64,000 bases of DNA from Iningainema tapete BLCC-T55 (GTDB taxonomy: Bacteria > Cyanobacteriota > Cyanobacteriia > Cyanobacteriales > Nostocaceae). This document shows, piece after piece, positions 1 to 64,000 of this stretch (within the stretch, counting starts at the first letter, position 1; each line of letters opens with the position of its first letter). The translations under genes and the position numbers were made by a program. The stretch covers positions 248,001 through 312,000 of the forward strand of contig NZ_JACXAE010000110.1 of the NCBI RefSeq assembly GCF_014698965.1. Direction: 5' to 3'. Under the pieces are notes generated by a model. The model ran no database searches. It saw nothing but the letters and a program-made list of their open reading frames with translations, and had not been told where the DNA came from.

Positions 1-1413
1 AAAAAACAAGCAGAAATTACTGACAAGCTCAAGAACAATGCTACGGTATCTGCTGTTGAACCAGGAATCGTACAACGTCGCAAATTTAATAATACTGGTG
101 TTGAGCAAGTTGTTGAACATTTTGGCTTTACAGATGGTATTGGTCAACCACTTTTTCTCAAAAAAGATGTAGAAACAGAACAAGGTGATATCGCCAAAAA
201 TCTTTTCCGTGCGCCACTTAATCTTGTTCTTGTTCAAGATCCCTTTGGCACACCCAATGTTAGCTTTGGTAGTTTTCTCGTCTTTCGTAAACTTGAGCAA
301 AATGTTCAAGGATTCAAAAAAGCTGAACTTGCCCTGGCTAACGCATTAGGTATCTCTCCTCAACTAGCAGGTGCAATGGCAGTGGGACGTTTTGAAGATG
401 GCACCCCACTGGTTGTTTCTGGCAAAGACGGAAGTAATAACCTAAATAACTTTGACTATTCTCAGGATGCTTTTGGACTAAAATGCCCATTCCAAGCGCA
501 TCTTCGCACGACCAATCCCCGACTGGAATCGGTTAGAAAAGGTGGACCTTTTGCGCAAAGCAATGAACAGGAGCTTGGACATCGGATTGCACGACGTGGA
601 GTCGGCTATGGTGGAGAAGTTAGTGACTTTTCCAACCTCGATAAATTGCCAACAGGTGGTGTTGGGTTGTTATTCATGTGCTTCCAGTCTGATATTTGGG
701 AACAGTTTGAGTTTATTCAACGGTTTTGGAGCAACCATCCCAGATTCTTGGAACAAGCTATGTCCGAGTCGCGCAATGTAAAAAATAAGAATTACGACAG
801 GACTGGGCTGGATGCTGTCAGTGGTCAAAGCCAACCAGATCAGAGCGACCCGGCGATTCAAGAAGTGCCACTGCCACCCCAAAACTGGTTAAAACAACGC
901 GATCAACCAACCACGAAACCCGGTGTGACTTTTGCACAGTTTGTCACACTCAAGGGAGGTGAGTACTTCTTCTCACCAAGTATCAGTTTCTTGAAGAACT
1001 TGCCTAACATACCGGAAGATTTCACCCCGTCGCCAATTCAAGCACCCACACCTGCCAAAACATACGTTATACAACAAGGTGACGATCTAGCAAGGATATC
1101 TCAGAGAGCTTACGGAACTGACAGTTACTTTAATCTAATTTACAACGCTAACAAAAATGTAATTGGATCTGACCCTGGCTTGATCTTTCCTGGACAGATA
1201 GTTTACATTCCCATCCTGCCACAAAATACTACCCCCACACCAGGGCAAACGTATACTGTGCAACAAGGTGACTACCTATTCTTGATTGCTCAAAGAGCTT
1301 ACGGAGATGGCAATTTGTCCAACCTAATCTACGAGGCTAATCGAAATGTGATTGGACCTGACCCCACTATACTCTTACCCGGTCAGCAACTTTTCATTCC
1401 TTTACGACCATAA
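1..1413 (+). CDS. DyP-type heme peroxidase with two C-terminal LysM domains (5' partial)
   Basis: The frame is open from base 1, so the N-terminus lies outside the window; about 470 residues are visible. The DyP signature GFTDGIGQP is near residue 45, followed by GSFLVFRKLEQN. AHLRTTNPR, carrying the probable proximal heme histidine, is near residue 165, and HRIARRGVGYG follows. These are typical of the C-terminal half of dye-decolourising peroxidases, which use H2O2 to oxidise dyes and phenolic or porphyrin substrates. After a short proline-rich linker come two LysM-like repeats (about residues 355-399 and 417-468), each with YxxQQGD, a RAYG segment and a final PGQ..(Y/F)IP. LysM normally binds peptidoglycan or chitin-like sugars. 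The fusion suggests a peroxidase held at the cell wall or sheath, but the export signal cannot be checked. Confidence 0.88.
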   Translation, partial: KKQAEITDKLKNNATVSAVEPGIVQRRKFNNTGVEQVVEHFGFTDGIGQPLFLKKDVETEQGDIAKNLFRAPLNLVLVQDPFGTPNVSFGSFLVFRKLEQNVQGFKKAELALANALGISPQLAGAMAVGRFEDGTPLVVSGKDGSNNLNNFDYSQDAFGLKCPFQAHLRTTNPRLESVRKGGPFAQSNEQELGHRIARRGVGYGGEVSDFSNLDKLPTGGVGLLFMCFQSDIWEQFEFIQRFWSNHPRFLEQAMSESRNVKNKNYDRTGLDAVSGQSQPDQSDPAIQEVPLPPQNWLKQRDQPTTKPGVTFAQFVTLKGGEYFFSPSISFLKNLPNIPEDFTPSPIQAPTPAKTYVIQQGDDLARISQRAYGTDSYFNLIYNANKNVIGSDPGLIFPGQIVYIPILPQNTTPTPGQTYTVQQGDYLFLIAQRAYGDGNLSNLIYEANRNVIGPDPTILLPGQQLFIPLRP

Positions 1414-1424
1414 AACAGTTCTTC

Positions 1425-1443
1425 GGGTGGGCAATGCCCACCC
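1425..1443 (+). terminator. Hairpin after the DyP-LysM gene
   Basis: A perfect 8-bp inverted repeat (GGGTGGGC, loop AAT, GCCCACCC) starts 12 bases after the stop codon. No T-run follows, so it may be a dispersed palindrome acting as a 3' stabiliser rather than a classical terminator. Confidence 0.5.
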
Positions 1444-1530
1444 TGCAACTAAAGTAGAGAGGGCAAGATGCCTATCCCACTCTCAAAGATTATTGATAGA
1501 TTCACATTTTTACAATTGAACAGTGAGCTT

Positions 1531-1638
1531 CATTGCTCTAGAATTTCTTTGAATTGCGCTGGGGTAATAATTGAAATACCCCTAAGGAGAACTAAGTAAG
1601 CTACTAATAAACACGTTAGTGTTAAAGACGACTTTCAA
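1531..1638 (-). pseudogene. Remnant of a PIN-domain toxin (two ends joined)
   Basis: Read on the minus strand from a TTG at 1638, this encodes MKVVFNTNVFISSLLSSP. That matches the N-terminus of the PIN toxin at 8586, then jumps out of frame to RGISIITPAQFKEILEQ, the C-terminus of the same protein (intact end at 6390-6450). The middle of roughly 100 residues is missing. The first catalytic acidic residue of the PIN fold is also changed (FDTN to FNTN). This is a decayed second copy of the locus at 6.4-8.9 kb. Confidence 0.75.
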
Positions 1639-1797
1639 CGGAAGAATCCTTGTCAGTAAATTCATCATTCAAGGCCAATATCTGAAGACAGAATTTCATC
1701 AGTTAAGCCATTGTCTCTGGCTTCTTTATTAATGTCTTTCACAAGTGTCTTTAGTTTTTGCGCACGCCACTGCCTATACTCGTTGAATTCGTTGTCT
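1639..1797 (-). pseudogene. Remnant of a Phd/YefM-type antitoxin
   Basis: On the minus strand the sequence matches the antitoxin at 8570-8860 from NEFNEYRQWRAQKLKTLV through ARDNGLTDEIL almost base for base. It lacks the N-terminal DNA-binding half and carries small changes near its end that break the frame. It precedes the toxin remnant in the same order as in the better-preserved copy. Confidence 0.72.
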
Positions 1798-2014
1798 GTA
1801 AATTACAATACATTTATATTTAGTGAAAACACTAATAATTTTCTTTTCGGAACGTCAACTAAAATGTTACCTAAATATCAAAATTAATAACATCTTAATA
1901 ATTAATTAATAGCAGGTTGATAGGTTAGTCTTGTTACATTTAGCTGGGTTTCATACCAAATTAGTTGACTATGATCCGGCTTTAATCGGTGAATATTTCC
2001 AAAATTTTTCAAAA

Positions 2015-3610
2015 ATGATATATATGGAGCCTTTTCATTTCGACCGCTTGCTATCCACCAAAGCCAAACGTAGGCGATTTCTCATTGGTGCTGGAACAGT
2101 AACCGCCGCTACGATCGCCAGTCAATGGACAACAAGAGTTGTTGCACAGCCTAGTTTTTCTGCTTATCCCTTTAGTCTAGGGATCGCTTCCGGCGACCCC
2201 TTACAAGATGCTGTGGTGCTGTGGACACGGTTGGCTCCAGACCCGTTAAATGGGGGTGGGATGCCACCTGTTAATGTACCAGTGCAGTGGCAAATTGCCC
2301 TTGATGAAAACATGAGACAAGTCGTACTCAAGGGTACGGCGATGGCAACCCCTGAATTTGCACACTCTGTCCATGTGGATGTAAGTGGGTTGCAGCCTGG
2401 GCGTTGGTATTGGTATCAGTTCAAGGCAGGTAATGAAGTTAGCCCCATTGGACGCACCCGCACGGCTCCGGCTTACGGTACTCGCCTCGATCAACTGAAA
2501 TTTGCTTTTGCTTCGTGTCAACATTGGGAACAAGGTTATTTCAGTGCCTACCAACACATGGCAAAAGAAGACTTAGATGTTGTCTTCCACCTTGGGGACT
2601 ATATATATGAAGGCTCTCCAAGCAACAACAGACCACGACGGCACGCCAACCCAGAGCCTGTGGATCTCCAAGGCTACCGAATTCGCCATGCTCAGTACAA
2701 GACAGATCCTGACTTGCAAGCAGCTCACGCAGCTTTCCCATTTATCTGTACTTGGGACGACCACGAGGTAGACAACGACTACGCTAACGAAAATTCTCAG
2801 GACTTTGACGACCCGCAGGCTTTCCTGGTTCGTCGGGCTGCCGCTTACCAAGCTTACTACGAACACATACCGCTGCGCCCCACTTCAATACCTAGAGGAG
2901 CTAATATGCGGTTGTATCGACGCTTCACCTTTGGTAACCTAGCCGAGTTCAGCGTACTCGATACTAGACAATACCGTGATGATCAAGCGTGCGACGATAA
3001 TGGTCGTGGTGGTGGACAAGCGGTTGGCAGTGACTGTAGTGAACTATTCGACCCTGCTCGCACTATGCTTGGAGTACAGCAGCGGCGGTGGCTACTTGAC
3101 GGTTTGGCTCGTTCCCGCGCTCAATGGAATGTCATTGCTCAGCAGTACCTAATGGCTTATCTTGATGAGCAACCAGGTTCTGGTGAGGCATTCTGGACTG
3201 ATGGCTGGGATGGATACTTTCCTGAACGAGAACGCATTCTTAAGTTCTTACAGAATGCTCGAACATCAAATCCGGTTGTCATTGGCGGCGACATTCACTC
3301 ATTCTGGGTAACCGATCTCAAGGTGGACGGACGCAATCCAGCATCGCCTGTTGTGGCATCGGAGTTTGTTGGCACTTCAATTAGCTCCACTGGAGTACCT
3401 TATGATACTTTCGCTTCTTATTTACCGGAAAATCCACACATTAAGTTCTTCGAGAGTCGATTGCGCGGTTATGTCAGCTGCACAGTTAATCGGCAACTTT
3501 GGACAAGCAACCTGCGTGTAGTAGATACAGTGGAGAAGCCTGATGCTCCAGTTCGTACCTTAGCAACCTACGTAGTTGAAGACGGAAAGCCTGGTCCTCA
3601 GCCTGCTTAA
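2015..3610 (+). CDS. phoD: PhoD-family alkaline phosphatase, Tat-exported
   Basis: Hydrolyses phosphate mono- and diesters outside the cytoplasm and is Ca/Fe dependent in characterised PhoD enzymes. From ATG 2015 the product is 531 residues. It begins with a twin-arginine signal (RRRFLIGAG, residues 19-27) and hydrophobic stretch ending at VVAQ near residue 45. An N-terminal PhoD domain follows, then the metallophosphatase core: ASCQ, HLGDYIYEG (about 192-200), TWDDHEVDNDY (about 246) and GGDIHSFW (about 424), which supply the usual metal ligands. A TTG at 1931 is in frame but would put 28 non-signal residues ahead; ATG 2024 is also possible. No convincing Pho box was found upstream. The gene stands alone and converges on the sigma-like gene. 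Confidence 0.93.
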   Translation: MIYMEPFHFDRLLSTKAKRRRFLIGAGTVTAATIASQWTTRVVAQPSFSAYPFSLGIASGDPLQDAVVLWTRLAPDPLNGGGMPPVNVPVQWQIALDENMRQVVLKGTAMATPEFAHSVHVDVSGLQPGRWYWYQFKAGNEVSPIGRTRTAPAYGTRLDQLKFAFASCQHWEQGYFSAYQHMAKEDLDVVFHLGDYIYEGSPSNNRPRRHANPEPVDLQGYRIRHAQYKTDPDLQAAHAAFPFICTWDDHEVDNDYANENSQDFDDPQAFLVRRAAAYQAYYEHIPLRPTSIPRGANMRLYRRFTFGNLAEFSVLDTRQYRDDQACDDNGRGGGQAVGSDCSELFDPARTMLGVQQRRWLLDGLARSRAQWNVIAQQYLMAYLDEQPGSGEAFWTDGWDGYFPERERILKFLQNARTSNPVVIGGDIHSFWVTDLKVDGRNPASPVVASEFVGTSISSTGVPYDTFASYLPENPHIKFFESRLRGYVSCTVNRQLWTSNLRVVDTVEKPDAPVRTLATYVVEDGKPGPQPA

Positions 3611-3640
3611 AATTTCATAAATTCTTCACTGAACTTTAGA

Positions 3641-3672
3641 CCGAAGTTTCCCTTAACGTTCGGAAACTTCGG
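3641..3672. terminator. Bidirectional hairpin between convergent genes
   Basis: A perfect 11-bp inverted repeat (CCGAAGTTTCC / GGAAACTTCGG) with a 10-base loop lies 31 bases after the phoD stop and 24 bases from the 3' end of the convergent gene. It probably ends transcription from phoD, though T-runs are weak. Confidence 0.6.
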
Positions 3673-3695
3673 TAAACTCAAATCCACACTCATGC

Positions 3696-4154
3696 TCAAT
3701 CAGCGTCGTTCCTTCTTCTCAAAGTATTGACCCATGTCATCACTGAACTGCGTTCAGACTCGTACTTGTCAATGTTTTGACAAACATACAGTAAAAGTTC
3801 GTGGAGTGGTTCATCACAAATATCTTGATAAATATCTGCTGGAAATTGGCTCCCTTGTGGATAGCAAAGCTCCCTATTATGTACAATGCTGTTCATTAGC
3901 TTTGTTAGAGCAATCTGCCGTTTCAGAGAACGCGGTGGGTGATGTTGGGCTTCTTTGGCTAGCTGTTTAAGTTGTTCATCTAATTCTTCTTTTTCTAAGG
4001 ACAGTTGAATGTTACTCTTAGAAGATGCGATCGCTTTGGATAAAACGTATCTTTGTGAAGAGTGTTCTTGCTTTGCAACTTGGAGCAAGTGCGCTTCTAA
4101 TTCGCAAACCAATGCCTCTTGATGTTTGTTGTAAGCTTGATAGTTTTGGTTCAT
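3696..4154 (-). CDS. Sigma-70-like protein, C-terminally truncated
   Basis: The 152-residue product has a coiled N-terminal half. It then has KRQIALTKLMNSI, RELCYPQGSQFPADIYQDI and LLLYVCQNIDKYESERSSV ending in WVNTLRRR, which matches my memory of the N-terminal region of a cyanobacterial sigma-70-like family. Members I recall continue past the WVN..R segment for tens of residues; this one stops there, so it probably lost its C-terminal DNA-binding part. ATG 4154 is preferred over 4178 because an AAGGAGA Shine-Dalgarno sequence lies 9-10 bases before it. It is divergent from the TIR-methyltransferase gene, across a repeat-bearing intergenic region. It may be non-functional or act only by binding polymerase. 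Confidence 0.55.
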   Translation of the reverse strand: MNQNYQAYNKHQEALVCELEAHLLQVAKQEHSSQRYVLSKAIASSKSNIQLSLEKEELDEQLKQLAKEAQHHPPRSLKRQIALTKLMNSIVHNRELCYPQGSQFPADIYQDICDEPLHELLLYVCQNIDKYESERSSVMTWVNTLRRRNDAD

Positions 4155-4277
4155 AGTTCTAATTCTCCTTCTCATCATTTAGATGCGAGCCAGATAGTTC
4201 AGATCCTGTTATATTGTTGAGAATAGCTAAGTCAATTAGTAGGTCACCAGAGCGAATTAATGCAGTTAAATGCTACT

Positions 4278-4334
4278 GTTAAAAACAGTTATATACACCA
4301 TTACCACAGTTAAAAACAGTTATATGCACCATTA
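4278..4334. repeat. Two direct repeats, 31-bp period, in a divergent promoter region
   Basis: Copies of about 26 bp at 4278-4303 and 4309-4334 share GTTAAAAACAGTTATAT(A/G)CACC. The first copy also forms the palindrome ACTGTT-AAA-AACAGT. They lie between two divergent genes, one with an N-terminal HTH, so a tandem operator is plausible but unproven. Confidence 0.6.
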
Positions 4335-4481
4335 ATAGTTTCCTAGCTTTTCGGCTACCCTAATTTGGCTCTTGACAAACTGAAAAAACCCTTAACTTGT
4401 CACACATCGTTATTTACGCTAAGAAATAATTCGGGGATTTATTATGATAGAGATAGTTTTCGGTAACTTTACTTACTACCA

Positions 4482-6347
4482 ATGGATGCATCGCGAAGAC
4501 CAAGGGATAAACAGCCAAGGCGACGTGGCTATCTAGCAAGCTGGGACGGAGTTAGAAAACTTGAAGAAAAAAAATTTTCTAAGAACTACTCTTATGAGAC
4601 TATAGCAAAAGAAGCAGGTTTAGCTTCTGACGATCAGGTGAAGCGGCTGTTTCACCCGCAGTGGGGGCGTAGAGTGCAATTAGAGACGATTGAAAAGATT
4701 GCTAGAGTCTTAGATTTAACCCCAACTGATATCATTAATCGAAACGAGTGGAGTCCACTAGATAAGGAACCGAATGTAGATAAAGCTAAGATTTTACTTA
4801 GCGATCACAGCCAAGACACGTCTTTTGCTCAACAGTTACGACGAGCTTTGGAAGCGGCTGAACTGGCAGTGTTCATAACTGAGGCACAATTCAGTGACGA
4901 AGAACTAGATGGGTATGATTGCTTCCTGCTGCTGGTGTCTAGTCACTCGGCAGACATCAGTAACATCGTTATGGAAGAAATAGGACGGGTTCGGCAGTTG
5001 CGTGATGCTCCACCTGACGGGAAGCCAGTGATTATGCTAATCCACGTCGGTTCTCTAATGTCCTTACCACTCAACCATGCTTTACACAAGGAGCTTCAAG
5101 GCATTCCGCAGCGGGAGTGGCCGCAGACCGATATCTCAACTCTTGTACAAGAAGTACTAGAATTGCTGGAAGCGGGACCACCAGTGCTAATAATAAATTC
5201 AGATGACTGGGGACAATTTTTACAGAATGTATCCAGCCTTAATCTTTCCAGAAACTGGTTGCTTACCTATATAGGTGAAGACCAACTGCTAAAACTGGGC
5301 GCTTTAGTGAATGATTTGATCAACAAAGGGGATCGTCGAATTCAATCTGGATACTCCTACTGGGGTGTAGGCCCAGTTCAAATGTGGGATAGGGCTTGTA
5401 ATGACCCAACTTACCATATGCGTAAAAATATTTCCGAGTTTCCTCACTATGCTAAACAGCTCGCTCACCTTGTTGATAAGGAGCGTTACAACTTCGTTAG
5501 TCTCGGTGTAGGTGAGGGTAGGAAAGACAGGAGTATCATTTCAGATTTCTTTAATAGAAATCACAGTGCCAAGCCCCGAGAAGATTTTCTATATATACCT
5601 GTTGACATGAGTCTTGACATGTTGAGAATAGCTGTTGAAAAAATTCAAGAAACAAACCCATTACCCCTGCACCGTTGTGTTGCAATTCAAAAAGATATTG
5701 AATCCCTTAAGGGTATGCAAGAAATTGCTTACATTGCCCAAAGTCTTGGAGCACAAAAGCCAATACTTTATGGGTTTATTGGCAATACAATTGCCAACGT
5801 TGAGAGTCCGAAGCAAGTTCTTAACAACATTGTTAACGCAATGAGATCTGACGATCTGCTGCTTTTCGAGGCTCAAATAATTAACACTTCTGCACTAGAG
5901 TCCCAAGAACTGCTTCAGGAAACTATGGAAAGTGTTAGAAGAGAGTACCTAAGTGATTCCTTTCGTCGTTTTGCAGTAAGTGCGCTTCTACAAAACACAG
6001 ATCTGACTATAGATCCTACTGAGAAGGATAATTCCTACATAGTTGATGTATATTTGCAGCAGTGGAAGTATGGGCAGGTGCTACATATTGATTGTTTTTT
6101 TGAAAATAACACTGACAGGTCGCTCTACATGACGCTAGTGAATGAGCAAACCGTAAAATTAAATGAAAAAGAACGAATCCGTCTTTATCGTTCAAGAAAG
6201 TTTACTCAACCCTCCTTGCAAAAATTCGTCCAAGCCAACGACCTTAGTATACTTGGGGAAAAGCACTATTTGAGTGAAAAAGCCACTGGGTTCATGGTAA
6301 TGATGCTTAAACGGCAAAATGGAGGCGAAACCAGCGGAAGTTTTTAG
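4482..6347 (+). CDS. HTH-TIR-EgtD-like methyltransferase fusion
   Basis: The 621-residue protein has three parts. Residues 20-90 are basic and HTH-like (YETIAKEAG, VKRLFHPQWGRRV, TIEKIARVLDL). Residues 100-230 read as a TIR-type domain: AKILLSDHSQDTSFAQQLRRAL, then DGYDCFLLLVSSHS and NIVMEEIGRV, whose glutamates (E165/E166) sit where TIR NADases carry the catalytic Glu. Residues 258-610 resemble the EgtD/Methyltransf_33 fold that trimethylates histidine with SAM: SLGVGEGRKDR (340-350, SAM loop), PVDMSLDML, GFIGNTIANV (431-440), and IRLYRSRKFT near 566, where EgtD has the histidine-contacting Glu-x-Ser; here Ser is kept and Glu appears replaced by Tyr. The gene stands alone among TA remnants. 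Activity is inferred: a TIR NADase or signalling domain tied to a SAM-binding sensor or methyltransferase. I do not recall this architecture. Confidence 0.75.
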   Translation: MDASRRPRDKQPRRRGYLASWDGVRKLEEKKFSKNYSYETIAKEAGLASDDQVKRLFHPQWGRRVQLETIEKIARVLDLTPTDIINRNEWSPLDKEPNVDKAKILLSDHSQDTSFAQQLRRALEAAELAVFITEAQFSDEELDGYDCFLLLVSSHSADISNIVMEEIGRVRQLRDAPPDGKPVIMLIHVGSLMSLPLNHALHKELQGIPQREWPQTDISTLVQEVLELLEAGPPVLIINSDDWGQFLQNVSSLNLSRNWLLTYIGEDQLLKLGALVNDLINKGDRRIQSGYSYWGVGPVQMWDRACNDPTYHMRKNISEFPHYAKQLAHLVDKERYNFVSLGVGEGRKDRSIISDFFNRNHSAKPREDFLYIPVDMSLDMLRIAVEKIQETNPLPLHRCVAIQKDIESLKGMQEIAYIAQSLGAQKPILYGFIGNTIANVESPKQVLNNIVNAMRSDDLLLFEAQIINTSALESQELLQETMESVRREYLSDSFRRFAVSALLQNTDLTIDPTEKDNSYIVDVYLQQWKYGQVLHIDCFFENNTDRSLYMTLVNEQTVKLNEKERIRLYRSRKFTQPSLQKFVQANDLSILGEKHYLSEKATGFMVMMLKRQNGGETSGSF

Positions 6348-6624
6348 ATAAGATTGATCTCACATTGAGTAGAACATATTTAAAAAAACTCAACTACGAA
6401 GCTCTAAAATTTCTTTGAATTGCACTGGGGTAATAATTGGGATACCCCTAAACGGACTGAGAACGAGCAAATCGTTGTCGCCTGTCACTAGATAATCAGC
6501 ACTACCACCTAAAGCGACTTCTAAAAACTTATTATCTTTAGGATCTCTACAAATTGAGATATCTTCTATTACCTCAACCCAATTAGCCAAAAGAGCAAGT
6601 TCTTGAGGGAAAGTAGTTAATTTT

Positions 6625-6664
6625 CTAGAGCGTCGGTCAAGTAATCAAGATTGACAAAAAAGAT
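6625..6664. repeat. Left target duplication and terminal inverted repeat of the IS
   Basis: CTAG at 6625-6628 is followed by AGCGTCGGTCAAGTAATC and then ATTGACAAAAAAGA, both found inverted at the right end. Confidence 0.9.
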
Positions 6665-8401
6665 GTAATATGTACATGTATTCACCCAAATCAGTTGGGC
6701 ATCCTAATCTTGGTATAATTTATGCGTCCGAACGTATGGCATCCTCTGATCGAATTATCCCAGGCAGAACAAGCAATCATCTCTCGGATCAAGAGAGCCA
6801 AACTATTTATATTTCTACGCCAAAATCGTCACCACCTATTTGATCAGGAATTTCAAGCAGAACTTGCCACTATGTTCAAAGACAGTACGGTAGGTCATTG
6901 CCCAGTTCCCCCAGCACAGCTGGCACTGGCATTAATTTTACAGGCATACACTGGGGTTAGTGATGATGAAGTGATCGAGGCATTGGTGATGGATAGACGT
7001 TGGCAGTTGGTATTGGACTGCCACGATTGCCAGAAACCACCATTCAGTAAAGGTACTTTGGTAAATTTTCGACAAGGGATGATCGATTTTGGCGTTGACA
7101 ATCATGTTAATTGAAAGGACTGTAGAAATAGCCAAAAACAAGGGTGGGTTTGCTTCTAGTAATTTGAGAGCCGCCTTGGACTCTTCTCCATTGTGGGGGG
7201 CGGCGAAAGTAGAAGATACTTATAATTTACTGGGTCATGCTCTGCGTAAAGCCGTGAATTTAATCGCAACCGAAAAGGGACAATCCGCTCTTGAGGTAGC
7301 GAAACAGACACAAGTAGATGATGTAGTGACCGAAACTTCACTTCTTCGCAGCTTTAGACTTAAACTGGGATGATCCAACTGAGCGCTCATATGCCTTAGA
7401 ACTAATTCTCAATGCCCTAGATAAAATAGAATTTCTTGTGGAAAAAAATATTGAGGATGACCACCACCAGCCAACACCTGCGTGGCGAAGCGCTGCTAGT
7501 GGCACGGCAGATTCAAAACCAAGATGTAACTATTGATTCTCAAGGTCAACCACAACTGAGGAAAGGTGTAGCTAAAGATCGTCGCATTTCGATTGAAGAT
7601 CCAGATATGCGTCATGGACGTAGCGCGGTACTAACGTTTTGATGGCGAAAAACGTCATGTACTGCGGGATTTGGATCTTGGAGTAGTGCGCTGCGTTGGT
7701 TTGACGAATGAAGACCGTTCCAGAAGCTCAAGTTACCTTGGCAATGGATGCAGATTTGAAAAATCAGCTCGTGAACATGGTAGAGTTGCATATTGATCGA
7801 GCCTACCTGACGAGTGATTGGGTGAAACAACGTTCCCAAGATTTAGCTATTTTCTGTAAAGCTTGGCCTGTTCGTAATGGCGCTCGTTACACTAAACAGG
7901 ACTTTGTACTCGACTGGGAACAAGGTCTGATTCACTGTCCCAATCATGTGAGTATTCATGCGTGAGTCGGGGAAAACTGTTCACTTTCCCACCTCTGAGT
8001 GTCGTGTTTGTCCTGTACGTGAACGTTGTACTACAAGTGATCGAGGGCGCAGTGTCTCAATTCATCCGGATGAAGCTTTTATGCAGGTTGTACGTAGTCG
8101 TCAGGAGACTGAATCACCGAAGAGCTAAACTCCGAGAACGTTCCCAAGTAGAGCATACCTTGGCTCATATCGGTCAATGGCAAGGCGACCGTGCCCGTAC
8201 TTGCGGTAGCGCAAGAACTTATTTGACCTACGTCGTGTAGCAGTTGTTCATAATCTTCATGTAATTGCACGGATGCCAGATGTTGCTGACCATCTCCAAA
8301 CCGCTTAAATCAATCTGATTAACAATCACCTCCTATAGACCCTAATTTTTCATAATACATTTAAGGTCTTTTTTGTCAATTACGATTACTTGACCGACGC
8401 T
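6629..8401 (+). mobile_element. IS1182-family insertion sequence, 1773 bp, defective
   Basis: The ends are inverted repeats: 18 bp identical, 3 mismatched, then 14 identical. Outside them lies a 4-bp CTAG duplication at 6625-6628 and 8402-8405. Deleting the element with one CTAG restores the PIN toxin frame, which fixes the borders. The transposase inside is related to IS1182-type DDE enzymes but is split over several frames, so the element cannot move on its own. Confidence 0.92.
6722..8308 (+). pseudogene. IS1182-type transposase, multiple frameshifts
   Basis: The first 120 residues (MRPNVWHPLIELSQAEQAII to NFRQGMI) read from ATG 6722. The protein then continues in other frames: VEIAKNKGGFASSNLRAALD and SSPLWGAAKVEDTYNLLGHA from about 7107; QNQDVTIDSQGQPQLRKGVA and DRRISIEDPDMRHGR at about 7510-7620; VELHIDRAYL and FCKAWPVRNGARYTKQDFV at about 7780-7910; then KLRERSQVEHTLAHIGQWQG and RRVAVVHNLHVIARM up to a TAA at 8306-8308. 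Together these cover the expected full-length protein in order, so decay is by small indels rather than a large deletion. Confidence 0.9.
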
Positions 8402-8405
8402 CTAG
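8366..8405. repeat. Right terminal inverted repeat and target duplication of the IS
   Basis: The inverse of the left end reads up to 8401, followed by CTAG at 8402-8405. Beyond it the toxin sequence resumes. Confidence 0.9.
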
Positions 8406-8569
8406 GTGCTATATATCTTTTAAGTCTGTCCCTAGTTAAAACCTCACACAATTCTTGAAATGTCTCTTCTGATAAAAGTGGTGTGACTAAACCATCAAGC
8501 ATCAATAGCAAAATACAATGCGGTGGAGACTGCGGAGAACCAAGTAAGCCACTAACAAAAACGTTAGTG

Positions 8570-8860
8570 TCAAAGACGACTTTCAACTGAAGACTCCTTG
8601 TCAGTAAATTCATCGTCCGATGCCAATATCTGCTCTAGAATTTCATCAGTTAAGCCATTGTCTCTGGCTTCTTTATTAATTTCTTTCACAAGTGTCTTAA
8701 GTTTTTGCGCACGCCATTGCCTATACTCGTTGAATTCGTTTACCGAAATCACAACTGCCGAATCTCTCCCGTATCTGCGAATGACAACAGGAGAGCGCTG
8801 CGCTTTATCAAGTAATTCACCAAAATTATTTTGGGCTTCCCTGGAAGAAAGATATTCCAT
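8570..8860 (-). CDS. Phd/YefM-type antitoxin
   Basis: This 96-residue antitoxin partners the PIN toxin just downstream. The N-terminal half (MEYLSSREAQNNFGELLDKA, SPVVIRRYGRDSAVVIS) is the usual Phd/YefM DNA-binding and dimer domain; the acidic C-terminal half (ILEQILASDDEFTDKE) would bind and neutralise the toxin. The frame is intact although the toxin is interrupted. A perfect palindrome 15 bases upstream of the ATG is the likely autoregulatory operator. A decayed paralogue lies at 1639-1797. Confidence 0.88.
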   Translation of the reverse strand: MEYLSSREAQNNFGELLDKAQRSPVVIRRYGRDSAVVISVNEFNEYRQWRAQKLKTLVKEINKEARDNGLTDEILEQILASDDEFTDKESSVESRL

Positions 8861-8874
8861 CGAACACTCCTAAG

Positions 8875-8897
8875 ATTGTAGCTATGCTAGCTACAAT
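8875..8897 (-). promoter_or_regulatory. Palindromic operator upstream of the antitoxin
   Basis: The perfect 10-bp inverted repeat ATTGTAGCTA-TGC-TAGCTACAAT begins 15 bases before the antitoxin start. Phd/YefM antitoxins repress their own operon through such sites; binding here is inferred from position. Confidence 0.7.
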
Positions 8898-9638
8898 TGT
8901 ATTCGTTTTGAGTTCTTTTGCCAAATCCAGAGTTTGTTGATACTTGGTGTTCAGTAAGCACAATTACCCAAAAGTTCGTCTGGTAGTCTTGATCTTGAAT
9001 GTTATCAGCCAGTCGAAGGACGACTTACAGACAAAATGGTGGCTTAAGCAGTCTTTATTTACTCCTTGATCACACAAACGTAATTTATGCCTCCAACTAA
9101 GGGCTATTTTTTGGCAGACTCTAGAACTTTTGCGATCGCGCCAAAGGTCAATTGGTTCGGTTGATTAATGTTGACCTATCTTGAGGCGTACTTTACATGC
9201 TGTTTGTAGTGAAGGCTACAGTCCATTAATACGATAATTGAGGACTAAAGTCCTCACTACGAGCAATGTGCTTATTTTCTGGGGTAAAAATGATGGTGTT
9301 GATAAAATTTATCATTTATTTACAGCTATTTATCTCTTTTACTGCGCTCTTTCCCGTTACTGCTACTTATTTCTATGCCTTTTGTTACGATGCTTGTTTG
9401 TTCACTATTGACCTTGACTTATTGAAATAGTTAAGGGAAACTAACACTAGACGAAGGTAAACACTTATAAAATCAATAATTTTTGTAAATTTTATGAGAT
9501 ATATATTTTGAGAGATGGAACAGTAGTTAACAAATGGAAAACTTGTAGCTAAGAGAAAATTCTGTTCACTATGGCTACATCCGTAGCTTCTGCATTGGAA
9601 GTAATTATCCAAGCATACTGTTGTGGTTGGCTAAAAGC
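8898..9638. other. Intergenic region with REP-like hairpins, no supported gene
   Basis: I see no credible gene in this 740-base stretch. It contains GGTCAA...TTGACC ends around 9147-9177. A nested hairpin at 9206-9260 has outer arms GTAGTGA/TCACTAC and inner arms GAGGACT/AGTCCTC. The latter resembles a dispersed cyanobacterial palindrome and the element at 19246-19279. Confidence 0.5.
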
Positions 9639-9845
9639 ATGGAAACATTAGAGTTCATAATCTATCCAGATGGTCGGGTACAAGAAAAAGTCACTGGCAT
9701 TGTTGGTGCTTCCTGCGCTGAAGTGACAGCTGCTATTGAGGCACAGCTAGGACACGTACTTAGTCAAGAGCCAACCTCAGAATTCTTCACTACCAAGGTG
9801 CAGCTTAGTGCGGCAAATACTCAATCCGCTTTCAGCGACTGGTAA
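9639..9845 (+). CDS. DUF2997 family protein
   Basis: This small 68-residue protein starts METLEFIIYPDGRVQEKVTG, a strand-rich N-terminus typical of DUF2997. It is first in a three-gene set with the DUF1257 protein and a ferredoxin, an arrangement I recognise from many cyanobacteria. ATG 9639 is chosen over a TTG at 9621 because the family begins at MET.EF.I. Function is unknown; the partnership suggests support of an iron-sulfur or redox step. Confidence 0.82.
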   Translation: METLEFIIYPDGRVQEKVTGIVGASCAEVTAAIEAQLGHVLSQEPTSEFFTTKVQLSAANTQSAFSDW

Positions 9846-9883
9846 ACTTTCAAACCGTTTAGTTTCATCGAATTACAACCACC

Positions 9884-10270
9884 ATGTCACACTTCAGCCA
9901 AATTAAGACCCAAATTCGTAACCTCGAATCTTTACAAGATGCTCTTTCTGACTTGGGTATAGACTGGAAACAAGGTCCACGACAAGTACGTGGTTACCGT
10001 GGTCAAACTCATGATGCCGAAATCACTGTAGAGCAAAACAATGGCTATGATATCGGCTTTAAATGGAATGGAGCCGAGTACGAATTGGTTGCTGACTTGC
10101 AATATTGGCAACAAAATTCTTCAGTGGAAGGGTTTTTACGTCAAGTAACACAGCGCTATGCATACCGCACAGTATTGAAAGAAACTACTCGTGCAGGTTT
10201 TCAAGTCTCAGAACAAAAACAAAATCAAGATGGTTCCATTAGCTTAGTTGTACAACGCTGGAGTGCGTAA
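9884..10270 (+). CDS. DUF1257 protein (Ycf35-like)
   Basis: The 128-residue product starts MSHFSQIKTQIRNLESLQDA, the conserved opening of DUF1257, a family that includes chloroplast Ycf35. It follows DUF2997 by 38 bases and its TAA overlaps the ATG of the next gene by one base (10270), so the two are translationally coupled. No catalytic motif is visible. The biochemical role is not known to me. Confidence 0.9.
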   Translation: MSHFSQIKTQIRNLESLQDALSDLGIDWKQGPRQVRGYRGQTHDAEITVEQNNGYDIGFKWNGAEYELVADLQYWQQNSSVEGFLRQVTQRYAYRTVLKETTRAGFQVSEQKQNQDGSISLVVQRWSA

Positions 10271-10719
10271 TGTCTGATTTTTTGCCGTCGCCGGAAGAAG
10301 CGGAACGTTCCGGCTTAGAGCCAGAATTGGGCGGCTTTTTACGAGATGCGCCCATGCGATCTGGTTTAGAGCCGGAATTGGGCGGAGTGCTGCGACAAAA
10401 GGGTGTTTATGTAGATGAAATTACCTGTATCGGCTGCAAACACTGCGCTCATGTTGCTCGTAATACATTTTATATTGAACCAGATTACGGGCGATCGCGT
10501 GTAATGAGTCAAGAGGGAGACGCAGAGGAAGTAATTCAAGAAGCGATCGACACTTGCCCCGTCGATTGCATTCACTGGGTAGATTACACTGAACTGAAAA
10601 AGTTAGAAGAAGAGCGTAAATACCAGGTAATTCCTGTAGTTGGATACCCTTTAGATCAAGCAGTTGTCTCTACCCAAAAGCGACGCAAAAAACAAAAACT
10701 CAAAAAGTCGCGCTATTAA
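10270..10719 (+). CDS. 4Fe-4S ferredoxin of the DUF1257 operon
   Basis: This 149-residue electron carrier has a single [4Fe-4S] site: CIGCKHC (C-x2-C-x2-C) near residue 57 and TCPVDC near residue 98. The N-terminus carries two copies of SGLEPELGG separated by 14 residues, and the C-terminus is lysine-rich (RRKKQKLKK). It is co-transcribed with the two preceding genes. The twin SGLEPELGG motif is, from memory, normal for this cyanobacterial ferredoxin. Confidence 0.92.
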   Translation: MSDFLPSPEEAERSGLEPELGGFLRDAPMRSGLEPELGGVLRQKGVYVDEITCIGCKHCAHVARNTFYIEPDYGRSRVMSQEGDAEEVIQEAIDTCPVDCIHWVDYTELKKLEEERKYQVIPVVGYPLDQAVVSTQKRRKKQKLKKSRY

Positions 10720-10738
10720 AATATAGCAATCAGGAATT

Positions 10739-10775
10739 AGAAGCTCGGTTTATTCAAGAAACCGGGCTTCTTGTT
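10739..10775 (+). terminator. Hairpin after the ferredoxin operon
   Basis: An imperfect stem (AGAAGCTCGGTTT / AAACCGGGCTTCT) about 20 bases past the stop is followed by TTGTTCT. It probably terminates the operon. Confidence 0.6.
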
Positions 10776-10865
10776 CTAGTGTTAAGAGAAATTTGTTATA
10801 ATTGCGAAAAAAATAGTGAATCAGTTATCAGATGAGGAGATTTACCGGGAAAGTTTAAAACTGCT

Positions 10866-11123
10866 TTGAGAGAATTAGGGGTTGAAGCAACTAAGGAAGA
10901 AATGGATTTTTATCGGGAGTTTCAGCCTTGGATACAAAAGAAATATCATGTGTCAACTTCTAATTCTTGGGCGAAGATAATTATGCTTCATTGTGGAAGC
11001 GAACAAGAGGGTTTTAATACTTTCTACAGGTTATTAGATGAATTTCAAAATAGAAATAAAAGTTTAAACGTAAATGAGTTGAGTAAAATAGCTTCTTCGG
11101 AGAACACACAAATTCCAGCTTAA
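10866..11123 (+). CDS. Hypothetical protein, possibly missing its natural start
   Basis: The 85 residues from TTG 10866 include EEMDFYREFQPWIQKKY, SNSWAKIIMLHCGSEQEGF and TFYRLLDEF. I do not know the family. The same frame stays open back to a TGA at 10833 and encodes GDLPGKFKTALRELG. An overlapping frame begins with GTG at about 10814, shortly after a TATAAT box, and encodes MNQLSDEE before stopping. This suggests a single-base loss near 10835 separating the true start from the body. Weak or decayed gene. Confidence 0.5.
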   Translation: MRELGVEATKEEMDFYREFQPWIQKKYHVSTSNSWAKIIMLHCGSEQEGFNTFYRLLDEFQNRNKSLNVNELSKIASSENTQIPA

Positions 11124-11174
11124 TTGTTTTTAACGGGAAATCAGTTACCTAAACTTTGCTCTGTTAAGAATGCT

Positions 11175-11540
11175 CTAGTTCTCAGCATCTGAGGTATTCT
11201 GTAGGTTTTTCTCAATTTCAAGAATCACTGTTTTTAAAGGTGGCAACCCTTCCTGAACTGTTGCCCAAAGCACCTTTACATCAATTCCCCAATATTCATG
11301 TAATAACACATCTCGCATTCCAGCCACGGCTTTCCAAGGAATTTGAGTGTGTTGGCGGCGAATGTCGTCAGGAATCCGCTTAACTGCTTCTCCTATAATC
11401 TCGATTGACTTTACAACAGCCAAAATCTTCTCTCGGTTGACTCGAAAAGTTTCAAAATCAATCCCGTCTGTAAATGCTTCAATATCAGCAATAGTTTCTA
11501 ATATATCTTGGAGAAATTCCGATAGTTGTCGTTTAGTCAT
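11175..11540 (-). CDS. hepT: HepT-like HEPN ribonuclease toxin
   Basis: The 121-residue HEPN-domain protein (formerly DUF86) carries the catalytic motif RDVLLHEY, matching R-x4-H-x-Y near residue 77. In this toxin family R and H cleave RNA, and the tyrosine is AMPylated by the MntA partner to silence it. The start ATG overlaps the mntA stop in an ATGA, so the two are translated together. All key residues are present; this is one of two TA loci in the window that look intact. Confidence 0.92.
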   Translation of the reverse strand: MTKRQLSEFLQDILETIADIEAFTDGIDFETFRVNREKILAVVKSIEIIGEAVKRIPDDIRRQHTQIPWKAVAGMRDVLLHEYWGIDVKVLWATVQEGLPPLKTVILEIEKNLQNTSDAEN

Positions 11541-11830
11541 ACATAAACGATTTCCGATAACACTCGGTTCAGGATTCTTGGCTTCAAACCGTTTTGCGTT
11601 ACTACATCAACCTTCATACCAATTGCACTGCTGAGATAGTCACGTAGCTCTATTAACTTAAACAAAGTCGGTGCTTGGTCATAGTCAATGAGTAGATCAA
11701 CATCACTCTCCTCAGTTTGTTCACCACGAGCGTAAGAACCAAAGATGCCCAATTGAGTGATCCGATAGTGTTCCTCCAACAACGGTTTACTTTGTCTGAG
11801 AATTTGCTTAATTTCTTCTAACGTTTTCAT
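11537..11830 (-). CDS. mntA: MntA-like minimal nucleotidyltransferase antitoxin
   Basis: The 97-residue nucleotidyltransferase has the signature GSYARGEQTEESDVD (GS-x10-DxD) at residues 31-45 and a third acidic residue in MKVDVV near 75, the usual triad. In characterised HepT-MntA pairs it transfers AMP to the toxin tyrosine. ATG 11830 is chosen because the family starts just before the helix preceding the GS motif; the open frame further upstream does not resemble it. Confidence 0.92.
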   Translation of the reverse strand: MKTLEEIKQILRQSKPLLEEHYRITQLGIFGSYARGEQTEESDVDLLIDYDQAPTLFKLIELRDYLSSAIGMKVDVVTQNGLKPRILNRVLSEIVYV

Positions 11831-11889
11831 TTTGAAAAGTTTTACTTCTAACTTGTCAAATATTATATCATCAATAGTTGTTTTCTTCG

Positions 11890-11931
11890 GCTGGTTTTTG
11901 AGAGGCATGCATGGAAGATTGATGACTTGGT
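11890..11931 (+). pseudogene. Tiny Uma2 gene remnant
   Basis: Two short segments (GCTGGTTTTTGAGAGGC and GCATGGAAGATTGATGACTT) occur in the Uma2 gene at 14113-14805 about 115 bases apart, but here they are nearly joined. This marks a deleted copy lying between the MntA and BrnT loci. Confidence 0.6.
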
Positions 11932-12101
11932 AGCCGGAAAAATGAAATTGTGAAGGCTGGGGAGAGTGAGCTTCATCCGGATTTCCCTCCGGTGGCGACT
12001 GGCACAGAAAAGATATGGATAGCACACACGGGCCAAATTTTGGCAGTTGACGATGGATACCTTGCTCATTTTTAATTCTAAAATTAAGATGGTAGGGATA
12101 G

Positions 12102-12363
<262 letters not shown>

Positions 12364-12380
<17 letters not shown>

Positions 12381-12594
12381 GAACGAAATGGAAGACGAGT
12401 TACGTTCTGAGTATGACTTTGCTCAGATGGAAGGGGGTTTGAGAGGAAAGTATGTTGAGCAATATCGTGCAGGGACAAACTTAGTGCTTTTAGATCCAGA
12501 TGTTGCCCAAGCTTTTCCGAATGATACAGCAGTGAATGAGGCACTGAGAATGTTAATTCAGGTTGCACAGCGCCAGCAGCTTAACTTAGAGTGA
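12364..12594 (+). CDS. brnA: BrnA-type antitoxin
   Basis: The 76-residue antitoxin contains RSEYDFAQMEGGLRGKYVEQ, then GTNLVLLDPDVAQAFPND and VNEALRMLI, the CopG/RHH-like end of BrnA-type proteins that follow DUF497 toxins. The frame is intact. ATG 12388 (MEDELRSEYDF) is an equally good start, 7 bases past the toxin stop with AAGGAAG upstream; 12364 would overlap the toxin by 17 bases. Once the toxin was lost it may survive as an orphan regulator. Confidence 0.82.
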
Positions 12595-12655
12595 TCCAGA
12601 ATGGACATTTCGCGATCGCCCTTCTGAAACTCCAGTAGTGCAAAACTAAACAACA

Positions 12656-12688
12656 AGATCCCCGACTTCTTAAAGAAGTCGGGGATCT
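12656..12688. repeat. Dispersed palindrome, copy 1
   Basis: AGATCCCCGACTTCTT and its exact complement are separated by one base. The following sequence TGTTTGTAAATCAAATAGG recurs with one change after copy 2 at 14042, so the repeat unit is longer than the palindrome. Confidence 0.85.
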
Positions 12689-12906
12689 GAGTTTCCTAGT
12701 GTTTGTAAATCAAATAGGATTGCTTTAGAGAGAATATACAACTCTTTTTTCAGTATTGAATTACTGCTAGCATTTGTATATTCTGCTCCACATCTTTTGA
12801 TGAAATGATTTGATTGAAAGCTTGATAATTGATGCTACCAAGACGCAGTGAAAACTTATTTGTTATAGCTATATTCAAAGAATGTTTAGACAAGTAAAAG
12901 TGGATA

Positions 12907-13170
12907 CTAATTGGCTTGTGCAAATTGCATAACAGGAGTTTCCTTGCCCATGCCCGTATTAATTAATTTGTGGAAATCGAGGGAAGAGCCGTATCCCGAA
13001 TAAGAGAGAGTAATTACCGAACCTATTTTGGGTACGATCGGATTTGCGTACCAATCATACCAAACGAAATATTGTTCGCCATTTCTGAATTGAATCAAAA
13101 TTTTATCAGCTGCATAGGTAGGGTCCCAATCAAATTGTTGAACGACTGTTACTAGAGTTGTTTCAGACAT
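12907..13170 (-). CDS. Hypothetical 87-residue protein
   Basis: A compact protein, aromatic-rich in the middle (GEQYFVWYDWYANP), with alternating strand-like segments and no signal or membrane helix. A strong AAAGGAGC sequence 7 bases before the ATG supports real expression. The family is not recognised. Neighbours are the BrnTA locus and another hypothetical on the same strand, 145 bases upstream. Confidence 0.68.
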   Translation of the reverse strand: MSETTLVTVVQQFDWDPTYAADKILIQFRNGEQYFVWYDWYANPIVPKIGSVITLSYSGYGSSLDFHKLINTGMGKETPVMQFAQAN

Positions 13171-13314
13171 TTTAAATGCTCCTTTTGTCTCAGAGTAAGC
13201 TAAACTTTATTGCTTTGATATTTGTATCTGGATGAGATTTGGCAAATATGCTAATGATGTTGAAAAAAAATGGAAACTACTGGCAAATTCTCAGAGCCTA
13301 ATATTTAACTAATC

Positions 13315-13881
13315 CTATTGCTCGGAATCTATACCCAGAAAAGCGAAAACTGTAGCAGCAACAGCAGTACTCAATCCTTTTAAAAAGCCTTTCCAAATTT
13401 CGCGTAAAATATCTGGTCTATTTTCACTAAGTTCTATCCAGAGTGTCATACTTTTGGATATTACGAGTTGCACGGCTTGCTGTATTCTTTCTCCAAACAA
13501 GTCTTCTAGAGTCTCGAAAGAGATATTGCCAGCAATTGAAGCAACAAACCATTTATTTTCACAATAGTCGCTATCTTCTAGGACTAATAAAGCCCCTTCT
13601 TGATAACGATCCTTTATGCCATTGTAGAGAAGGCTTGCCAGTGTAGGCCAAGTATCTGCGATCGTTTCTGATGTCTGCTCATCGATATTGCTGACTAACT
13701 CGTCGAAAACATGCTCGAAACTAGTGACTAACCAAGCAGAATTTTCGTTACGAGGAATGATATATACGACAAAAACAGTGTCTTCATCTATAGGATATTC
13801 GCATTCAATATAGGACTTGCTGGTTTCAACACCAACTTCTTCTCCAATAGCAGTTTTCCGTCGATCAATAAAGGGTCTCAT
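13315..13881 (-). CDS. Hypothetical protein with a hydrophobic C-terminus
   Basis: The 188-residue acidic protein ends with IWKGFLKGLSTAVAATVFAFLG, a likely membrane or peptide-like anchor. The central part (ADTWPTLASLLYNGI, GALLVLEDSDYCENKWFVAS) has no motif I know. Its promoter region (13900-13985) is closely similar to that of the VWA gene at 16371-16748, including a 16-bp palindrome, so the two genes are probably co-regulated. Confidence 0.62.
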   Translation of the reverse strand: MRPFIDRRKTAIGEEVGVETSKSYIECEYPIDEDTVFVVYIIPRNENSAWLVTSFEHVFDELVSNIDEQTSETIADTWPTLASLLYNGIKDRYQEGALLVLEDSDYCENKWFVASIAGNISFETLEDLFGERIQQAVQLVISKSMTLWIELSENRPDILREIWKGFLKGLSTAVAATVFAFLGIDSEQ

Positions 13882-13945
13882 ATTAGGATAATGAAATAGC
13901 CCTAATAAAATTTAAGGTCAGTAGAATGTCTTTAAATTTTGTTTA

Positions 13946-13979
13946 TGTCACTATAGTGACACTAATTTGGACAATTGTC
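13946..13979 (-). promoter_or_regulatory. Palindromic operator region shared with 16862-16905
   Basis: TGTCACTATAGTGACA (13946-13961) is a perfect palindrome. It is followed by GGACAATTGTCAACT, and the same order recurs at 16865-16903. It lies 65 bases upstream of the 13881 start and 150 bases before the Uma2 gene, so it may serve either direction. Confidence 0.6.
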
Positions 13980-14041
13980 AACTAAGTTTATGAGTAAATT
14001 TGGTAGATGATCAAATAATCCTAAATCATTTGTAAACAAAA

Positions 14042-14074
14042 AGATCCCCGACTTCTTCAAGAAGTCGGGGATCT
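14042..14074. repeat. Dispersed palindrome, copy 2
   Basis: Same 16-bp arms as at 12656-12688, with C at the centre. It is followed by TGTTTGTAAATCAAACAGG immediately before the Uma2 gene. Confidence 0.85.
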
Positions 14075-14112
14075 GAACCTAAGAGCGTGTTTGTAAATCA
14101 AACAGGATTGCT

Positions 14113-14805
14113 ATGAGTCACACATGTGGCTTGAAAAACATTCGATTTTTATGCTGGTTTTTGAGAGGCGATCGCCGACTCCGGATCAATACCGCGATGC
14201 CGCAGATTAAGAAAGCAGAACTAATCGAAGGAATTGTGTATGTTGCATACCAGGTGCGATCGCGCAGTCATGGCAAACCGCATGGAAGATTGATGACTTG
14301 GTTAGGAGTTTACGAAGCGGCTACTAGTGGTGTCGGTCTTAACGACAATACAACGGTTCGGTTAGATGGAAAAAACGAACTGCAGCCAGATGCTTTACTA
14401 CGCTATGAGTATGGCGGAAGTTCGTCTATAAGTGAAGATGATTATATTGAAGGCGCACCAGAATTAGTCGTAGAAGTTGCAGCTAGCAGTGCAGAGAATG
14501 ATTTACATGATAAAAATGAAACATACTGTCGCAATGGTGTTCAAGAATATATTGTCTGGCAGGTGTTAGATGAGAAACTTGACTGGTTCACCTTGGAAAA
14601 CGGTGAGTATGTATCAATGGAAGCTGATGCAGATGGTGTGATCAAAAGTCGTGTTTTTCCAGGTTTATGGTTAGATATTTGTGCATTATTAGCAGGTGAC
14701 ATAGTAACAGTTTTAGCTGTACTGGAAAAAGGTTTGAATTCACAAGAACACGCAGATTTTTTGCAACGGTTGTCACAGCTTAAGCCGGAAAATGAAATTC
14801 TGTAG
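14113..14805 (+). CDS. Uma2-family (DUF820) protein, altered N-terminus
   Basis: Uma2 proteins have a restriction-endonuclease-like fold; their function is unclear. Here MPQIKKAELIEGIVYVAY, TTVRLDGKNELQPDALL, GAPELVVEVAASSAENDLHD and NGVQEYIVWQVLDEKLDWF match the family, with the PD-(D/E)xK-type acidic residues at QPDALL and ELVVEVA. The first 25-30 residues (MSHTCGLKNIRFLCWFLRGD) do not look like the family's RDEFERRY opening seen in the remnant at 16155-16358, so the start has been rearranged; ATG 14197 (MPQIKKAEL) may be the used start. A short open stretch ending near 14946 (YDEIETVYILAVRHTAQ) looks like the tail of another lost gene. Confidence 0.8.
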   Translation: MSHTCGLKNIRFLCWFLRGDRRLRINTAMPQIKKAELIEGIVYVAYQVRSRSHGKPHGRLMTWLGVYEAATSGVGLNDNTTVRLDGKNELQPDALLRYEYGGSSSISEDDYIEGAPELVVEVAASSAENDLHDKNETYCRNGVQEYIVWQVLDEKLDWFTLENGEYVSMEADADGVIKSRVFPGLWLDICALLAGDIVTVLAVLEKGLNSQEHADFLQRLSQLKPENEIL

Positions 14806-14989
14806 GTTGAGGAGCAGATGCCAACCAACTTTTACATATGATGAAATAGAAACAGTTTATATCCTAGCTGTCCGTCACACAGCACAAAAACCTCTGGAAG
14901 GTGATAATTTAGAAGAAACCCTACAAAATTTTTCCCTAAGAGCTTAAAGAACCCACATTTCTGGAACCCATAGTTTTTGCTTGCTCTAT

Positions 14990-15199
14990 TTAAGCTTTAT
15001 CTTTCTCTAATCCAAACATTTGCTTTTTACGACGGATTCTCTTTTTTTCATCTTCTATTCGTTCCCGTTCATATTGTTTTCTTTCTTCTTCTTCACGTTC
15101 AATTTCACGTCTTCGTTCTTCTTTACTTGCAGCTTTGGCAGCTCTGATTAAGAGGAATAAAACAATGGGAAAAATGACATACGCAAGAAACTCAGTCAT
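14990..15199 (-). CDS. Small membrane protein with charged coiled coil
   Basis: The 69-residue product has one N-terminal helix (FLAYVIFPIVLFLLIRAA), then an almost purely charged helix rich in E, R and K. It shares its plan and the M-x-E-(F/I)-LAY start with the neighbour at 15226-15495, 26 bases upstream, suggesting duplication. AAAGGA precedes the ATG by about 11 bases. Function unknown. Confidence 0.6.
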   Translation of the reverse strand: MTEFLAYVIFPIVLFLLIRAAKAASKEERRREIEREEEERKQYERERIEDEKKRIRRKKQMFGLEKDKA

Positions 15200-15225
15200 A
15201 CATCAATCAATCCTTTTGCCATCAA

Positions 15226-15495
15226 TTATTTATTATTCGTAATCCTAAAAAACTTTACTATAGGATTTTTTGCTCTTTCTTCTTCTGCTTTATTTTTCTT
15301 CTCCATTTCTTCATTTTCAATTTCAAGTTCTGCAATTTTTTTAATCATCTCTTCTTCATAATCTTCTATCGCGTCTTCCATTTCCCTTCGTTCTTTTTCT
15401 TTCTCTTGGGATCTGGCTTCTTCTCTTTCCAAAAAGAGTACGAACCAAGCAAAAGCAACAGATGGCAGACAAAAATACGCAAGAATTTCCTTCAT
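15226..15495 (-). CDS. Small membrane protein with charged coiled coil (paralogue)
   Basis: The 89-residue product starts with the helix ILAYFCLPSVAFAWFVLFL, then a long E/K-rich coiled coil (KERREMEDAIEDYEEEMI) and a basic tail. It lies between the related 69-residue gene and a secreted-protein gene on the same strand, probably one operon. It resembles no family I can name. Confidence 0.6.
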   Translation of the reverse strand: MKEILAYFCLPSVAFAWFVLFLEREEARSQEKEKERREMEDAIEDYEEEMIKKIAELEIENEEMEKKNKAEEERAKNPIVKFFRITNNK

Positions 15496-15550
15496 ATTTA
15501 ATTCTCAAGATAAGAGATGTATTATGTTCGATATTACGTTTCTGCTTAGA

Positions 15551-16081
15551 TTAAAAATATACCCACCCATATTGCGGGTCAAACCCATATCCGTGTGCAA
15601 CAGGTTGTGTAGAAAAATTTCCTATGTTGTTTATGTAAATATTGTGGGTACGTACAACAGTCCTTGATGGATATGTAATTTCTTCCCATTCTCCCTGTTG
15701 CGAATTAAAAATTCGCCAGCCTGTAGCTTCACTCCAATAATATTTACACCCACGCGAACATTGGAAGAAGCTGCCAACGTAGGATAACTGATGTGGGCGT
15801 CTTGTGAGTAGGTTTGTTGGCTTAGTCGCTGCACTTTTTGGAGAAAGAACACTTTCTACACCAACCTTTAAAGTTTCCTGGACAATCTGCACACCCAGAA
15901 ATTTCAAAGCGTTCTTTGTTATTTGCCCCCATTGTGGACGCGCATACGCTGATTCCTCTGCTTTAAACTTCACACTTAATTCTTGAGTAGAAAATTTTAA
16001 AGTATATCCGACAGAAAAACTACTAAGGAATAATAGGGGTAGGAATAGATTTGGTAGATTAGCTTTAGGAAATGTCTTCAT
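15551..16081 (-). CDS. Predicted secreted protein, unknown
   Basis: The 176-residue product has a signal-peptide-like start (LFLPLLFLSSFSVGYTL). The mature part has two cysteines in FFQCSRGCKYYW and aromatic-rich repeats (ATGWRIFNSQQGEWEEITY, YGFDPQYGWVYF). It heads the likely operon with the two coiled-coil membrane proteins. Possibly an envelope protein; no family recognised. Confidence 0.6.
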   Translation of the reverse strand: MKTFPKANLPNLFLPLLFLSSFSVGYTLKFSTQELSVKFKAEESAYARPQWGQITKNALKFLGVQIVQETLKVGVESVLSPKSAATKPTNLLTRRPHQLSYVGSFFQCSRGCKYYWSEATGWRIFNSQQGEWEEITYPSRTVVRTHNIYINNIGNFSTQPVAHGYGFDPQYGWVYF

Positions 16082-16154
16082 AGGAGTAACAGGTACGTAG
16101 AAACTACATGACTGAAATTAGTTTTTAGATCCAATTTTACTGAACAAATATTTT

Positions 16155-16358
16155 TTGATTTCTTCAGCAGACAGCGTAGATAGACTCAACCGTGATGAAT
16201 TTGAACGTCGATATACCATAATGCCGCATATTAATAAAGCAAAACTTATAGAAGGAATTGTATATTTGGCATCTCCAATGAGATCGGGTTCGTCATGGCA
16301 AACCATGTGGAAGATTAATGACTTGGTTAGGAACTTAAAACGCCTTCCTTATCTATGA
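16155..16358 (+). pseudogene. Uma2 gene N-terminal remnant
   Basis: It encodes DRLNRDEFERRYTIMPHINK and AKLIEGIVYLAS, then a decayed stretch ending WKINDLVRNLKRLPYL. It corresponds to the first 60-70 residues of a Uma2 protein, and the rest is missing. It is related to, but distinct from, the copy at 14113 and keeps the N-terminal segment that copy lacks. Confidence 0.7.
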
Positions 16359-16370
16359 GTTAAGTACAAT

Positions 16371-16748
16371 TTAGTCCTTGATGGCGCCAAGCAAAACTTC
16401 AGTAAGCGTTTGGTTCTCCATTTGCTCAAAGGTAATCGTGTCGCAGATATCAAACTTTGCCCCAGCAAGATCTGTGTTACCTACTGGCTCGTTTTCTTCA
16501 AATATTTGGGCTACTTTCCCTGATGTCACATTGTCATACCGTCTAAATCGACCTGCAAATACATAGACAGTAATGCCATCTGAGTCAAGCTGTTCACACT
16601 TTCTTGCCAATCCTAAAGTAGACTCTTGCACTTCCTCCCATCTAGTCCTACCATTCCGTTGATCTGGAGTGGACATACTGGAACTTTTATCAATTATTAA
16701 AGTGTAATCACGGTTTTTCAATGTTTCTGGCACAGTCAGAGTTTTCAT
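16371..16748 (-). CDS. VWA-domain protein with an internal deletion
   Basis: The 125-residue product begins like cyanobacterial TerY-type VWA proteins: RDYTLIIDKSSSMSTPD carries the MIDAS motif DxSxS, followed by TRWEEVQESTLGLARKC and GITVYVFAGRF. At residue about 90 it jumps from NTDLAG to AKFDICDTITFEQME and ends TLTEVLLGAIKD. Family members I recall are near 200-220 residues and have the third MIDAS element (a TDGEP-like strand) in between. The frame is kept, so a short protein could be made but should bind metal poorly. Its promoter resembles that of 13315-13881. Confidence 0.75.
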   Translation of the reverse strand: MKTLTVPETLKNRDYTLIIDKSSSMSTPDQRNGRTRWEEVQESTLGLARKCEQLDSDGITVYVFAGRFRRYDNVTSGKVAQIFEENEPVGNTDLAGAKFDICDTITFEQMENQTLTEVLLGAIKD

Positions 16749-16861
16749 TTAGGGTTCCTATCCTCATTAAACGTTTAATCTTTTTATAACCAGTAAGCGC
16801 TAGTTCCGAGAATGAAATAGCCCTCCTAAAATTAAAAATCACTAGAATGTCTTGAAATTTT

Positions 16862-16885
16862 CTTTTGTCACCAGTGTGACAAAAG
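16862..16885 (-). promoter_or_regulatory. Palindromic operator, second copy
   Basis: CTTTTGTCAC-CAGT-GTGACAAAAG has perfect 10-bp arms. The core TGTCAC-N4-GTGACA equals the site at 13946, and both are followed by GGACA(A/T)TTGTCAACT. It lies about 115 bases upstream of the VWA start and 200 bases before the HTH-TPR gene. Confidence 0.62.
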
Positions 16886-17081
16886 AAAGGACATTTGTCA
16901 ACTCATTTGTTAACTTATGTAAAGTAATACATGTGGTTTAGCAAAAGTAATGATCTAGGAGCGTTACTTAACCAGTTAGGCAATGGTCAACCAAAGTGAT
17001 GAGTGATAGATCATCAAATTTTGTTAACTTAGTCTTTAAGTACTAAATGTGGCTTTGGATGGTCGCGAATTGAAATCAAGG

Positions 17082-18077
17082 ATGAACCAGCAAGAGTTTG
17101 AAAAAATATTTGAACACCTCTCACCTCGACGTAAAGAAGTGTTAAGAGGGGTTTTGGCAGGTGAGACGGATGCTGTAATTGCCGAAAAAATGGGAATTTT
17201 AGAACCTAGCGTGAGAAAATTCATTGAAAGAATTTGTCAGGAATTTGGGTTAGAAAATGAACATTCTGATGGGCGTCGCTACAAACGCTCTGATTTAGTT
17301 GCTTTATTGGCTAGATACAAACCAGAGCTACTATCCCCAGAAAAAACCGAAAAAGTTGCGAATTTACCAGAAAATTTATTGTTACAGTCGCTACCAGAAA
17401 TTATACTTATTCAACACCTGGAAAACCAGTTACAACTATCGGATGATGAAGAAAAGATTCAAATCGCTAAATCTTTGAATAAAATTGGTGACAAGGAGTA
17501 CCGAAATGGGGATTTTCAAAGAGCAGTATTTTTTTTGAAATGGGCAATCACTTTTAATCCTGATTTTGCAGAGGCTCACTACAATCTGGGATCGGCTTAT
17601 GAAAAACTGCAGGATTTATCTAGTGCTTGCCATCACTACGAAATTGCTATGAAATATACCAATCGGGCTGCTGATGCTGCAATTAATAACCTAGCTCGTT
17701 TATCTATTCTTGAAGGAGATATTGCTACAGCCGTCGAGATGATAAAGCCAATTTTGTCACGGGTTCAGGACAGCATGGTGAAAGCTTCATTATATAAGAA
17801 CCTTGGTTGGGCGTATTTTGAGCAAAAGTTATACAAACAGGCTCAAGAACATCTGCTCATGTCACTTAAATTGGATCGCGATCGCGCTCTTACTCACTGT
17901 TTATTAGCAAAAGTCCAAGAAGCTCAAGGAGAAAAGCATCTGGCTTTAAAATCATGGAAAAACTGTTTGAAACATGACCCAGATCAGCAACAACCAAAAG
18001 GACAAGACCAGAAACTACCAGAATTATATATCTGGAAGCTAGAAGCGCGTCGAGCGTTGGATGATAAAAGTGAATAA
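17082..18077 (+). CDS. HTH-TPR protein
   Basis: From ATG 17082 the product has 331 residues. The first 85 form a LuxR/GerE-like helix-turn-helix (LSPRRKEVLRGVLAGETDAV, AEKMGILEPSVRKFIERICQ), a type found at the start of large cyanobacterial signalling proteins. Residues 130-310 are tetratricopeptide repeats (AKSLNKIGDKEYRNGDFQRA, AHYNLGSAYEKLQDLSSA, LYKNLGWAYFEQKLYKQAQE). A GTG at 17049 would add 11 residues. It is probably a regulator or scaffold binding DNA and a partner. A 43-bp copy of its HTH coding sequence lies at 18591-18633. Confidence 0.78.
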   Translation: MNQQEFEKIFEHLSPRRKEVLRGVLAGETDAVIAEKMGILEPSVRKFIERICQEFGLENEHSDGRRYKRSDLVALLARYKPELLSPEKTEKVANLPENLLLQSLPEIILIQHLENQLQLSDDEEKIQIAKSLNKIGDKEYRNGDFQRAVFFLKWAITFNPDFAEAHYNLGSAYEKLQDLSSACHHYEIAMKYTNRAADAAINNLARLSILEGDIATAVEMIKPILSRVQDSMVKASLYKNLGWAYFEQKLYKQAQEHLLMSLKLDRDRALTHCLLAKVQEAQGEKHLALKSWKNCLKHDPDQQQPKGQDQKLPELYIWKLEARRALDDKSE

Positions 18078-18130
18078 ATTGTAGCAGAGCCTAAAATAGA
18101 TAAACTCACAATTAAACTGAGGATCAATTT

Positions 18131-18424
18131 ATGCAAGAAGTATCTGAATACACTCAAGAATTTGCAAGCCGCATCTCTCCAATTTTGGAGAATTTATTTA
18201 AAGGTAGTAGCTTTTACATGGTGAGATTAAAAAAACAAGAAAGGATTGAACATTTAGTCAATCTTTTTAGTAAATTTTCACCTGAAGAATTTAGAGCTAT
18301 CCCTGATGATGAATTAACACGTAGAATTGACAAGCTTTTAGTTTTAGAAGCAGTTTCTGGAACGCTCAACGATTTGACTCCAGAGCAAATCAAAATTTTT
18401 GATGAGGCTTTGGTTGGAAGATAA
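18131..18424 (+). CDS. Probable antitoxin of a VapC-type locus
   Basis: The 97-residue product contains GSSFYMVRLKKQERIEHLVN, FSPEEFRAIPDDEL and VSGTLNDLTPEQIKIFDEA. I recall similar proteins directly before VapC toxins in cyanobacteria. That is the arrangement here: five bases after its stop, a GTG opens a deleted VapC. The frame is complete. The assignment as antitoxin rests on this context more than on a known fold. Confidence 0.65.
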   Translation: MQEVSEYTQEFASRISPILENLFKGSSFYMVRLKKQERIEHLVNLFSKFSPEEFRAIPDDELTRRIDKLLVLEAVSGTLNDLTPEQIKIFDEALVGR

Positions 18425-18429
18425 ATAGA

Positions 18430-18564
18430 GTGGCACATTTACTGGATACAAATATTGTTAGTTATATTTTGAAAAAAAATGCTACAGCAATTACACTGGG
18501 TATAATTTTAGTTTCTAATGATTCTGATTTGCAGAGAGTAGAAGGATTAAGTTTAGAGAATTAG
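18430..18564 (+). pseudogene. vapC: VapC PIN toxin reduced to its two ends
   Basis: A 44-codon open frame from GTG 18430 encodes VAHLLDTNIVSYILKKN (VapC N-terminus with the first catalytic Asp). It then goes directly to ILVSNDSDLQRVEGLSLEN (VapC C-terminus with the last acidic motif). The middle, about 85 residues with the remaining catalytic acids, is gone, and the junction is in frame. It could still be translated but cannot form a PIN fold. Confidence 0.8.
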
Positions 18565-18590
18565 TTACAAACTGATGCCTAAATAACCCA

Positions 18591-18633
18591 GACGTAAAGA
18601 AGTGTTAAGAAGGATTTTGGCAGGTGAGACGGA
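18591..18633 (+). pseudogene. Fragment of the HTH-TPR gene
   Basis: The 43 bases match 17118-17160 of the HTH-TPR gene with about four differences and encode RRKEVL..ILAGET. This points to a second, now lost copy of that HTH gene. Confidence 0.65.
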
Positions 18634-19294
18634 GTTTATGATCCAAAATTAATTGGGTGGAACAATTGGGTCATCATCATCCCCAAGCTTAGAGATTTTT
18701 GTAAATTCATCTGCGCCACTACTTCTAAAGAAAATTAAGTTTCTCAACATGATCATTCAAAAAGTAAAAGAATATGGAGGGTGTTTTCTAAACCTTAAAA
18801 ATCGAGGTTTTAAATTCCCACAGACTACTGTTTGCCATAAAAAGTCTCATTAGACCAACCTGTACTGGTAGTAAAATAAGTGCTGCATATGATTTGTTGT
18901 GATTTATTCAAAAAGGCTGTTAAGCCCCAATGACACAGAGCGCCCGCTGTTGGCGATCACCTTTGAATGTGAAACTTATAGTACAAATCTCTCTACTAAT
19001 TAATTGGTTTGCGCTTGTCTTTTTATTCACCCGAAGAATGAATCGGAGAAAATATCGGTGTGTCAAAACAAAAACCCCAGTTTCCTTAATAAACCGGGGT
19101 TTTACATAATGCTAATCGAAAGTGAATAAATTAATTTTGCTGATCCAATAAATAGAAGAAGATTGAGTCAAACTGAGCTTTTATTCAATCAGTTGATGTG
19201 AATAAACAGAACATGTAAAGAAATGTAAAGTTCATGAGTTCGTTTGTAGTCAGTGCTTCAGCGCTGAAGCGCTGACTACGAACCTAATTGAGTG
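18634..19294. other. Intergenic region with two dispersed palindromes
   Basis: No gene is supported here. The element at 19071-19103 has arms AAAACCCCAGTTT / AAACCGGGGTTTT followed by TACAT, and may act as a terminator. The element at 19246-19279 has 17-bp arms (GTAGTCAGTGCTTCAGC) with one mismatch and no loop. Confidence 0.55.
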
Positions 19295-19573
19295 TTATCT
19301 TAAAGAATCGTGTTGTGAGAGTAACTTTTCAACTTTTGCCTCGTCGATTCTGGCGTTAAGCCTTCTCGCTTCGTGTAAGTCTCTGGTAGTTTTTGCTAAA
19401 GAAAAAGTTGAACCTACGGAGAAGGCTAGCCCCATACCCATGAAGCCTTTTACCCAGTTATCTAAGGGTAAGTTAATAATTCCTACCGTCGTCATAGAAA
19501 TAGATAGGATAAAAGCAGCCCATGTTTGAAAAATCCAAGCGGCGCTGTCTTTTTGAGAACCGAATTGTTGCAT
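19295..19573 (-). CDS. YiaA/YiaB-type inner-membrane protein
   Basis: The 92-residue protein has two membrane helices (AAFILSISMTTVGIINLPL and GMGLAFSVGSTFSLAKT) followed by the conserved tail TRDLHEARR. This is the plan of the YiaAB domain family. Function is unknown in any organism to my knowledge. It stands alone, on the same strand as the DUF4335 gene beyond it. Confidence 0.82.
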   Translation of the reverse strand: MQQFGSQKDSAAWIFQTWAAFILSISMTTVGIINLPLDNWVKGFMGMGLAFSVGSTFSLAKTTRDLHEARRLNARIDEAKVEKLLSQHDSLR

Positions 19574-19662
19574 ATGTTTGGTGAGGAGAGCGATTTATAT
19601 ATCATTGTATGAATTAGTACGCTCTCTCTCTTAGTGCGATCGTACCAGTTTTACAACTGGAC

Positions 19663-21327
19663 TTAATCTTTTTCTGGAAAGGTTTGTACCGCACCATCAG
19701 GGCTAAACACAGCTCGTATTTTTACCGCTTGTCCATTACGATTGGGTGAAACAAAGCGTTCACCAATCAATGGCATTCCGGTACGATCAATGTAATCTCT
19801 TGCTGATTTTCCGATGGGGAAAATTCGTTCAATTGAGCCGTCAACACCTACCACTAAACTGTATTCTATTGCTTGTTTTAATTGATTCGGTGGTTGCCAG
19901 CGTTTTTTTAAGAAATCTCTGGCTTCCGCAACTTGGGCTGTATCAAACAATGTGCCTGTGGCAACTTCTGTGGGGGTTTTGCGTGTCTCACGCAATTTGG
20001 CGATTAATTCTGTTCCGGTGACAGAACTACTACTGTCTTTATTTGGCTCTGGTAGAGTGTTAAGAGACGGAGTGGTGGGTAGAGTAGAGGTGACACTACT
20101 TGTGGTGCTTAGGGAGTTTGGTGATTTTATACTAGTAGTCTCTGGCACAGAACCAGAACTATTTTTAGCGATGAATCCAGTAGTGTTTTGTCTGAGATTC
20201 GGTTGAAGGTTAATTTGTGGACTTGGTATTTTTAGTGCTGTACTTGGTGTAGTTGGAATACCTGTAGGTATTTTTGTGGACAACTCCGGTACAGTTAGTG
20301 TGGTTTGTGAAGATGGCAGGGGAGTTGTGTTCTTTAAGCTAGGAGATTTTGAATCAAGGGAAGGAATCTGGGTAGATTGAGGAGTTTTTTGCAGTGTTGG
20401 TAATGAGATGGCTGATTGAGGGGAAGAACGAATTATCGGGGAAACTGAGGATTTAGGTAAAGTAGCCAACGTTGGGGGTGGAGAGGAAATATTGGCAGTA
20501 GGAGTCGGAGTCGGGGTGGGAAGGTTTGTAGTGCTTAGGGGTAGTTGTGGAATTGATGGTAATGTATCTGGAGGAGTGAGAGCGGGGATTGGTGTTGATT
20601 GGAGGTTTGGTGAGGGGGATGGTTTTAAGGCTATTTGTTCTGAACGAGTGGTTGATTTCTTGGCTACTTGTTGCCTGGTGCGGTTGGCATATTGCCAAGT
20701 AACTGGTGCTAAAGCTACACCTAAGACTAATACTGCGGCAACTGATGTCCAAGTCGATAATTTTGGTGCTGTGGAAGTTTCTAAGTTTGGTAGCGCCAAG
20801 ACATCGGCTGAGTACTCATCTAGGGCAGTGGCAAGATCAAATAATTGTAGTAGAGTTAGCTGAATGACAGGTCCGGATACGTGATTTGCCAAGTTACCCA
20901 GAAATAGTTTATGTTTTAAGCTGTCGCTTGGTTGTAGACTAATATCTGAGCCTAATTTTTGGTTGTTATAGGGTTTTAATGGGTTTGACACTGTTGTTGT
21001 GTCAGCATCTCTGGTTGCTTCATCTATGGTAATGGTTTGCTGTTGGGTTTCAGCAAACATCGCCCCGAAGTTGTCTGGAGGTTTTTGGAGCAATTCTTGG
21101 ACGTAGTTTGTGACTACTGTACACAAGGCTTCAAGTTGATCGCGATCGCCTCGAATTGCTACTCTTTGTTCTGGTTGTGTTTGTGGAGCGTCAAAGCGTA
21201 GCTCAAAGCGTAGCTGCTTCAGGACAGATTTCCCCATCCAACGAGACAAAGCTGAGCTTTGCGCCAAGATTTCTAGTGTGCAAGTAGGCGGTGTATACCG
21301 ACGGATTACATAATTTGATACAGGCAT
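19663..21327 (-). CDS. DUF4335 domain protein
   Basis: Starting at MPVSNYVIRRYTPPTCTLEI the product has 554 residues. The N-terminal 190 residues (LEILAQSSALSRWMG, FELRFD, VAIRGDRDQLEALC) form the DUF4335 domain. One membrane helix follows near residue 205-220 (AAVLVLGVALAPVTWQYA), then a 230-residue Pro/Thr/Ser-rich linker and a folded C-terminal 100 residues. ATG 21327 is preferred to the upstream start at 21447 because the family begins at MPVSNYVIRRYTPP. It pairs with DUF3038 just upstream, as in other cyanobacteria; function unknown. Confidence 0.85.
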   Translation of the reverse strand: MPVSNYVIRRYTPPTCTLEILAQSSALSRWMGKSVLKQLRFELRFDAPQTQPEQRVAIRGDRDQLEALCTVVTNYVQELLQKPPDNFGAMFAETQQQTITIDEATRDADTTTVSNPLKPYNNQKLGSDISLQPSDSLKHKLFLGNLANHVSGPVIQLTLLQLFDLATALDEYSADVLALPNLETSTAPKLSTWTSVAAVLVLGVALAPVTWQYANRTRQQVAKKSTTRSEQIALKPSPSPNLQSTPIPALTPPDTLPSIPQLPLSTTNLPTPTPTPTANISSPPPTLATLPKSSVSPIIRSSPQSAISLPTLQKTPQSTQIPSLDSKSPSLKNTTPLPSSQTTLTVPELSTKIPTGIPTTPSTALKIPSPQINLQPNLRQNTTGFIAKNSSGSVPETTSIKSPNSLSTTSSVTSTLPTTPSLNTLPEPNKDSSSSVTGTELIAKLRETRKTPTEVATGTLFDTAQVAEARDFLKKRWQPPNQLKQAIEYSLVVGVDGSIERIFPIGKSARDYIDRTGMPLIGERFVSPNRNGQAVKIRAVFSPDGAVQTFPEKD

Positions 21328-21404
21328 GGCAAGAACTGCAAGCTGGATATTTTGGATGTTGGCTCGTTTCCTGGCTCCTACGGCTGGAAATTTGGAGTGG
21401 AATC

Positions 21405-22016
21405 TCAAATTGAAAATTTGGTTGATTTGTCTATGAGTGCTAGCCAAAGACGGCGGTGTCCACCTGATCCACCATAAAAAAGTAAATCAATTAGCAGTTT
21501 TAGTGCTAGGTGGGTAAGTTCCGCAGTGGAAATAGTCGCGTCTTCCTCCATTCGCTCCTGATATGTGTTGCAGAAAGCATCAATGTAATCTCCGAGTAAC
21601 GCAGCCTGATGAGGTTCGCGATTGTTTTGAGCCATTTGTTCTAACAAACCAACAGCACGACGAATAATTTCTTGATGTTGTTTAGCAAGATAACAAATGA
21701 TCAATACAAGCGCTCGCGCTTCTTCCACATCTAGTTTTTTTCGCCCTCCTTGACCTTTTCTCATCGGGTTTGACTGACGCAAACGCCACAGTGCAACCCT
21801 ATCTGGTACCCTTGACTCTAAATTCAGGTTAGTCGCCGCTTGAAGCATTGCCTCAGATCCAATCCCCGTCAAAGTTTCTAGCGCCAAAAGCACCAAGTCC
21901 AATTGGGCTTTGATGTTGTCCCATTGAACTGCGTTTGGGGCATTAATTTTGATTAAATCCTCCCACTGGGAAGTTGGAGTGGGTGAATCGGCGGCAGAGT
22001 ACATAACTTTTAGCAT
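21405..22016 (-). CDS. DUF3038 domain protein
   Basis: The 203-residue, largely helical protein has IKAQLDLVLLALETLTGIGS, QGGRKKLDVEEARALVLIIC and LALKLLIDLLFYGGSGGHRR, typical of DUF3038. It precedes DUF4335 by 77 bases on the same strand, a pairing conserved in cyanobacteria. No enzymatic motif. ATG 22001 (MYSAADS) is an alternative start. Confidence 0.85.
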   Translation of the reverse strand: MLKVMYSAADSPTPTSQWEDLIKINAPNAVQWDNIKAQLDLVLLALETLTGIGSEAMLQAATNLNLESRVPDRVALWRLRQSNPMRKGQGGRKKLDVEEARALVLIICYLAKQHQEIIRRAVGLLEQMAQNNREPHQAALLGDYIDAFCNTYQERMEEDATISTAELTHLALKLLIDLLFYGGSGGHRRLWLALIDKSTKFSI

Positions 22017-22294
22017 AGGTGATCGGGCTGGTAGGGGCTGTTGCTGTTACCCATTTTGAAACCAGACTCTTGCAGGTTCAGAATGGTTTCCTTCATGCTA
22101 TTGACTAAAAGCTTGCTGTGCAGCTAGCTCAGATTGCGTCTATAGCTTACATCAGTTTGGTTAACAGCTGCCATTGTTTGTCTTACTTTATGATGAAAAT
22201 CTCTAGGAAAAAAGTAGGAAATGGAAAATTACTATTTGTTAATTGTTGTTTAATTTTTCCTTGATTTTCCGGTTCCCTAATTATTCCCTCAACC

Positions 22295-24745
22295 TTAATC
22301 TATGTAAGCAATGGTAACTCCCGTACCACCGTCAGATGGTTCTGCTGCTTCGTAGCGCTGTACTCTGGGATGCTGCTTTAAGAAAGCATGAACACCTTGC
22401 CGCAGTTTACCAGTACCATGTCCGTGAATAATCCAGATTGGTCCTGTGGCTTCTGAGACTGCCTTATCGATAATTAGTTCCGAATCAGCTACTTTACGTC
22501 CACGTAAATCAATCGTATTCTTTGATGTCCTAATTGCTGGGGCATTTTGGTTCGCAGTAACGGTGATTTTCTCCACTTCTGTTCTTCTGGCCTTCTCCCC
22601 AACATTTTTCGGTTCTGGTTTTTGACCATCAAGTGATTCGATGTCAGATAGCTTCACCGTCATTTTCATGATGCCAAAGCGAACGCTTAACTCTCCATCT
22701 TCTGTTGGGGCGGATAACACGAATGCTGTCTGCCCTAACTTTGGAATACGGATACGATCGCCCACTTTGGGGACAAATCCTACTTTCGGCTTTTGTGGGG
22801 TCTTTGGTAGAAATTTTTCGGTGATTTCATTCAAAGCATTAGTTGCTTGCTGGGCATCTTGCGCAGTGGGCGTACCTTGCTGCAAGCGGCGAATTACTGC
22901 GGCAATTTCACCTTTTGCCTCGGTAATTGCCTTTTGCACTGCTACTTCTTGTGAGGCACGCAAAGTACTTTCTCTTTGCTCTAATGCTGTCGCTTTTTCG
23001 GATACTTCTTTGTATAATTTCTCCGCCTGCTGTAATAAATTTTGTGCTTGAGCTGCTTTACTTTCCTGACGACGACGCTGTGCTTCTAATCCTGCAATCA
23101 CTTGGTTTACATCATCTGTTGCTCCACCCAATTTAGATTTCGCCTGTTCGACAACTTCAAGTTTTAATCCCAAACGACTAGCAATAGATAAAGCGTTAGA
23201 ACGTCCGGGAATGCCCCACAGCAAACGATAAGTTGGTGAAAGAGTACTTTCATCAAATTCTACCGAAGCATTTTCAAACCGTTCATCTTGGTATTTGAGG
23301 GCTTTTAATTCGCCAAAGTGAGTTGTGGCGATCGTCAAATTAGCATGATCTGCTAAATATTGTAATAATGCAATTGCTAACGCACTTCCTTCCACCGGAT
23401 CTGTTCCTGCTCCTACTTCGTCGAGAAGTACCAAGGAATCATTTTCGTCTATTGCTTCTAAAATTCGACTAATTCGGCGGATATGTCCGGAGAAGGTAGA
23501 TAAACTTTGTTGTAGGGACTGTTCATCCCCAATATCTGCCAATACTTGGGCAAACCATGGTATTTCTACTGGTTCACGGGCAGGAACAAACAAGCCTACC
23601 TTCGCCATTAATGCTGCTAATGCCAAGGTTTTGAGTGTAACTGTTTTACCTCCAGTGTTTGGTCCAGTAATAGTTACTACCTTAAGACTTGGTTGAATCA
23701 GCAAATCCACTGGTACAACTGGTTGTCCTTGTTCGTGCTGATGCTGCCATTCCAAAAGTGGATGTCGCAATTGACGCAGGGTAATGCTTTCCACTTCCCG
23801 ATTTATAAATCTGGGAGGATTCGCTTTTAACCATAAGCTATATCGTGCTTTTGCTGTTGCCAAATCTAGAGTTGTCGCCACGTAGAGCAAATTTTCTAAA
23901 TCGGCTTTTACGGATGCTATTGCTTGTGTTAACTTGCGGCGAACAGCTTCTTCTTCTATTTGCTCTTGCCTAACTAGCTGCCGTAGTTGGTTTCCTAGTG
24001 GAACTATGGAATTAGGTTCTACATACAATGTTGCACCACTAGTAGAGGTATCGTGAACGATACCGGGAATCGCATCTTTTTGTGGCGCTTTCACAGGAAT
24101 TACATAGCGATCGCCTCTTTGTGTAATAATTTGTTCTTGAACTGCGTTTGATTTTACTTGTATAATATTTTGTAGTTTTTGGGTAATTTGATTACGTAAT
24201 TGCCGCAAGGAATTGCGAATCTCACCCAACTTGGCACTGGCGCGATCTGCTACTTGTCCTCGTTCATCTATACAACGATGGATTTCTTGCTCTAGTTCTG
24301 GATAAGTACGTAAATCGGCAACCAACGCATTCAATACATTTAAATCTTCTTGGTCATCAATTATACGTCGTATATTTCTGACTCCAGCAAGAGTAGTGGC
24401 GATCGCCAACAGTTCGTCTCCTGCCAAAATACTACCTTTTTCTGCTCTTTCTATATAATCGCCAATATCTTGGATACCCTCAAAAGATAATCCTGTAGTC
24501 AGGCGACTTTCCAGTTCGTAAACTTCCTTCGTTTGCGCTAATAGCTGTTCACTTTGAGCAATGGAGTCAGGAACTTGCAGCCTGCGTGCGGCAATTACAC
24601 CCAACTTTGTTGCGGCAAAGGTAGATAAATGTTGGCATAGACGATGCCATTCTAATAGTTCTAAGGTTTCGGATTGAAGCAAAGCTGAATTCGTGTCTGA
24701 ATTTAACAAAGTTCTGACGTAGTTGATTAAAGCTCTCAAATTCAA
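22295..24745 (-). CDS. mutS2: Endonuclease MutS2 (RqcU)
   Basis: The 816-residue protein has a MutS-like core with Walker A GPNTGGKT near residue 350, Walker B LVLLDEVGAGTDP near 430, a long coiled coil (about 525-620), a KOW-like segment and a C-terminal Smr nuclease domain (IDLRGRKV and HGHGTGKLRQGV). MutS2 suppresses recombination and, in Bacillus, splits collided ribosomes. No ATG is available near the start; TTG 24745 (MNLRALINYV) gives a natural length. The gene is divergent from guaB3 with 167 bases between. Confidence 0.95.
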   Translation of the reverse strand: MNLRALINYVRTLLNSDTNSALLQSETLELLEWHRLCQHLSTFAATKLGVIAARRLQVPDSIAQSEQLLAQTKEVYELESRLTTGLSFEGIQDIGDYIERAEKGSILAGDELLAIATTLAGVRNIRRIIDDQEDLNVLNALVADLRTYPELEQEIHRCIDERGQVADRASAKLGEIRNSLRQLRNQITQKLQNIIQVKSNAVQEQIITQRGDRYVIPVKAPQKDAIPGIVHDTSTSGATLYVEPNSIVPLGNQLRQLVRQEQIEEEAVRRKLTQAIASVKADLENLLYVATTLDLATAKARYSLWLKANPPRFINREVESITLRQLRHPLLEWQHQHEQGQPVVPVDLLIQPSLKVVTITGPNTGGKTVTLKTLALAALMAKVGLFVPAREPVEIPWFAQVLADIGDEQSLQQSLSTFSGHIRRISRILEAIDENDSLVLLDEVGAGTDPVEGSALAIALLQYLADHANLTIATTHFGELKALKYQDERFENASVEFDESTLSPTYRLLWGIPGRSNALSIASRLGLKLEVVEQAKSKLGGATDDVNQVIAGLEAQRRRQESKAAQAQNLLQQAEKLYKEVSEKATALEQRESTLRASQEVAVQKAITEAKGEIAAVIRRLQQGTPTAQDAQQATNALNEITEKFLPKTPQKPKVGFVPKVGDRIRIPKLGQTAFVLSAPTEDGELSVRFGIMKMTVKLSDIESLDGQKPEPKNVGEKARRTEVEKITVTANQNAPAIRTSKNTIDLRGRKVADSELIIDKAVSEATGPIWIIHGHGTGKLRQGVHAFLKQHPRVQRYEAAEPSDGGTGVTIAYID

Positions 24746-24912
24746 GATTTATCAAGAGGCTTGATCTTTATTGTATGAAAATTACAAGAGAACTACAACG
24801 AACTTGAGGAAGACTTTAAACATCCCCCCACTCCCCCACTTCCAATCTAAATGCTCCAAGTCACCTCACAATTTGATACCCTATCTTAAACAGATTAGGG
24901 GACATCAACAGC

Positions 24913-26076
24913 GTGGACATTCAAATTGGGCGGGGAAAAACAGCCAGGAGAGCCTACGGCATCGATGAAATTGCTTTAGTTCCTGGTAATCGGACATTAG
25001 ATCCAACATTGGCGGAGACGAAGTGGCGGATTGGCAATATTGAGCGCGAAATTCCGATTATTGCCAGTGCAATGGATGGCGTAGTGGATGTCCGTATGGC
25101 TGTGCAATTGTCACAGTTAGGGGCATTGGGTGTTTTGAACTTAGAGGGCATACAAACTCGCTACGCCGATCCAGAGCCTATTTTAGACCGGATTGCGTCA
25201 GTTGGGAAGGACGAATTTGTTCCCCTGATGCAACAACTGTATTCTGAACCAATCAAACCGGAGTTAATTGAACAGCGAATTCAGGAAATTAAACAGCTTG
25301 GAGGCATTGCAGCGGTAAGTGCTACCCCAGTGGCGGCAAGTAAATATGGAGAAGTTGTAGTTTCAGCTGGGGCAGATATATTGTTTGTGCAAGGGACGGT
25401 AGTTTCTACTGCTCATCTTTCGCCTGCATCTGTAGTGCCACTGGATTTAGCACAATTTTGCCGCTCCATGCCTATACCCGTGGTTTTGGGCAACTGCGTA
25501 ACTTACGAAGTCGCTTTAAATTTAATGACATCAGGAGCAGCAGCGGTATTGGTAGGAATTGGGCCCGGAGCCGCTTGTACCTCTCGTGGTGTATTGGGTG
25601 TGGGTGTACCTCAAGCAACAGCGATCGCTGATTGTGCTGCTGCACGCGACGATTATTACCAAGATACTGGTAACTATGTACCAGTAATTGCCGATGGTGG
25701 TTTAATTACTGGTGGGGACATTTGTAAATGTATTGCTTGCGGCGCTGATGGTGTGATGATTGGTTCTCCCTTTGCTAAAGCACAAGAAGCTCCAGGACGG
25801 GGTTATCATTGGGGTATGGCGACGCCTAGCCCAGTTTTACCTAGAGGTACACGCATTCGTGTGGCGACTACAGGTAGTTTAGAGCAAATTTTGATTGGAC
25901 CAGCACAACTTGATGATGGTACTCACAATCTTTTGGGTGCGCTCAAAACGAGTATGGGTACAATAGGAGCCAAAAATCTTAAAGAAATGCAACAGGTAGA
26001 AGTTGTCATTGCCCCTTCTTTATTAACTGAAGGCAAAGTCTATCAAAAAGCTCAACAAATCGGAATGGGTAAATGA
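24913..26076 (+). CDS. guaB3: GuaB3-type IMP dehydrogenase family protein
   Basis: A 387-residue TIM-barrel protein without the CBS insert of classical GuaB. IIASAMDGVVD, the catalytic loop GIGPGAACTSRGVLGVG with the active cysteine, and VIADGGLITGGDI with VMIGSPFAKAQEAPG (IMP phosphate site) are all present. It would oxidise IMP to XMP in guanine nucleotide synthesis; the GuaB3 branch is less studied than GuaB. The start is GTG 24913 with AGGGG about 10 bases upstream. The yfr1-trxA order downstream is the usual cyanobacterial arrangement. Confidence 0.9.
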   Translation: MDIQIGRGKTARRAYGIDEIALVPGNRTLDPTLAETKWRIGNIEREIPIIASAMDGVVDVRMAVQLSQLGALGVLNLEGIQTRYADPEPILDRIASVGKDEFVPLMQQLYSEPIKPELIEQRIQEIKQLGGIAAVSATPVAASKYGEVVVSAGADILFVQGTVVSTAHLSPASVVPLDLAQFCRSMPIPVVLGNCVTYEVALNLMTSGAAAVLVGIGPGAACTSRGVLGVGVPQATAIADCAAARDDYYQDTGNYVPVIADGGLITGGDICKCIACGADGVMIGSPFAKAQEAPGRGYHWGMATPSPVLPRGTRIRVATTGSLEQILIGPAQLDDGTHNLLGALKTSMGTIGAKNLKEMQQVEVVIAPSLLTEGKVYQKAQQIGMGK

Positions 26077-26230
26077 GGAAATAGCTAATGGCTAATGGCT
26101 AAGAACAATCAGCAATCAGCAATTCTTCTATTCTTCTATTCTTCTATTCCCAGTCCTTCCTTGTTAAAGAAATTTTCCCAACTATTGCACAATTACTGGA
26201 AAAATCTCATCTGTCGCCTACAATAGAAAT

Positions 26231-26298
26231 AGCGGAGACGCATGTTTCCGTTCACTCCTCACACCACACTCCGCCCGGACTGCTGTTCGGGCGGTTCC
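26231..26298 (+). ncRNA. yfr1: Yfr1 small regulatory RNA
   Basis: The unpaired core ACTCCTCACAC, the hallmark of Yfr1, is at 26254-26264. It is flanked by a 5' stem-loop (CGGA at 26233 with TCCG at 26247) and a 3' terminator hairpin (CCGCCCG at 26271-26277 with CGGGCGG at 26288-26294, then TTCCTT). A -10 box TACAAT at 26219-26224 places the start near 26231. The position between guaB and trxA is that known from other cyanobacteria. Yfr1 base-pairs with mRNAs of outer-membrane proteins through the CU-rich core. Confidence 0.93.
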
Positions 26299-26424
26299 TT
26301 AATATATATATAAATAAATACTAAAGCTATATATAAATGTATATGTCCGGCTCCAAAGCTGTGGTTTTTGCTATGGTAGAATTTTGAGCAAACTCGAAAA
26401 CATTCTAGGCAAAGGTTTGTAGGC

Positions 26425-26748
26425 ATGTCAGCAGCGGCACAAGTTACGGACTCTACCTTTAAGCAGGAAGTACTGGATAGCGCGGTTCCTGTTTTAGTTG
26501 ATTTTTGGGCGCCTTGGTGCGGTCCTTGCCGGATGGTTGCACCTGTTGTAGATGAAATTTCTGCTCAATATGAAGGTCAACTAAAGGTAGTTAAAGTTAA
26601 TACAGATGAAAATCCCAATGTTGCGAGTCAGTATGGCATCCGTAGCATTCCTACCTTAATGATTTTTAAAGGTGGGCAAAAAGTTGATATGGTAGTCGGT
26701 GCTGTGCCGAAAACCACATTAGCCAACACTTTAGAAAAGTATCTTTAA
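26425..26748 (+). CDS. trxA: Thioredoxin
   Basis: The 107-residue protein has the active site [10 protein letters not shown] (residues 29-38), the cis-proline region [11 protein letters not shown] and the standard length for m-type thioredoxin. It reduces disulfides in Calvin-cycle and other target enzymes. It lies 127 bases after the Yfr1 terminator. Confidence 0.97.
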
Positions 26749-26759
26749 AGGTTAACAAG

Positions 26760-26975
26760 AACTCAGAACGCCTTGAACTGAAGTTCAAGAACGCCAGTCG
26801 CCTACGGATGGAAACCCGGATGCAGCGCTGGCTCGCTAATAGCTCAAGTCAGAAGACAGCTGACTAAGAGAGTTAGTCAGTCAGAAGCTCAAATTTATAA
26901 ACTTCTACAGTCATTGGCGACGGTAGGCGTCACCAGCGCCTTGGTTGACTTTTAACCACAGGTGCTTTTTATTTT
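26760..26975 (+). ncRNA. Candidate structured RNA or long trxA 3' UTR with strong terminator
   Basis: The 300-base gap after trxA holds a series of perfect hairpins (CTTGAACT-GA-AGTTCAAG at 26772-26789; CTGACTAA-GAGAG-TTAGTCAG at 26860-26880). A strong rho-independent terminator follows at 26935-26975: AGCGCCTTGGTT paired with AACCACAGGTGCT, then TTTTTATTTT. It ends about 220 bases beyond the trxA stop, so either the trxA transcript is long or a separate RNA is made. No -10 box was identified. Confidence 0.45.
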
Positions 26976-27063
26976 CCGCGAACTACTGCGTCTCCACATA
27001 GAAATGCGCTAGATATATTAAACATCAAATTAATTAGATAATGCCATACAGGCGGCAGTTCTC

Positions 27064-28134
27064 ATGACATCTAAAGCTTTATTTGATACATCTGACTCTT
27101 TTCAAGCGGATCTTGCTGAGTTAATTGAGCATTTACCAAACTTAAAGCATCAAAAGTACGTCCTACAAGCACTAAAGACTATCATACGTCTGGCTGATAC
27201 AGAAATTGACCGTCTGGACTGGAAGATCTTGTCGGCGGCTTTGACTGATATGGAAAAAGGTTTCCAATTATTTTATACTTACAGACATGTTCGTAAAGTC
27301 ACCATCTTCGGTTCGGCGCGTTTATCGTCGGAAACTCCTGATTATCTTATGGCAGTAGAGTTTGCCCGCCGTGTCACTCAATTGGGTTTTATGGTGATGA
27401 CTGGCGGAGGTGGTGGTATTATGCAAGCAGGTCATGAAGGTGCAGGACGAGAAAATTCCTTTGGCTTAAACATTCAGTTGCCTTTTGAGCAGGAGGCTAA
27501 CCCTTTTATTGTTGGTGATCCCAAGTTAATTCACTTTAAGTATTTCTTTACCCGCAAGCTATTTCTGCTCAAAGAAAGTGATGCTATTGCTCTGTTTCCT
27601 GGTGGTTTTGGTACTCAAGACGAAGCTTTTGAATGTATGACTTTAAGCCAGACAGGTAAGTTTGGTCCTGTACCTCTAATTTTAATCGATCATCCTGGTG
27701 GGGATTATTGGCGCTCATGGAGTGAATATATCGATCGCCAACTAGTGCAAAAAGGTTTGGTAAGTCCCGAAGATCCCAGTTTGTATACGGTTACAGACAA
27801 TCTTGATGTGGCTTGCAATGCTATTACCTATTTTTACCAAGTTTATCACTCCTGTCGCTATGTGGGCGATCGCCTAGTGATTCGGCTCAAAACTGACATT
27901 TCAGATGCCGAGTTAGATCAACTCAATACCTCTTTCAGTGATATTCTCGTTAAGGGATCGATAGAAAAGAGTTTGGCTTTAACACAAGAGGCGCAAGATG
28001 AGACAGTTGAACTACCACGTCTGGTTTTGTACTTTAATCAAAGGGATTTAGGGCGTTTGTATCAGTTGATTGCCACAATTAATCAAATGGGTACTCCAAC
28101 ATTGGAGGAAAAAGCACACCCTGAGCGTAAGTAG
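27064..28134 (+). CDS. LOG-family protein (lysine decarboxylase-like fold)
   Basis: The 356-residue protein has a Rossmann core with the LOG motif PGGFGTQDE near residue 180 and MVMTGGGGGIMQAGHEGA near 120. LOG proteins cleave cytokinin or other nucleoside monophosphates at the N-glycosidic bond. About 80 extra residues at the N-terminus and 100 at the C-terminus mark a longer cyanobacterial branch, whose substrate I cannot name. Confidence 0.88.
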   Translation: MTSKALFDTSDSFQADLAELIEHLPNLKHQKYVLQALKTIIRLADTEIDRLDWKILSAALTDMEKGFQLFYTYRHVRKVTIFGSARLSSETPDYLMAVEFARRVTQLGFMVMTGGGGGIMQAGHEGAGRENSFGLNIQLPFEQEANPFIVGDPKLIHFKYFFTRKLFLLKESDAIALFPGGFGTQDEAFECMTLSQTGKFGPVPLILIDHPGGDYWRSWSEYIDRQLVQKGLVSPEDPSLYTVTDNLDVACNAITYFYQVYHSCRYVGDRLVIRLKTDISDAELDQLNTSFSDILVKGSIEKSLALTQEAQDETVELPRLVLYFNQRDLGRLYQLIATINQMGTPTLEEKAHPERK

Positions 28135-28181
28135 TACTCCATCAACTTTGTTGTTCGTAGTACCGTGACGCTCTCCTCTCG

Positions 28182-28202
28182 TTCCCAGTCTGAGACTGGG
28201 AA
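28182..28202 (+). terminator. Hairpin after the LOG gene
   Basis: The perfect 9-bp stem TTCCCAGTC-TGA-GACTGGGAA is followed by TGCATTTTCC, about 50 bases past the stop. Confidence 0.55.
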
Positions 28203-28398
28203 TGCATTTTCCGAGGCTAGTGGCTACTCTCTTATATATTTAAAATTTTTAAGCTTTATTTAGATTTGTATCTAATTGATGATTATTTGTAAAATTTAAG
28301 ATTTTCTTTAGTTTTATAATTTAAGATTTTCTTTAGATTTAAAAAAATGCTAATATGCTTTTAGCAGCAAGATTGAGCAGTCTCATGAGGGATATTTT

Positions 28399-28614
28399 AT
28401 GAACTCTTTGACCTTACGTCATTTTTGGTCTGTAGTAGAGGAAACTCAAACAAGCACCTTGTTGAAGGTAAACGATGCAGATCTAGTTCAGCAGTTACTG
28501 AAGCAACTGCAGAACCGGAGTGTATATACTAGAGAAGAAATGAGTACTATTAGTGATTATATCAGTGCTAGAATACCGCTAATTCGCGATTTGGCTCAGG
28601 CTCGGATGGCATAG
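28399..28614 (+). CDS. Small conserved-looking protein, unknown
   Basis: The 71-residue soluble helical protein begins MNSLTLRHFWSVVEETQ. GAGGGATATTTT precedes the ATG, giving a plausible ribosome site. Upstream AT-rich DNA carries two copies of AATTTAAGATTTTCTTTAG. The last 47 bases overlap the convergent DUF1830 gene. No family recognised. Confidence 0.6.
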   Translation: MNSLTLRHFWSVVEETQTSTLLKVNDADLVQQLLKQLQNRSVYTREEMSTISDYISARIPLIRDLAQARMA

Positions 28615-28894
28615 AAATGTTCAGAGCAGACGATGGAGTGGCGTGATTACTAGCGTGAATTTGCAAACTTTCACAAAAAATCCGCTCACTGAGCAGAGCA
28701 GTTGCCATCATACCTGTATAAATTTCCATTTCCCCTTGACATGGGGCTTCAAATAGAAGCCGTTGCCCAGGAAAAATAACACGCTCAAAAAACCAACCGG
28801 TAATATTTGAGATGCGAGCGACTTGGATTTGGTTGGTAAAATTAACGTAGTGACAAAGAATTAATTCGGAACTAGCAACAGGTAGATTTAACAT
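28568..28894 (-). CDS. DUF1830 protein
   Basis: The 108-residue product has ILCHYVNFTNQIQVARISNI, WFFERVIFPGQRLLFEAP and GMMATALLSERI, the hallmarks of cyanobacterial DUF1830. Function unknown. Its 3' end overlaps the convergent small gene by 47 bases. Confidence 0.82.
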   Translation of the reverse strand: MLNLPVASSELILCHYVNFTNQIQVARISNITGWFFERVIFPGQRLLFEAPCQGEMEIYTGMMATALLSERIFCESLQIHASNHATPSSALNISMPSEPEPNRELAVF

Positions 28895-29238
28895 TTTGAT
28901 TAAATTAATGTTTCCTTGGGGGCATTCTAGCTCAAGGTTGATGAAGAATTGAAGGAAGAGAATATAAAGATATCATAACATCAAGCTAGGGATCGCGGCG
29001 ATCGCATCTCTTGGCTAAGTATTGTCTCCACAAGATGCGCTGATGTTAGCGATAGAAAGACTTGATTTGTAAAACTATACTCTTTTTTAAGAATTTCTTT
29101 ATAATAGAATTGAATTAGATGGGTATCTAATTCATGTCGCCTCTTTTGAATCTCAACCAAAGGTGGAGGCAATTATCCGCCCATAGGCTAGAAACCTCAC
29201 AAAAACCATATTTGTAAAGTTTTACTTTACAACTTGCT

Positions 29239-29469
29239 ATGATGCGTTTATCTTCAGTCAATTACCGAAGGAAGCAAAGCGCCATCAGGCGTGGCATTCC
29301 CACTACCGAAGCGGCTAGAGTATTAAATATTAGTCAAAGTAAATTATGCCAGATACTGCAAGAAGGACAAATTCCCTCACGCAGTATCAATGGGCAGAGG
29401 GTGATTAGTCGAGGAGCGTTGATGGAGTATCAAGTCAGAAAAAGATTATCTTCTTTTGACGATTATTAA
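29239..29469 (+). CDS. Small excisionase-like HTH protein
   Basis: The 76-residue basic protein has the helix-turn-helix IPTTEAARVLNISQSKLCQI followed by the wing ISRGALMEYQVRKR, as in excisionase/MerR-type DNA-binding proteins. No integrase or phage gene is close by. It probably binds DNA as a small regulator. Downstream is a run of GGGGATTGGGTACT-like tandem repeats (29470-29510). Confidence 0.65.
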   Translation: MMRLSSVNYRRKQSAIRRGIPTTEAARVLNISQSKLCQILQEGQIPSRSINGQRVISRGALMEYQVRKRLSSFDDY

Positions 29470-29548
29470 ACTGGGGATTGGGGATTGGGTACTGGGGATT
29501 GGGTACAAGGCGCGAAAATTCTTTTAATCCCCAATCGCCAATCCCTTT

Positions 29549-31036
29549 TTACGCTTCATTCAAAACCCAATGGACGAGGGTACGAACACCAAAGCCGGTA
29601 GCGCCAGCATTATTGTAGCCGTTCTCCTTATCCGCCCAAACTGGACCGGCTACATCAAGGTGCGCCCAAGTAGTTTCTTTGAGAAACTGCTTGAGGAATA
29701 AAGCAGCAGTAATTGAGCCACCAGGACGAGGACCGGTATTCTTCATATCAGCAATACCTGATTTTAGCCCTTCAAAGTATCTTTCTTCCATTGGTAAGCG
29801 CCAGATTTTTTCCCCAGCGATTTGGGCGGCTTTCTCTAACTCAGTAGCCAAAGTATCAGAGGGAGTGAATAAACCAGCAATGTCATCTCCTAGAGCAATC
29901 ACACAAGCACCAGTAAGGGTAGCTAAATCAACGATCGCATCTACGCCTAGTTTTTCAGTAAACACCAAAGCATCTGCCAGAGTCAAACGTCCTTCAGCGT
30001 CAGTATTATTAACTTCAATAGTCTTACCATTAGAAGCTTTAATCACATCTCCGGGGTGCATAGCCCGCCCACTGATCATATTCTCGGTAACTGCGGAGAT
30101 AAAATGAACTTCAACATCTGGTTTAATCTGACCAATAACTTTAGCAGCTCCTAAGGTAGCAGCAGCTCCACCCATATCCATTTTCATGCTTTCAATGCCA
30201 CTACCAGCGCCTTTGATATTAAGTCCGCCAGAATCAAAAGTCAAACCTTTACCGATAATTGCTAACTTCCGCTTAGGCGTACCTTCTGGCTTGTAAGTGA
30301 GGTGAATGAATTTAGGCGGCAAATCAGAAGCTTGTGCTACTGCCAAAAAAGCCCCCATACCTAACTTCTCACAATCTTCTCGCTCTAATATTTCTATCTG
30401 CAAACCATGTTCAGAGGCAATTTGTGTTGCAGTTTCTGCCATCGTAACTGGTGTCACCGAGTTAGCGGGAGCTGCTACCAACTGCCGTGCTAAAATTACG
30501 CCAGAGCAGATTTGATTGGCAAGGCTAACTGCTGCTTCTTGTCCACCTAATCCCAGTAAATCTACTTGTTCTACTTGTATTGAATTTTCTTCAGGTTCTG
30601 ACTTAAAGCGATTATCTTGATACAGTGCCAATTGTACACCTTCAGCTAAAGCTTGCGCTGTTTGTGCTGGGTCGTTATTCCAAATTGGCAAACTTAATGC
30701 CAAAGTTTTGCTCTTTTGCTTTTTGGCAGTTCTTGCAGCATTAGCTGCGGCTCTGCGTAGAGTATCTAGTTTTAAAGCTTCTTTTTTGCCCAAACCCACC
30801 AGAATTACTTTGCGAACCGTAGCAGTACCACCTACTCGCGTACCAACGCTGCTAGCTAGTTTACCTTTAAATTCCTCTTCGGCAATCAATTCTGTTAACA
30901 AACCGGCAAACTTTTGATCTAAAGTTGCCAAATCGCCGGTTAACTCGACTGCATCTTCAAATAATCCAATCGCTAGGCTATCCCCCGCCCAATCTAAAAG
31001 TTGGGTATCAGTAACACGAATTTCCATTGCTGTCAT
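29549..31036 (-). CDS. pepA: Leucyl aminopeptidase (M17)
   Basis: The 495-residue cytosolic zinc/manganese aminopeptidase has the M17 signature [14 protein letters not shown] near residue 340, [18 protein letters not shown] near 255 with the metal-binding and catalytic lysine region, and [14 protein letters not shown]. It removes N-terminal residues from peptides as a hexamer. It lies downstream of the two-component operon on the same strand, separated by a palindrome. Confidence 0.95.
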
Positions 31037-31066
31037 CTGTGTATAAGTTATTGTATCAGTATTACA

Positions 31067-31103
31067 CCAGATCCCCGACGAATTAAATAAGTCGGGGATC
31101 TGG
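31067..31103. repeat. Dispersed palindrome overlapping the end of a kinase gene
   Basis: 13-bp perfect arms (CCAGATCCCCGAC / GTCGGGGATCTGG) flank an 11-base loop. It is the same family as at 12656 and 14042. The right arm encodes the last residues of the hybrid kinase (NPDPRLI) and the stop codon lies in the loop. It may act as a terminator between the kinase and pepA. Confidence 0.85.
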
Positions 31104-32726
31104 ATTTAATAAATTAGCGATCGCTTGAACAAGTTCATCAGGAATTACTGGCTTAGAAAGGTGAAGCGTGAAGCCTGCAGCGAGTGCCTCAAAGCTGTTT
31201 TTATCTCCAGCGTAAGCTGTTAGTGCCACTGCTGGAATTCCTCCGAATGTAGGTGATAGCGCTCTAACTTGGCGGATGAGAGCATAACCGTCTGCCTCAG
31301 GCATACCAATATCACTAATTAACACATCTGGTTGAAAAGATGCTAAAGCGGATAATGCTTCGCGGGCGGAAGAAACCGCAGTAGTAAGTGCGCCATAATT
31401 TTCTAAAGCAAACACTAAAAATTCCAGTGAATCAGCATCGTCATCGACTACTAAAATCCGCACTCCCTGAAGAGGAGTTAAGGGAGTAGGAGGAGCAACG
31501 GGTGCAGAAGTAACTTCTGCTTTTGTTGTCAGTGCTGCTTTCAGAGGTATTGTTACAGTAAAAGTTGCTCCCAATCCAATTCCAGGACTTTGAGCTGTGA
31601 CGTTTCCACCATGTAGTTCGACTAGATGACGCACAATTGCTAATCCTAGCCCTAAGCCGCCATGTTTACGAGTAGTAGTACCATCTGCTTGACGAAACGA
31701 GTCAAATACATATGGGAGAAAGTCTGGGTTGATACCAATGCCTGTGTCTTTAACTGTGAGTTGGGCAGAGGAAGGGGAGTGGGGGAGAGACGGAGTGGGG
31801 GAGAGTAGTACTTCTACTTTTCCTCCTTGGGGTGTGAACTTGATGGCGTTGGAAAGTAGGTTCCAGATGACTTGCTGTAATCGATTGGCGTCGCCTAAAA
31901 CTTGGAATTGGGAATTTTCGATTGTCGATTGGGAATTGGTATCCCCATTGCCCAATGCCTCATGCCCCAAAATCCTAAATTCTAAATCGACAGATTTGGC
32001 TATTGCTGCTAGACGCATTGTCTCAATTGCCGCTTCAATCACTGGGATGAGATTTGTTGGTTGAGGAGTTAAGGACAATTTTCCGCGAATAATTCGGGAT
32101 ATATCGAGTAAATCTTCGATTAATTGAGTTTGTTGCTTGGCGTTGCGCTCAATAGTTTCGAGGGCGCGGTTGAGGGTAACACTATCTAGTTGACGGGTAC
32201 GAATTAATTTTGACCAACCCAAGATAGCATTGAGAGGCGATCGCAATTCATGGGAAAGTACTGCAAGAAATTCATCTTTTACTCTGTTTGCCTGTTCTAA
32301 TTCTTGTTTTTGTCGCCGTATCTCTGCCTCTGCAAGCTTTCGAGCGCGTCTTTCTTCTGCTTCTCTTAGCGCTCTGTGCACCGAAGATGGCAGACGCTCC
32401 ATCCTTTGTTTCAATACGTAATCTGTGGCTCCACTTTTCAATGTTTCAATTGCCACCTCTTCCCCCATTGTTGCTGTCACAAAAATGAAGGGTATTTCTG
32501 GACACATTTGCCGCGCCATTGCTAGGGCAGTGATGCCATTAAAACTTGGTAGGGAGTAATCGGAAAGAATCAGGTCAAAGTTACATTGCTCTAATTCCGC
32601 TTGAAACTCTTGCTCAGTTTTCACATGCACTATTATACACGAAATACCCCCTTCTGTCAACTGGGCGTGAATCAATTCAGCATCTAGCGGACTATCTTCA
32701 AGCAAGAGGAACCTTAGACCTGACAT
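31083..32726 (-). CDS. Hybrid histidine kinase, REC-kinase-REC
   Basis: The 547-residue soluble protein has a receiver ([13 protein letters not shown], phospho-Asp near 56), a coiled coil, a HisKA domain with [15 protein letters not shown] (His near 160), an HATPase ([32 protein letters not shown]) and a second receiver ([14 protein letters not shown], near 475). No membrane segment, so input must come by phosphotransfer or protein contact. It is third in the operon, two bases after the response regulator. Its C-terminus is encoded by a palindromic repeat. Confidence 0.93.
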
Positions 32727-32728
32727 TA

Positions 32729-33205
32729 CTATACTCCTGCAATTCCTTGACTACTGCGTGCCGGAGGGATAGAACCTGGGGGCGGTTCATTAATTATTGC
32801 CCAAAATAACCCCAGCCCCTTGATTACATCGACAAATTCATGAAAATCGATGGGTTTAACTACGTATGCATTTGTGCCAAGTTCATAACAGCGAGCTAAA
32901 TCCTTCTCTTCACGGGAAGATGTTAACACCACTACTGGCACTATGCGTAAATCTGGATCTGCCTTCAGTTGTGTGAGAACTTCTATTCCGTCCACTTTAG
33001 GTAGTTTAAGATCCAGTAATACCACCACAGGATTTCCTTCTCGGCGTAATCGATACACTCCTCGACGATACAGATAATCTAAAGCTTCTTCGCCATCACG
33101 GACGACGACGACTTCATTACCTAAATGATTTTCTGCCAGAGAAGTCAGGATTAACTCCACATCGTTAATGCTGTCTTCTACTAGGAGAATGCGTTTGAGT
33201 TCCAT
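32729..33205 (-). CDS. Rcp1-like single-domain response regulator
   Basis: From ATG 33205 (MELKRILLVEDSINDVELIL) the product has 158 residues. The phospho-acceptor Asp is in VVLLDLKLPKVDG, the conserved Thr in VVVLTSS and Lys in YVVKP. The short insert YLYRRGVYRLRREG is typical of phytochrome-linked Rcp1 regulators. It lies between a PAS kinase and a hybrid kinase, ten and two bases away, so it probably relays phosphate between them. Confidence 0.92.
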   Translation of the reverse strand: MELKRILLVEDSINDVELILTSLAENHLGNEVVVVRDGEEALDYLYRRGVYRLRREGNPVVVLLDLKLPKVDGIEVLTQLKADPDLRIVPVVVLTSSREEKDLARCYELGTNAYVVKPIDFHEFVDVIKGLGLFWAIINEPPPGSIPPARSSQGIAGV

Positions 33206-33215
33206 TCCTTGCACT

Positions 33216-34649
33216 CTACTCTCCACTCTCCAATCCTGTCCCCCTTGGTAGCGCAAAATAAAATGTCGCCCCTATTTCTATCTGTGCCTCTGCCCAGACG
33301 CGCCCACCATGACGGTGTATGATGCGTTGGACGTTAGCTAATCCAACGCCTGTGCCTTCAAATTGGGAATCGGTATGCAAACGTTGAAAAACTCCAAAAA
33401 GTTTATGAACGTAGCGCATATCAAAACCAATTCCATTATCCCGCACGAAGAACACAACTTCTTCATTACTACTGGTACTACCTACGGTAATTTCTGCTGT
33501 AGGACAATTCCTAGTGTATTTGATGGCATTGTCCAGCAGATTGCGCAAAGCTAGCCTTAACATAGCCACATCACCCTGCACAGTAGGTAACTGAGTAATG
33601 TGCCAATTCACCAGACGTTTTTTGGTTTCTGGCTCTAAATCGTGTTTTATCTCCTGCACCAATTGATTCATATTAATAGTGGTGTAGCGCATGGAGGTGC
33701 GCCCCATCCGGGAGAAGGCTAATAGATCATCAATCAATTTACCTGCTTGTTTGCTGGTGTCAGTGATAATGTTGAGGTAACGCCTACTAGTTTCATCTAG
33801 TACTTTTGAACTAAGGCGTTTTTGTAACAAATCGACAAATCCGGCAATGTGACGCAGGGGTGCGCGCAAGTCATGAGAAACTGAATAAGAAAACGATTCC
33901 AGTTCTTTGTTCGCTGCTTCTAGTTCAGCAGTGCGTTGTTTTACTCGTTCCTCTAGGGTTTCATTAAGTTGGCGAATTTGCTCTTCAGCGCGTTTGCGCT
34001 CGGTAATATCAATTGTGATCCCATCAAAACGGGTTGGTTTGCCTGATGCATCATAAAATGCTTTGCCAATAGCTCGAATCCAACGCCCCATCTGACCATC
34101 AGAGCCAATCACTCGGTAGTCAACGTCATAGCTTACACCATTGGCTATAGAGTATTCAACAGCTCGCAAAGTCGGTTCTCGGTCATCGGGATGTAGCATT
34201 TGATAAAATAGATTAATATCGACTTCAGCATCAGGTGGTAAACCAAAATGCGCTTTACATTGGTCGTTCCACATTAACTTGTCAAATGGTAAATTGACAA
34301 ACCAGACACCGAGTTCGGCGCCCTGAATCACAAAATCCATCCTTTCTTGACTAATTCGCAAAGCTTCTGTCTGTTGTCGCAGAGTCTGCTCTACTTGTTG
34401 AAGCTTTTGTTCGGCGCATTGGCGATCTCTGTCTACTTTATTGGCATATCTTGCACTCTGCCAAATCAATATCATAAAAATGACACATAAGCAAACCACT
34501 AGCAGCGATATCCCAAATGCTGCTTCGTAGTAATTCGCCTGGAGTCCCTTCAGAATTAACCAACCCAAAATCAAAGGTAGCACGATCGCACTTGGCATTA
34601 AACGACGGGCGATCGTACTCCCTCTCAAATCACTCGTAATTGTTTGCAT
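33216..34649 (-). CDS. Membrane-anchored PAS sensor histidine kinase
   Basis: From ATG 34649 ([10 protein letters not shown], with AAGGTAGG upstream) the product has 477 residues: two membrane helices near residues 20-65, a coiled coil, a PAS/PAC domain ([19 protein letters not shown] to [14 protein letters not shown]), a HisKA domain with [18 protein letters not shown] and an HATPase ([30 protein letters not shown]). It is the first gene of a three-gene signalling operon. The signal is unknown; no GAF or chromophore cysteine is visible. Confidence 0.92.
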
Positions 34650-34902
34650 CCACCTACCTTCTGGGCTGCTAATCAAAACCCCCAAACAAATTCCTATGTA
34701 CTGCTATTGACGTAGTATAGTGGCTCAGATGTCCAAAAATTTTCACCCCATAGGCATAGCTGCTCAGCAAATTGGTACTCGCAACAGTAGTTGATCAATT
34801 CCTAAATTCCATCCCCAGAGGTATTGACATAACACTATTAGCTTAATAGTTATGCGGCTAACGAAGTTATTCAAGTTGATGAGTGGTATTTGGGTAATAC
34901 AG
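34650..34902. other. Gap upstream of the kinase operon
   Basis: This holds the operon promoter region and an imperfect hairpin around 34829-34856 (AACACTATTAGC / TAATAGTTATG). No gene was seen. Confidence 0.35.
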
Positions 34903-36027
34903 TTAGCTATTAACAGTTGATTTGATATAATTTAAGTCAATATTAAATTTAGATGCGATCGCCTCCAGAATTTGTTGTTCAGTAGAGCTAACTTCATGAT
35001 TTAATTGAGCAATGCGATAACACTGAGCTAACAAGGGTACAGCAAAATCACGGTTAAGTTGGTTTATCAGTGTATCTAAAGGCTGGGGTGAATGGATATT
35101 TGCTGCGATCGCATCCATTGAAGAAGAACTAAGATTGAGTGGTTGTATATCTGGTAAAATCTCTGCCCAAGTCTTGTTTGGGTTGCTAGCCACAATCAGA
35201 TGAACTAAAATTTGATCCATCACCGCTGCTTGAGCGATCGCACTTTCAAGATAATTCTCACTTTGTGCCTTTAACTGAGAAATTGTTTCTTGAGAAGTCA
35301 ACGACTTTGATGCATCTAGCTTGGTTTCATAAAATCGACAAGCTGCATAACCTAAAGAATAAATCATTGTCGCATTAGAGCTAGCACCAATTACCGCACC
35401 AGCAAAAGGAATATTGCGCAACAAACCCAAACCTGCGGCTTTTAATAGACGCCCACCACCCAACGCCAAACCAAAAATTGCCAAAACCTCACCTTTACGA
35501 GCAGGATCGTTTAAATCTAAACCATAGAGAGCGGCAATTTGATAAACCATTTGTGATTGTAATTCTGTCGTCGCTGCTAAATCAACTGCCAATAGAGCAA
35601 CTGCTGCTCCTGGGAGAATACTTGTTGCCAACCCAATCCCACCAGCTTTGACAGCTTTTTCCATCATGATGCGGTGAGCCATCTGGTTGGGTGATTCATT
35701 GGGATGCTCTTGCTTGAGCTTGGTTACTGCTGCTTGAGCTTGTTCTAAATTTACATTACTAGCAGCACCAACCAACCATTTGAGATTCAGCACGCCTGCT
35801 AACTTGCGAATTAGCCAGTTATTACCAAGGCGATTTGCTAAAATTCCTGCACTGCGAGTAGCTTGCTCAATCAAATTGTGTGTGTTTTTTACCGCTGCAA
35901 TTCTGGCTTCATCGGCTGAAATTACTACGTTCTTCCCAGTTTCCCAAGCGGATGTGAAAAAAGATGGTTGTGCAGCTTTCGATGGTTTCTTGGTTGAATC
36001 AACAGGTTTTTCGGTTGTTTTATTCAT
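34903..36027 (-). CDS. EcsC-like membrane-associated protein
   Basis: From ATG 36027 the product has 374 residues. The middle is Ala/Gly-rich and hydrophobic (GGIGLATSILPGAAVALLAV, AIFGLALGGGRLLKAAGLGL), as in EcsC-family proteins, and is followed by a helical tail (LLAQCYRIAQLNHEVSSTEQ) that resembles TerB-like segments. Function is not established; membrane association is inferred. GTG 36039 could add four residues. Confidence 0.62.
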   Translation of the reverse strand: MNKTTEKPVDSTKKPSKAAQPSFFTSAWETGKNVVISADEARIAAVKNTHNLIEQATRSAGILANRLGNNWLIRKLAGVLNLKWLVGAASNVNLEQAQAAVTKLKQEHPNESPNQMAHRIMMEKAVKAGGIGLATSILPGAAVALLAVDLAATTELQSQMVYQIAALYGLDLNDPARKGEVLAIFGLALGGGRLLKAAGLGLLRNIPFAGAVIGASSNATMIYSLGYAACRFYETKLDASKSLTSQETISQLKAQSENYLESAIAQAAVMDQILVHLIVASNPNKTWAEILPDIQPLNLSSSSMDAIAANIHSPQPLDTLINQLNRDFAVPLLAQCYRIAQLNHEVSSTEQQILEAIASKFNIDLNYIKSTVNS

Positions 36028-36230
36028 TTTTTGCACCACTACGACAAGTCAATAATTTGGTTGTAGCGTGAGTGCGATCGCATTTACCTCTCCCGATAAG
36101 CACAATTCTCTGTGTTGTAAGGACAAATAGCTGTCTTTCTGCAAAGCTGGTATGTTCTATATCTGTTGAGGAAACTGTTAATGGTAGTGGATTCCACTAT
36201 AATTTATCTCATACTAATAAATTTGGGATA

Positions 36231-36450
36231 ATGACTTTTGAAGAGCAGTATTTAGACGTTCTACAAAATATCAAATTTGCGAGAGGTATCAGATGAAGTC
36301 GAGCAATTACCGAATATGGATATGACACCAAAAACCTTGTCGGAAATGGTGCATTGCCTAAAACGGATTCAGTCTTCAGTCAAGCTGTGGACGAAAAAAG
36401 GCGGGCGGCAAGGATATCTAAATTTTGTCGCTCAGTTTTTTAAATCCTAA
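36231..36450 (+). pseudogene. Remnant of a conserved cyanobacterial protein (start and end only)
   Basis: ATG 36231 encodes MTFEEQYLDVLQNIKFA, then the frame breaks. In the next frame VSDEVEQLPNMDMTPKTLSE and VKLWTKKGGRQGYLNFVAQF run to a TAA at 36450. Both pieces belong to a family I remember at about 150-170 residues with these two ends, so the middle is deleted and a frameshift added. Confidence 0.65.
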
Positions 36451-36545
36451 CGGTGCTGCTGACTACAAACACAATTTACCAGGAGAAGCTGAGTTAGCGT
36501 CTCCTTTATCTTAACTTCTGACTCCTGTCTACTGACTCCTATTCC

Positions 36546-37202
36546 TTAAGCAACATTAGCAAATAACTCTCCAAAGCTTTTAGCGGGTGCGTCTGCGTTG
36601 GCAACAATTTCGACAATTTTATTACGTGATGCTGGTTCAAACAAAGCTTCTACACAAACTTGAGCAACTTTTTGCCGAGGAATGCTGCCCTCAGATAATC
36701 TATCTGCACCTTGCATGACGATCTTATCGGTGTTGTCTTCATTCTTTAAACCACCAGGGCGTACAATCGTGTAAGTAAGACCGCTTTTCATTATGTACTC
36801 TTCAGCTTGCTTTTTCCACACCAGAATCAGCCAAAACAAATTCAGGGGATGGAAAAACTGGGAAGTACACAAGGAACTAACAAAGACAAAATGCTCTATT
36901 CCTTTAGCCTTGGCAGCATCAACCAAGTTTTTCGTACCTTCATAATCTACTTTATAAGGTCCTGTGGGGTCAAAGCTCGGCTTTGCTCCTGTAGCACACA
37001 GTAGTACCGTGCAATCTGTGATAAAATTTAGGGTTTGTGGGTTTAAAACATCACCCTCTACCAACTCCACGCCATTGGGTAAAATACCTCTAGCCTTTTC
37101 CACATCCCGCACTAAGGCACGAACGGGAATATTTCTCACTGTAAGTTCTTGGACGATTCGACGCCCTGTTTCGCCTGTTGCCCCTGCTACAAATGCTTTC
37201 AT
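36546..37202 (-). CDS. NmrA/atypical SDR NAD(P)-binding protein
   Basis: The 218-residue protein has the nucleotide motif GATGETGRR at residues 7-15, VEGDVLNPQT, HFVFVSSL and YTIVRPGGL, typical of atypical short-chain dehydrogenases related to Tic62/NmrA. It lacks a canonical YxxxK dyad, so it may be a regulatory NADP-binding protein rather than an oxidoreductase. Divergent from the DUF1997 gene. Confidence 0.88.
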   Translation of the reverse strand: MKAFVAGATGETGRRIVQELTVRNIPVRALVRDVEKARGILPNGVELVEGDVLNPQTLNFITDCTVLLCATGAKPSFDPTGPYKVDYEGTKNLVDAAKAKGIEHFVFVSSLCTSQFFHPLNLFWLILVWKKQAEEYIMKSGLTYTIVRPGGLKNEDNTDKIVMQGADRLSEGSIPRQKVAQVCVEALFEPASRNKIVEIVANADAPAKSFGELFANVA

Positions 37203-37384
37203 GTTATACGCTATCCTGGGAAACTAGTATCTTTGTTTTTTATTCTCTATTGTATAGATTAGATGAATTTTATGACAGATTATTGAGGTTTCAGTCAAAA
37301 TGGTTCAAGAGTGCGCAATGTCGCACCAATGATGGGAATCATTAATTTAGGTAAACGCTCAAAGAATCACGTTTGAACGCATTT

Positions 37385-38017
37385 ATGCTTTCCAAAAACC
37401 ACGAGTACCAATCCTTGGAAACAAAAGCTGTTTTTTCCTCTGCGTCTAATCCGGAAGAGATAGCCATAGAAACATTGACAGCAACCAAGTTTCACGGCTG
37501 TTATAGCGACTTTATGGAAATGTACGCCTCTTCTAGCACTGTTGCTGAGTATCTCAATAGTCACTCTTCATGGTTTTCCCGTTGTGCTGAACCAATGAAG
37601 GTTGAACAGTTGGGGGAAAATGGCTATGCTTTAACCATCGGTCGCTTTGGTTCTTTTGGTTATGAGGTAGAGCCAAAAGTGGGTTTGGAACTTTTACCTC
37701 CACAAGAAAACGTTTACCGCATTCGTACTATCCCTGTTCCGGGTTATCAACCCCCCGGTTATGATGTAGACTATCACTCGTCTTTACGGTTAGTAGAACA
37801 GTCTGATGTTACTCGTGTAGAATGGGAATTGGATCTGACTGTTTATGTTCATTTTCCTAAGTTTATTCAGCGGTTATCCAAATCTTTGATTCAATCTACT
37901 GGCGATCGCTTACTCAATCAAATTGTGCGTCAAGTGTCTCGTCGTTTAACTCGCAAAGTTCAAGAAGATTTTCATCAGTCTCAAGGTATAGATTTTAATC
38001 ATTATCAGAAAAAATAA
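37385..38017 (+). CDS. DUF1997 protein
   Basis: The 210-residue protein has MEMYASSSTVAEYLNSHSSW, FSRCAEPMKVEQLGENGY and IPVPGYQPPGYDVDYHSSL, characteristic of DUF1997, found in cyanobacteria and plastids. ATG 37385 is used; a TTG at 37373 is in frame. No known activity; the fold is probably START-like. Confidence 0.82.
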   Translation: MLSKNHEYQSLETKAVFSSASNPEEIAIETLTATKFHGCYSDFMEMYASSSTVAEYLNSHSSWFSRCAEPMKVEQLGENGYALTIGRFGSFGYEVEPKVGLELLPPQENVYRIRTIPVPGYQPPGYDVDYHSSLRLVEQSDVTRVEWELDLTVYVHFPKFIQRLSKSLIQSTGDRLLNQIVRQVSRRLTRKVQEDFHQSQGIDFNHYQKK

Positions 38018-38101
38018 ATACTTACCAATCCTCGTTTATATTTGTGAATCTCTAATTGCCCACAAATCCGGTTTTTGGGATCATAACCTTCACCAAAATC
38101 C

Positions 38102-38208
38102 GACACCCTTCTAGGGTGTCGCTATAGGAACAAAGGCTGCCGTAGCTGTGCCTATGAAAGTTTCTTCAGCCCACGTAGGTGTAGTTCCTGGCTTATAGCC
38201 TTTGTTCC
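38102..38208. repeat. Complex inverted-repeat element between DUF1997 and DUF4079
   Basis: A tight hairpin (CGACACCCT...AGGGTGTCG, 38102-38122) is followed by a larger stem whose arms GGAACAAAGGCT and AGCCTTTGTTCC lie about 60 bases apart. It could be a small non-autonomous element or a double terminator for the two convergent genes. Confidence 0.55.
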
Positions 38209-38233
38209 GTGGGCGTTTTAGAAAATTGACTAC

Positions 38234-38704
38234 CTATGCTTGGCTAAGAATTCTTTGGACAATTTCCACACCAGTGAGTGCTTGCCAAAGGAAAAGTCCC
38301 AAAAGAACGAAGTTTAATAAGATATGAGAAAGTCTTGCCCAGTTTGCCCCTTTTTGCATAAAAGGAGATAGGGAAGCAGAAATTGCTACTAAACCTGTCA
38401 TACTCAATCCTGCAAGCAGGTGAGAGCCGACGAATAATTTACCGTTGTTGATGTAGGTGACAGCCATCGCCCCAATGGAGCCAAGCACCATCAAGGCTAA
38501 GATGATCGAACCAATTTGGTAATGTTTGACGTTATACTTACCTTTGATTAGTTCTTTCTTTTCTTCGCCTTGAGCATTTCTAGTTCGTTGTACCTGTAGT
38601 CCTAAATAAGCAGCATAAAAGGAAAGTAGCAATAATGCCCACATCAAGACGGGGTGGAAAAAGTTTAACCAATATTTAACTTCTGGTGATAGTGGCAAAT
38701 TCAT
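38234..38704 (-). CDS. DUF4079 membrane protein
   Basis: The 156-residue protein has four membrane helices and conserved histidines (FFHPVLMWALLLLSFY, KHYQIGSIILALMV, GSHLLAGL, SHILLNFVLLGLFLWQALTG). This is the cytochrome-b561-like layout of DUF4079, a cyanobacterial and plastid family. Heme binding is an inference from the histidine spacing. The start has GGAGAGC upstream. Confidence 0.85.
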   Translation of the reverse strand: MNLPLSPEVKYWLNFFHPVLMWALLLLSFYAAYLGLQVQRTRNAQGEEKKELIKGKYNVKHYQIGSIILALMVLGSIGAMAVTYINNGKLFVGSHLLAGLSMTGLVAISASLSPFMQKGANWARLSHILLNFVLLGLFLWQALTGVEIVQRILSQA

Positions 38705-38823
38705 AAGCTCTCCTCTAGTCTTAAATCTTTATAAAAATTAGCATAACCTTAATTGGGATCGGGAGATGAGAAGATGGGGAATAAGGAGTAGGGGAGTGGG
38801 GGAGTAGGGGAGTGGGGGAGAAA

Positions 38824-40104
38824 ATGAATAAAAATAACGATATATTACTGTTGAAGGCAGCTAAAAGTGGCGATATCAAGCGGGTACAAACACTACTGGC
38901 ATCTGGTGCTAAAGTAGACGTGGTTGACAGTGATGGTACAACAGCGTTAATGTTGGCGGCAAGTTTCGGCTATACCGAAATTGTGCGAAGTCTCCTAGCA
39001 AGTGGTGCAAATATTAACCTGAAGAGAAAACGTTATGGTTTGACGGCTTTGATGTTAGCGGCTAGTGCCAATGAAGTTGATACAGTTAAATTTTTACTAC
39101 AAAGTGGTGCGGATGTCAATGCAACAAATGAAGATGGCAGCACTGCTTTGATGGCAGCAGCTTTAAAAGGTTACGTTGACGTAGTGCGAGTTTTACTAGC
39201 GGCGGGTGCGAATGTAAATATTAAAGATCAAGATGATGACACTGCTTTAAAATTGGCAGTACGCTCCGGACATACCCCTGTAGTGGAAGCATTACTACAA
39301 GCTGGTACAGATGTCAATGTCCAAGATGAAGAAGGCGAAACCATATTGATGGTGGCGGCAGATTTAGGAAATAAAGATGTTGTACAAGCATTGTTGGCAG
39401 CGGGGGTGAAAGTAAGAGCACAAAACCACGATGGGGGAACAGCACTTTCAGCGGCAGCAGCAGCAGGACACAGTGATATAGTAGCTTTACTGGCTGATAG
39501 TATAGATGTAAATACTCAAGATAAAGATGGTGAAACGGCTCTACATCTGGCAGTTGTGGAAGGTTACACCGATGTAGTGTTCGTATTGCTTAGTCGAGGT
39601 GCGGATGTCAACAAAAGAAACAATTTAGGCGATACACCTTTACTAATAGCAGCATTACAAGGACACAGCCAAATAGTTGAAGCACTTTTGCGTAGTGGGG
39701 CAAAAGTTAATGAGAAAAATTTGGGTGAGACACCGTTAACACTAGCAGCTACACAAGGACACATTGAAATAGTAAAGTTGTTGTTAGATGCAGGTGCGCA
39801 TGTCAATACTCAAGGTGATGATGGTAAAACTGCCTTGATTAAAGCAGCAGAACGCAACCACATCAATATAATACAGTTGCTTGTCGCCAAGGGAGCAGAT
39901 GTGAATTGGCAAGATGGGGCAGGAGCAACAGCGTTAATGTGGGCGGCGGCGCGGAGTTACGGTGAAGCGGTGCAATTGTTGGTGAAAGCAGGGGCAGATG
40001 CGAAATTGAAAAACCACGGTGGTTATACAGCTTTGATGTTAGCCGAGTTTAATGGGTATGGGCGGATAGTGCGGATGTTGAAAGCTGTAGGTGCGCAGGA
40101 ATGA
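38824..40104 (+). CDS. Ankyrin-repeat protein
   Basis: From ATG 38824 the product has 426 residues made almost wholly of about twelve ankyrin repeats (for example TALMLAASFGYTEIVRSLLA, GADVNATNEDGSTALMAAAL). It has no signal or membrane segment, so it is probably a cytosolic protein-binding scaffold. Its stop overlaps the cobE/cbiG start in ATGA, so the two are translated together although their roles look unrelated. Just upstream is a tandem GGGGAGTGGGGGAGTA repeat. Confidence 0.92.
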   Translation: MNKNNDILLLKAAKSGDIKRVQTLLASGAKVDVVDSDGTTALMLAASFGYTEIVRSLLASGANINLKRKRYGLTALMLAASANEVDTVKFLLQSGADVNATNEDGSTALMAAALKGYVDVVRVLLAAGANVNIKDQDDDTALKLAVRSGHTPVVEALLQAGTDVNVQDEEGETILMVAADLGNKDVVQALLAAGVKVRAQNHDGGTALSAAAAAGHSDIVALLADSIDVNTQDKDGETALHLAVVEGYTDVVFVLLSRGADVNKRNNLGDTPLLIAALQGHSQIVEALLRSGAKVNEKNLGETPLTLAATQGHIEIVKLLLDAGAHVNTQGDDGKTALIKAAERNHINIIQLLVAKGADVNWQDGAGATALMWAAARSYGEAVQLLVKAGADAKLKNHGGYTALMLAEFNGYGRIVRMLKAVGAQE

Positions 40105-40583
40105 GCGCAATATCTCCACAGTTGTGGGTGGGAATTGGTTGTGTGAGGGGAACTTCACAACAGATAATTGAAATGGCAATTGGGCAAGTGTTTAGAGACA
40201 ATCAACTGCTAGGAAGTGCGATTGCAGGTTTTGCTACCATAGACACCAAGAGGAATGAAGTTGGTTTGGTGCAATTTTGCCAAAGTCGCAATTTGCCTTT
40301 AAAGTTTTTTTCGGCTGATGTTTTGTGCACGGTTTCTGTCCCCAATCCGAACCTAGTTGTGGGAGAATCTGTGGGAACTCCTAGTGTTGCTGAGGCTGCG
40401 GCTTTATGTGCCGTTTCTTTTAGAAACCCGGTTTCTCAGAGAAACCGGGTTTCTGTTGAGGTGAGGTTATTAGTTCCCAAACAAGTTTTTCGTTTCTCGG
40501 CGCAGGGGATGGTAACGGTAGCGGTTGCGCAGTCTTTATTCAATTGCTCTGAGGAAATAGTTAACTATGCTAGAAACAATTGA
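40101..40583 (+). CDS. Cobalamin biosynthesis CobE/CbiG C-terminal-type protein
   Basis: The 160-residue protein has WVGIGCVRGTS, AIAGFATIDTKRNEVGLVQF, VGTPSVAEAAALCAV and VTVAVAQ, the C-terminal CbiG (CobE) domain, which acts in ring contraction during B12 synthesis. Residues about 108-118 (FRNPVSQRNRVS) are encoded by a palindromic repeat inserted in frame between two conserved motifs. The frame stays open, so a working protein is possible. The 3' end overlaps the convergent holin-like gene by 48 bases. Confidence 0.85.
   Translation: MSAISPQLWVGIGCVRGTSQQIIEMAIGQVFRDNQLLGSAIAGFATIDTKRNEVGLVQFCQSRNLPLKFFSADVLCTVSVPNPNLVVGESVGTPSVAEAAALCAVSFRNPVSQRNRVSVEVRLLVPKQVFRFSAQGMVTVAVAQSLFNCSEEIVNYARNN
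40422..40454. repeat. Palindromic repeat inside cobE/cbiG
   Basis: Perfect 15-bp arms (AGAAACCCGGTTTCT / AGAAACCGGGTTTCT) flank a 3-base loop, wholly inside the coding sequence. A relative lies at 47503-47536. Confidence 0.9.
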
Positions 40584-40889
40584 TAGTACAATGGAACCTA
40601 GCAAAGCAGCAGCAAAACCGTTGATTTCAAAACCATAGCCAGGAGTGAGGGCGCTTGCTAGCCAAAGACTCAAAGCGTTGACAACAAATAAAAATAAACC
40701 GAAGGTAAAAAGGGTGATGGGAAATGTTAGAATTGCTAAGATTGGTCGCACTAAGGCGTTGACTAGCCCAATGATAATTGAGGCTAAAAGGGCGACACCT
40801 AAGTTTTTGACGACGAAGCCAGGAACTATGTATCCAGTAATTAGCAATGCGATCGCACTTCCCAACCAAGTTATGATAAAGTGAAGCAT
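40536..40889 (-). CDS. Phage holin family 4-like membrane protein
   Basis: The 117-residue protein has four hydrophobic helices (HFIITWLGSAIALLITGY, LGVALLASIIIGLVNALVRP, ILAILTFPITLFTFGLFL, AALLGSIVLSIVSSIVNYFL). This is the common DUF360/holin-4 superfamily protein of cyanobacterial chromosomes and does not indicate a phage here. ATG 40889 is preferred to upstream in-frame codons because MLHFIITWL is the family start. Confidence 0.85.
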   Translation of the reverse strand: MLHFIITWLGSAIALLITGYIVPGFVVKNLGVALLASIIIGLVNALVRPILAILTFPITLFTFGLFLFVVNALSLWLASALTPGYGFEINGFAAALLGSIVLSIVSSIVNYFLRAIE

Positions 40890-40991
40890 AGAGTTTTTTA
40901 TAAAATTTTGTGGTAATGTAAATTCAACCACAGATTAACACAGATGCACACAGATAATTTATCTAAGTGCATCGGCGATGGTAAATAATTA

Positions 40992-41234
40992 TTAACCAGC
41001 GACGCGGCTAATAATTCCTAATTGGCGATCGACAATATTTTCATCTTCTTCGCCAAAAGACTGGGGGATTGGCACATCAACGTTATCTTCATCATGGCTA
41101 GAATCATTCAAATCTTCGGCGGTATCTGAATAATTGCCACCTACAGAGTTAGTGGCTGCTTCTTCTCCAGGATAACCCATACCAGGGATTGCGGCTGCTG
41201 GGTTATTGATGTTATTCTTATTTTCAGAAGTCAT
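40992..41234 (-). CDS. Small acidic protein, unknown
   Basis: The 80-residue Asn/Glu/Asp-rich protein (MTSENKNNINNPAAAIPGMG, SSHDEDNVDVPIPQSFGEED) is probably disordered. Its leader contains a perfect 10-bp inverted repeat. An open frame extends upstream to 41306, but the extra residues look non-coding. No family recognised. Confidence 0.6.
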   Translation of the reverse strand: MTSENKNNINNPAAAIPGMGYPGEEAATNSVGGNYSDTAEDLNDSSHDEDNVDVPIPQSFGEEDENIVDRQLGIISRVAG

Positions 41235-41255
41235 TTTTTTCCTTGAAATTAAATT

Positions 41256-41281
41256 ACAATCGTTAGTTACATAACGATTGT
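41256..41281 (-). promoter_or_regulatory. Inverted repeat in the leader of the acidic-protein gene
   Basis: ACAATCGTTA-GTTACA-TAACGATTGT lies 22-47 bases upstream of the ATG. It could be an operator or an mRNA leader hairpin. Confidence 0.5.
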
Positions 41282-41361
41282 GTAAATTAACCAGGAGTGA
41301 GTACATCAGTCGCAGGTGATAGAGTTATTTATTTACTGGCAAAATCTGCTCTGGGTTAGAT

Positions 41362-42567
41362 TCAATTCACCCTACCTCGCCGCGAGAGAATATCCCAAGT
41401 AGCCCCACCAACTACACCATCAGCTTCCAAACCATAGCGCCGTTGTAAAGACTTAACTGCCGCCTCAGTTTCTGCACCAAAATCACCGTCGATATCATCT
41501 ATATAACCAAGTCTTTGTAGACGTTGTTGCAACCTGACAACTTCAGAGCCACTCATTCCCACACGCAAAATTGGCAATCCTGCGGAAGTATATTGAACAC
41601 CAGAGGAAGTAGTTGTTCTGGTAGTTGACTGAGTGCGAGCATATGACTGATTGCGATTGGGGTTAGATTGCCGAATCGTTGACTGAGTGCGAGTAACTTG
41701 CGTTCTTGTAGGCGATGATTGTTGTAAGGAAGTTCTTTGTTCCCTAGTTGTATTTGGTTTTGCCGGTCTTGGTTCGTTTCTGGGATTAACTCTAGTAGTA
41801 TTAGTGGTAGTTCGTGTTGTCGTTTTTGGCTGGTTGTTAGAGTTAGTAACTCTAGTAGTGGTTCGTGTTGTTGGTCTTGGTTCGTTGGAATTAGTAACTC
41901 TAGTAGTATTAGTGGTAGTTTGTGTTGCTGTTGATTCGTTGTCGGAATCAACTACTCTAGTAGTGGTAGTTTGTGTTGCTGTTGACTCGTCGTCGGAATT
42001 ATTAACCTGGGTGGTAGTGTTAGTTTCTGTTGGCACAGGAAAATTTCTGGCTCTCGTAGATGATTCTGTTGATGCTACGATGGGATCATTCGGGAAAAGT
42101 CCTTGCCAAGTACTAGCATCAACGATGCCATCTGGTTTCAAGCCAATTGATTGTTTAAACTGGGAAACAGCGCTAGCAGTTGCATTATTATAGAAACCAT
42201 CCACTGTACCTTTGTAAAAGCCTAAGAGTTTCAAAGCTGCTTGAAGTTCCGATACTGATTCTCCCTTACTACCTGCTTTGAGGTTTGGGCGGTTGATGTT
42301 TCCCATCGTCGTTACTTGGGCTGTGGCTTGTGGTGCTAGCATTGATACTACGCCAAAACCAAGAACTAGAGGCGCACAAAAGCCAACGAAGGCAGAGGGC
42401 AGGAGGCAGAAGGCAGAAGCAATTTTGCTTTGCCCTTTATTCCTTGCTCCATCTGGGTTTAATACCCCCACCAAATTTTTGAAATTAATTAGTCGAAGTT
42501 CTAAACTCCTCCTATTTGTCTCTTCTGCCATCTGCCATCTGCCTTCTGCCTTTGTTGTGCCTTTCAT
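41362..42567 (-). CDS. Exported peptidoglycan-binding protein with two PG_binding_1 domains
   Basis: The 401-residue protein has an unusual N-terminal 55 residues, then a signal-like helix (FCAPLVLGFGVVSMLAPQAT, cleavage after AQ). A PG_binding_1 domain follows (GSKGESVSELQAALKLLGFY), then a 170-residue T/R/N-rich low-complexity linker of repeats such as RTTTRVTNSNN, and a second PG_binding_1 domain at the C-terminus (GSEVVRLQQRLQRLGYIDD). The first residues (GTTKAEGRWQMAEE) are translated from heptamer repeats. It probably binds cell-wall glycan. ATG 42567 has GGGGAG upstream. Confidence 0.82.
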   Translation of the reverse strand: MKGTTKAEGRWQMAEETNRRSLELRLINFKNLVGVLNPDGARNKGQSKIASAFCLLPSAFVGFCAPLVLGFGVVSMLAPQATAQVTTMGNINRPNLKAGSKGESVSELQAALKLLGFYKGTVDGFYNNATASAVSQFKQSIGLKPDGIVDASTWQGLFPNDPIVASTESSTRARNFPVPTETNTTTQVNNSDDESTATQTTTTRVVDSDNESTATQTTTNTTRVTNSNEPRPTTRTTTRVTNSNNQPKTTTRTTTNTTRVNPRNEPRPAKPNTTREQRTSLQQSSPTRTQVTRTQSTIRQSNPNRNQSYARTQSTTRTTTSSGVQYTSAGLPILRVGMSGSEVVRLQQRLQRLGYIDDIDGDFGAETEAAVKSLQRRYGLEADGVVGGATWDILSRRGRVN

Positions 42568-42655
42568 GGATTTAGCTCCCCCCGGTATCATGCTAATACT
42601 ACAGCCACTGTTGTCCAGTAAACAAAGTAAAAATTTCTGAAAACTCGGCTACTTT

Positions 42656-43924
42656 TCACGCATTGTTAATTGCTTCTTCTTGACCGACTAAGGACACATA
42701 AGGTTCCCGTAAATACCGACAAGCTACGTCTATTGTATCACTAGCACTGACAGCCGCGATCGCCTGTTGAAATTGGCTATCAAAATCAATTCCCAATCCC
42801 AAAATTTCATACCACCCATAAACTTGAGCAATTTGCGCGTTGGTTTGTTTACCTAGTGCATATTGTCCGAGTATTTTGTTCTTAGCAGCAGTAAGGGCGC
42901 TTTCTTCTAATTGAGTAGTAGATAACAAATCTACTTCGGCTTTTAATCCCGAAAGTGCTACTTTGGTGTTTTCTGGTGCTGTACCCATGTAAACTACAAA
43001 TGATGCTGGGTACAATCTTGTGGGGTAAAATGCAGATACTTCGTATGCTAAGCCACGTTTTTCGCGCAATTCCACAAACAAGCGGCTGGAAAGTCCATTT
43101 CCCAAGTATGTAGACAGCAATTTCAGTGCAGCGTAGTCAGGAGAATCTACTGATGTGCCGAGATAACCCAACATCAAGATTGATTGTTGTGTTTGTTGCG
43201 GGGTAAGACTACGCTGCGGTTCTACTTTGATTGCTGGTAAATTTAATGTGGGCAATGGTTGGTTATTAGGAGCAAGCCAATCACCAAAAACTTTTTCTAT
43301 CCATACGATTGCCTCTGCTGGTGTTACTCTGCCTGCAATACTAATCACCATATTATCTGGACGAAAATAGGTTTGATGATAATTTACCAAATCTGCTTGA
43401 GTAATGCGGCTCATCGTTGTTTCATCTCCCAAAGCCGATAGCCCATAGGGATGGTTTTGGTACATCATCTGTCGCAGTTGCTCGAAAGCGACGGAGAAGG
43501 GCTGCTCTTTTTGTGAGCGAATGTCTTGGAGGGCGATTTTGCGCTCTAATTCTACTTCTGTTTCTGGGAAAGTTGGCGAGCGCAAAATTTGTCCTGCCAA
43601 TGTTAAAATTTCCGCAAAATCTGCCGTTACCGTTTTCAAAGACAATAAAAAGTAGTCAGCTGCAGTATCTGCACTCAAAGAAGCACCTTGTGACTCGATG
43701 CGCTCGGCTATTTCAAAACTGGAGAGGTTAGCGCATCCTTTGGCGATGGTTGTTGATAGTAAATGCGCTAACCCTGCTTGCTCATATGTTTCATAACAAC
43801 TTCCCGCCCTGAGAAAAATTCTTGCTGCAATAATATCTGCCGCCGGATTTTCTGCCACCAGCACCACAATGCCATTATTTAACACAGTGCGATGGATTGT
43901 TGATTTAGCGAGCGAAGTTGTCAT
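42656..43924 (-). CDS. M16-family peptidase subunit lacking the zinc motif
   Basis: The 422-residue member of the pitrilysin/MPP family carries AHLLSTTIAKG where the active partner has AHFLEHMIFKG, so the HxxEH zinc site is lost. NHPYGLSALGDETTMSRITQ and RGLAYEVSAFY are conserved. In this family an inactive subunit pairs with an active one to process peptides; the active gene lies 53 bases upstream. An in-frame TTG at 43960 lies in heptamer repeat DNA, so ATG 43924 is preferred. Confidence 0.88.
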   Translation of the reverse strand: MTTSLAKSTIHRTVLNNGIVVLVAENPAADIIAARIFLRAGSCYETYEQAGLAHLLSTTIAKGCANLSSFEIAERIESQGASLSADTAADYFLLSLKTVTADFAEILTLAGQILRSPTFPETEVELERKIALQDIRSQKEQPFSVAFEQLRQMMYQNHPYGLSALGDETTMSRITQADLVNYHQTYFRPDNMVISIAGRVTPAEAIVWIEKVFGDWLAPNNQPLPTLNLPAIKVEPQRSLTPQQTQQSILMLGYLGTSVDSPDYAALKLLSTYLGNGLSSRLFVELREKRGLAYEVSAFYPTRLYPASFVVYMGTAPENTKVALSGLKAEVDLLSTTQLEESALTAAKNKILGQYALGKQTNAQIAQVYGWYEILGLGIDFDSQFQQAIAAVSASDTIDVACRYLREPYVSLVGQEEAINNA

Positions 43925-43977
43925 GTTTTGGTTATTGGTTGTTGGTTGGGGAATTGTCAACTGTTAACTGTCAACTG

Positions 43978-45270
43978 TCAACTGTTGGAGGGTTTGAGTA
44001 CAGTAATTGCGTAACGCTCAGGAGAAAGATACTCTTGTGCTAATTCTTGCAGTTCTTGGGTAGTAAATGATTGAATTTGTTTTGGGTAATTCACTGCTAA
44101 CTCAGCCGAGGCAATTGTGTTGTAGTAACCATAAAGCCCAGCAATTTGATTTGGTGTTTCTGTAGAAAAAGCATAATCATTAGATAGTAGCCTTTGGCAT
44201 CGTGCTAATTCCGACTCGCTTATTCCATATTCAAGTAAATCATTTAAAAGAAGGCGAATGAGAAACTCAACACGCTCTATTTGTTCTACATCTACCCAAG
44301 CTGTAATTGTAAATAAACTAGAGTCTCTTTGTAAAGAGAAATTACTACATATACCTTGAACTAGTTGTAATTCTTCTCGTAATTTGCGCACTAGACGAGA
44401 GGTTCGTCCTTCTGCTAATAATACTGATAGTAAATCTAAACCGTAGGATACCCGCAGTTTTTCCACGCCTGGTGTTGCCCACGCCATCAATAATCGTGCC
44501 TGCTCTAGTCGAGGTAAGCAAAGTTCTTTGCGCCTAATTCCAGCTATGATTGGTTCTGCCACTTCTTCCCTTTTGGGAAAATCACTACAACGAGGCGCGA
44601 AGTTAGCAAAAGTATCGTTGACTAATTCCAACGCTTGTGCTTCAGCGATGCCCCCGACTATCACTACTGTCATATTTTCTGGTTGATAATGAGTGCGATG
44701 AAAACAACGCATTGCTTGCGGTGAATGCTGCATCAATACTTGCTCAGTTCCCAGTACCGAACGTCCATAAGGATGATTTTGGTATATACTGGAAATTAGA
44801 GACTGAAATCCTATCCAATCTGGATCGTCATGTACTTGACGAATTTCCTCTAGTACAACATCCCGTTCACGGATAAATTCATCTTCTGGAATCGCTGCAT
44901 TTAAAAGTAATTCCGATAAGTAGGGTAGAGTATCACACAGGTAAATGTTCGCTGTGGTAAGAGTGTAATGGGCGTAATCATGACTTGTTGCCGCATTTGT
45001 TACCCCGCCCCGATTTTCGATTTCCCGATCAAATTCTCCTGGGGGTAACATGGCAGTACCCTTAAAAATCATATGTTCTAAAAAGTGCGCCATGCCCATC
45101 CATTGCTCTGGCTCATTATTTGCACCGGCACGTACCCAAATATCTGCTACAACCACAGGTGTGGTGGGGATTTCTTGATGAATAAATGTTAAACCATTGT
45201 TTAGTTTCAAGACTGAAGCTGGAAACACAATATTTTTTTCTTGTAACAACTTTTTAGGCTTTAACCACAA
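43978..45270 (-). CDS. M16-family zinc peptidase, catalytic subunit
   Basis: The 430-residue protein has the inverted zinc motif HFLEH (MAHFLEHMIFKGT, near residue 63) and the downstream glutamate region (DVVLEEIRQVHDD), plus NHPYGRSVLGTE. Together with the following inactive subunit it should form a heterodimeric processing or scavenging protease like the mitochondrial MPP pair. No ATG is available; TTG 45270 gives the N-terminus MWLKPKKLL, and a later GTG (MFPASVLKL) is also possible. Confidence 0.92.
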   Translation of the reverse strand: MWLKPKKLLQEKNIVFPASVLKLNNGLTFIHQEIPTTPVVVADIWVRAGANNEPEQWMGMAHFLEHMIFKGTAMLPPGEFDREIENRGGVTNAATSHDYAHYTLTTANIYLCDTLPYLSELLLNAAIPEDEFIRERDVVLEEIRQVHDDPDWIGFQSLISSIYQNHPYGRSVLGTEQVLMQHSPQAMRCFHRTHYQPENMTVVIVGGIAEAQALELVNDTFANFAPRCSDFPKREEVAEPIIAGIRRKELCLPRLEQARLLMAWATPGVEKLRVSYGLDLLSVLLAEGRTSRLVRKLREELQLVQGICSNFSLQRDSSLFTITAWVDVEQIERVEFLIRLLLNDLLEYGISESELARCQRLLSNDYAFSTETPNQIAGLYGYYNTIASAELAVNYPKQIQSFTTQELQELAQEYLSPERYAITVLKPSNS

Positions 45271-45491
45271 TTTAAACCTATTGATGAAGATTTTAACTCT
45301 AATTGAGAGCTAAATTAGCAGCAAGTTAGACTTATTTTTCTACATAAGATGAGGACTCCATTTATTGAATGAGCGTCTATGTTCTTAGTATATTTAATTC
45401 AACTAAAATACTGGTTTAGTATCAGTATTAAATTGTTGACTAGCAATTTTTAATTACTTATTATACATATAAATAATTCTAATAATTTGAA
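45271..45491. other. Gap between M16 peptidase start and the 6S terminator
   Basis: AT-rich, with no gene seen. It should contain the promoter of the peptidase pair. Confidence 0.35.
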
Positions 45492-45522
45492 AGCTCCCAA
45501 GTCTTAACCGACTCTGGGAGCT
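45492..45522 (-). terminator. Terminator hairpin downstream of 6S RNA
   Basis: AGCTCCCA / TGGGAGCT 8-bp arms flank a 15-base loop, followed on the minus strand by TTCAAATTATT. It lies about 11 bases beyond the 6S 3' end. Confidence 0.75.
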
Positions 45523-45532
45523 AATTTTTAAG

Positions 45533-45714
45533 TTCACCGCAACGCCGTTTTACCTAAGTTTATGACCTGGTTAAACCAGGTGGGTACCAATAATCTCGTT
45601 TAAAGTTTCCGGGTACATGCCCGGTCTACTGCCACGAGCGTTCTATGGTTCCCTTATCATTAAAGGCATAGATCAAAAAACTTGATGGCAGTCACCAACG
45701 TCGCAGTGCAACTA
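45533..45714 (-). ncRNA. ssrS: 6S RNA
   Basis: About 180 bases on the minus strand directly after purK, the position of ssaA/6S in other cyanobacteria. A TATAAT box at 45719-45724 puts the 5' end near 45714. The ends form a long helix (CACTGCGACG near 45707 with CGTTGCGGTG near 45535), with internal bulged stems (ACCTGGTTTAACCAGGT, GACCGGGCATGTACCCGG) on either side of a more open middle, as expected of the RNA that mimics open promoter DNA to bind the housekeeping polymerase. The identification rests on location, size, promoter, terminal helix and terminator. Confidence 0.82.
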
Positions 45715-45799
45715 CCCCATTATAGCCTTCAATTCGATTTTGTGTGTTCTAAATGGAAATTTTTTTGGCAAATCTACCAGACGCCCCACCGGGGCGTAT

Positions 45800-46927
45800 C
45801 TACGGGTGGGGATACCAGATGGATTCTATGGTTTGAGCGATCGCACTTGCCCAATCGTAGTCAAGATGAGATAGTAAAACGGTAACGTGTCCTAATTTAC
45901 GTCCTGGGCGTGACTCTTTACCATACCAGTGGATGTGAGAGCGAGGAATCTGCGCGATTAGGGAACGTTTTGTTGTGTAGTCGCTGTGGGCATTTTCGTA
46001 ACCTAATAGGTTCACCATTACAGCACTCTGACAAATCAAATCTGTTTCGCCCAAAGGTAAACCACAAACTGCACGGAGGTGCTGCTCAAATTGAGAAGTT
46101 TTACAGGCGTCTAGGGAGAAATGCCCAGAGTTATGAGTGCGAGGAGCTATTTCGTTGACTAAAAGGCGATCGCCAATTAAGAATAGTTCAATGCCAAAAA
46201 CTCCCACTGCTGCTAAACTACTCAGTATAGTGTGAGCTATCTGTTCTATTTCCTCAACCTGTTTTGGCTGCAAATTAGCTGGTGCAATCACCCGCCGACA
46301 CACCTGCTGCTCTTGTTGAGTTTCTACCACTGGGTATATGGTAACTTCTCCTGTGAGCGATCGCGCCGCAATTACTGCTATTTCCCGCTCAAAAGGTATA
46401 AATTCTTCCCATAAAAAATTATCTTGACCTAAGCCCTGTAATTTTTCCCTCAGACTATCGTCATCTTCAATTATAAACGTACCCTGTCCATCATAACCGT
46501 GACGACGAGCTTTCAAAACTAGGGGAAAACCTAGCTGACAGAGGGAGTGGGGGACAGAGGGAGTGGGGGCAAAAAATTTTGGTACTGGTAAACCCAATTC
46601 TTGTAAATAGCAACGTTGATGATATTTATCTAAAAGGGGAGATAATGCTTCTAAACTGGGACGAAAGCAAATCCCAAGACGAGCTAAGAGTGATAAAGCT
46701 TCTAGATTAACAAACTCATTCTCAAAGGTGATGACATCGCATTTTTTGGCTAACTCACTTGTAGCTCTTGCATCATCTACTGGGGCGAAAACGGTGTCAA
46801 CAGCAATGCTGACTGCAGGATCTTGAACACTTGGAGTTTGTACTACCAATTCTACTCCTAATTTCTTAGCAGCATCCCCCATCATCCATGCCAATTGTCC
46901 GCCACCAATTACACCAACACGCTTCAT
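45800..46927 (-). CDS. purK: N5-carboxyaminoimidazole ribonucleotide synthase
   Basis: The 375-residue ATP-grasp enzyme converts AIR, bicarbonate and ATP to N5-CAIR in purine synthesis. GVIGGGQLAWMM at the N-terminus, VLKARRHGYDGQGTF (ATP site), WEEFIPFEREIAV and NEIAPRTHNSGH near residue 270 are diagnostic. Its ATG overlaps the stop of the upstream pentapeptide gene in ATGA. A 7-bp GC hairpin (ACGCCCC/GGGGCGT) lies just past the stop, ahead of the 6S RNA gene. Confidence 0.96.
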   Translation of the reverse strand: MKRVGVIGGGQLAWMMGDAAKKLGVELVVQTPSVQDPAVSIAVDTVFAPVDDARATSELAKKCDVITFENEFVNLEALSLLARLGICFRPSLEALSPLLDKYHQRCYLQELGLPVPKFFAPTPSVPHSLCQLGFPLVLKARRHGYDGQGTFIIEDDDSLREKLQGLGQDNFLWEEFIPFEREIAVIAARSLTGEVTIYPVVETQQEQQVCRRVIAPANLQPKQVEEIEQIAHTILSSLAAVGVFGIELFLIGDRLLVNEIAPRTHNSGHFSLDACKTSQFEQHLRAVCGLPLGETDLICQSAVMVNLLGYENAHSDYTTKRSLIAQIPRSHIHWYGKESRPGRKLGHVTVLLSHLDYDWASAIAQTIESIWYPHP

Positions 46928-47412
46928 TTGCACCCTAGAGAATCACGAGTTTCCACGCCTGTTTGAGAATTCATGCCACTTGCTTTAAGACACAGTTCCT
47001 TAATTTGCGCCCCATCCAAAATTGCATCAGTAAAATCTGCTCCAGCAATATTTACATCTGTAAATATGCTCCTAAGTAAAAGAGCTTCTGTGAAAATGGC
47101 ATCGCTTAAATCAGCCCCTGTTAAGTTTACCTGATCTAGCAGTGCATTGGTTAAATCCGCACTGTGTAAATTTGCCTTCGTCATTACAGAAGCACTCATA
47201 ACTGCTCCCCGCAAGTCAGCCCCAGCAAAGTTTGCCAATTCCATATTAGCGTTAGAAAATTCAGACGCTTGCAAAGTTTGACCAGAGAAGTCGCGTCTTG
47301 TCAACTCCGCGTTACTAAATGATAGCGGATGAGTCCAATCTGCTAGTGCTGGTGTAGCCCAACAAAATATACTAATCGCTACAAGAATCGCTGTTAGTTG
47401 CCGCCAGAACAT
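46924..47412 (-). CDS. Exported pentapeptide-repeat protein
   Basis: The 162-residue protein has a signal peptide (LTAILVAISIFCWATPALA), then about fifteen A(D/N)Lxx-type pentapeptides (FSNANMELANFAGADLRGAV) and a C-terminal tail with two cysteines (KELCLK..., DSLGCK). It resembles thylakoid-lumen pentapeptide proteins of plants and cyanobacteria. Translationally coupled to purK by a 4-base overlap; a functional link is not obvious. Confidence 0.88.
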   Translation of the reverse strand: MFWRQLTAILVAISIFCWATPALADWTHPLSFSNAELTRRDFSGQTLQASEFSNANMELANFAGADLRGAVMSASVMTKANLHSADLTNALLDQVNLTGADLSDAIFTEALLLRSIFTDVNIAGADFTDAILDGAQIKELCLKASGMNSQTGVETRDSLGCK

Positions 47413-47754
47413 ATGGGGTAGCCAATTGTATGTAAAGGTCGCTACACGTTAGTTTACCAGAAAAAAGGCAGAGGGCAGCTATTTAGGCGTTTTGGATAAG
47501 TTAGAAACCCAACTTCGTAAAAGTTGTCGGGTTTCTGGATTCACTTTATTATTGAGAAATATTACGTTACCACGCTCCAGGTAAAGTTTATTTTCTTTTA
47601 AAGCAAGTTGGCGTTATATCCTGTTAGCCTTGGATTAAGTAAAGCATTATTTGATAACTATTACAGATGTTTAATGTGCTTAACAAAGCTTAAAAATAAT
47701 TCAATTATCTAGATTTATATAGCAATAGCCAAATCTATCAGCGATCGCCTATTT
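47413..47754. other. Intergenic region with a palindrome
   Basis: No gene seen. It holds the AGAAACCC/GGGTTTCT element at 47503-47536 and AT-rich DNA up to a HIP1 site at 47742. Confidence 0.4.
47503..47536. repeat. AGAAACCC-type palindrome
   Basis: AGAAACCC-AACTT ... AAGTT-GTC-GGGTTTCT. The outer arms equal those of the repeat inside cobE/cbiG. Confidence 0.7.
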
Positions 47755-48123
47755 ATGACTATTTTTCCGAACAACATGCAGATACCAATTGTCATCTCCC
47801 CTATGAAACATTACTCAGATGAATGGATTGAAGAATGGTGCCAAGAAAATGGCTGGACAGATTTATTTATTGAGCGGTGTAACAACTTCTGGGCTTTTCC
47901 ACCAGGAGCAGTAATGCCAGAACCAATTCCCACACACGTTTTGAGATTGATTAAACAGCAAAAGGGACAAACAAAAGAGGAAATATTTTGGTCAATATCA
48001 GCAGCGATCGGTACTATCGTCGCTATCATATCTACCTACGTGCTGAAATGTCCCATGCCCCTAGTTTTAGCTTTCGCTTTTGATGCAGTTACAGCAGCGC
48101 AACTTGAGGTAGAAGAAGCGTGA
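47755..48123 (+). CDS. Hypothetical protein with C-terminal membrane helices
   Basis: The 122-residue protein has a soluble, Trp-rich N-terminal half (HYSDEWIEEWCQENGWTDLF, RCNNFWAFPPGAVMPEPIP) followed by one or two hydrophobic helices (SAAIGTIVAIISTYVLKCPM, PLVLAFAFDAVTAAQL). I do not recognise a named family, though the layout looks conserved-cyanobacterial. Convergent with the hydrolase gene. Confidence 0.68.
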   Translation: MTIFPNNMQIPIVISPMKHYSDEWIEEWCQENGWTDLFIERCNNFWAFPPGAVMPEPIPTHVLRLIKQQKGQTKEEIFWSISAAIGTIVAIISTYVLKCPMPLVLAFAFDAVTAAQLEVEEA

Positions 48124-48141
48124 AGCAAAACCATCGTAATT

Positions 48142-48170
48142 GTAGAGACTTTCCGGGGGAACGTCTCTAC
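48142..48170. terminator. GTAGAGAC hairpin between convergent genes
   Basis: GTAGAGAC / GTCTCTAC arms with a 13-base loop, a dispersed cyanobacterial element that here separates two convergent genes. Confidence 0.6.
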
Positions 48171-48185
48171 AGGAGACAGGTTGGT

Positions 48186-49967
48186 TTACCTTGTACCTTG
48201 GGCGGATTGTTGATAGGTGCCATCATATATTGGTGCTAACATTTCTGCTGAAAATGACTGTACCAGGCTCAGGTTTAATGGTGATTTACTGATAAACTGG
48301 GCGTAGGATGCGCTAAGATAGGGGCGGTATTCCTGTCGATTCAACAGATGAGTTTGGAAGAAAGCTAAGCTGAGGGCATTGACATATGGACGAGCGATCG
48401 CCGGATCTGGTCCAATTAAACTAGGTGGAACAGGTAATACGTTCTCACCAGTATCTAGTTTATCTAAAGTAGAGAAATGGGTTCCATTCTCCATGAGAAC
48501 AAGGTACTTATTACGAGTAGAAAGCCAGGTAAAAGGGCGAATCTGTTCTGGTACTGCAGGGGTAACAATGTCTTGACTACCACCAACCAACATCACTGGA
48601 ACTTGTATTTGGCTGATTCCCTTTTGTCCTAAAATAGTACTATTCAAAGGATTAATTGCCATCACAGCTTTGATTCTTGGGTCTTGAATGGGATAACTAC
48701 CAGGGGGTAACTCACCAGCGCGACACTGCAAGAAAACTGATAGATTCAAAGAGCGGTTAGGATAACAATCTTTGCGCACTTGCTGAAAATCTATACTTGC
48801 TCCTGCTAAAGCAAGAGCTGTATAACCTCCTAAAGAATGACCGAGCGCTCCTACTTGTTGCAGATTTAGTTGCCCTTTAATGGTAGGATCTTCTGAGGAA
48901 AGACGCTGAAGTTCATCTAGTACAAACTTCACATCTAGAGGACGGTTGATTAGTTCGTTTGCTTCTGGAGGACCTGCTAATCCTGAAAAGTATTGCTGAA
49001 ATCGCTTAGCATCACTTCCTGGATGTTCAAGGACTGCAGCGGCAAAGCCATAGGATGTAAGATGTTGAGCTACATAGGCAAAAGTTTCGCGGTTTTCTGC
49101 TACGCCGTGGGAAATGACAATGAGAGGAAAACCAGAAGAAGGAGTTTGTGTTTGAGGTAAATACAAATCTACAGCGAAACGGCGCTCTCTTGCCCTATCA
49201 TCCATCTCAATATTTTTCTTCTGCCAGCGAAAAGAACCTGCTCGTCGCAAATCTGGCTGTTGGGAGAAATCAATTTTTGGACTGTTTGCTGCTTCTGCTT
49301 CTGCTGTTTGCTTGACTATGAAGACAACGGCATCTCTTCGCTTAAGCAAATCTGCCAAGTTACCAATAATTTCTTGAGTGCCACCCAAGTTTAGCCGAAT
49401 ACTGCGACTGGGATAGCGACGGATAACGTTGACAAGAGTTAAACCTTCAGGAGTTGCTGCCGATAAAATCAACGCTCCGCGCAATGCATAGAAACCATTT
49501 TGACTTTTCTCAGTTTTGAGTAATTCTCCCATACGTTGGAGCAAATTTTCACCAATACGTGAGTAGGTGAATTGAGACACCAGAGTAGGGGTAACCTCAA
49601 ATCGCTTCCCAAGCAGCTCTCGTAGTTGAGCTAATTGCTCTGGTTTAATCCGTTTAGCATAAAAACCGAACTCACTGGTAATCTTACCTTCTTTAGCAAA
49701 TATTTCTAAAGAACGTGTAGAGAGGGTAAATTCACCAAATGGAGGGTAGTAAAAGGCAATCTGCTCTGCGCCCAATCCTGGAGTTGTGATGACTAGATTA
49801 GAAAGGACTCCGAAGGTGAAAGCACCTAACACTGTTTGTAGTTTATGCTGTTTTCGAGTGCGCGAGCCTTTGAGTAAATTGCTCGTTGAGCGATCGCACG
49901 GCTGATGCTGTGTCACTCCTGGCAACACTTTTGAGTCAAAACCCGTCTGGTTTTTATGTCTAGCCAT
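48186..49967 (-). CDS. Alpha/beta hydrolase with N-terminal DUF1400 domain
   Basis: The 593-residue exported protein has a signal-like helix near residue 40-60 (TFGVLSNLVITTPGLG), then the DUF1400 domain (AEQIAFYYPPFGEFTLSTRS, RLNLGGTQEIIGNLADLL). A hydrolase domain follows with oxyanion region VISHGVAENRE, nucleophile elbow GHSLGGYTALALAG and a late catalytic His in NGTHFSTLDK. It is probably an extracellular lipase/esterase related to platelet-activating-factor acetylhydrolase. ATG 49985 would add six residues. Confidence 0.9.
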   Translation of the reverse strand: MARHKNQTGFDSKVLPGVTQHQPCDRSTSNLLKGSRTRKQHKLQTVLGAFTFGVLSNLVITTPGLGAEQIAFYYPPFGEFTLSTRSLEIFAKEGKITSEFGFYAKRIKPEQLAQLRELLGKRFEVTPTLVSQFTYSRIGENLLQRMGELLKTEKSQNGFYALRGALILSAATPEGLTLVNVIRRYPSRSIRLNLGGTQEIIGNLADLLKRRDAVVFIVKQTAEAEAANSPKIDFSQQPDLRRAGSFRWQKKNIEMDDRARERRFAVDLYLPQTQTPSSGFPLIVISHGVAENRETFAYVAQHLTSYGFAAAVLEHPGSDAKRFQQYFSGLAGPPEANELINRPLDVKFVLDELQRLSSEDPTIKGQLNLQQVGALGHSLGGYTALALAGASIDFQQVRKDCYPNRSLNLSVFLQCRAGELPPGSYPIQDPRIKAVMAINPLNSTILGQKGISQIQVPVMLVGGSQDIVTPAVPEQIRPFTWLSTRNKYLVLMENGTHFSTLDKLDTGENVLPVPPSLIGPDPAIARPYVNALSLAFFQTHLLNRQEYRPYLSASYAQFISKSPLNLSLVQSFSAEMLAPIYDGTYQQSAQGTR

Positions 49968-49985
49968 TGGTAATATTCTACTCAC

Positions 49986-50341
49986 CCACTATTGTAGAGA
50001 TTACCGCAATCTTGGACTTTGTGGGTGATTCAAAGACTAGGGTTGTTTCATTCTACCATGCACTCAAGTGACCCGGCTTATAGCTGAAGTCGGTTAAAAC
50101 CGACGCTTATTGCTGGGTTTCAGTCCGTTTTAATCGACTTATGCTACGGTACTGGATTTGCATAAGTCACCGAGCGCAGTTATATTTGTTCATAGGCGAC
50201 TCTAATAGCTTGGCGAATTGTGCCGACAATGATGACACAATTTGCTCATTGGGGAATTCTGCAAAACTGATAGTTTTAAAAAGATTTCGGCAGATGATTG
50301 CTTAATATTGAGCTATCCATAGCAGAGTGCAGGTTCAAGTA
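49986..50341. other. Intergenic region with a palindrome
   Basis: GTCGGTT-AA-AACCGAC at 50089-50104 lies in a wider imperfect inverted repeat. No gene seen. Confidence 0.4.
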
Positions 50342-50711
50342 TCAGTATTCCTGGGAATCATTGGCTTCTGTTGGACTATGCTGTTGGTTATCAGTTTCCA
50401 GATCCAATGTAAATGAAATAGCTTGCTTGATTTTGAGCATAACTTCATCTGGCAGTTTGCCTAGTTTACGGCAGGACTACTGTTGGTACAGAACCCAACC
50501 CTTGTACATTTGCTACAGAATCCCGCTCTAGGAACTGAAGTTTGGGTACTGCAACTTCATATGGACTCCCTCTGTTCTGAGTTGTTAGTGGAACATAAAC
50601 AACCAACGCTCGCGGTGGATTTGAATCATAACGAGACACGATGACAACGGGTCGCATCTTCGCCGCCAATCCCAAATCAACAAGCCAGACTTCACCTGGT
50701 TTCGGGTTCAT
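50342..50711 (-). pseudogene. MazF/PemK-type toxin, frameshifted near its end
   Basis: From ATG 50711 the frame gives MNPKPGEVWLVDLGLAAKMR, PVVIVSRYD and VYVPLTTQNRGSPYEVAV, then VQGLGSVPTVVLP and stops at 50466. One frame over, the normal C-terminus continues: RKLGKLPDEVMLKIKQAISF and TLDLE, to a stop at 50342. A 1-base change near 50478 splits the gene. The 81-residue product lacks the last helix of the MazF fold. Confidence 0.8.
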
Positions 50712-50890
50712 CTAGTAAATCTAAGACCTCCTGCTCAACAACTCGTGAACGTACAATATCCAGCACATCCCGATCTGCCATTTCAATGATCTCTGCTACA
50801 TATTGCCGTACTTGCAAAGGCTTCATCAGGTCGCCATTCACGCAATTTTGTGTCTAACGTCTTGCTCAAAGCATCCATTGATACTTCCAT
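50692..50890 (-). pseudogene. Antitoxin of the MazF-like pair, frameshifted
   Basis: ATG 50890 encodes MEVSMDALSKTLDTKLREWR and PDE, then shifts. The next frame continues LQVRQYVAEIIEMADRDVLD, IVRSRVVEQEVLDLLDEPE and ends at 50692, overlapping the toxin start by 20 bases. The order and overlap are those of a normal antitoxin-toxin operon. Confidence 0.75.
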
Positions 50891-51020
50891 TGTCAGCAGT
50901 GAAGTTTTTCGAGTTCAATACAATCATAGAATATTTTCTTTAATGGTCGCTGCACACAGTAGTGGTTTAAGGTTTGGTTAAAACCACTCCTGTGTTTGAT
51001 AAACAGCAGCGTCAAATAAT

Positions 51021-51518
51021 TTAGCTTTGTGTTGGATAACTATCTTTTACTGGTTGATTGGTTGTGCTTGACTGATTAACTGGACTTGTTAACCAATAAC
51101 CTGCGATCGCAATTAGGATAGTGATTACACTAAGCGCAACATTTGGATAAATTGTAATTCCACCCAATTGAGGTTCAGGAAAATCGCCGAGAACCGGATC
51201 TCCAATAAACCCATAGGAAGTTCCAGGCCAAAATCCAGCAGCTATTAATCCAATATAAAATGCAGAACCGAGAAATGCAGCAAGACCCATTGAAAAGCGA
51301 TCGCTCACCGGACGAGCCTTCAAAATAGCTAACGCACTGCCTCCCAAGGAGATAGCAGCAAAAAACGACATCGCACAGTGTAGCTTGGCATGAGGTAGCC
51401 ACGCCGGATTGTTCATATGCCCATCGCCTAAAATTACAGCATCAACAGCGATAGGAACGATCAGAGTTGAGAGCGCAGCCGTAGCGAGTAACCATTTGGC
51501 AAGTTGTTCTCGTTGCAT
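51021..51518 (-). CDS. Four-helix membrane protein, unknown
   Basis: The 165-residue protein has four hydrophobic segments (WLLATAALSTLIVPIAVDAV, AMSFFAAISLGGSALAIL, GLAAFLGSAFYIGLIAAGF, VALSVITILIAIAGYWL) and histidines in NPAWLPHAKLHCAMS and DGHMNNPAW. It may belong to the DUF6640-type membrane proteins, but I am unsure. It stands alone. Confidence 0.65.
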   Translation of the reverse strand: MQREQLAKWLLATAALSTLIVPIAVDAVILGDGHMNNPAWLPHAKLHCAMSFFAAISLGGSALAILKARPVSDRFSMGLAAFLGSAFYIGLIAAGFWPGTSYGFIGDPVLGDFPEPQLGGITIYPNVALSVITILIAIAGYWLTSPVNQSSTTNQPVKDSYPTQS

Positions 51519-51597
51519 GTCGATTTCTCAATTATGAAAAACGGTTCGGTCTGTAATTAATATAGTATGGAAGTTAACATGAGAAAATTTACCTTGC

Positions 51598-52056
51598 TTA
51601 TTCTAGCTCTATTTGAGCAAAATGTTCTAGCAGCAGGCGGTGGATGAAGATGTAACCGCCACCAACCTTTTGCAAAAAAATACGTTCAGTGGCGTAGTCT
51701 AAGAAGCGGGCATAGTTCCAAGGGATATAATTGTTGCGGTAAAGTATGAGTCGCAAGATCAAGTGTTGGATGCAGGCTTGCCCCCCCAAATTAAATGGAA
51801 TAGCGAGTATCAATAATAGCACTTGAACTACCCCACTACTTTGCCCATTACTCAGCTTTGCAAGCAGCCCAAAAATTAGACTAGCAATCAATACAAATAT
51901 CCCAAAATATATGGCTGATTTATGAATGCCTTGATTTGGGTATGCTTTTGTTTCAATTTCTGAACCAGTCAGTCCGAAAATCAGCCAAGCAATTACCCCT
52001 GCAATTACCCCTGCAATTAGTGCAACCGTTGGACTCGCATTTGCTCCCACAGTCAA
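51598..52056 (-). pseudogene. C-terminal membrane part of the split CHAT-NACHT gene
   Basis: The 152-residue frame has three hydrophobic helices and the tail GGQACIQHLILRLILYRNNY, IPWNYARFLDYATERIFLQK and VGGGYIFIHRLLLEHFA, which normally closes membrane-bound cyanobacterial NACHT proteins. In the same frame the sequence upstream (LYSALSIGLLIALTVGAN) continues back past the stop of the larger gene, so the two are one gene split by a frameshift near 52100. TTG 52056 could allow separate translation. Confidence 0.7.
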
Positions 52057-54050
52057 CGCAATAAGTAGTCCGATGCTGAGCGCTGAGTATAAGCCCTAAA
52101 ATTTCGCCACTCCCATTTCAGTGTTTCTACAGGCTTTATTTCTTGCTGCGATGGCTTGAAAAAACTCCATAATAATAGCCCAATAAAAATTATAAGAATG
52201 TACTGCGGAGTAACTGAACGCATCAGCGAAAAAATAAGTGAAGGCATCAGCGCAAAAATAGGTAATAAAAGTAGACAAATAAATAAGTTAAACCCCAGGT
52301 TGTAAATTCTTTTTGCTAACTTAGTTTGCAACCAAGTTGGCTGTATTTGTTCAATTAAAAATATTGTTTGTGAATGTTGTAACATTCGCTGTGCTAGCCA
52401 AGTCAGCCATCGAATTGTTCGACTTGTTGAGTAGTGTCGAACAGTTATCCGACGATTTAGCATTCGTTCAATATACGCATTAAACAGGTGCTTTCGGCGT
52501 TCTTCTGTTGAATTTGTATTGGGCAAATCTTCAATTGAAACGCCCTCATATGCCAGAGTCATGATGCCCAGAGTCAGGGGAGATTTGGCTAGTTCTTGCA
52601 GTGCAGTATCTTGCTCAAGCAGAGTTTTCAAAGCTTTCAGTTGCTCATCAGCCCTGTCCAAATATTGATTAATCTGCTCAGGCGTCAAGGATTGAATACA
52701 GATTGCTTTTTGCAGTGTTAAAGAGGCACGGAGGGCTGTATAATCTCCAATGCGGCTTGTCACCACCATCTCTGTCAGCCCATGATCTCGAATAAATTGA
52801 TTTAATGCTTGAACGCAAGCTTCTCGACGCTCAGCCTTTACTTCATCCAAACCATCTAACAACAGTAGCAGTTGTTCGTTTTCCACCCAAGCTTTGCCCT
52901 TGGCTTTAGGAACATGATATTCCTCGTAGAGTTGCTGAACTAGCCATTCGGCAATTTTTTGTTGTTTATTTGCCCAAGAAGATAAGTTAAATACAACTGG
53001 AATCTGTCGGCTTAAGTCCTGTTCAGTACTAATAATCAAATGCTTTGTCAGTGTGAGGAGGGTTGTGGTTTTACCAGATCCCGGTTCTCCTAATATCAGA
53101 AGAGTTCGTCCCTCTCCCATCTGACTAAAGATATCTGTTACCCCTGTTCCTTTGGGTAGTGCTTGTCTAGATGGCTCGAGTTCCTCAATCCCAAGATGTT
53201 CTACTGCGTCTAATCGCTCTTCCATACCCAGTTCAATCATCACCCTGGTATGCAATGACTTTTCTAAAACGCCTTCAATCCAATAGTTTTTGACTTTATT
53301 GAGCAAAACCTTGCGCTGTTTATAATCTTCCTGAGTAGCGGGTGTTGCTGTATTAGATGTAGGCTGATCAAGTAAATTAGATGGCTGATTATTTGTTTGG
53401 TTGTGAAAAGATAAAGTTTTATAGTTCGGTCGGTTGTGAAATTTTGGATAAAATTCTGAGCTATTATGAAGGTCAATATTATTGCTGCCAAATTTAAAAG
53501 CATCTTCATAGTTCCTCCCAGCAAAAATTGCTTGATAAAATGCCGTAGAGAAGTTAATAGCCGTTCTATCTGGGATAGACTGTGTCATGCCGATGACACA
53601 ATCAATATGCTGGTGAATTGCTTTGGCTTGAGTTTCAGAGTAGCAGGCGTTAAGCAACACACACTCAACTTTGTCTTTAAATAACTCAAATAAGTCTGTT
53701 AGTGCTTCTGTACTTACTAGTTGCATTCGCCCAAAGTCATCTTCCAAAGCTATGCCACTAGGTTGTGAATTTAATCGAACAGCTTCACGTAATGGAAGCG
53801 TATCCCGGTTGTTATCTAAACCTACACCACCAGTTCTCATCCCATGCCCAGAAAAATGCACAATCTGTGGTTCTTTATCCAACAAAGCTTGGCGCAAGTC
53901 GTCAATACGAACTGCCCATTTAGTAAATACTTCAAACTGCGAACGATATTTGGAACGTTCCCACGACTCCTCGATTTCGCGCACTTCTTCATCCAAGCGA
54001 AGTCTATCTGTATTGATGGGATTAGCTGATAAAATTAAAATTTTTTTCAT
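52053..54050 (-). CDS. CHAT-NACHT signalling NTPase (truncated by frameshift)
   Basis: The 665-residue product begins with a caspase-like CHAT domain (residues 1-200: ILILSANPINTDRLRLDEE, catalytic HFSGHG near 75 and LLNACYSE near 135). A NACHT ATPase follows (Walker A ILGEPGSGKTTTL near 320, Walker B LLLLLDGLDEVKAERRE near 390, sensor VVTSRIGDY near 435), then two hydrophobic helices (560-620). Such proteins act in bacterial conflict or cell-death signalling: ligand binding by NACHT would release the CHAT protease. The end ASDYLLR is out of frame with the true C-terminus in 51598-52056. No obvious protease target lies next to it. Confidence 0.88.
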   Translation of the reverse strand: MKKILILSANPINTDRLRLDEEVREIEESWERSKYRSQFEVFTKWAVRIDDLRQALLDKEPQIVHFSGHGMRTGGVGLDNNRDTLPLREAVRLNSQPSGIALEDDFGRMQLVSTEALTDLFELFKDKVECVLLNACYSETQAKAIHQHIDCVIGMTQSIPDRTAINFSTAFYQAIFAGRNYEDAFKFGSNNIDLHNSSEFYPKFHNRPNYKTLSFHNQTNNQPSNLLDQPTSNTATPATQEDYKQRKVLLNKVKNYWIEGVLEKSLHTRVMIELGMEERLDAVEHLGIEELEPSRQALPKGTGVTDIFSQMGEGRTLLILGEPGSGKTTTLLTLTKHLIISTEQDLSRQIPVVFNLSSWANKQQKIAEWLVQQLYEEYHVPKAKGKAWVENEQLLLLLDGLDEVKAERREACVQALNQFIRDHGLTEMVVTSRIGDYTALRASLTLQKAICIQSLTPEQINQYLDRADEQLKALKTLLEQDTALQELAKSPLTLGIMTLAYEGVSIEDLPNTNSTEERRKHLFNAYIERMLNRRITVRHYSTSRTIRWLTWLAQRMLQHSQTIFLIEQIQPTWLQTKLAKRIYNLGFNLFICLLLLPIFALMPSLIFSLMRSVTPQYILIIFIGLLLWSFFKPSQQEIKPVETLKWEWRNFRAYTQRSASDYLLR

Positions 54051-54162
54051 ATTCTTTTATTAATGACGCAGCGATGCCTGAAGGGCATGCCGCTTTGCGG
54101 CATCGCGCCCTTCAAAACCAGGTAGGAATTTGATTAAATCCTGTGCGATCGCAAGCAATATA

Positions 54163-55656
54163 TCAATGATTGTGGGCGTGTTCAAACTTATAAACGTAGA
54201 AGAGCCGACTCAACTTTTTGAGCAAGTATCCTACAGTTGCAAATAGGATTGTGCCTCCAAGCGCCCACCAGAATCCCGCAGGGGGAATTAAAACAGATGT
54301 AGCAGTTTGTCCCGCACTCGCTAGCGCAGCCCTCATCGCTACAGCCCGTGCATCTACAATCACACCTACACACAAGCATACAACAGCCGCCACATAAGCC
54401 AACACAGCCAGCCGATTAATGTTTTTTAGGGCATTCTGGCAAACTCGGCAATTTTGAGTATGGGTTGTCCATACATCAAAGAGCTTCTGCTTGTCTTCCT
54501 CCGCAGGGGGGAGATTCTGACTACATCCTTGCCAAGGGATACCACCCCCGGCTCTGTTCTCCAGCCATTTGCGAAACGCGATCGTCATCTTGTCTTGGGG
54601 ATTGGGTGTATAGACTGCATCCAGCCATTTGCCTTTTCCCCGTTTGGCTAGATTCTTCTGTTGGTAATGAAGGAAGACTAAATCTTGGTGCAGGAACAAA
54701 GACCCCAACACATGACCTAACCAAGTTGGCATCGGTAGTGCAAAGAATGCCAAACCTTTCGGCGGTTTGCCCGCCTCATTCTTCACTAACACTTGGCATC
54801 CGATATGACGACACCATCCAGGACGGGTGGGGGTAGCATATAAAACAAGGATGAGTTTCCCGCCATCTTTGAAGGTTGAAACAATTCTCATGTGACAGGG
54901 CGGCTGAAAGTCATGAACCGCTTGCTCAATTGTTGGAGCAGTTGGGGTAATTTCAAAGGAGAACCCTTCCTGGGTAGACATCTCCCGAACTCGAATCATG
55001 TCGTAGTACTTGGCATCCTTATACCGACTTCCAACAATTCCGTGGTGGGAGACAGGTACATGGGCTGGATCTGCCACATTCTCCATGAAAAAGTCCCATC
55101 CATAAGCAAGATCGCGTACATTCCAAAAAAGCTGCACTACCTTGTCCGAGTCATGCTCAAGTTCTGGAACAATTCGCGGTGTCTTCAATTGACTTTCAAC
55201 AAAGGCGTGTGTACCAGACTCTGACCATACCCACAATAAACCTTGACGCTCTTGTGTTGGAAAGGCAACGGCACATGACTTAGGATCTGAGCAGTGCTTT
55301 GCCTCAGTCTGCTCGTCTTTTGACTGAGGAATGCTGACGCAGTTACCAAAAGAATCAAAGCGCCAAGCGTGGTAGGCACATAAAAGTGTGCCATCAGCCT
55401 CAACACGACCTTCAGAAAGAGGGGCTAGTCGATGGGGACAAAAATCTTCAAAGCAACGCCATTTGCCTGTGCCATCCCGCCACAAGACAATATCCTTTCC
55501 CAGTAACTGCATTGCATGGGGGCAAGATGGATCGAGGAATTCTACAACGGCTACTGGATACCACTGCTTTGTCCATTGGAATGTGAGTTCCTCTCCCTGT
55601 TTCAATTGTGCTGTCGCTTCACGCATATCCCCTTGCAGACAAGTCTCAGTAGCCAT
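54163..55656 (-). CDS. Rieske oxygenase of the pheophorbide a oxygenase (PaO) type
   Basis: The 497-residue protein has a Rieske [2Fe-2S] centre (FCPHRLAPLSEG near residue 70 and LCAYHAWRF near 90) and a mononuclear iron site (NVADPAHVPVSHHG near 195). The C-terminal PaO domain has CRVCQNAL near 410, the CxxC seen in PaO and Tic55 relatives, and two membrane helices at the end. PaO opens the chlorophyll-derived macrocycle in plants; the cyanobacterial substrate is not known. AAAGGAG sits 5 bases before ATG 55656. Divergent from an aldo/keto reductase with 86 bases between, so possibly co-regulated. Confidence 0.9.
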   Translation of the reverse strand: MATETCLQGDMREATAQLKQGEELTFQWTKQWYPVAVVEFLDPSCPHAMQLLGKDIVLWRDGTGKWRCFEDFCPHRLAPLSEGRVEADGTLLCAYHAWRFDSFGNCVSIPQSKDEQTEAKHCSDPKSCAVAFPTQERQGLLWVWSESGTHAFVESQLKTPRIVPELEHDSDKVVQLFWNVRDLAYGWDFFMENVADPAHVPVSHHGIVGSRYKDAKYYDMIRVREMSTQEGFSFEITPTAPTIEQAVHDFQPPCHMRIVSTFKDGGKLILVLYATPTRPGWCRHIGCQVLVKNEAGKPPKGLAFFALPMPTWLGHVLGSLFLHQDLVFLHYQQKNLAKRGKGKWLDAVYTPNPQDKMTIAFRKWLENRAGGGIPWQGCSQNLPPAEEDKQKLFDVWTTHTQNCRVCQNALKNINRLAVLAYVAAVVCLCVGVIVDARAVAMRAALASAGQTATSVLIPPAGFWWALGGTILFATVGYLLKKLSRLFYVYKFEHAHNH

Positions 55657-55742
55657 CGTTACTCCTTTGCTCTTTTTGATTATATAAGCTTTAATAAATT
55701 TTAATAAAAGCTTCTTCTTTTTGGAATTGACAGATAGTAAAT

Positions 55743-56723
55743 ATGCATAATAACCAAGCACTCTACCTCCCAAGCATGGGCTGCGGAACTTGGGCGTGGG
55801 GCAACCGACTGCTCTGGGGATACGATCAAAGCATGGATAATCAGTTGCAAGCCGTTTTTGACCTTTGTGTCAGCAACGGTGTAACTTTATTTGATACGGG
55901 TGATTCTTACGGAACTGGGAGATTGAAGGGGCGCAGTGAGCAACTGCTGGGACAATTTACTAGGGAATATACAGGGGAAGGCAAAGAAAATATTTGTATT
56001 GCTACCAAGCTTGCCGCTTATCCTTGGAGATGGACTCGCTCCTCAATGGTATCTGCTTGCAAGTCATCTGCCCAACGTTTGGGAAGAAATGTAGATTTAG
56101 TACAGATGCACTGGTCAACTGCAAATTATGCTCCCTGGCAGGAGGAGGGGCTTTTGGATGGGCTTGCCGATTTGTACGAGCAAGGGCAGGTTTTGGGAGT
56201 AGGCTTATCCAATTATGGACCGAAACGGCTCAAACATGTGCAGCAAAAGTTTGCCGAGCGCGGAGTGGCGATCGCCACCTTACAAGTTCAGTACTCTCTG
56301 CTGTCTACGTATCCAGTTACCCAACTGGGGGTAAAAGACGTTTGTGATGAACTGGGGATCAAAATGATTGCTTATAGTCCTCTTGCTTTGGGGCTGTTGA
56401 CAGGAAAGTTTTCTGAGCAAGGTCCTTTTCCCAAAGGTATTCGAGGTTTGCTTTTTAGGCAGTTATTGCCAGGAATACGTCCATTGTTAGCATCTTTACG
56501 AGAGGTAGCGCAATCAAGAAACAAAACCATGTCCCAGGTAGCCATCAACTGGTGCATTTGTAAAGGAACCATTCCCATCCCAGGAGCAAAGTCTGTGGAA
56601 CAGGCAAGGGAGAATATTGGTGCTTTGGGTTGGCAGTTAGACGCAGGCGAAGTTGCCGAGTTGGATAAAGCGGCTGCGAGTACAGATAAAAAAATGGTAC
56701 AAAATATCTTTCAAACCAAGTAA
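55743..56723 (+). CDS. Aldo/keto reductase
   Basis: The 326-residue NADPH-dependent TIM-barrel protein has FDTGDSYGTGRLKGRSEQLL (catalytic Asp and Tyr), IATKLAAYPWRW (Lys), LVQMHWS (His) and GVGLSNYGPKRLKHV, with cofactor motifs IPIPGAKSVEQARENIGAL. The substrate is unknown. It shares a short divergent promoter region with the PaO-like oxygenase. Confidence 0.93.
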   Translation: MHNNQALYLPSMGCGTWAWGNRLLWGYDQSMDNQLQAVFDLCVSNGVTLFDTGDSYGTGRLKGRSEQLLGQFTREYTGEGKENICIATKLAAYPWRWTRSSMVSACKSSAQRLGRNVDLVQMHWSTANYAPWQEEGLLDGLADLYEQGQVLGVGLSNYGPKRLKHVQQKFAERGVAIATLQVQYSLLSTYPVTQLGVKDVCDELGIKMIAYSPLALGLLTGKFSEQGPFPKGIRGLLFRQLLPGIRPLLASLREVAQSRNKTMSQVAINWCICKGTIPIPGAKSVEQARENIGALGWQLDAGEVAELDKAAASTDKKMVQNIFQTK

Positions 56724-56801
56724 AATACTTTGCTAATTGTTGATTGTTAATTGTGAGATTGCTATTAACAACAATTAACAACCCTAGCGATTAACAAAGA
56801 G

Positions 56802-57125
56802 TTACTCGGCAAACATTTGAGCTAAATTATTGAGGACTGCCTTCTGCTCATCCTGATTGATTTGTCCCAGTCGTTGAACTAATCGAGTCTTGTCAACAGT
56901 GCGGAGCTGATCGAGAACAATTTGTCCATTTTTACCTTGAAACTGGCAAGCCACTCGTGTGGGATAGTTTTGACCTTTGGTTGTCATAGGCGCAACGATC
57001 ACAGTTGCAATATGACTATTCATCTCATCTGGTGAAATAACTACACAAGGTCTTGTCTTGCGAATTTCACTACCCACTGTTGGATCAAGATTAATCAGGA
57101 AAACATCGAAACGCTGAACTACCAT
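56802..57125 (-). CDS. mazF: MazF-type mRNA interferase toxin
   Basis: The 107-residue protein (MVVQRFDVFLINLDPTVGSE) has the MazF core: TRPCVVISPDEMN, VIVAPMTTKGQ (conserved Thr) and VLDQLRTVDKTRL, giving the Arg and Thr used in RNA cleavage. ATG 57125 overlaps the mazE stop by 7 bases. The frame is full length; this locus looks functional. Confidence 0.93.
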   Translation of the reverse strand: MVVQRFDVFLINLDPTVGSEIRKTRPCVVISPDEMNSHIATVIVAPMTTKGQNYPTRVACQFQGKNGQIVLDQLRTVDKTRLVQRLGQINQDEQKAVLNNLAQMFAE

Positions 57126-57379
57126 TCCCATTCCGTTTGATCCCAAAGAGTCATGCTCCCATCATCAAGCAGAACATCATCATACCTTTGTGCCATTGCC
57201 GCAAAGGCTTCATCCCATCCACGGCGGGGTTGTGGTGCTGCACGCACAATTAAGTTATTGTCGCACACTTCAATTTCCACCTCTACATCAATACCGCTTT
57301 GCTCCAGTAGAGGTTTAGGAATCCGAATGCCCTGAGAGTTACCAATTTTCACAAGTCGCGTCCTAATGACTGCGCCCAT
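57119..57379 (-). CDS. mazE: MazE-type antitoxin (AbrB fold)
   Basis: The 86-residue protein has an N-terminal swapped-hairpin AbrB domain (TRLVKIGNSQGIRIPKPLLE) and an acidic, aromatic C-terminus (DDVLLDDGSMTLWDQTEWEW) that would fill the MazF groove. It precedes mazF in a coupled pair, with an operator-like repeat 26-44 bases upstream. Confidence 0.93.
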   Translation of the reverse strand: MGAVIRTRLVKIGNSQGIRIPKPLLEQSGIDVEVEIEVCDNNLIVRAAPQPRRGWDEAFAAMAQRYDDVLLDDGSMTLWDQTEWEW

Positions 57380-57404
57380 AGCAAAGTACCATTGCCAATT
57401 TATA

Positions 57405-57423
57405 GTAATTACATTGTAATTAC
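57405..57423 (-). promoter_or_regulatory. Operator-like repeat upstream of mazE
   Basis: GTAATTAC-ATT-GTAATTAC: two copies of an 8-bp palindrome 3 bases apart, 26 bases upstream of the mazE start. It fits autoregulation by a MazE dimer. Confidence 0.65.
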
Positions 57424-57484
57424 CACAGCAAAGATTGTCAAGTCGCTTAACTGAGGGAGTGGAAAAAGTATGAGGTGCTTGAAC
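57412..57484. repeat. Direct repeat flanking ilvA, copy 1
   Basis: This 73-bp segment from the mazE operator outward recurs at 59187-59273 with a few changes and one insertion of about 13 bp. Next to it, 57496-57600 is filled with ATTGCTA/ATTGTTG heptamer repeats. Confidence 0.8.
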
Positions 57485-57609
57485 AGTAAAACCACGATGC
57501 TAATTGCTAATTGTTGATTGGGGAATTGCTAATTGCTAATTGCTAATTGTTGATTGTGAGATTGCTATTAACAATTAACCATTAGCAATTAACGGAACTA
57601 AAGGGCAGC

Positions 57610-59121
57610 CTAACCCAAAAACAGTTTGTATGCAGTATTGTGACTTTCATCCCAATAACGATAGCCCAAGGTATCGAGAAATGCTTGCCATTGTTCCATC
57701 TCGTGGGGGGGTACTTGCATCCCCACGACAATTCGTCCGTAGTCTGAGCCATTGTTGCGGTAGTGGAAGAGGCTAATGTTCCAGTCGGGACTCATGGAAG
57801 AGACGAATTTCATCAATGCACCAGGACGTTCGGGAAACTCGAAACGGTAAAGTAATTCATTGTGGGCGAGGGGTGAGTGTCCACCTACCATATGCCGCAA
57901 ATGCAATTTTGTCAGTTCGTCATCGGTTAAGTCAATGGTTTTGAAACCACAGCCTTCAAAGGTTTCTACCATCTTTGCGGCGTCGGCACGGTTTTGAATT
58001 TGTACACCGACAAAAATGTGTGCTTCTTTTTTATCAGCGATGCGATAGTTAAATTCAGTAATATTACGGTTGCCAAGACAGGCACAAAATTTGCGCAGAC
58101 TGCCTCGCTGTTCGGGGATGGCAACGGCAAAGATGGCTTCGCGTCTTTCACCTAACTCGGCTCGTTCGGCAACAAAGCGGAGGCGATCAAAGTTCATGTT
58201 CGCACCGCAGGCAACGGCAATTAATGTTTGTCCTTGGATTTGTTCCCTTTCTACGTAAGCTTTGGCAGCGGCGATCGCCAATGCTCCCGCAGGTTCCAAA
58301 ATGGAGCGTGTATCTTCAAACACATCTTTAATCGCGGCACAAGTATCATCGGTATCAACTAGAATAATATCATCTACATACTCTTGGCACAGACGGAAGG
58401 TTTCTTCACCCACTTGGCGCACCGCCACCCCGTCGGCAAACAATCCCACCTGGGGCAAACGCACCCGATGTCCGGCTTTGAGCGATTGATACATGGCATC
58501 GGCATCCACTGGCTCAACGCCAATAATCTTGATTTCCGGACGTATCCGTTTTACATATGCCGCAATCCCAGAAATTAATCCACCTCCACCTATTGCGACA
58601 AAAATTGCATGGATGGGTTGCTGGTATTGGCGTAGAATTTCCATGCCGATGGTTCCTTGTCCGGCAATTACATAGGGATCGTCAAAGGGGTGAACAAAAG
58701 TTAACCCTTTTTCTGCTTCTAATTGACGGGCATGGGCGTAGGCATCATCGTAAGTATCCCCATACAACACTACTTCTCCCCCCCTAGCTCTGACTGCATC
58801 CACTTTAACTTGGGGTGTAGTCACGGGCATGACGATAATTGCTCGTGTTCCTAACCGACGAGCGGCAAGGGCAACTCCTTGGGCATGGTTTCCTGCGGAT
58901 GCGGCGATCGCACCTTGTGCCAGCACATCCGGTGGCAGTTGTGCCATTTTGTTGTAAGCACCACGCAGTTTAAAAGAAAACACTGACTGCATATCCTCCC
59001 GCTTAAGCAGGAGCTTGTTATTTAGCCTATTCGACAAATTCGGGGCGTAATCCAGTGGAGTTTCTTGGGCAACATCGTACACACGGGCAGTCAGGATTTG
59101 TACCAGGTAGTCGCAAAGCAT
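57610..59121 (-). CDS. ilvA: Threonine ammonia-lyase, biosynthetic
   Basis: The 503-residue PLP enzyme converts threonine to 2-oxobutyrate, the first step to isoleucine. The PLP lysine is in SFKLRGAYNK near residue 55, SAGNHAQGVA near 94 binds substrate and GGGGLISG near 185 holds the phosphate. Two ACT-like regulatory segments follow (about 330-400 and 425-500: FAVAIPEQRGSLRKFCA, RFEFPERPGALMKFVSS), as in isoleucine-inhibited enzymes. Confidence 0.96.
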   Translation of the reverse strand: MLCDYLVQILTARVYDVAQETPLDYAPNLSNRLNNKLLLKREDMQSVFSFKLRGAYNKMAQLPPDVLAQGAIAASAGNHAQGVALAARRLGTRAIIVMPVTTPQVKVDAVRARGGEVVLYGDTYDDAYAHARQLEAEKGLTFVHPFDDPYVIAGQGTIGMEILRQYQQPIHAIFVAIGGGGLISGIAAYVKRIRPEIKIIGVEPVDADAMYQSLKAGHRVRLPQVGLFADGVAVRQVGEETFRLCQEYVDDIILVDTDDTCAAIKDVFEDTRSILEPAGALAIAAAKAYVEREQIQGQTLIAVACGANMNFDRLRFVAERAELGERREAIFAVAIPEQRGSLRKFCACLGNRNITEFNYRIADKKEAHIFVGVQIQNRADAAKMVETFEGCGFKTIDLTDDELTKLHLRHMVGGHSPLAHNELLYRFEFPERPGALMKFVSSMSPDWNISLFHYRNNGSDYGRIVVGMQVPPHEMEQWQAFLDTLGYRYWDESHNTAYKLFLG

Positions 59122-59186
59122 GGGCGTTGGTAAGGTGATGCGGGATGGGAAACTATTTTACCGCTACTTGTGTACCTATGCAGTCA

Positions 59187-59273
59187 ACATTGTAATTACC
59201 AGAGCAAAGATTATCAAGTCGCTTGACTGAGCGAGTCGAAAAAGTATCATGCTTATGTATGAGGTGCTTGAAC
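59187..59273. repeat. Direct repeat flanking ilvA, copy 2
   Basis: ACATTGTAATTACCAGAGCA, then AAGATTATCAAGTCGCTTGA and GAGGTGCTTGAAC, match 57412-57484, with CATGCTTATGTAT inserted. It contains a single GTAATTAC motif, a likely relic of a mazE-type control region. The rest of 59122-59536 shows no gene. Confidence 0.75.
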
Positions 59274-59536
59274 CCGTTGATTGGATACCAATGAAAGCTG
59301 GCAGGCATAGGATACAAAGAAACTTTTAGGAAACTGCTATTTGGTCATTCGCATCTCGAACAAGTAAAAGTTCACCTGTTAACGTTAGTCGATGTACTGG
59401 CAAAGACGGATATATACTATTGTGCAGTGCAGGAACCTAGTTGTGTACCTGTTTTGTGGGGGTTGTTTGCAATGCTCTACTAATATCCTCTAAATTAATT
59501 AATTAATAAGATATTTCAGCAAAGCTACTCAATCAC

Positions 59537-60553
59537 ATGTTGACAATATTTCTCATAATAGTGATATGCGTCCTCACTGGTGCATTAATGCAAGTACAAC
59601 TTCAGCAGAATCGAGTGAAACAGCGTTTACGCAGGTATGACCAAAAGTTTTCTTAAGTTAGTGCTGACAACTTTTAATACAGAGTGTGAAGATATAATCC
59701 TTAAGGTTAAGCATAGTAATATCAACTCGTCTGAGGATAAAATTAAAAACTCTTTGAAAAAACTCAATAGGTTGTCAGAAGTAACTGACTGTGAGATTAC
59801 GCAAGAATATCTGAATATGAAGTTTCAAGAGTTACGTCTCAAATATGAATTAGAATGCAAGAAGCAAGAGGAGCGCGATCGGGAACAAGCACTTCGTCAG
59901 GAGAAGAAGGAACGCGATGCAAGTGAAAAGGCAATACAAGAAGTCGAAGAAGCTGCGGAAAGAGAAAAGCAGCATCAACAAGAGCTTGAAAAGGTTATAC
60001 AAGAAATAAAACTATCTGAAGGTGAACAACGAAACGAAACCTGCTAAAGCTAAAAATTAGTGAGTTAGAACAAGAAGTTGCCAGAGCTAGAAGCGATAAA
60101 GAACAAGCTATTTCGCGTTCAAAAATGATCAAATCAGGAGTTATTTTTGTAATTTCCAATATTGGTTCTATTGGAAGAGATATATACAGAATATCTATGA
60201 CAAAAAGTAGTAAACCAGATGAATATGTTAGTGTCATGACACCTGTGGTTCCATTTCCATTTGATATTCACCTAAAAATATTTTCAGAAGACGCCATAGA
60301 TACTTTAAGGCTATTACATCAGCGTTTCTATGATAAAAGAGTTAATATAGTTAATGAAAGAAGAGAATTCTTTAGACTCTCACTTGATGAAATATATCGA
60401 ACTGTAGAAGAAATATCTCAACAGACAGGAGCTTTAACGATTCTTAAAAATGAAAGAGTACCTCAAGCATATGAGTATCGTAGAATAGCTGCACAAAAAA
60501 AGCAGCACTCAACCTCAAAAGATACAGATTTAGAAGAGAATCAAATAGCTTAA
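59537..60553 (+). pseudogene. DUF4041 / T5orf172 (GIY-YIG-like) gene, decayed
   Basis: Three successive frames add up to one family protein. ATG 59537 gives a membrane helix and basic segment (LTIFLIIVICVLTGALMQVQ, VKQRLRRYDQKF). From 59640 a DUF4041-like coiled region reads FNTECEDIILKVKHSNINSS and YLNMKFQELRLKYELECKKQ, ending at 60047. From 60125 the T5orf172 domain reads GVIFVISNIGSIGRDIYRIS, VVPFPFDIHLKIFSEDA and RVNIVNERREFFRLSLDEIY. The nuclease KIG motif is changed to RIS. Indels near 59650 and 60040 break the frame. Such genes are common in phages and mobile islands. Confidence 0.72.
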
Positions 60554-60570
60554 GGTTAGGCATGAGATAG

Positions 60571-62265
60571 TCAAGATTTCGACTCTAAATTAAGCTGGAG
60601 GGTGCAAACAACTCTGAAACCAACGTTGTAGAGCATCTGATTTGCGTTGCCGAGTCGGCGGTAAGCCGAGCGACATAATAAAGGCTCATTGCGCCATGAG
60701 CCACCACGTATTACACGTTCTTGATTGTCACTGCTATTCAACCAAGCATTTCCATCTGTAGGCGCATTTTCATAACTTTCATGCCAATGATCTAAGCACC
60801 ACTCCCAAACTAACCCGTGCATATCGAACAGTCCGAAGGCATTAGCAACTTGAAAGCTTCCCACTATAGTCGTTTCTTTACAATTAATACCTTTGGGACC
60901 TGAGCGATAAATGTATTCACCGTCGTAATTGGCTAGATCTGGAGTGATAGTTTCGCCAAAGTGAAAAGGGGTTTTGCTTCGAGCACGGCAGGCATATTCC
61001 CACTCTGCTTCCGTAGGAAGACGAAACTCATGACCCGTTTTTTCAGATAAACGAGCACAAAACTCAACAGCATCATGCCAAGAAACTTGCTCAACAGGTC
61101 GATTTTTTTCTTGGAAGCGTGATGGGCAAGGTTCAAGCTTTTGGTAGACTATTGGTAGATATGCAACTGCCTCCCACTGCGCTTGGGTGATAGGGTACTT
61201 ACTGATCAGAAATGGTTTTACTGAGACTAAGTGTTGAGGTCCCTCATTGGGATATTGCCTTACCTCAGGTTCGTGGGAACCCATCCAAAATGTTCCCCCT
61301 GGAATAGCAACCATCTCTAATATCACACCATTGCTAAGGTCTTTGGTAAAGCAATGAGCTTGCTTTTGACAACGATTTATCTCCTTGCCTTGAGCATCTA
61401 CTGTTACGACTTCAAACTCAAAGGTAGAAGTGATGAAATTTAATTGTGCCGTTATTGCTTGAGATGAAACATCATTGTTTTGTTGGATTAAAGTCAAAAG
61501 TCCTTGCATTTGTGCATCTAATATTTGTTGGTTCAGTTCAAATTTAACCTCGTTGTTGAGACTACTATTGACTTCAATCGATTTATCGGCAATTTGATTC
61601 CTCAATTCTTCTCCGCTTCTATTAAAAGCAGATGTTGTAGATGGACGATCAAGCTTGTTGGTAGATTCTGCTTGAGTCGTAAGATTTAATTTCTCTTTTA
61701 AAGTGCTTTTCTTCAAGAGAATTGGGGTAAGATTCTCTGGAATACCTGCGAGCAGGATTGCATTGCAACCCATTTCATATGCAAATTCATAAGTTCTTCC
61801 AGCACCTAAAGCAGCGTAAAATCCTACTGCAAATTCAATAGCAGCTTCATCTCCAATTGATTGGCTCATACCAATCACATAATTAATATATTGGCTAATA
61901 GCTTGAGCTTGTACTTCTGAAGAGCAGGCATTAAGGATTACACATTCAACTCGATCCGCGAATAGTCTAAAAAGTCCCGCTAGTGCTTCCGACCTAACAA
62001 GCTTCTCCTGACCAGTTATATCCTCAAAAACTAATCCCACTTGCCCTGTTCCATGTCCACAAAAGTGAACAACCTGCGGGTTAAAGTCAAGCATAGCTTG
62101 CTGAATATCTCTAGTTCGAGTTGCGCCTGTGGAATAGATTGGAATTTTCCCATAACCAGCTAGACGGAGGCGTTCTCTAATTTCCCTCTCTTCCTCCTGC
62201 AAACGTAAACTGGCAGTACCCTTAGGATTAGCAGCTAGAAGCAAAATGATTTTATTTCTTGCCAA
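60571..62265 (-). CDS. CHAT-FGE (SUMF) fusion protein
   Basis: From TTG 62265 (MARNKIILLLAANPKGT, with GGAGTTAGG upstream) the product has 564 residues. The N-terminal 190 residues are a CHAT protease-like domain with HFCGHG near residue 75 and ILNACSSE near 120. A polar linker (190-310) leads to a formylglycine-generating-enzyme/sulfatase-modifying domain (about 325-550): AIPGGTFWMGS, YPITQAQWEAVAYL, RPVEQVSWHDAVEFCARLSE, FRLPTEAEWEYACRA, DMHGLVWEWCLDHW and RVIRGGSWRNEPLLCRSAYR. The ending CRSAYR..GFRVV is the C-type-lectin fold end typical of variable proteins of diversity-generating retroelements. It may be a sensor (FGE) coupled to a protease (CHAT). No reverse transcriptase is present in the window. 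Confidence 0.88.
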   Translation of the reverse strand: MARNKIILLLAANPKGTASLRLQEEEREIRERLRLAGYGKIPIYSTGATRTRDIQQAMLDFNPQVVHFCGHGTGQVGLVFEDITGQEKLVRSEALAGLFRLFADRVECVILNACSSEVQAQAISQYINYVIGMSQSIGDEAAIEFAVGFYAALGAGRTYEFAYEMGCNAILLAGIPENLTPILLKKSTLKEKLNLTTQAESTNKLDRPSTTSAFNRSGEELRNQIADKSIEVNSSLNNEVKFELNQQILDAQMQGLLTLIQQNNDVSSQAITAQLNFITSTFEFEVVTVDAQGKEINRCQKQAHCFTKDLSNGVILEMVAIPGGTFWMGSHEPEVRQYPNEGPQHLVSVKPFLISKYPITQAQWEAVAYLPIVYQKLEPCPSRFQEKNRPVEQVSWHDAVEFCARLSEKTGHEFRLPTEAEWEYACRARSKTPFHFGETITPDLANYDGEYIYRSGPKGINCKETTIVGSFQVANAFGLFDMHGLVWEWCLDHWHESYENAPTDGNAWLNSSDNQERVIRGGSWRNEPLLCRSAYRRLGNANQMLYNVGFRVVCTLQLNLESKS

Positions 62266-62595
62266 TTGCCTAACTCCATCATACCCTTTAATGCATTTAT
62301 ACCAACACAGCAAAGTTATTTGTGCTTTTCAAGCCTATCGAAAGCTTTCAACGGTTGATTAAGATATTTCCCGTCCTCCTCTTAGTTGTTTTCTTTTTTT
62401 GAAGCCATATGATAATCTCATTGTAAATATTAGCACAACAGCATAATAAAAGCATTGCACCGGACACTGAACGGAGGGCGATCGCACTTGTGTATGGTAT
62501 TGGATGATAGCGATCGCACTTGTGCATGGTGCATGGTAGTAGCTTTTCGCTACGAGGTTACTTGAACTGAAACTAACTCACGAGCCTTCATCTCA
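62266..62595. other. Intergenic region with duplicated HIP1 segment
   Basis: GCGATCGCACTTGTG(T/C)ATGG occurs at 62478 and again at 62510. No gene seen; the region should hold the promoter of the CHAT-FGE gene. Confidence 0.4.
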
Positions 62596-63744
62596 TTAAG
62601 AGTCCCTAAAAATGTCTAAAAATGGTTTATAAGCAAAGGCTCGGTTACGTTTCTGTCCAGTGATTTCCTGTAGAAGACCTACATCACAGAGGTCTTTAAC
62701 TAGTGTGTTTGCATTAGGGTATGATAGTTGAGTGATTTCTTGAACATGTTCGATAGTAACAATTGGTCGCAAATAAAGAGTTTCGAGCAGAGCTATAGCA
62801 TTTCCGGCTCTACGCCCCATTTGATTAAGTATTTTTTGGCGATGTTCCTCTTTCATATTGACTATCTTGCGGGCAGTAGCAGACGCTTCCTGAGCAACTT
62901 CGTAGACACCACGCAGAAAAAACTTAAGCCAGCTTTCCCAGTTTCCACTATCTCTAATGGCTTGAAGGCGGTCGTAGTATTCAGCACGATATTTCTTGAA
63001 ATAGTGAGAGATATACAATAGTGGTCGTTTCAGTATATTTTGCTCACACAGTAGAAACGTAATTAGTAGACGCCCTGTTCTTCCATTGCCGTCTAGAAAG
63101 GGGTGAATTGTCTCGAACTGAGCATGAGCCAAGCCAATTTTGATTAAAGCGGGGATTGGCGTTAAATCATGCAAAAACTTCTCGAAATTGTCTAAAGCTT
63201 GTTTCATTTCATACGGTGGAGGAGGAACATAAGTAGCCTTTGCCAGAGAACATCCCCCAGGACCAATCCAATTTTGGGTATGGCGAAATTCTCCTGGTTC
63301 CCGCTCAGAGCCTCGCACTCCTTGTATTAACTCTTTGTGAATTTCCCGAATTAATCGCAGCGATACGGGTAAATCCTTTAAGCGCTCAAGACCATAGTTG
63401 ACCGCAGCAATATAATTCACCACTTCAGCCACGTCTTGAGGATTATCCGGTTCCAAAGTTTGAGTTTCAAACTCCAGAACATCTATCAGAGAAGCCTGTG
63501 TTCCCTCTATTTGGCTAGACAAAACAGCTTCTTTGCGAACATACATAAACACGAATAGGTCGGGGTTGGGCAGAGCATCTGTTGACCCATCTAGCCGACC
63601 TAGCGCACGATCTGCTTGAGACAGAAGCAGCCACATCTCCTGATCCATAATCACTTCAGGCACAGGTGGTAGTGGATTAGGTATAAAGGCTTTATATCCT
63701 CCAGACTGCTCCACATACCGACCCGCTCTGGCATCATCAATCAT
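62596..63744 (-). CDS. Fic-family AMPylase-like protein
   Basis: The 382-residue protein has an N-terminal Fic_N-type region with the inhibitory helix SSQIEGT ([S/T]xxxEG, near residue 75), then the catalytic Fic motif HPFLDGNGRTGR near 207. A C-terminal winged-helix segment follows (VTIEHVQEITQLSYPNANTL, VGLLQEITGQKRNRAFAYK). It would transfer AMP from ATP to a protein hydroxyl, under autoinhibition by the glutamate. ATG 63744 (MIDDARAGRYVEQ) is chosen; a GTG at 63765 is also in frame. No separate antitoxin gene is needed in this class. Confidence 0.93.
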   Translation of the reverse strand: MIDDARAGRYVEQSGGYKAFIPNPLPPVPEVIMDQEMWLLLSQADRALGRLDGSTDALPNPDLFVFMYVRKEAVLSSQIEGTQASLIDVLEFETQTLEPDNPQDVAEVVNYIAAVNYGLERLKDLPVSLRLIREIHKELIQGVRGSEREPGEFRHTQNWIGPGGCSLAKATYVPPPPYEMKQALDNFEKFLHDLTPIPALIKIGLAHAQFETIHPFLDGNGRTGRLLITFLLCEQNILKRPLLYISHYFKKYRAEYYDRLQAIRDSGNWESWLKFFLRGVYEVAQEASATARKIVNMKEEHRQKILNQMGRRAGNAIALLETLYLRPIVTIEHVQEITQLSYPNANTLVKDLCDVGLLQEITGQKRNRAFAYKPFLDIFRDS

Positions 63745-63848
63745 TATTATTGGTTTCGTTAACACTACATAGTTTCTCTCGCTATATTATCAAAATTACA
63801 CGTTTATCGTTAATAAAGATAATTTTATTAAATTATGTAATATAATTT

Positions 63849-64000
63849 ATGCTCAGAAAAGTTCTATCTGATCTAGATGTAATCGACTTGCCCAAGCAAG
63901 ACATCCATAGAAGCGAGTACCCAAGATGGGCATCCCAAGTAAGCGAGCGAATCAGCAGCATGAACCCTAAGCTGATGGGTGTACCCTTATTTGTATCCCT
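63849..64000 (+). CDS. Unidentified open frame running off the window
   Basis: ATG 63849 opens 50 codons without a stop to the window end (MLRKVLSDLDVIDLPKQDIH, SEYPRWASQVSERISSMNPK). Composition is protein-like, but no ribosome site or family is visible. It is divergent from the Fic gene. Confidence 0.4.
   Translation, partial: MLRKVLSDLDVIDLPKQDIHRSEYPRWASQVSERISSMNPKLMGVPLFVS

Follow-up and report, generated by a model that had tools for sequence, protein, structure and literature searches.

Why should a protein that begins like a bacterial effector end in a module resembling EgtD, the L-histidine N-alpha-methyltransferase? The question is raised by one gene in the 64,000-nucleotide stretch of the Iningainema tapete BLCC-T55 genome analysed here (the window), where an open reading frame on the + strand at 4482-6347, with an ATG start, encodes 621 amino acids, exactly the coordinates and length given in a sequence-only reading of this DNA. 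That reading described an HTH joined to a TIR-like domain and a complete EgtD/Methyltransf_33 (MT33) domain. The N-terminal HTH (residues ~21-91, 4542-4754, +) matches HTH_26 in Pfam over residues 35-87 with E 1.9e-4 and 22.0 bits, exactly at the cut-off of 22, and the TIR-derived domain (residues ~100-232, 4779-5177, +) matches TIR_2 over residues 106-189 with E 0.0015 and 19.4 bits, under the cut-off of 28. The EgtD-fold methyltransferase-like module (residues 258-613, 5253-6320, +), delimited by Pfam, structural model, fold search and tree, matches MT33 over residues 281-590 with E 7e-17 and 61.9 bits against a cut-off of 23. In control genomes of E. coli and Methanosarcina acetivorans the Methyltransf_33 model passes its cut-off too. 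Against the NCBIfam EgtD equivalog TIGR03438 the window protein scores 42 bits with a cut-off of 290.9, which marks it as a diverged member of the superfamily and not EgtD itself. The source genome (9.5 Mb, 134 contigs) also encodes an ordinary EgtD-like gene, on contig C27, at 399 bits.

The three parts occur together in other genomes. A scan that looked only for two short peptide patterns, in one genome per species across 84,980 species, yielded 12 loci with related sequences, three of which hold the complete fusion: Komarekiella delphini-convector (L062, 612 aa), a Rhizonema MAG (L063, 611 aa) and the MAG UBA11370 (L064, 613 aa; the identical protein of L080 was counted once). Over the whole length they are 89%, 83% and 66% identical to the window protein, and over the MT module 95%, 87% and 78%, respectively. 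The same join in these three loci, and in the further relatives described below, rules out an assembly artefact as its source. In six more loci (L065-L070) a stand-alone MT33-like gene adjoins a small membrane-protein gene, and in L073 the gene is cut by the contig end. The remaining two loci, L071 and L072, come from Nostoc genomes and appear to be remnants: flanked by the same neighbours on both sides, the stand-alone MT33 gene seems to have lost part of its length; in L071 the MT33 frame runs on into the membrane-protein frame.

Across the six pairs among the four fusions, dN/dS is 0.10-0.35 in the MT module and 0.13-0.48 in the TIR part, and the strongest constraint, 0.04, falls on the SAM-binding half in the comparison between the window protein and L062. 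The HTH gives 0.63-1.05 in three pairs and is undefined in the three that involve L064, whose HTH is unlike the others (28-29% identity). MT33 and TIR are thus under purifying selection and the HTH is fast-evolving or replaced; these values indicate that the gene is maintained and that constraint is greatest in the enzyme-like module. The fusion first proposed from the sequence is therefore real, conserved and under selection.

The two halves of the protein were modelled separately, after a MAFFT composite alignment had placed EgtD starts in the TIR region. The predicted model of residues 258-621 (pLDDT 84, pTM 0.86) superposes on EgtD (PDB 4uy6) with Z 33.1 and an rmsd of 2.2 over 307 residues at 16% identity, so that both the profile search and the structural overlay proposed in the sequence-only reading bear out the EgtD relationship. 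The best match outside EgtD is AzeJ (Z 18.4). In a tree of 35 rows, the 16 rows of the MT33 group (eight fusions, six with an adjoining membrane gene, L086 and L088) split from 10 EgtDs with support of 99/95; L085, L086 and L088 form long branches whose exact position in the tree is unsure. The six fusions with a degenerate TIR form one clade, which points to one fusion event. Another MT33 group (L087, L089, L099 and L106), distinct in the tree from both EgtD and the fusion group, has proteins of ~330 aa with HPSQFP near the start and GMIPNF replacing the Asn loop.

All the motifs listed in the earlier reading are present in the window protein and align with EgtD as it proposed. The SAM loop GVGEGRKDR occupies residues 342-350 (5505-5531, +) and GFIGNTIANV residues 431-440 (5772-5801, +), with N439 at the position of EgtD N166. 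We take EgtD Y39, Y56 and N166 to correspond to Y293, Y311 and N439, a numbering that fits the PDB chain indices. In an alignment of 15 rows of the MT33 group (A8), N439, G344, G346, D349, D375 and D405 are identical throughout, Y293 is kept in all 14 rows that cover it and Y311 in 13 of 14, L085 being the exception. The Glu-x-Ser through which EgtD contacts histidine (E282-x-S284), invariant in all ten cyanobacterial EgtDs aligned, is replaced in the window protein by Y569-R-S571 (6186-6194, +). The tyrosine read at this site therefore holds for the window protein but not as a contact common to the group, in which the 13 alignable rows have Tyr in eight, Leu in five and Glu in none. The column of EgtD Y206 falls on R487, which is variable in the group, so that this site is uncertain; E488-Y489, which follow it directly, are kept in 13 of 13 alignable rows. 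The MT33 group has accordingly retained the SAM-site residues and most of the amino-acid backbone pocket, and has lost the glutamate that reads histidine.

In-depth searches, which covered the cyanobacteria, outline the wider family. A profile of the MT module matched 18 of 388 genomes of the order at E <= 1e-10. Five of these hold a stand-alone MT33 gene, with a membrane-protein gene adjoining in all five, and G491 has a similar pair in which the MT33 gene is broken by an internal stop and the membrane gene is short. Hydropathy gives the membrane partner one clear transmembrane stretch, not two, in six cases of six. Fusions are carried by five genomes: the window's own (G000), G537 (the same protein as L064), G546 and G506, whose proteins of 623 and 655 aa join a different helical head to a TIR-like domain and MT33, and G481, which encodes a CHAT-MT33 fusion of 594 aa. 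G522 encodes a separate TIR-MT33 fusion of 488 aa, and in G569 the MT33 gene lies two genes downstream of a TIR-GUN4 gene. The tree assigns G486 and G392 to another MT33 group, places G615 with G569 and sets G058 near the EgtDs; G083, the last of the 18, was left out of tree placement. Pfam confirms CHAT and MT33 in L082 and finds an intact TIR in L085 (TIR_2 2e-17, MT33 3e-17), with no HTH detected in either protein; TIR_2 falls just above its cut-off in L083 and below it in L084.

The CHAT-MT33 and separate TIR-MT33 proteins are known from one genome each. The MT part of L085, as query, had matches in 23 of 388 genomes of the class, none of them another TIR-MT33 protein of the L085 type. A wider MT profile of the family matched 52 of 386 genomes of the phylum at E <= 1e-8, and among the matches listed the window's own protein was the sole fusion. 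In a control set made of the 30 best EgtD-type matches, the open frames run to 326-394 aa, which leaves little room for such a head; some lower-ranking matches have frames of up to 560 aa.

Carriage by phages was considered and rejected, since no match appeared in 50,697 phage records and, of six stretches of viral contigs that fitted the two peptide patterns, none was confirmed. Plasmids yielded no fusion. Five plasmid records matched the window protein, only within residues 16-232; with the L085 query 14 records matched (TIRs or EgtD-type genes), none with 80% of the query in one place; and with the L086 query four did, three annotated as EgtD and one unannotated.

The relationships of the front end emerged when the full-length protein was used as query against 386 genomes of the phylum. 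At E <= 1e-8, 32 matched: the window's own, three over the MT part only and 28 within residues 10-251 only. We compared the front ends of the MT33 fusions with 27 front-end-type proteins. Similarity to the window HTH is seen in the heads of L007, a NACHT protein (51% over 82 aa, E 2e-21), and of L006, an HTH-TIR-AAA_35 protein (37% over 81 aa, E 4e-12), and 26 of the 27 match the window TIR (E 2e-22 at best). For the CHAT of L082 there are three matches, all of them CHAT-TIR-AAA_35 proteins (45% and E 7e-40 for the best), and for the L083 head likewise three, all of them heads of TIR-AAA_35 proteins (E 1e-10 for the best). Among the same 27 proteins the head of L084 has no match and the HTH of L064 has one weak match (E 0.007). 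The L085 TIR likewise has only one weak match (E 0.004), which points to an origin different from that of the window-type TIR. Pfam confirms AAA_35 in all nine of the proteins scanned for it (L002, L006, L008, L011, L012, L017, L026, L028 and L029) and NACHT in L007, and detects no AAA_35 in the window protein, where MT33 occupies its place. Because the front ends are homologous to the heads of AAA_35 and NACHT proteins, MT33 sits where these cousins carry AAA_35 or NACHT. An effector front end followed by a switch is an established arrangement in such systems, and MT33 may have taken over the switch role of AAA_35/NACHT.

The TIR-derived domain is shorter than those of its relatives. Between strand B and strand C there are 16 residues in the window protein, L062 and L063 and 18 in L064, against 25 in 19 of 21 related TIRs and 31-32 in the other two. 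The missing ~9 residues correspond to the BB loop and the start of helix B, which in the TIR model is reduced to residues 139-142; the BB loop and helix B of a TIR NADase are thus not intact in the window protein. The glutamate pair noted in the sequence-only reading, E165-E166 (4974-4979, +), is present, with E166 at the catalytic-Glu column and E165 replaced by Lys in L062. The catalytic column is Glu in all four aligned fusions and in 17 of 21 related TIRs, the other four having Gln; by eye, L083 and L084 have the glutamate too. The four with Gln are HTH-TIR proteins (L019, L020, L025 and L029, the last with a confirmed AAA_35); their TIRs are probably not NADases because of that substitution.

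That the window domain is TIR by descent is indicated by its sequence relatives: the six best matches to related TIRs have 35-42% identity, with E down to 2e-22, and the TIRs matched pass the Pfam cut-off where scanned. We set structure aside as proof, because the fold search with the TIR model places TIRs (Z ~12-13) level with CheY-like receiver domains and AdiA first (13.6). TIR identity as first proposed stands mainly through homologues; the domain's own TIR_2 score is only 19.4 bits, and its BB-loop/helix-B region is shortened. The NADase activity attached to it fares worse: NAD cleavage by this domain appears doubtful because the BB-loop/helix-B segment is ~9 residues short, and in the fold search the domain is not distinguished from receivers.

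Upstream of the gene lies an iteron-like promoter motif (4263-4334, +) in which CWGTTA steps accompany a 29-nt repeat, present twice (4275-4303 and 4306-4334) in copies that are 93% alike, in agreement with the repeat-bearing divergent promoter first described. The 29-nt repeat was found by a repeat search and missed by Tandem Repeats Finder. The element GTTAAAAACAGTTAT occurs within 300 nt upstream of the window, L062 and L063 genes and is absent upstream of L064, which has the other HTH. There are six CWGTTA steps upstream of the window gene and five upstream of L062 (shuffle mean 0.3, with none of 500 shuffles as high); the excess is significant in these two, and in neither L063, with one copy, nor L064, with none. 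The motif core has no other occurrence in the source genome at up to three mismatches, and no CWGTTA array lies upstream of L006, L007, L029, L019, L083 or L084. Two sigma-70-like promoter sites were found against a shuffle mean of 4.8, both inside the window gene. In these four genomes, two of them close, the motif would fit self-regulation through the HTH.

Upstream of L006 a single CWGTTA copy faces a complementary copy. By eye, a perfect inverted repeat, ATCGATGCAGTTAA...TTAACTGCATCGAT, also precedes the start of this HTH-TIR-AAA_35 gene by ~80-120 nt and has TGCAGTTAA in common with the window promoter.

The gene had been described as solitary in TA-rich surroundings. Solitude holds in part: a divergent 160-aa ORF that looks truncated (3696-4178, -) has a counterpart at the equivalent position in UBA11370, a 220-aa gene to which it is 39% identical over 116 aa and which matches sigma-70 region 4 under the cut-off. 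This neighbour occurs in two of four loci only, the window and UBA11370, which rules out a divergent sigma-like gene as an obligate partner. Downstream, 6390-12235 is a toxin-antitoxin and transposase stretch with a PIN_3 fragment, a DUF772 transposase piece, a Phd/PIN pair and a HepT/nucleotidyltransferase pair, and it marks an accessory region. Among the six intact named stand-alone loci, four (L065-L068) have MT33 between an amidase gene and a CobN/ChlH-like gene, and L069 and L070 have it between other genes, as judged by eye. This steady chromosomal context of the stand-alone members is not defence-like and counts against a defence reading.

Two other neighbourhoods were noted. In G481 the CHAT-MT33 gene adjoins a caspase gene; with the TPR-rich, CHAT and caspase-like genes also seen by eye, they make up a run (L122, 4660-16501) like a dense cell-death cluster. 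In L127 (3809-8927) an operon-like series leads from a TIR-GUN4 gene through one that weakly matches deoxyribosyltransferase and the MT33 gene to what by eye is a PAS-methyltransferase gene.

PADLOC gives no match for the window protein, on which ground we set aside its membership of a known defence system. It was also run on nine related proteins. L083, L084 and both L065 proteins have no match; L082 is called CHAT, L006 SAVED-TIR, and L085 SAVED-TIR, PDC-S66 and ThsB. The TIR-GUN4 neighbour in L127 matches the PD-T4-6, PDC-S60 and ThsB models, and the L122 caspase is called caspase.

We tentatively favour the view, which we hold to be nearly but not quite probable, that these cyanobacterial proteins make up a new conflict-type family, concerned with cell death or defence, whose usual NTPase switch (AAA_35/NACHT) has given way to a diverged EgtD-type module. 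From the architecture, conservation, grouping, residue pattern and selection described above we infer how such a protein could work. The HTH would bind the motif in its own promoter and keep protein levels low. The C-terminal module, judging by its conserved residues, would bind SAM or SAH together with an amino-acid-like ligand other than histidine, and a change in occupancy, caused by a shift in the SAM or amino-acid pool or by an invader's molecule that fits the pocket, would release or assemble the front end. The TIR-derived domain probably provides an interaction or nucleotide-binding output more than a vigorous NADase, because the BB-loop/helix-B segment is lost and the catalytic-position Glu kept. 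In sister members the output would be CHAT, an intact TIR or the membrane protein. Two observations add weight to the sensor or switch idea of the sequence-only reading: MT33 occupies the place of AAA_35 or NACHT in the front-end relatives, and its group has links to CHAT, to another TIR and to a membrane protein. The caspase gene next to CHAT-MT33 and the TIR-GUN4 gene near another member also favour a conflict role; the finding of CHAT-MT33 and of the separate TIR-MT33 in a single genome each counts against it.

In filamentous bacteria, NTPases or nucleotide second messengers normally gate the TIR and CHAT effectors. The presence of MT33 in place of an ATP-driven switch suggests that bacterial cell-death proteins of this type have a novel form of switch. 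A more specific version, that an amino-acid methyltransferase fold was turned into an ATP-free switch, joined to TIR twice, to CHAT and to a membrane partner, and monitors metabolic integrity or infection through SAM or an amino acid, is a possibility we take seriously without considering it probable.

The main rival to a switch is a working N-methyltransferase that acts on an amino acid other than histidine or on a peptide end. The HTH and TIR-derived domain would then be regulatory or scaffold parts and the product a betaine-like metabolite or signal; the kept pocket would fit an active methyltransferase equally well. The full EgtD fold, the SAM site and the equivalents of Y39, Y56 and N166 are all retained, the strongest constraint lies in the SAM-binding half, and the TIR is shortened whereas MT33 is not. 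An engineered EgtD, M252V/E282A, was solved with tryptophan according to the title of its structure entry, so that loss of E282, which the MT33 group has also undergone, is compatible with another amino acid. For plain metabolism it would, however, be odd to find one catalytic module combined with CHAT, with TIRs of two kinds and with a membrane partner; the front ends are those of effector-switch proteins, and no biosynthetic cluster was noticed beside the window gene in the ORF list or the scanned families. We consider a working enzyme somewhat unlikely.

Rather improbable, in our view, is a one-component transcription regulator in which the HTH is the output, MT33 the metabolite sensor and the TIR-derived domain serves dimerisation only, with no cell death. 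Its N-terminal HTH, the degenerate TIR and a promoter motif found in all three genomes with this HTH and missing from the one with the other HTH would suit such a role, but the HTH is near-neutral between close relatives and replaced in UBA11370, and L082 and L085 have none in Pfam. An abortive-infection effector with an active TIR NADase triggered through MT33 would be consistent with E166, kept in all four aligned fusions though the first Glu varies, and with the intact TIR of the sister L085; the shortened BB-loop/helix-B segment and the window's TIR_2 score under the curated cut-off make it very unlikely.

If the favoured switch reading is right, a gate built from a SAM-dependent amino-acid methyltransferase would represent a different principle, tying cell death to SAM and amino-acid pools. 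It would also give a functional context to a branch of Methyltransf_33 outside EgtD that profile searching by itself would label histidine methyltransferase. We found no published description of a TIR/CHAT-MT33 architecture in a search mostly outside the subscription literature, and none joining EgtD/Methyltransf_33 with TIR or conflict proteins in the papers covered, PMC8195603, PMC7159879 and PMC10907252 among them. Neither PMC8195603 nor PMC7159879 mentions EgtD; 'methyltransferase' occurs 0 times in the latter and three times in the former, all on histone enzymes.

Among known systems, the STAND and MoxR-vWA (VMAP, iSTAND) conflict systems (eLife 2021 e70394, PMC8195603; eLife 2020 e52696, PMC7159879) resemble the present family in that effectors of the TIR, caspase, trypsin and GUN4 types are coupled, in filamentous bacteria, to a regulatory module, which in those systems is an NTPase. 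The TIR NADases, Thoeris ThsB among them, have common TIR descent with the window protein, whose TIR is without the BB loop, and no ThsA-type partner gene was seen among the gene families scanned near the window gene. EgtD (PDB 4uy6, 4pio) has the whole fold, the SAM motifs and the Y39, Y56 and N166 positions in common with MT33, whereas the MT33 group has Tyr or Leu for E282, forms a separate group and has members fused to TIR or CHAT. The cyanobacterial TIR, CHAT, trypsin or HTH proteins with AAA_35 (PF14516) have homologous HTH, TIR and CHAT domains and one homologous helical head, in the same order; they end in a C-terminal AAA_35, whereas the window lineage has an EgtD-type module instead and a shortened TIR.
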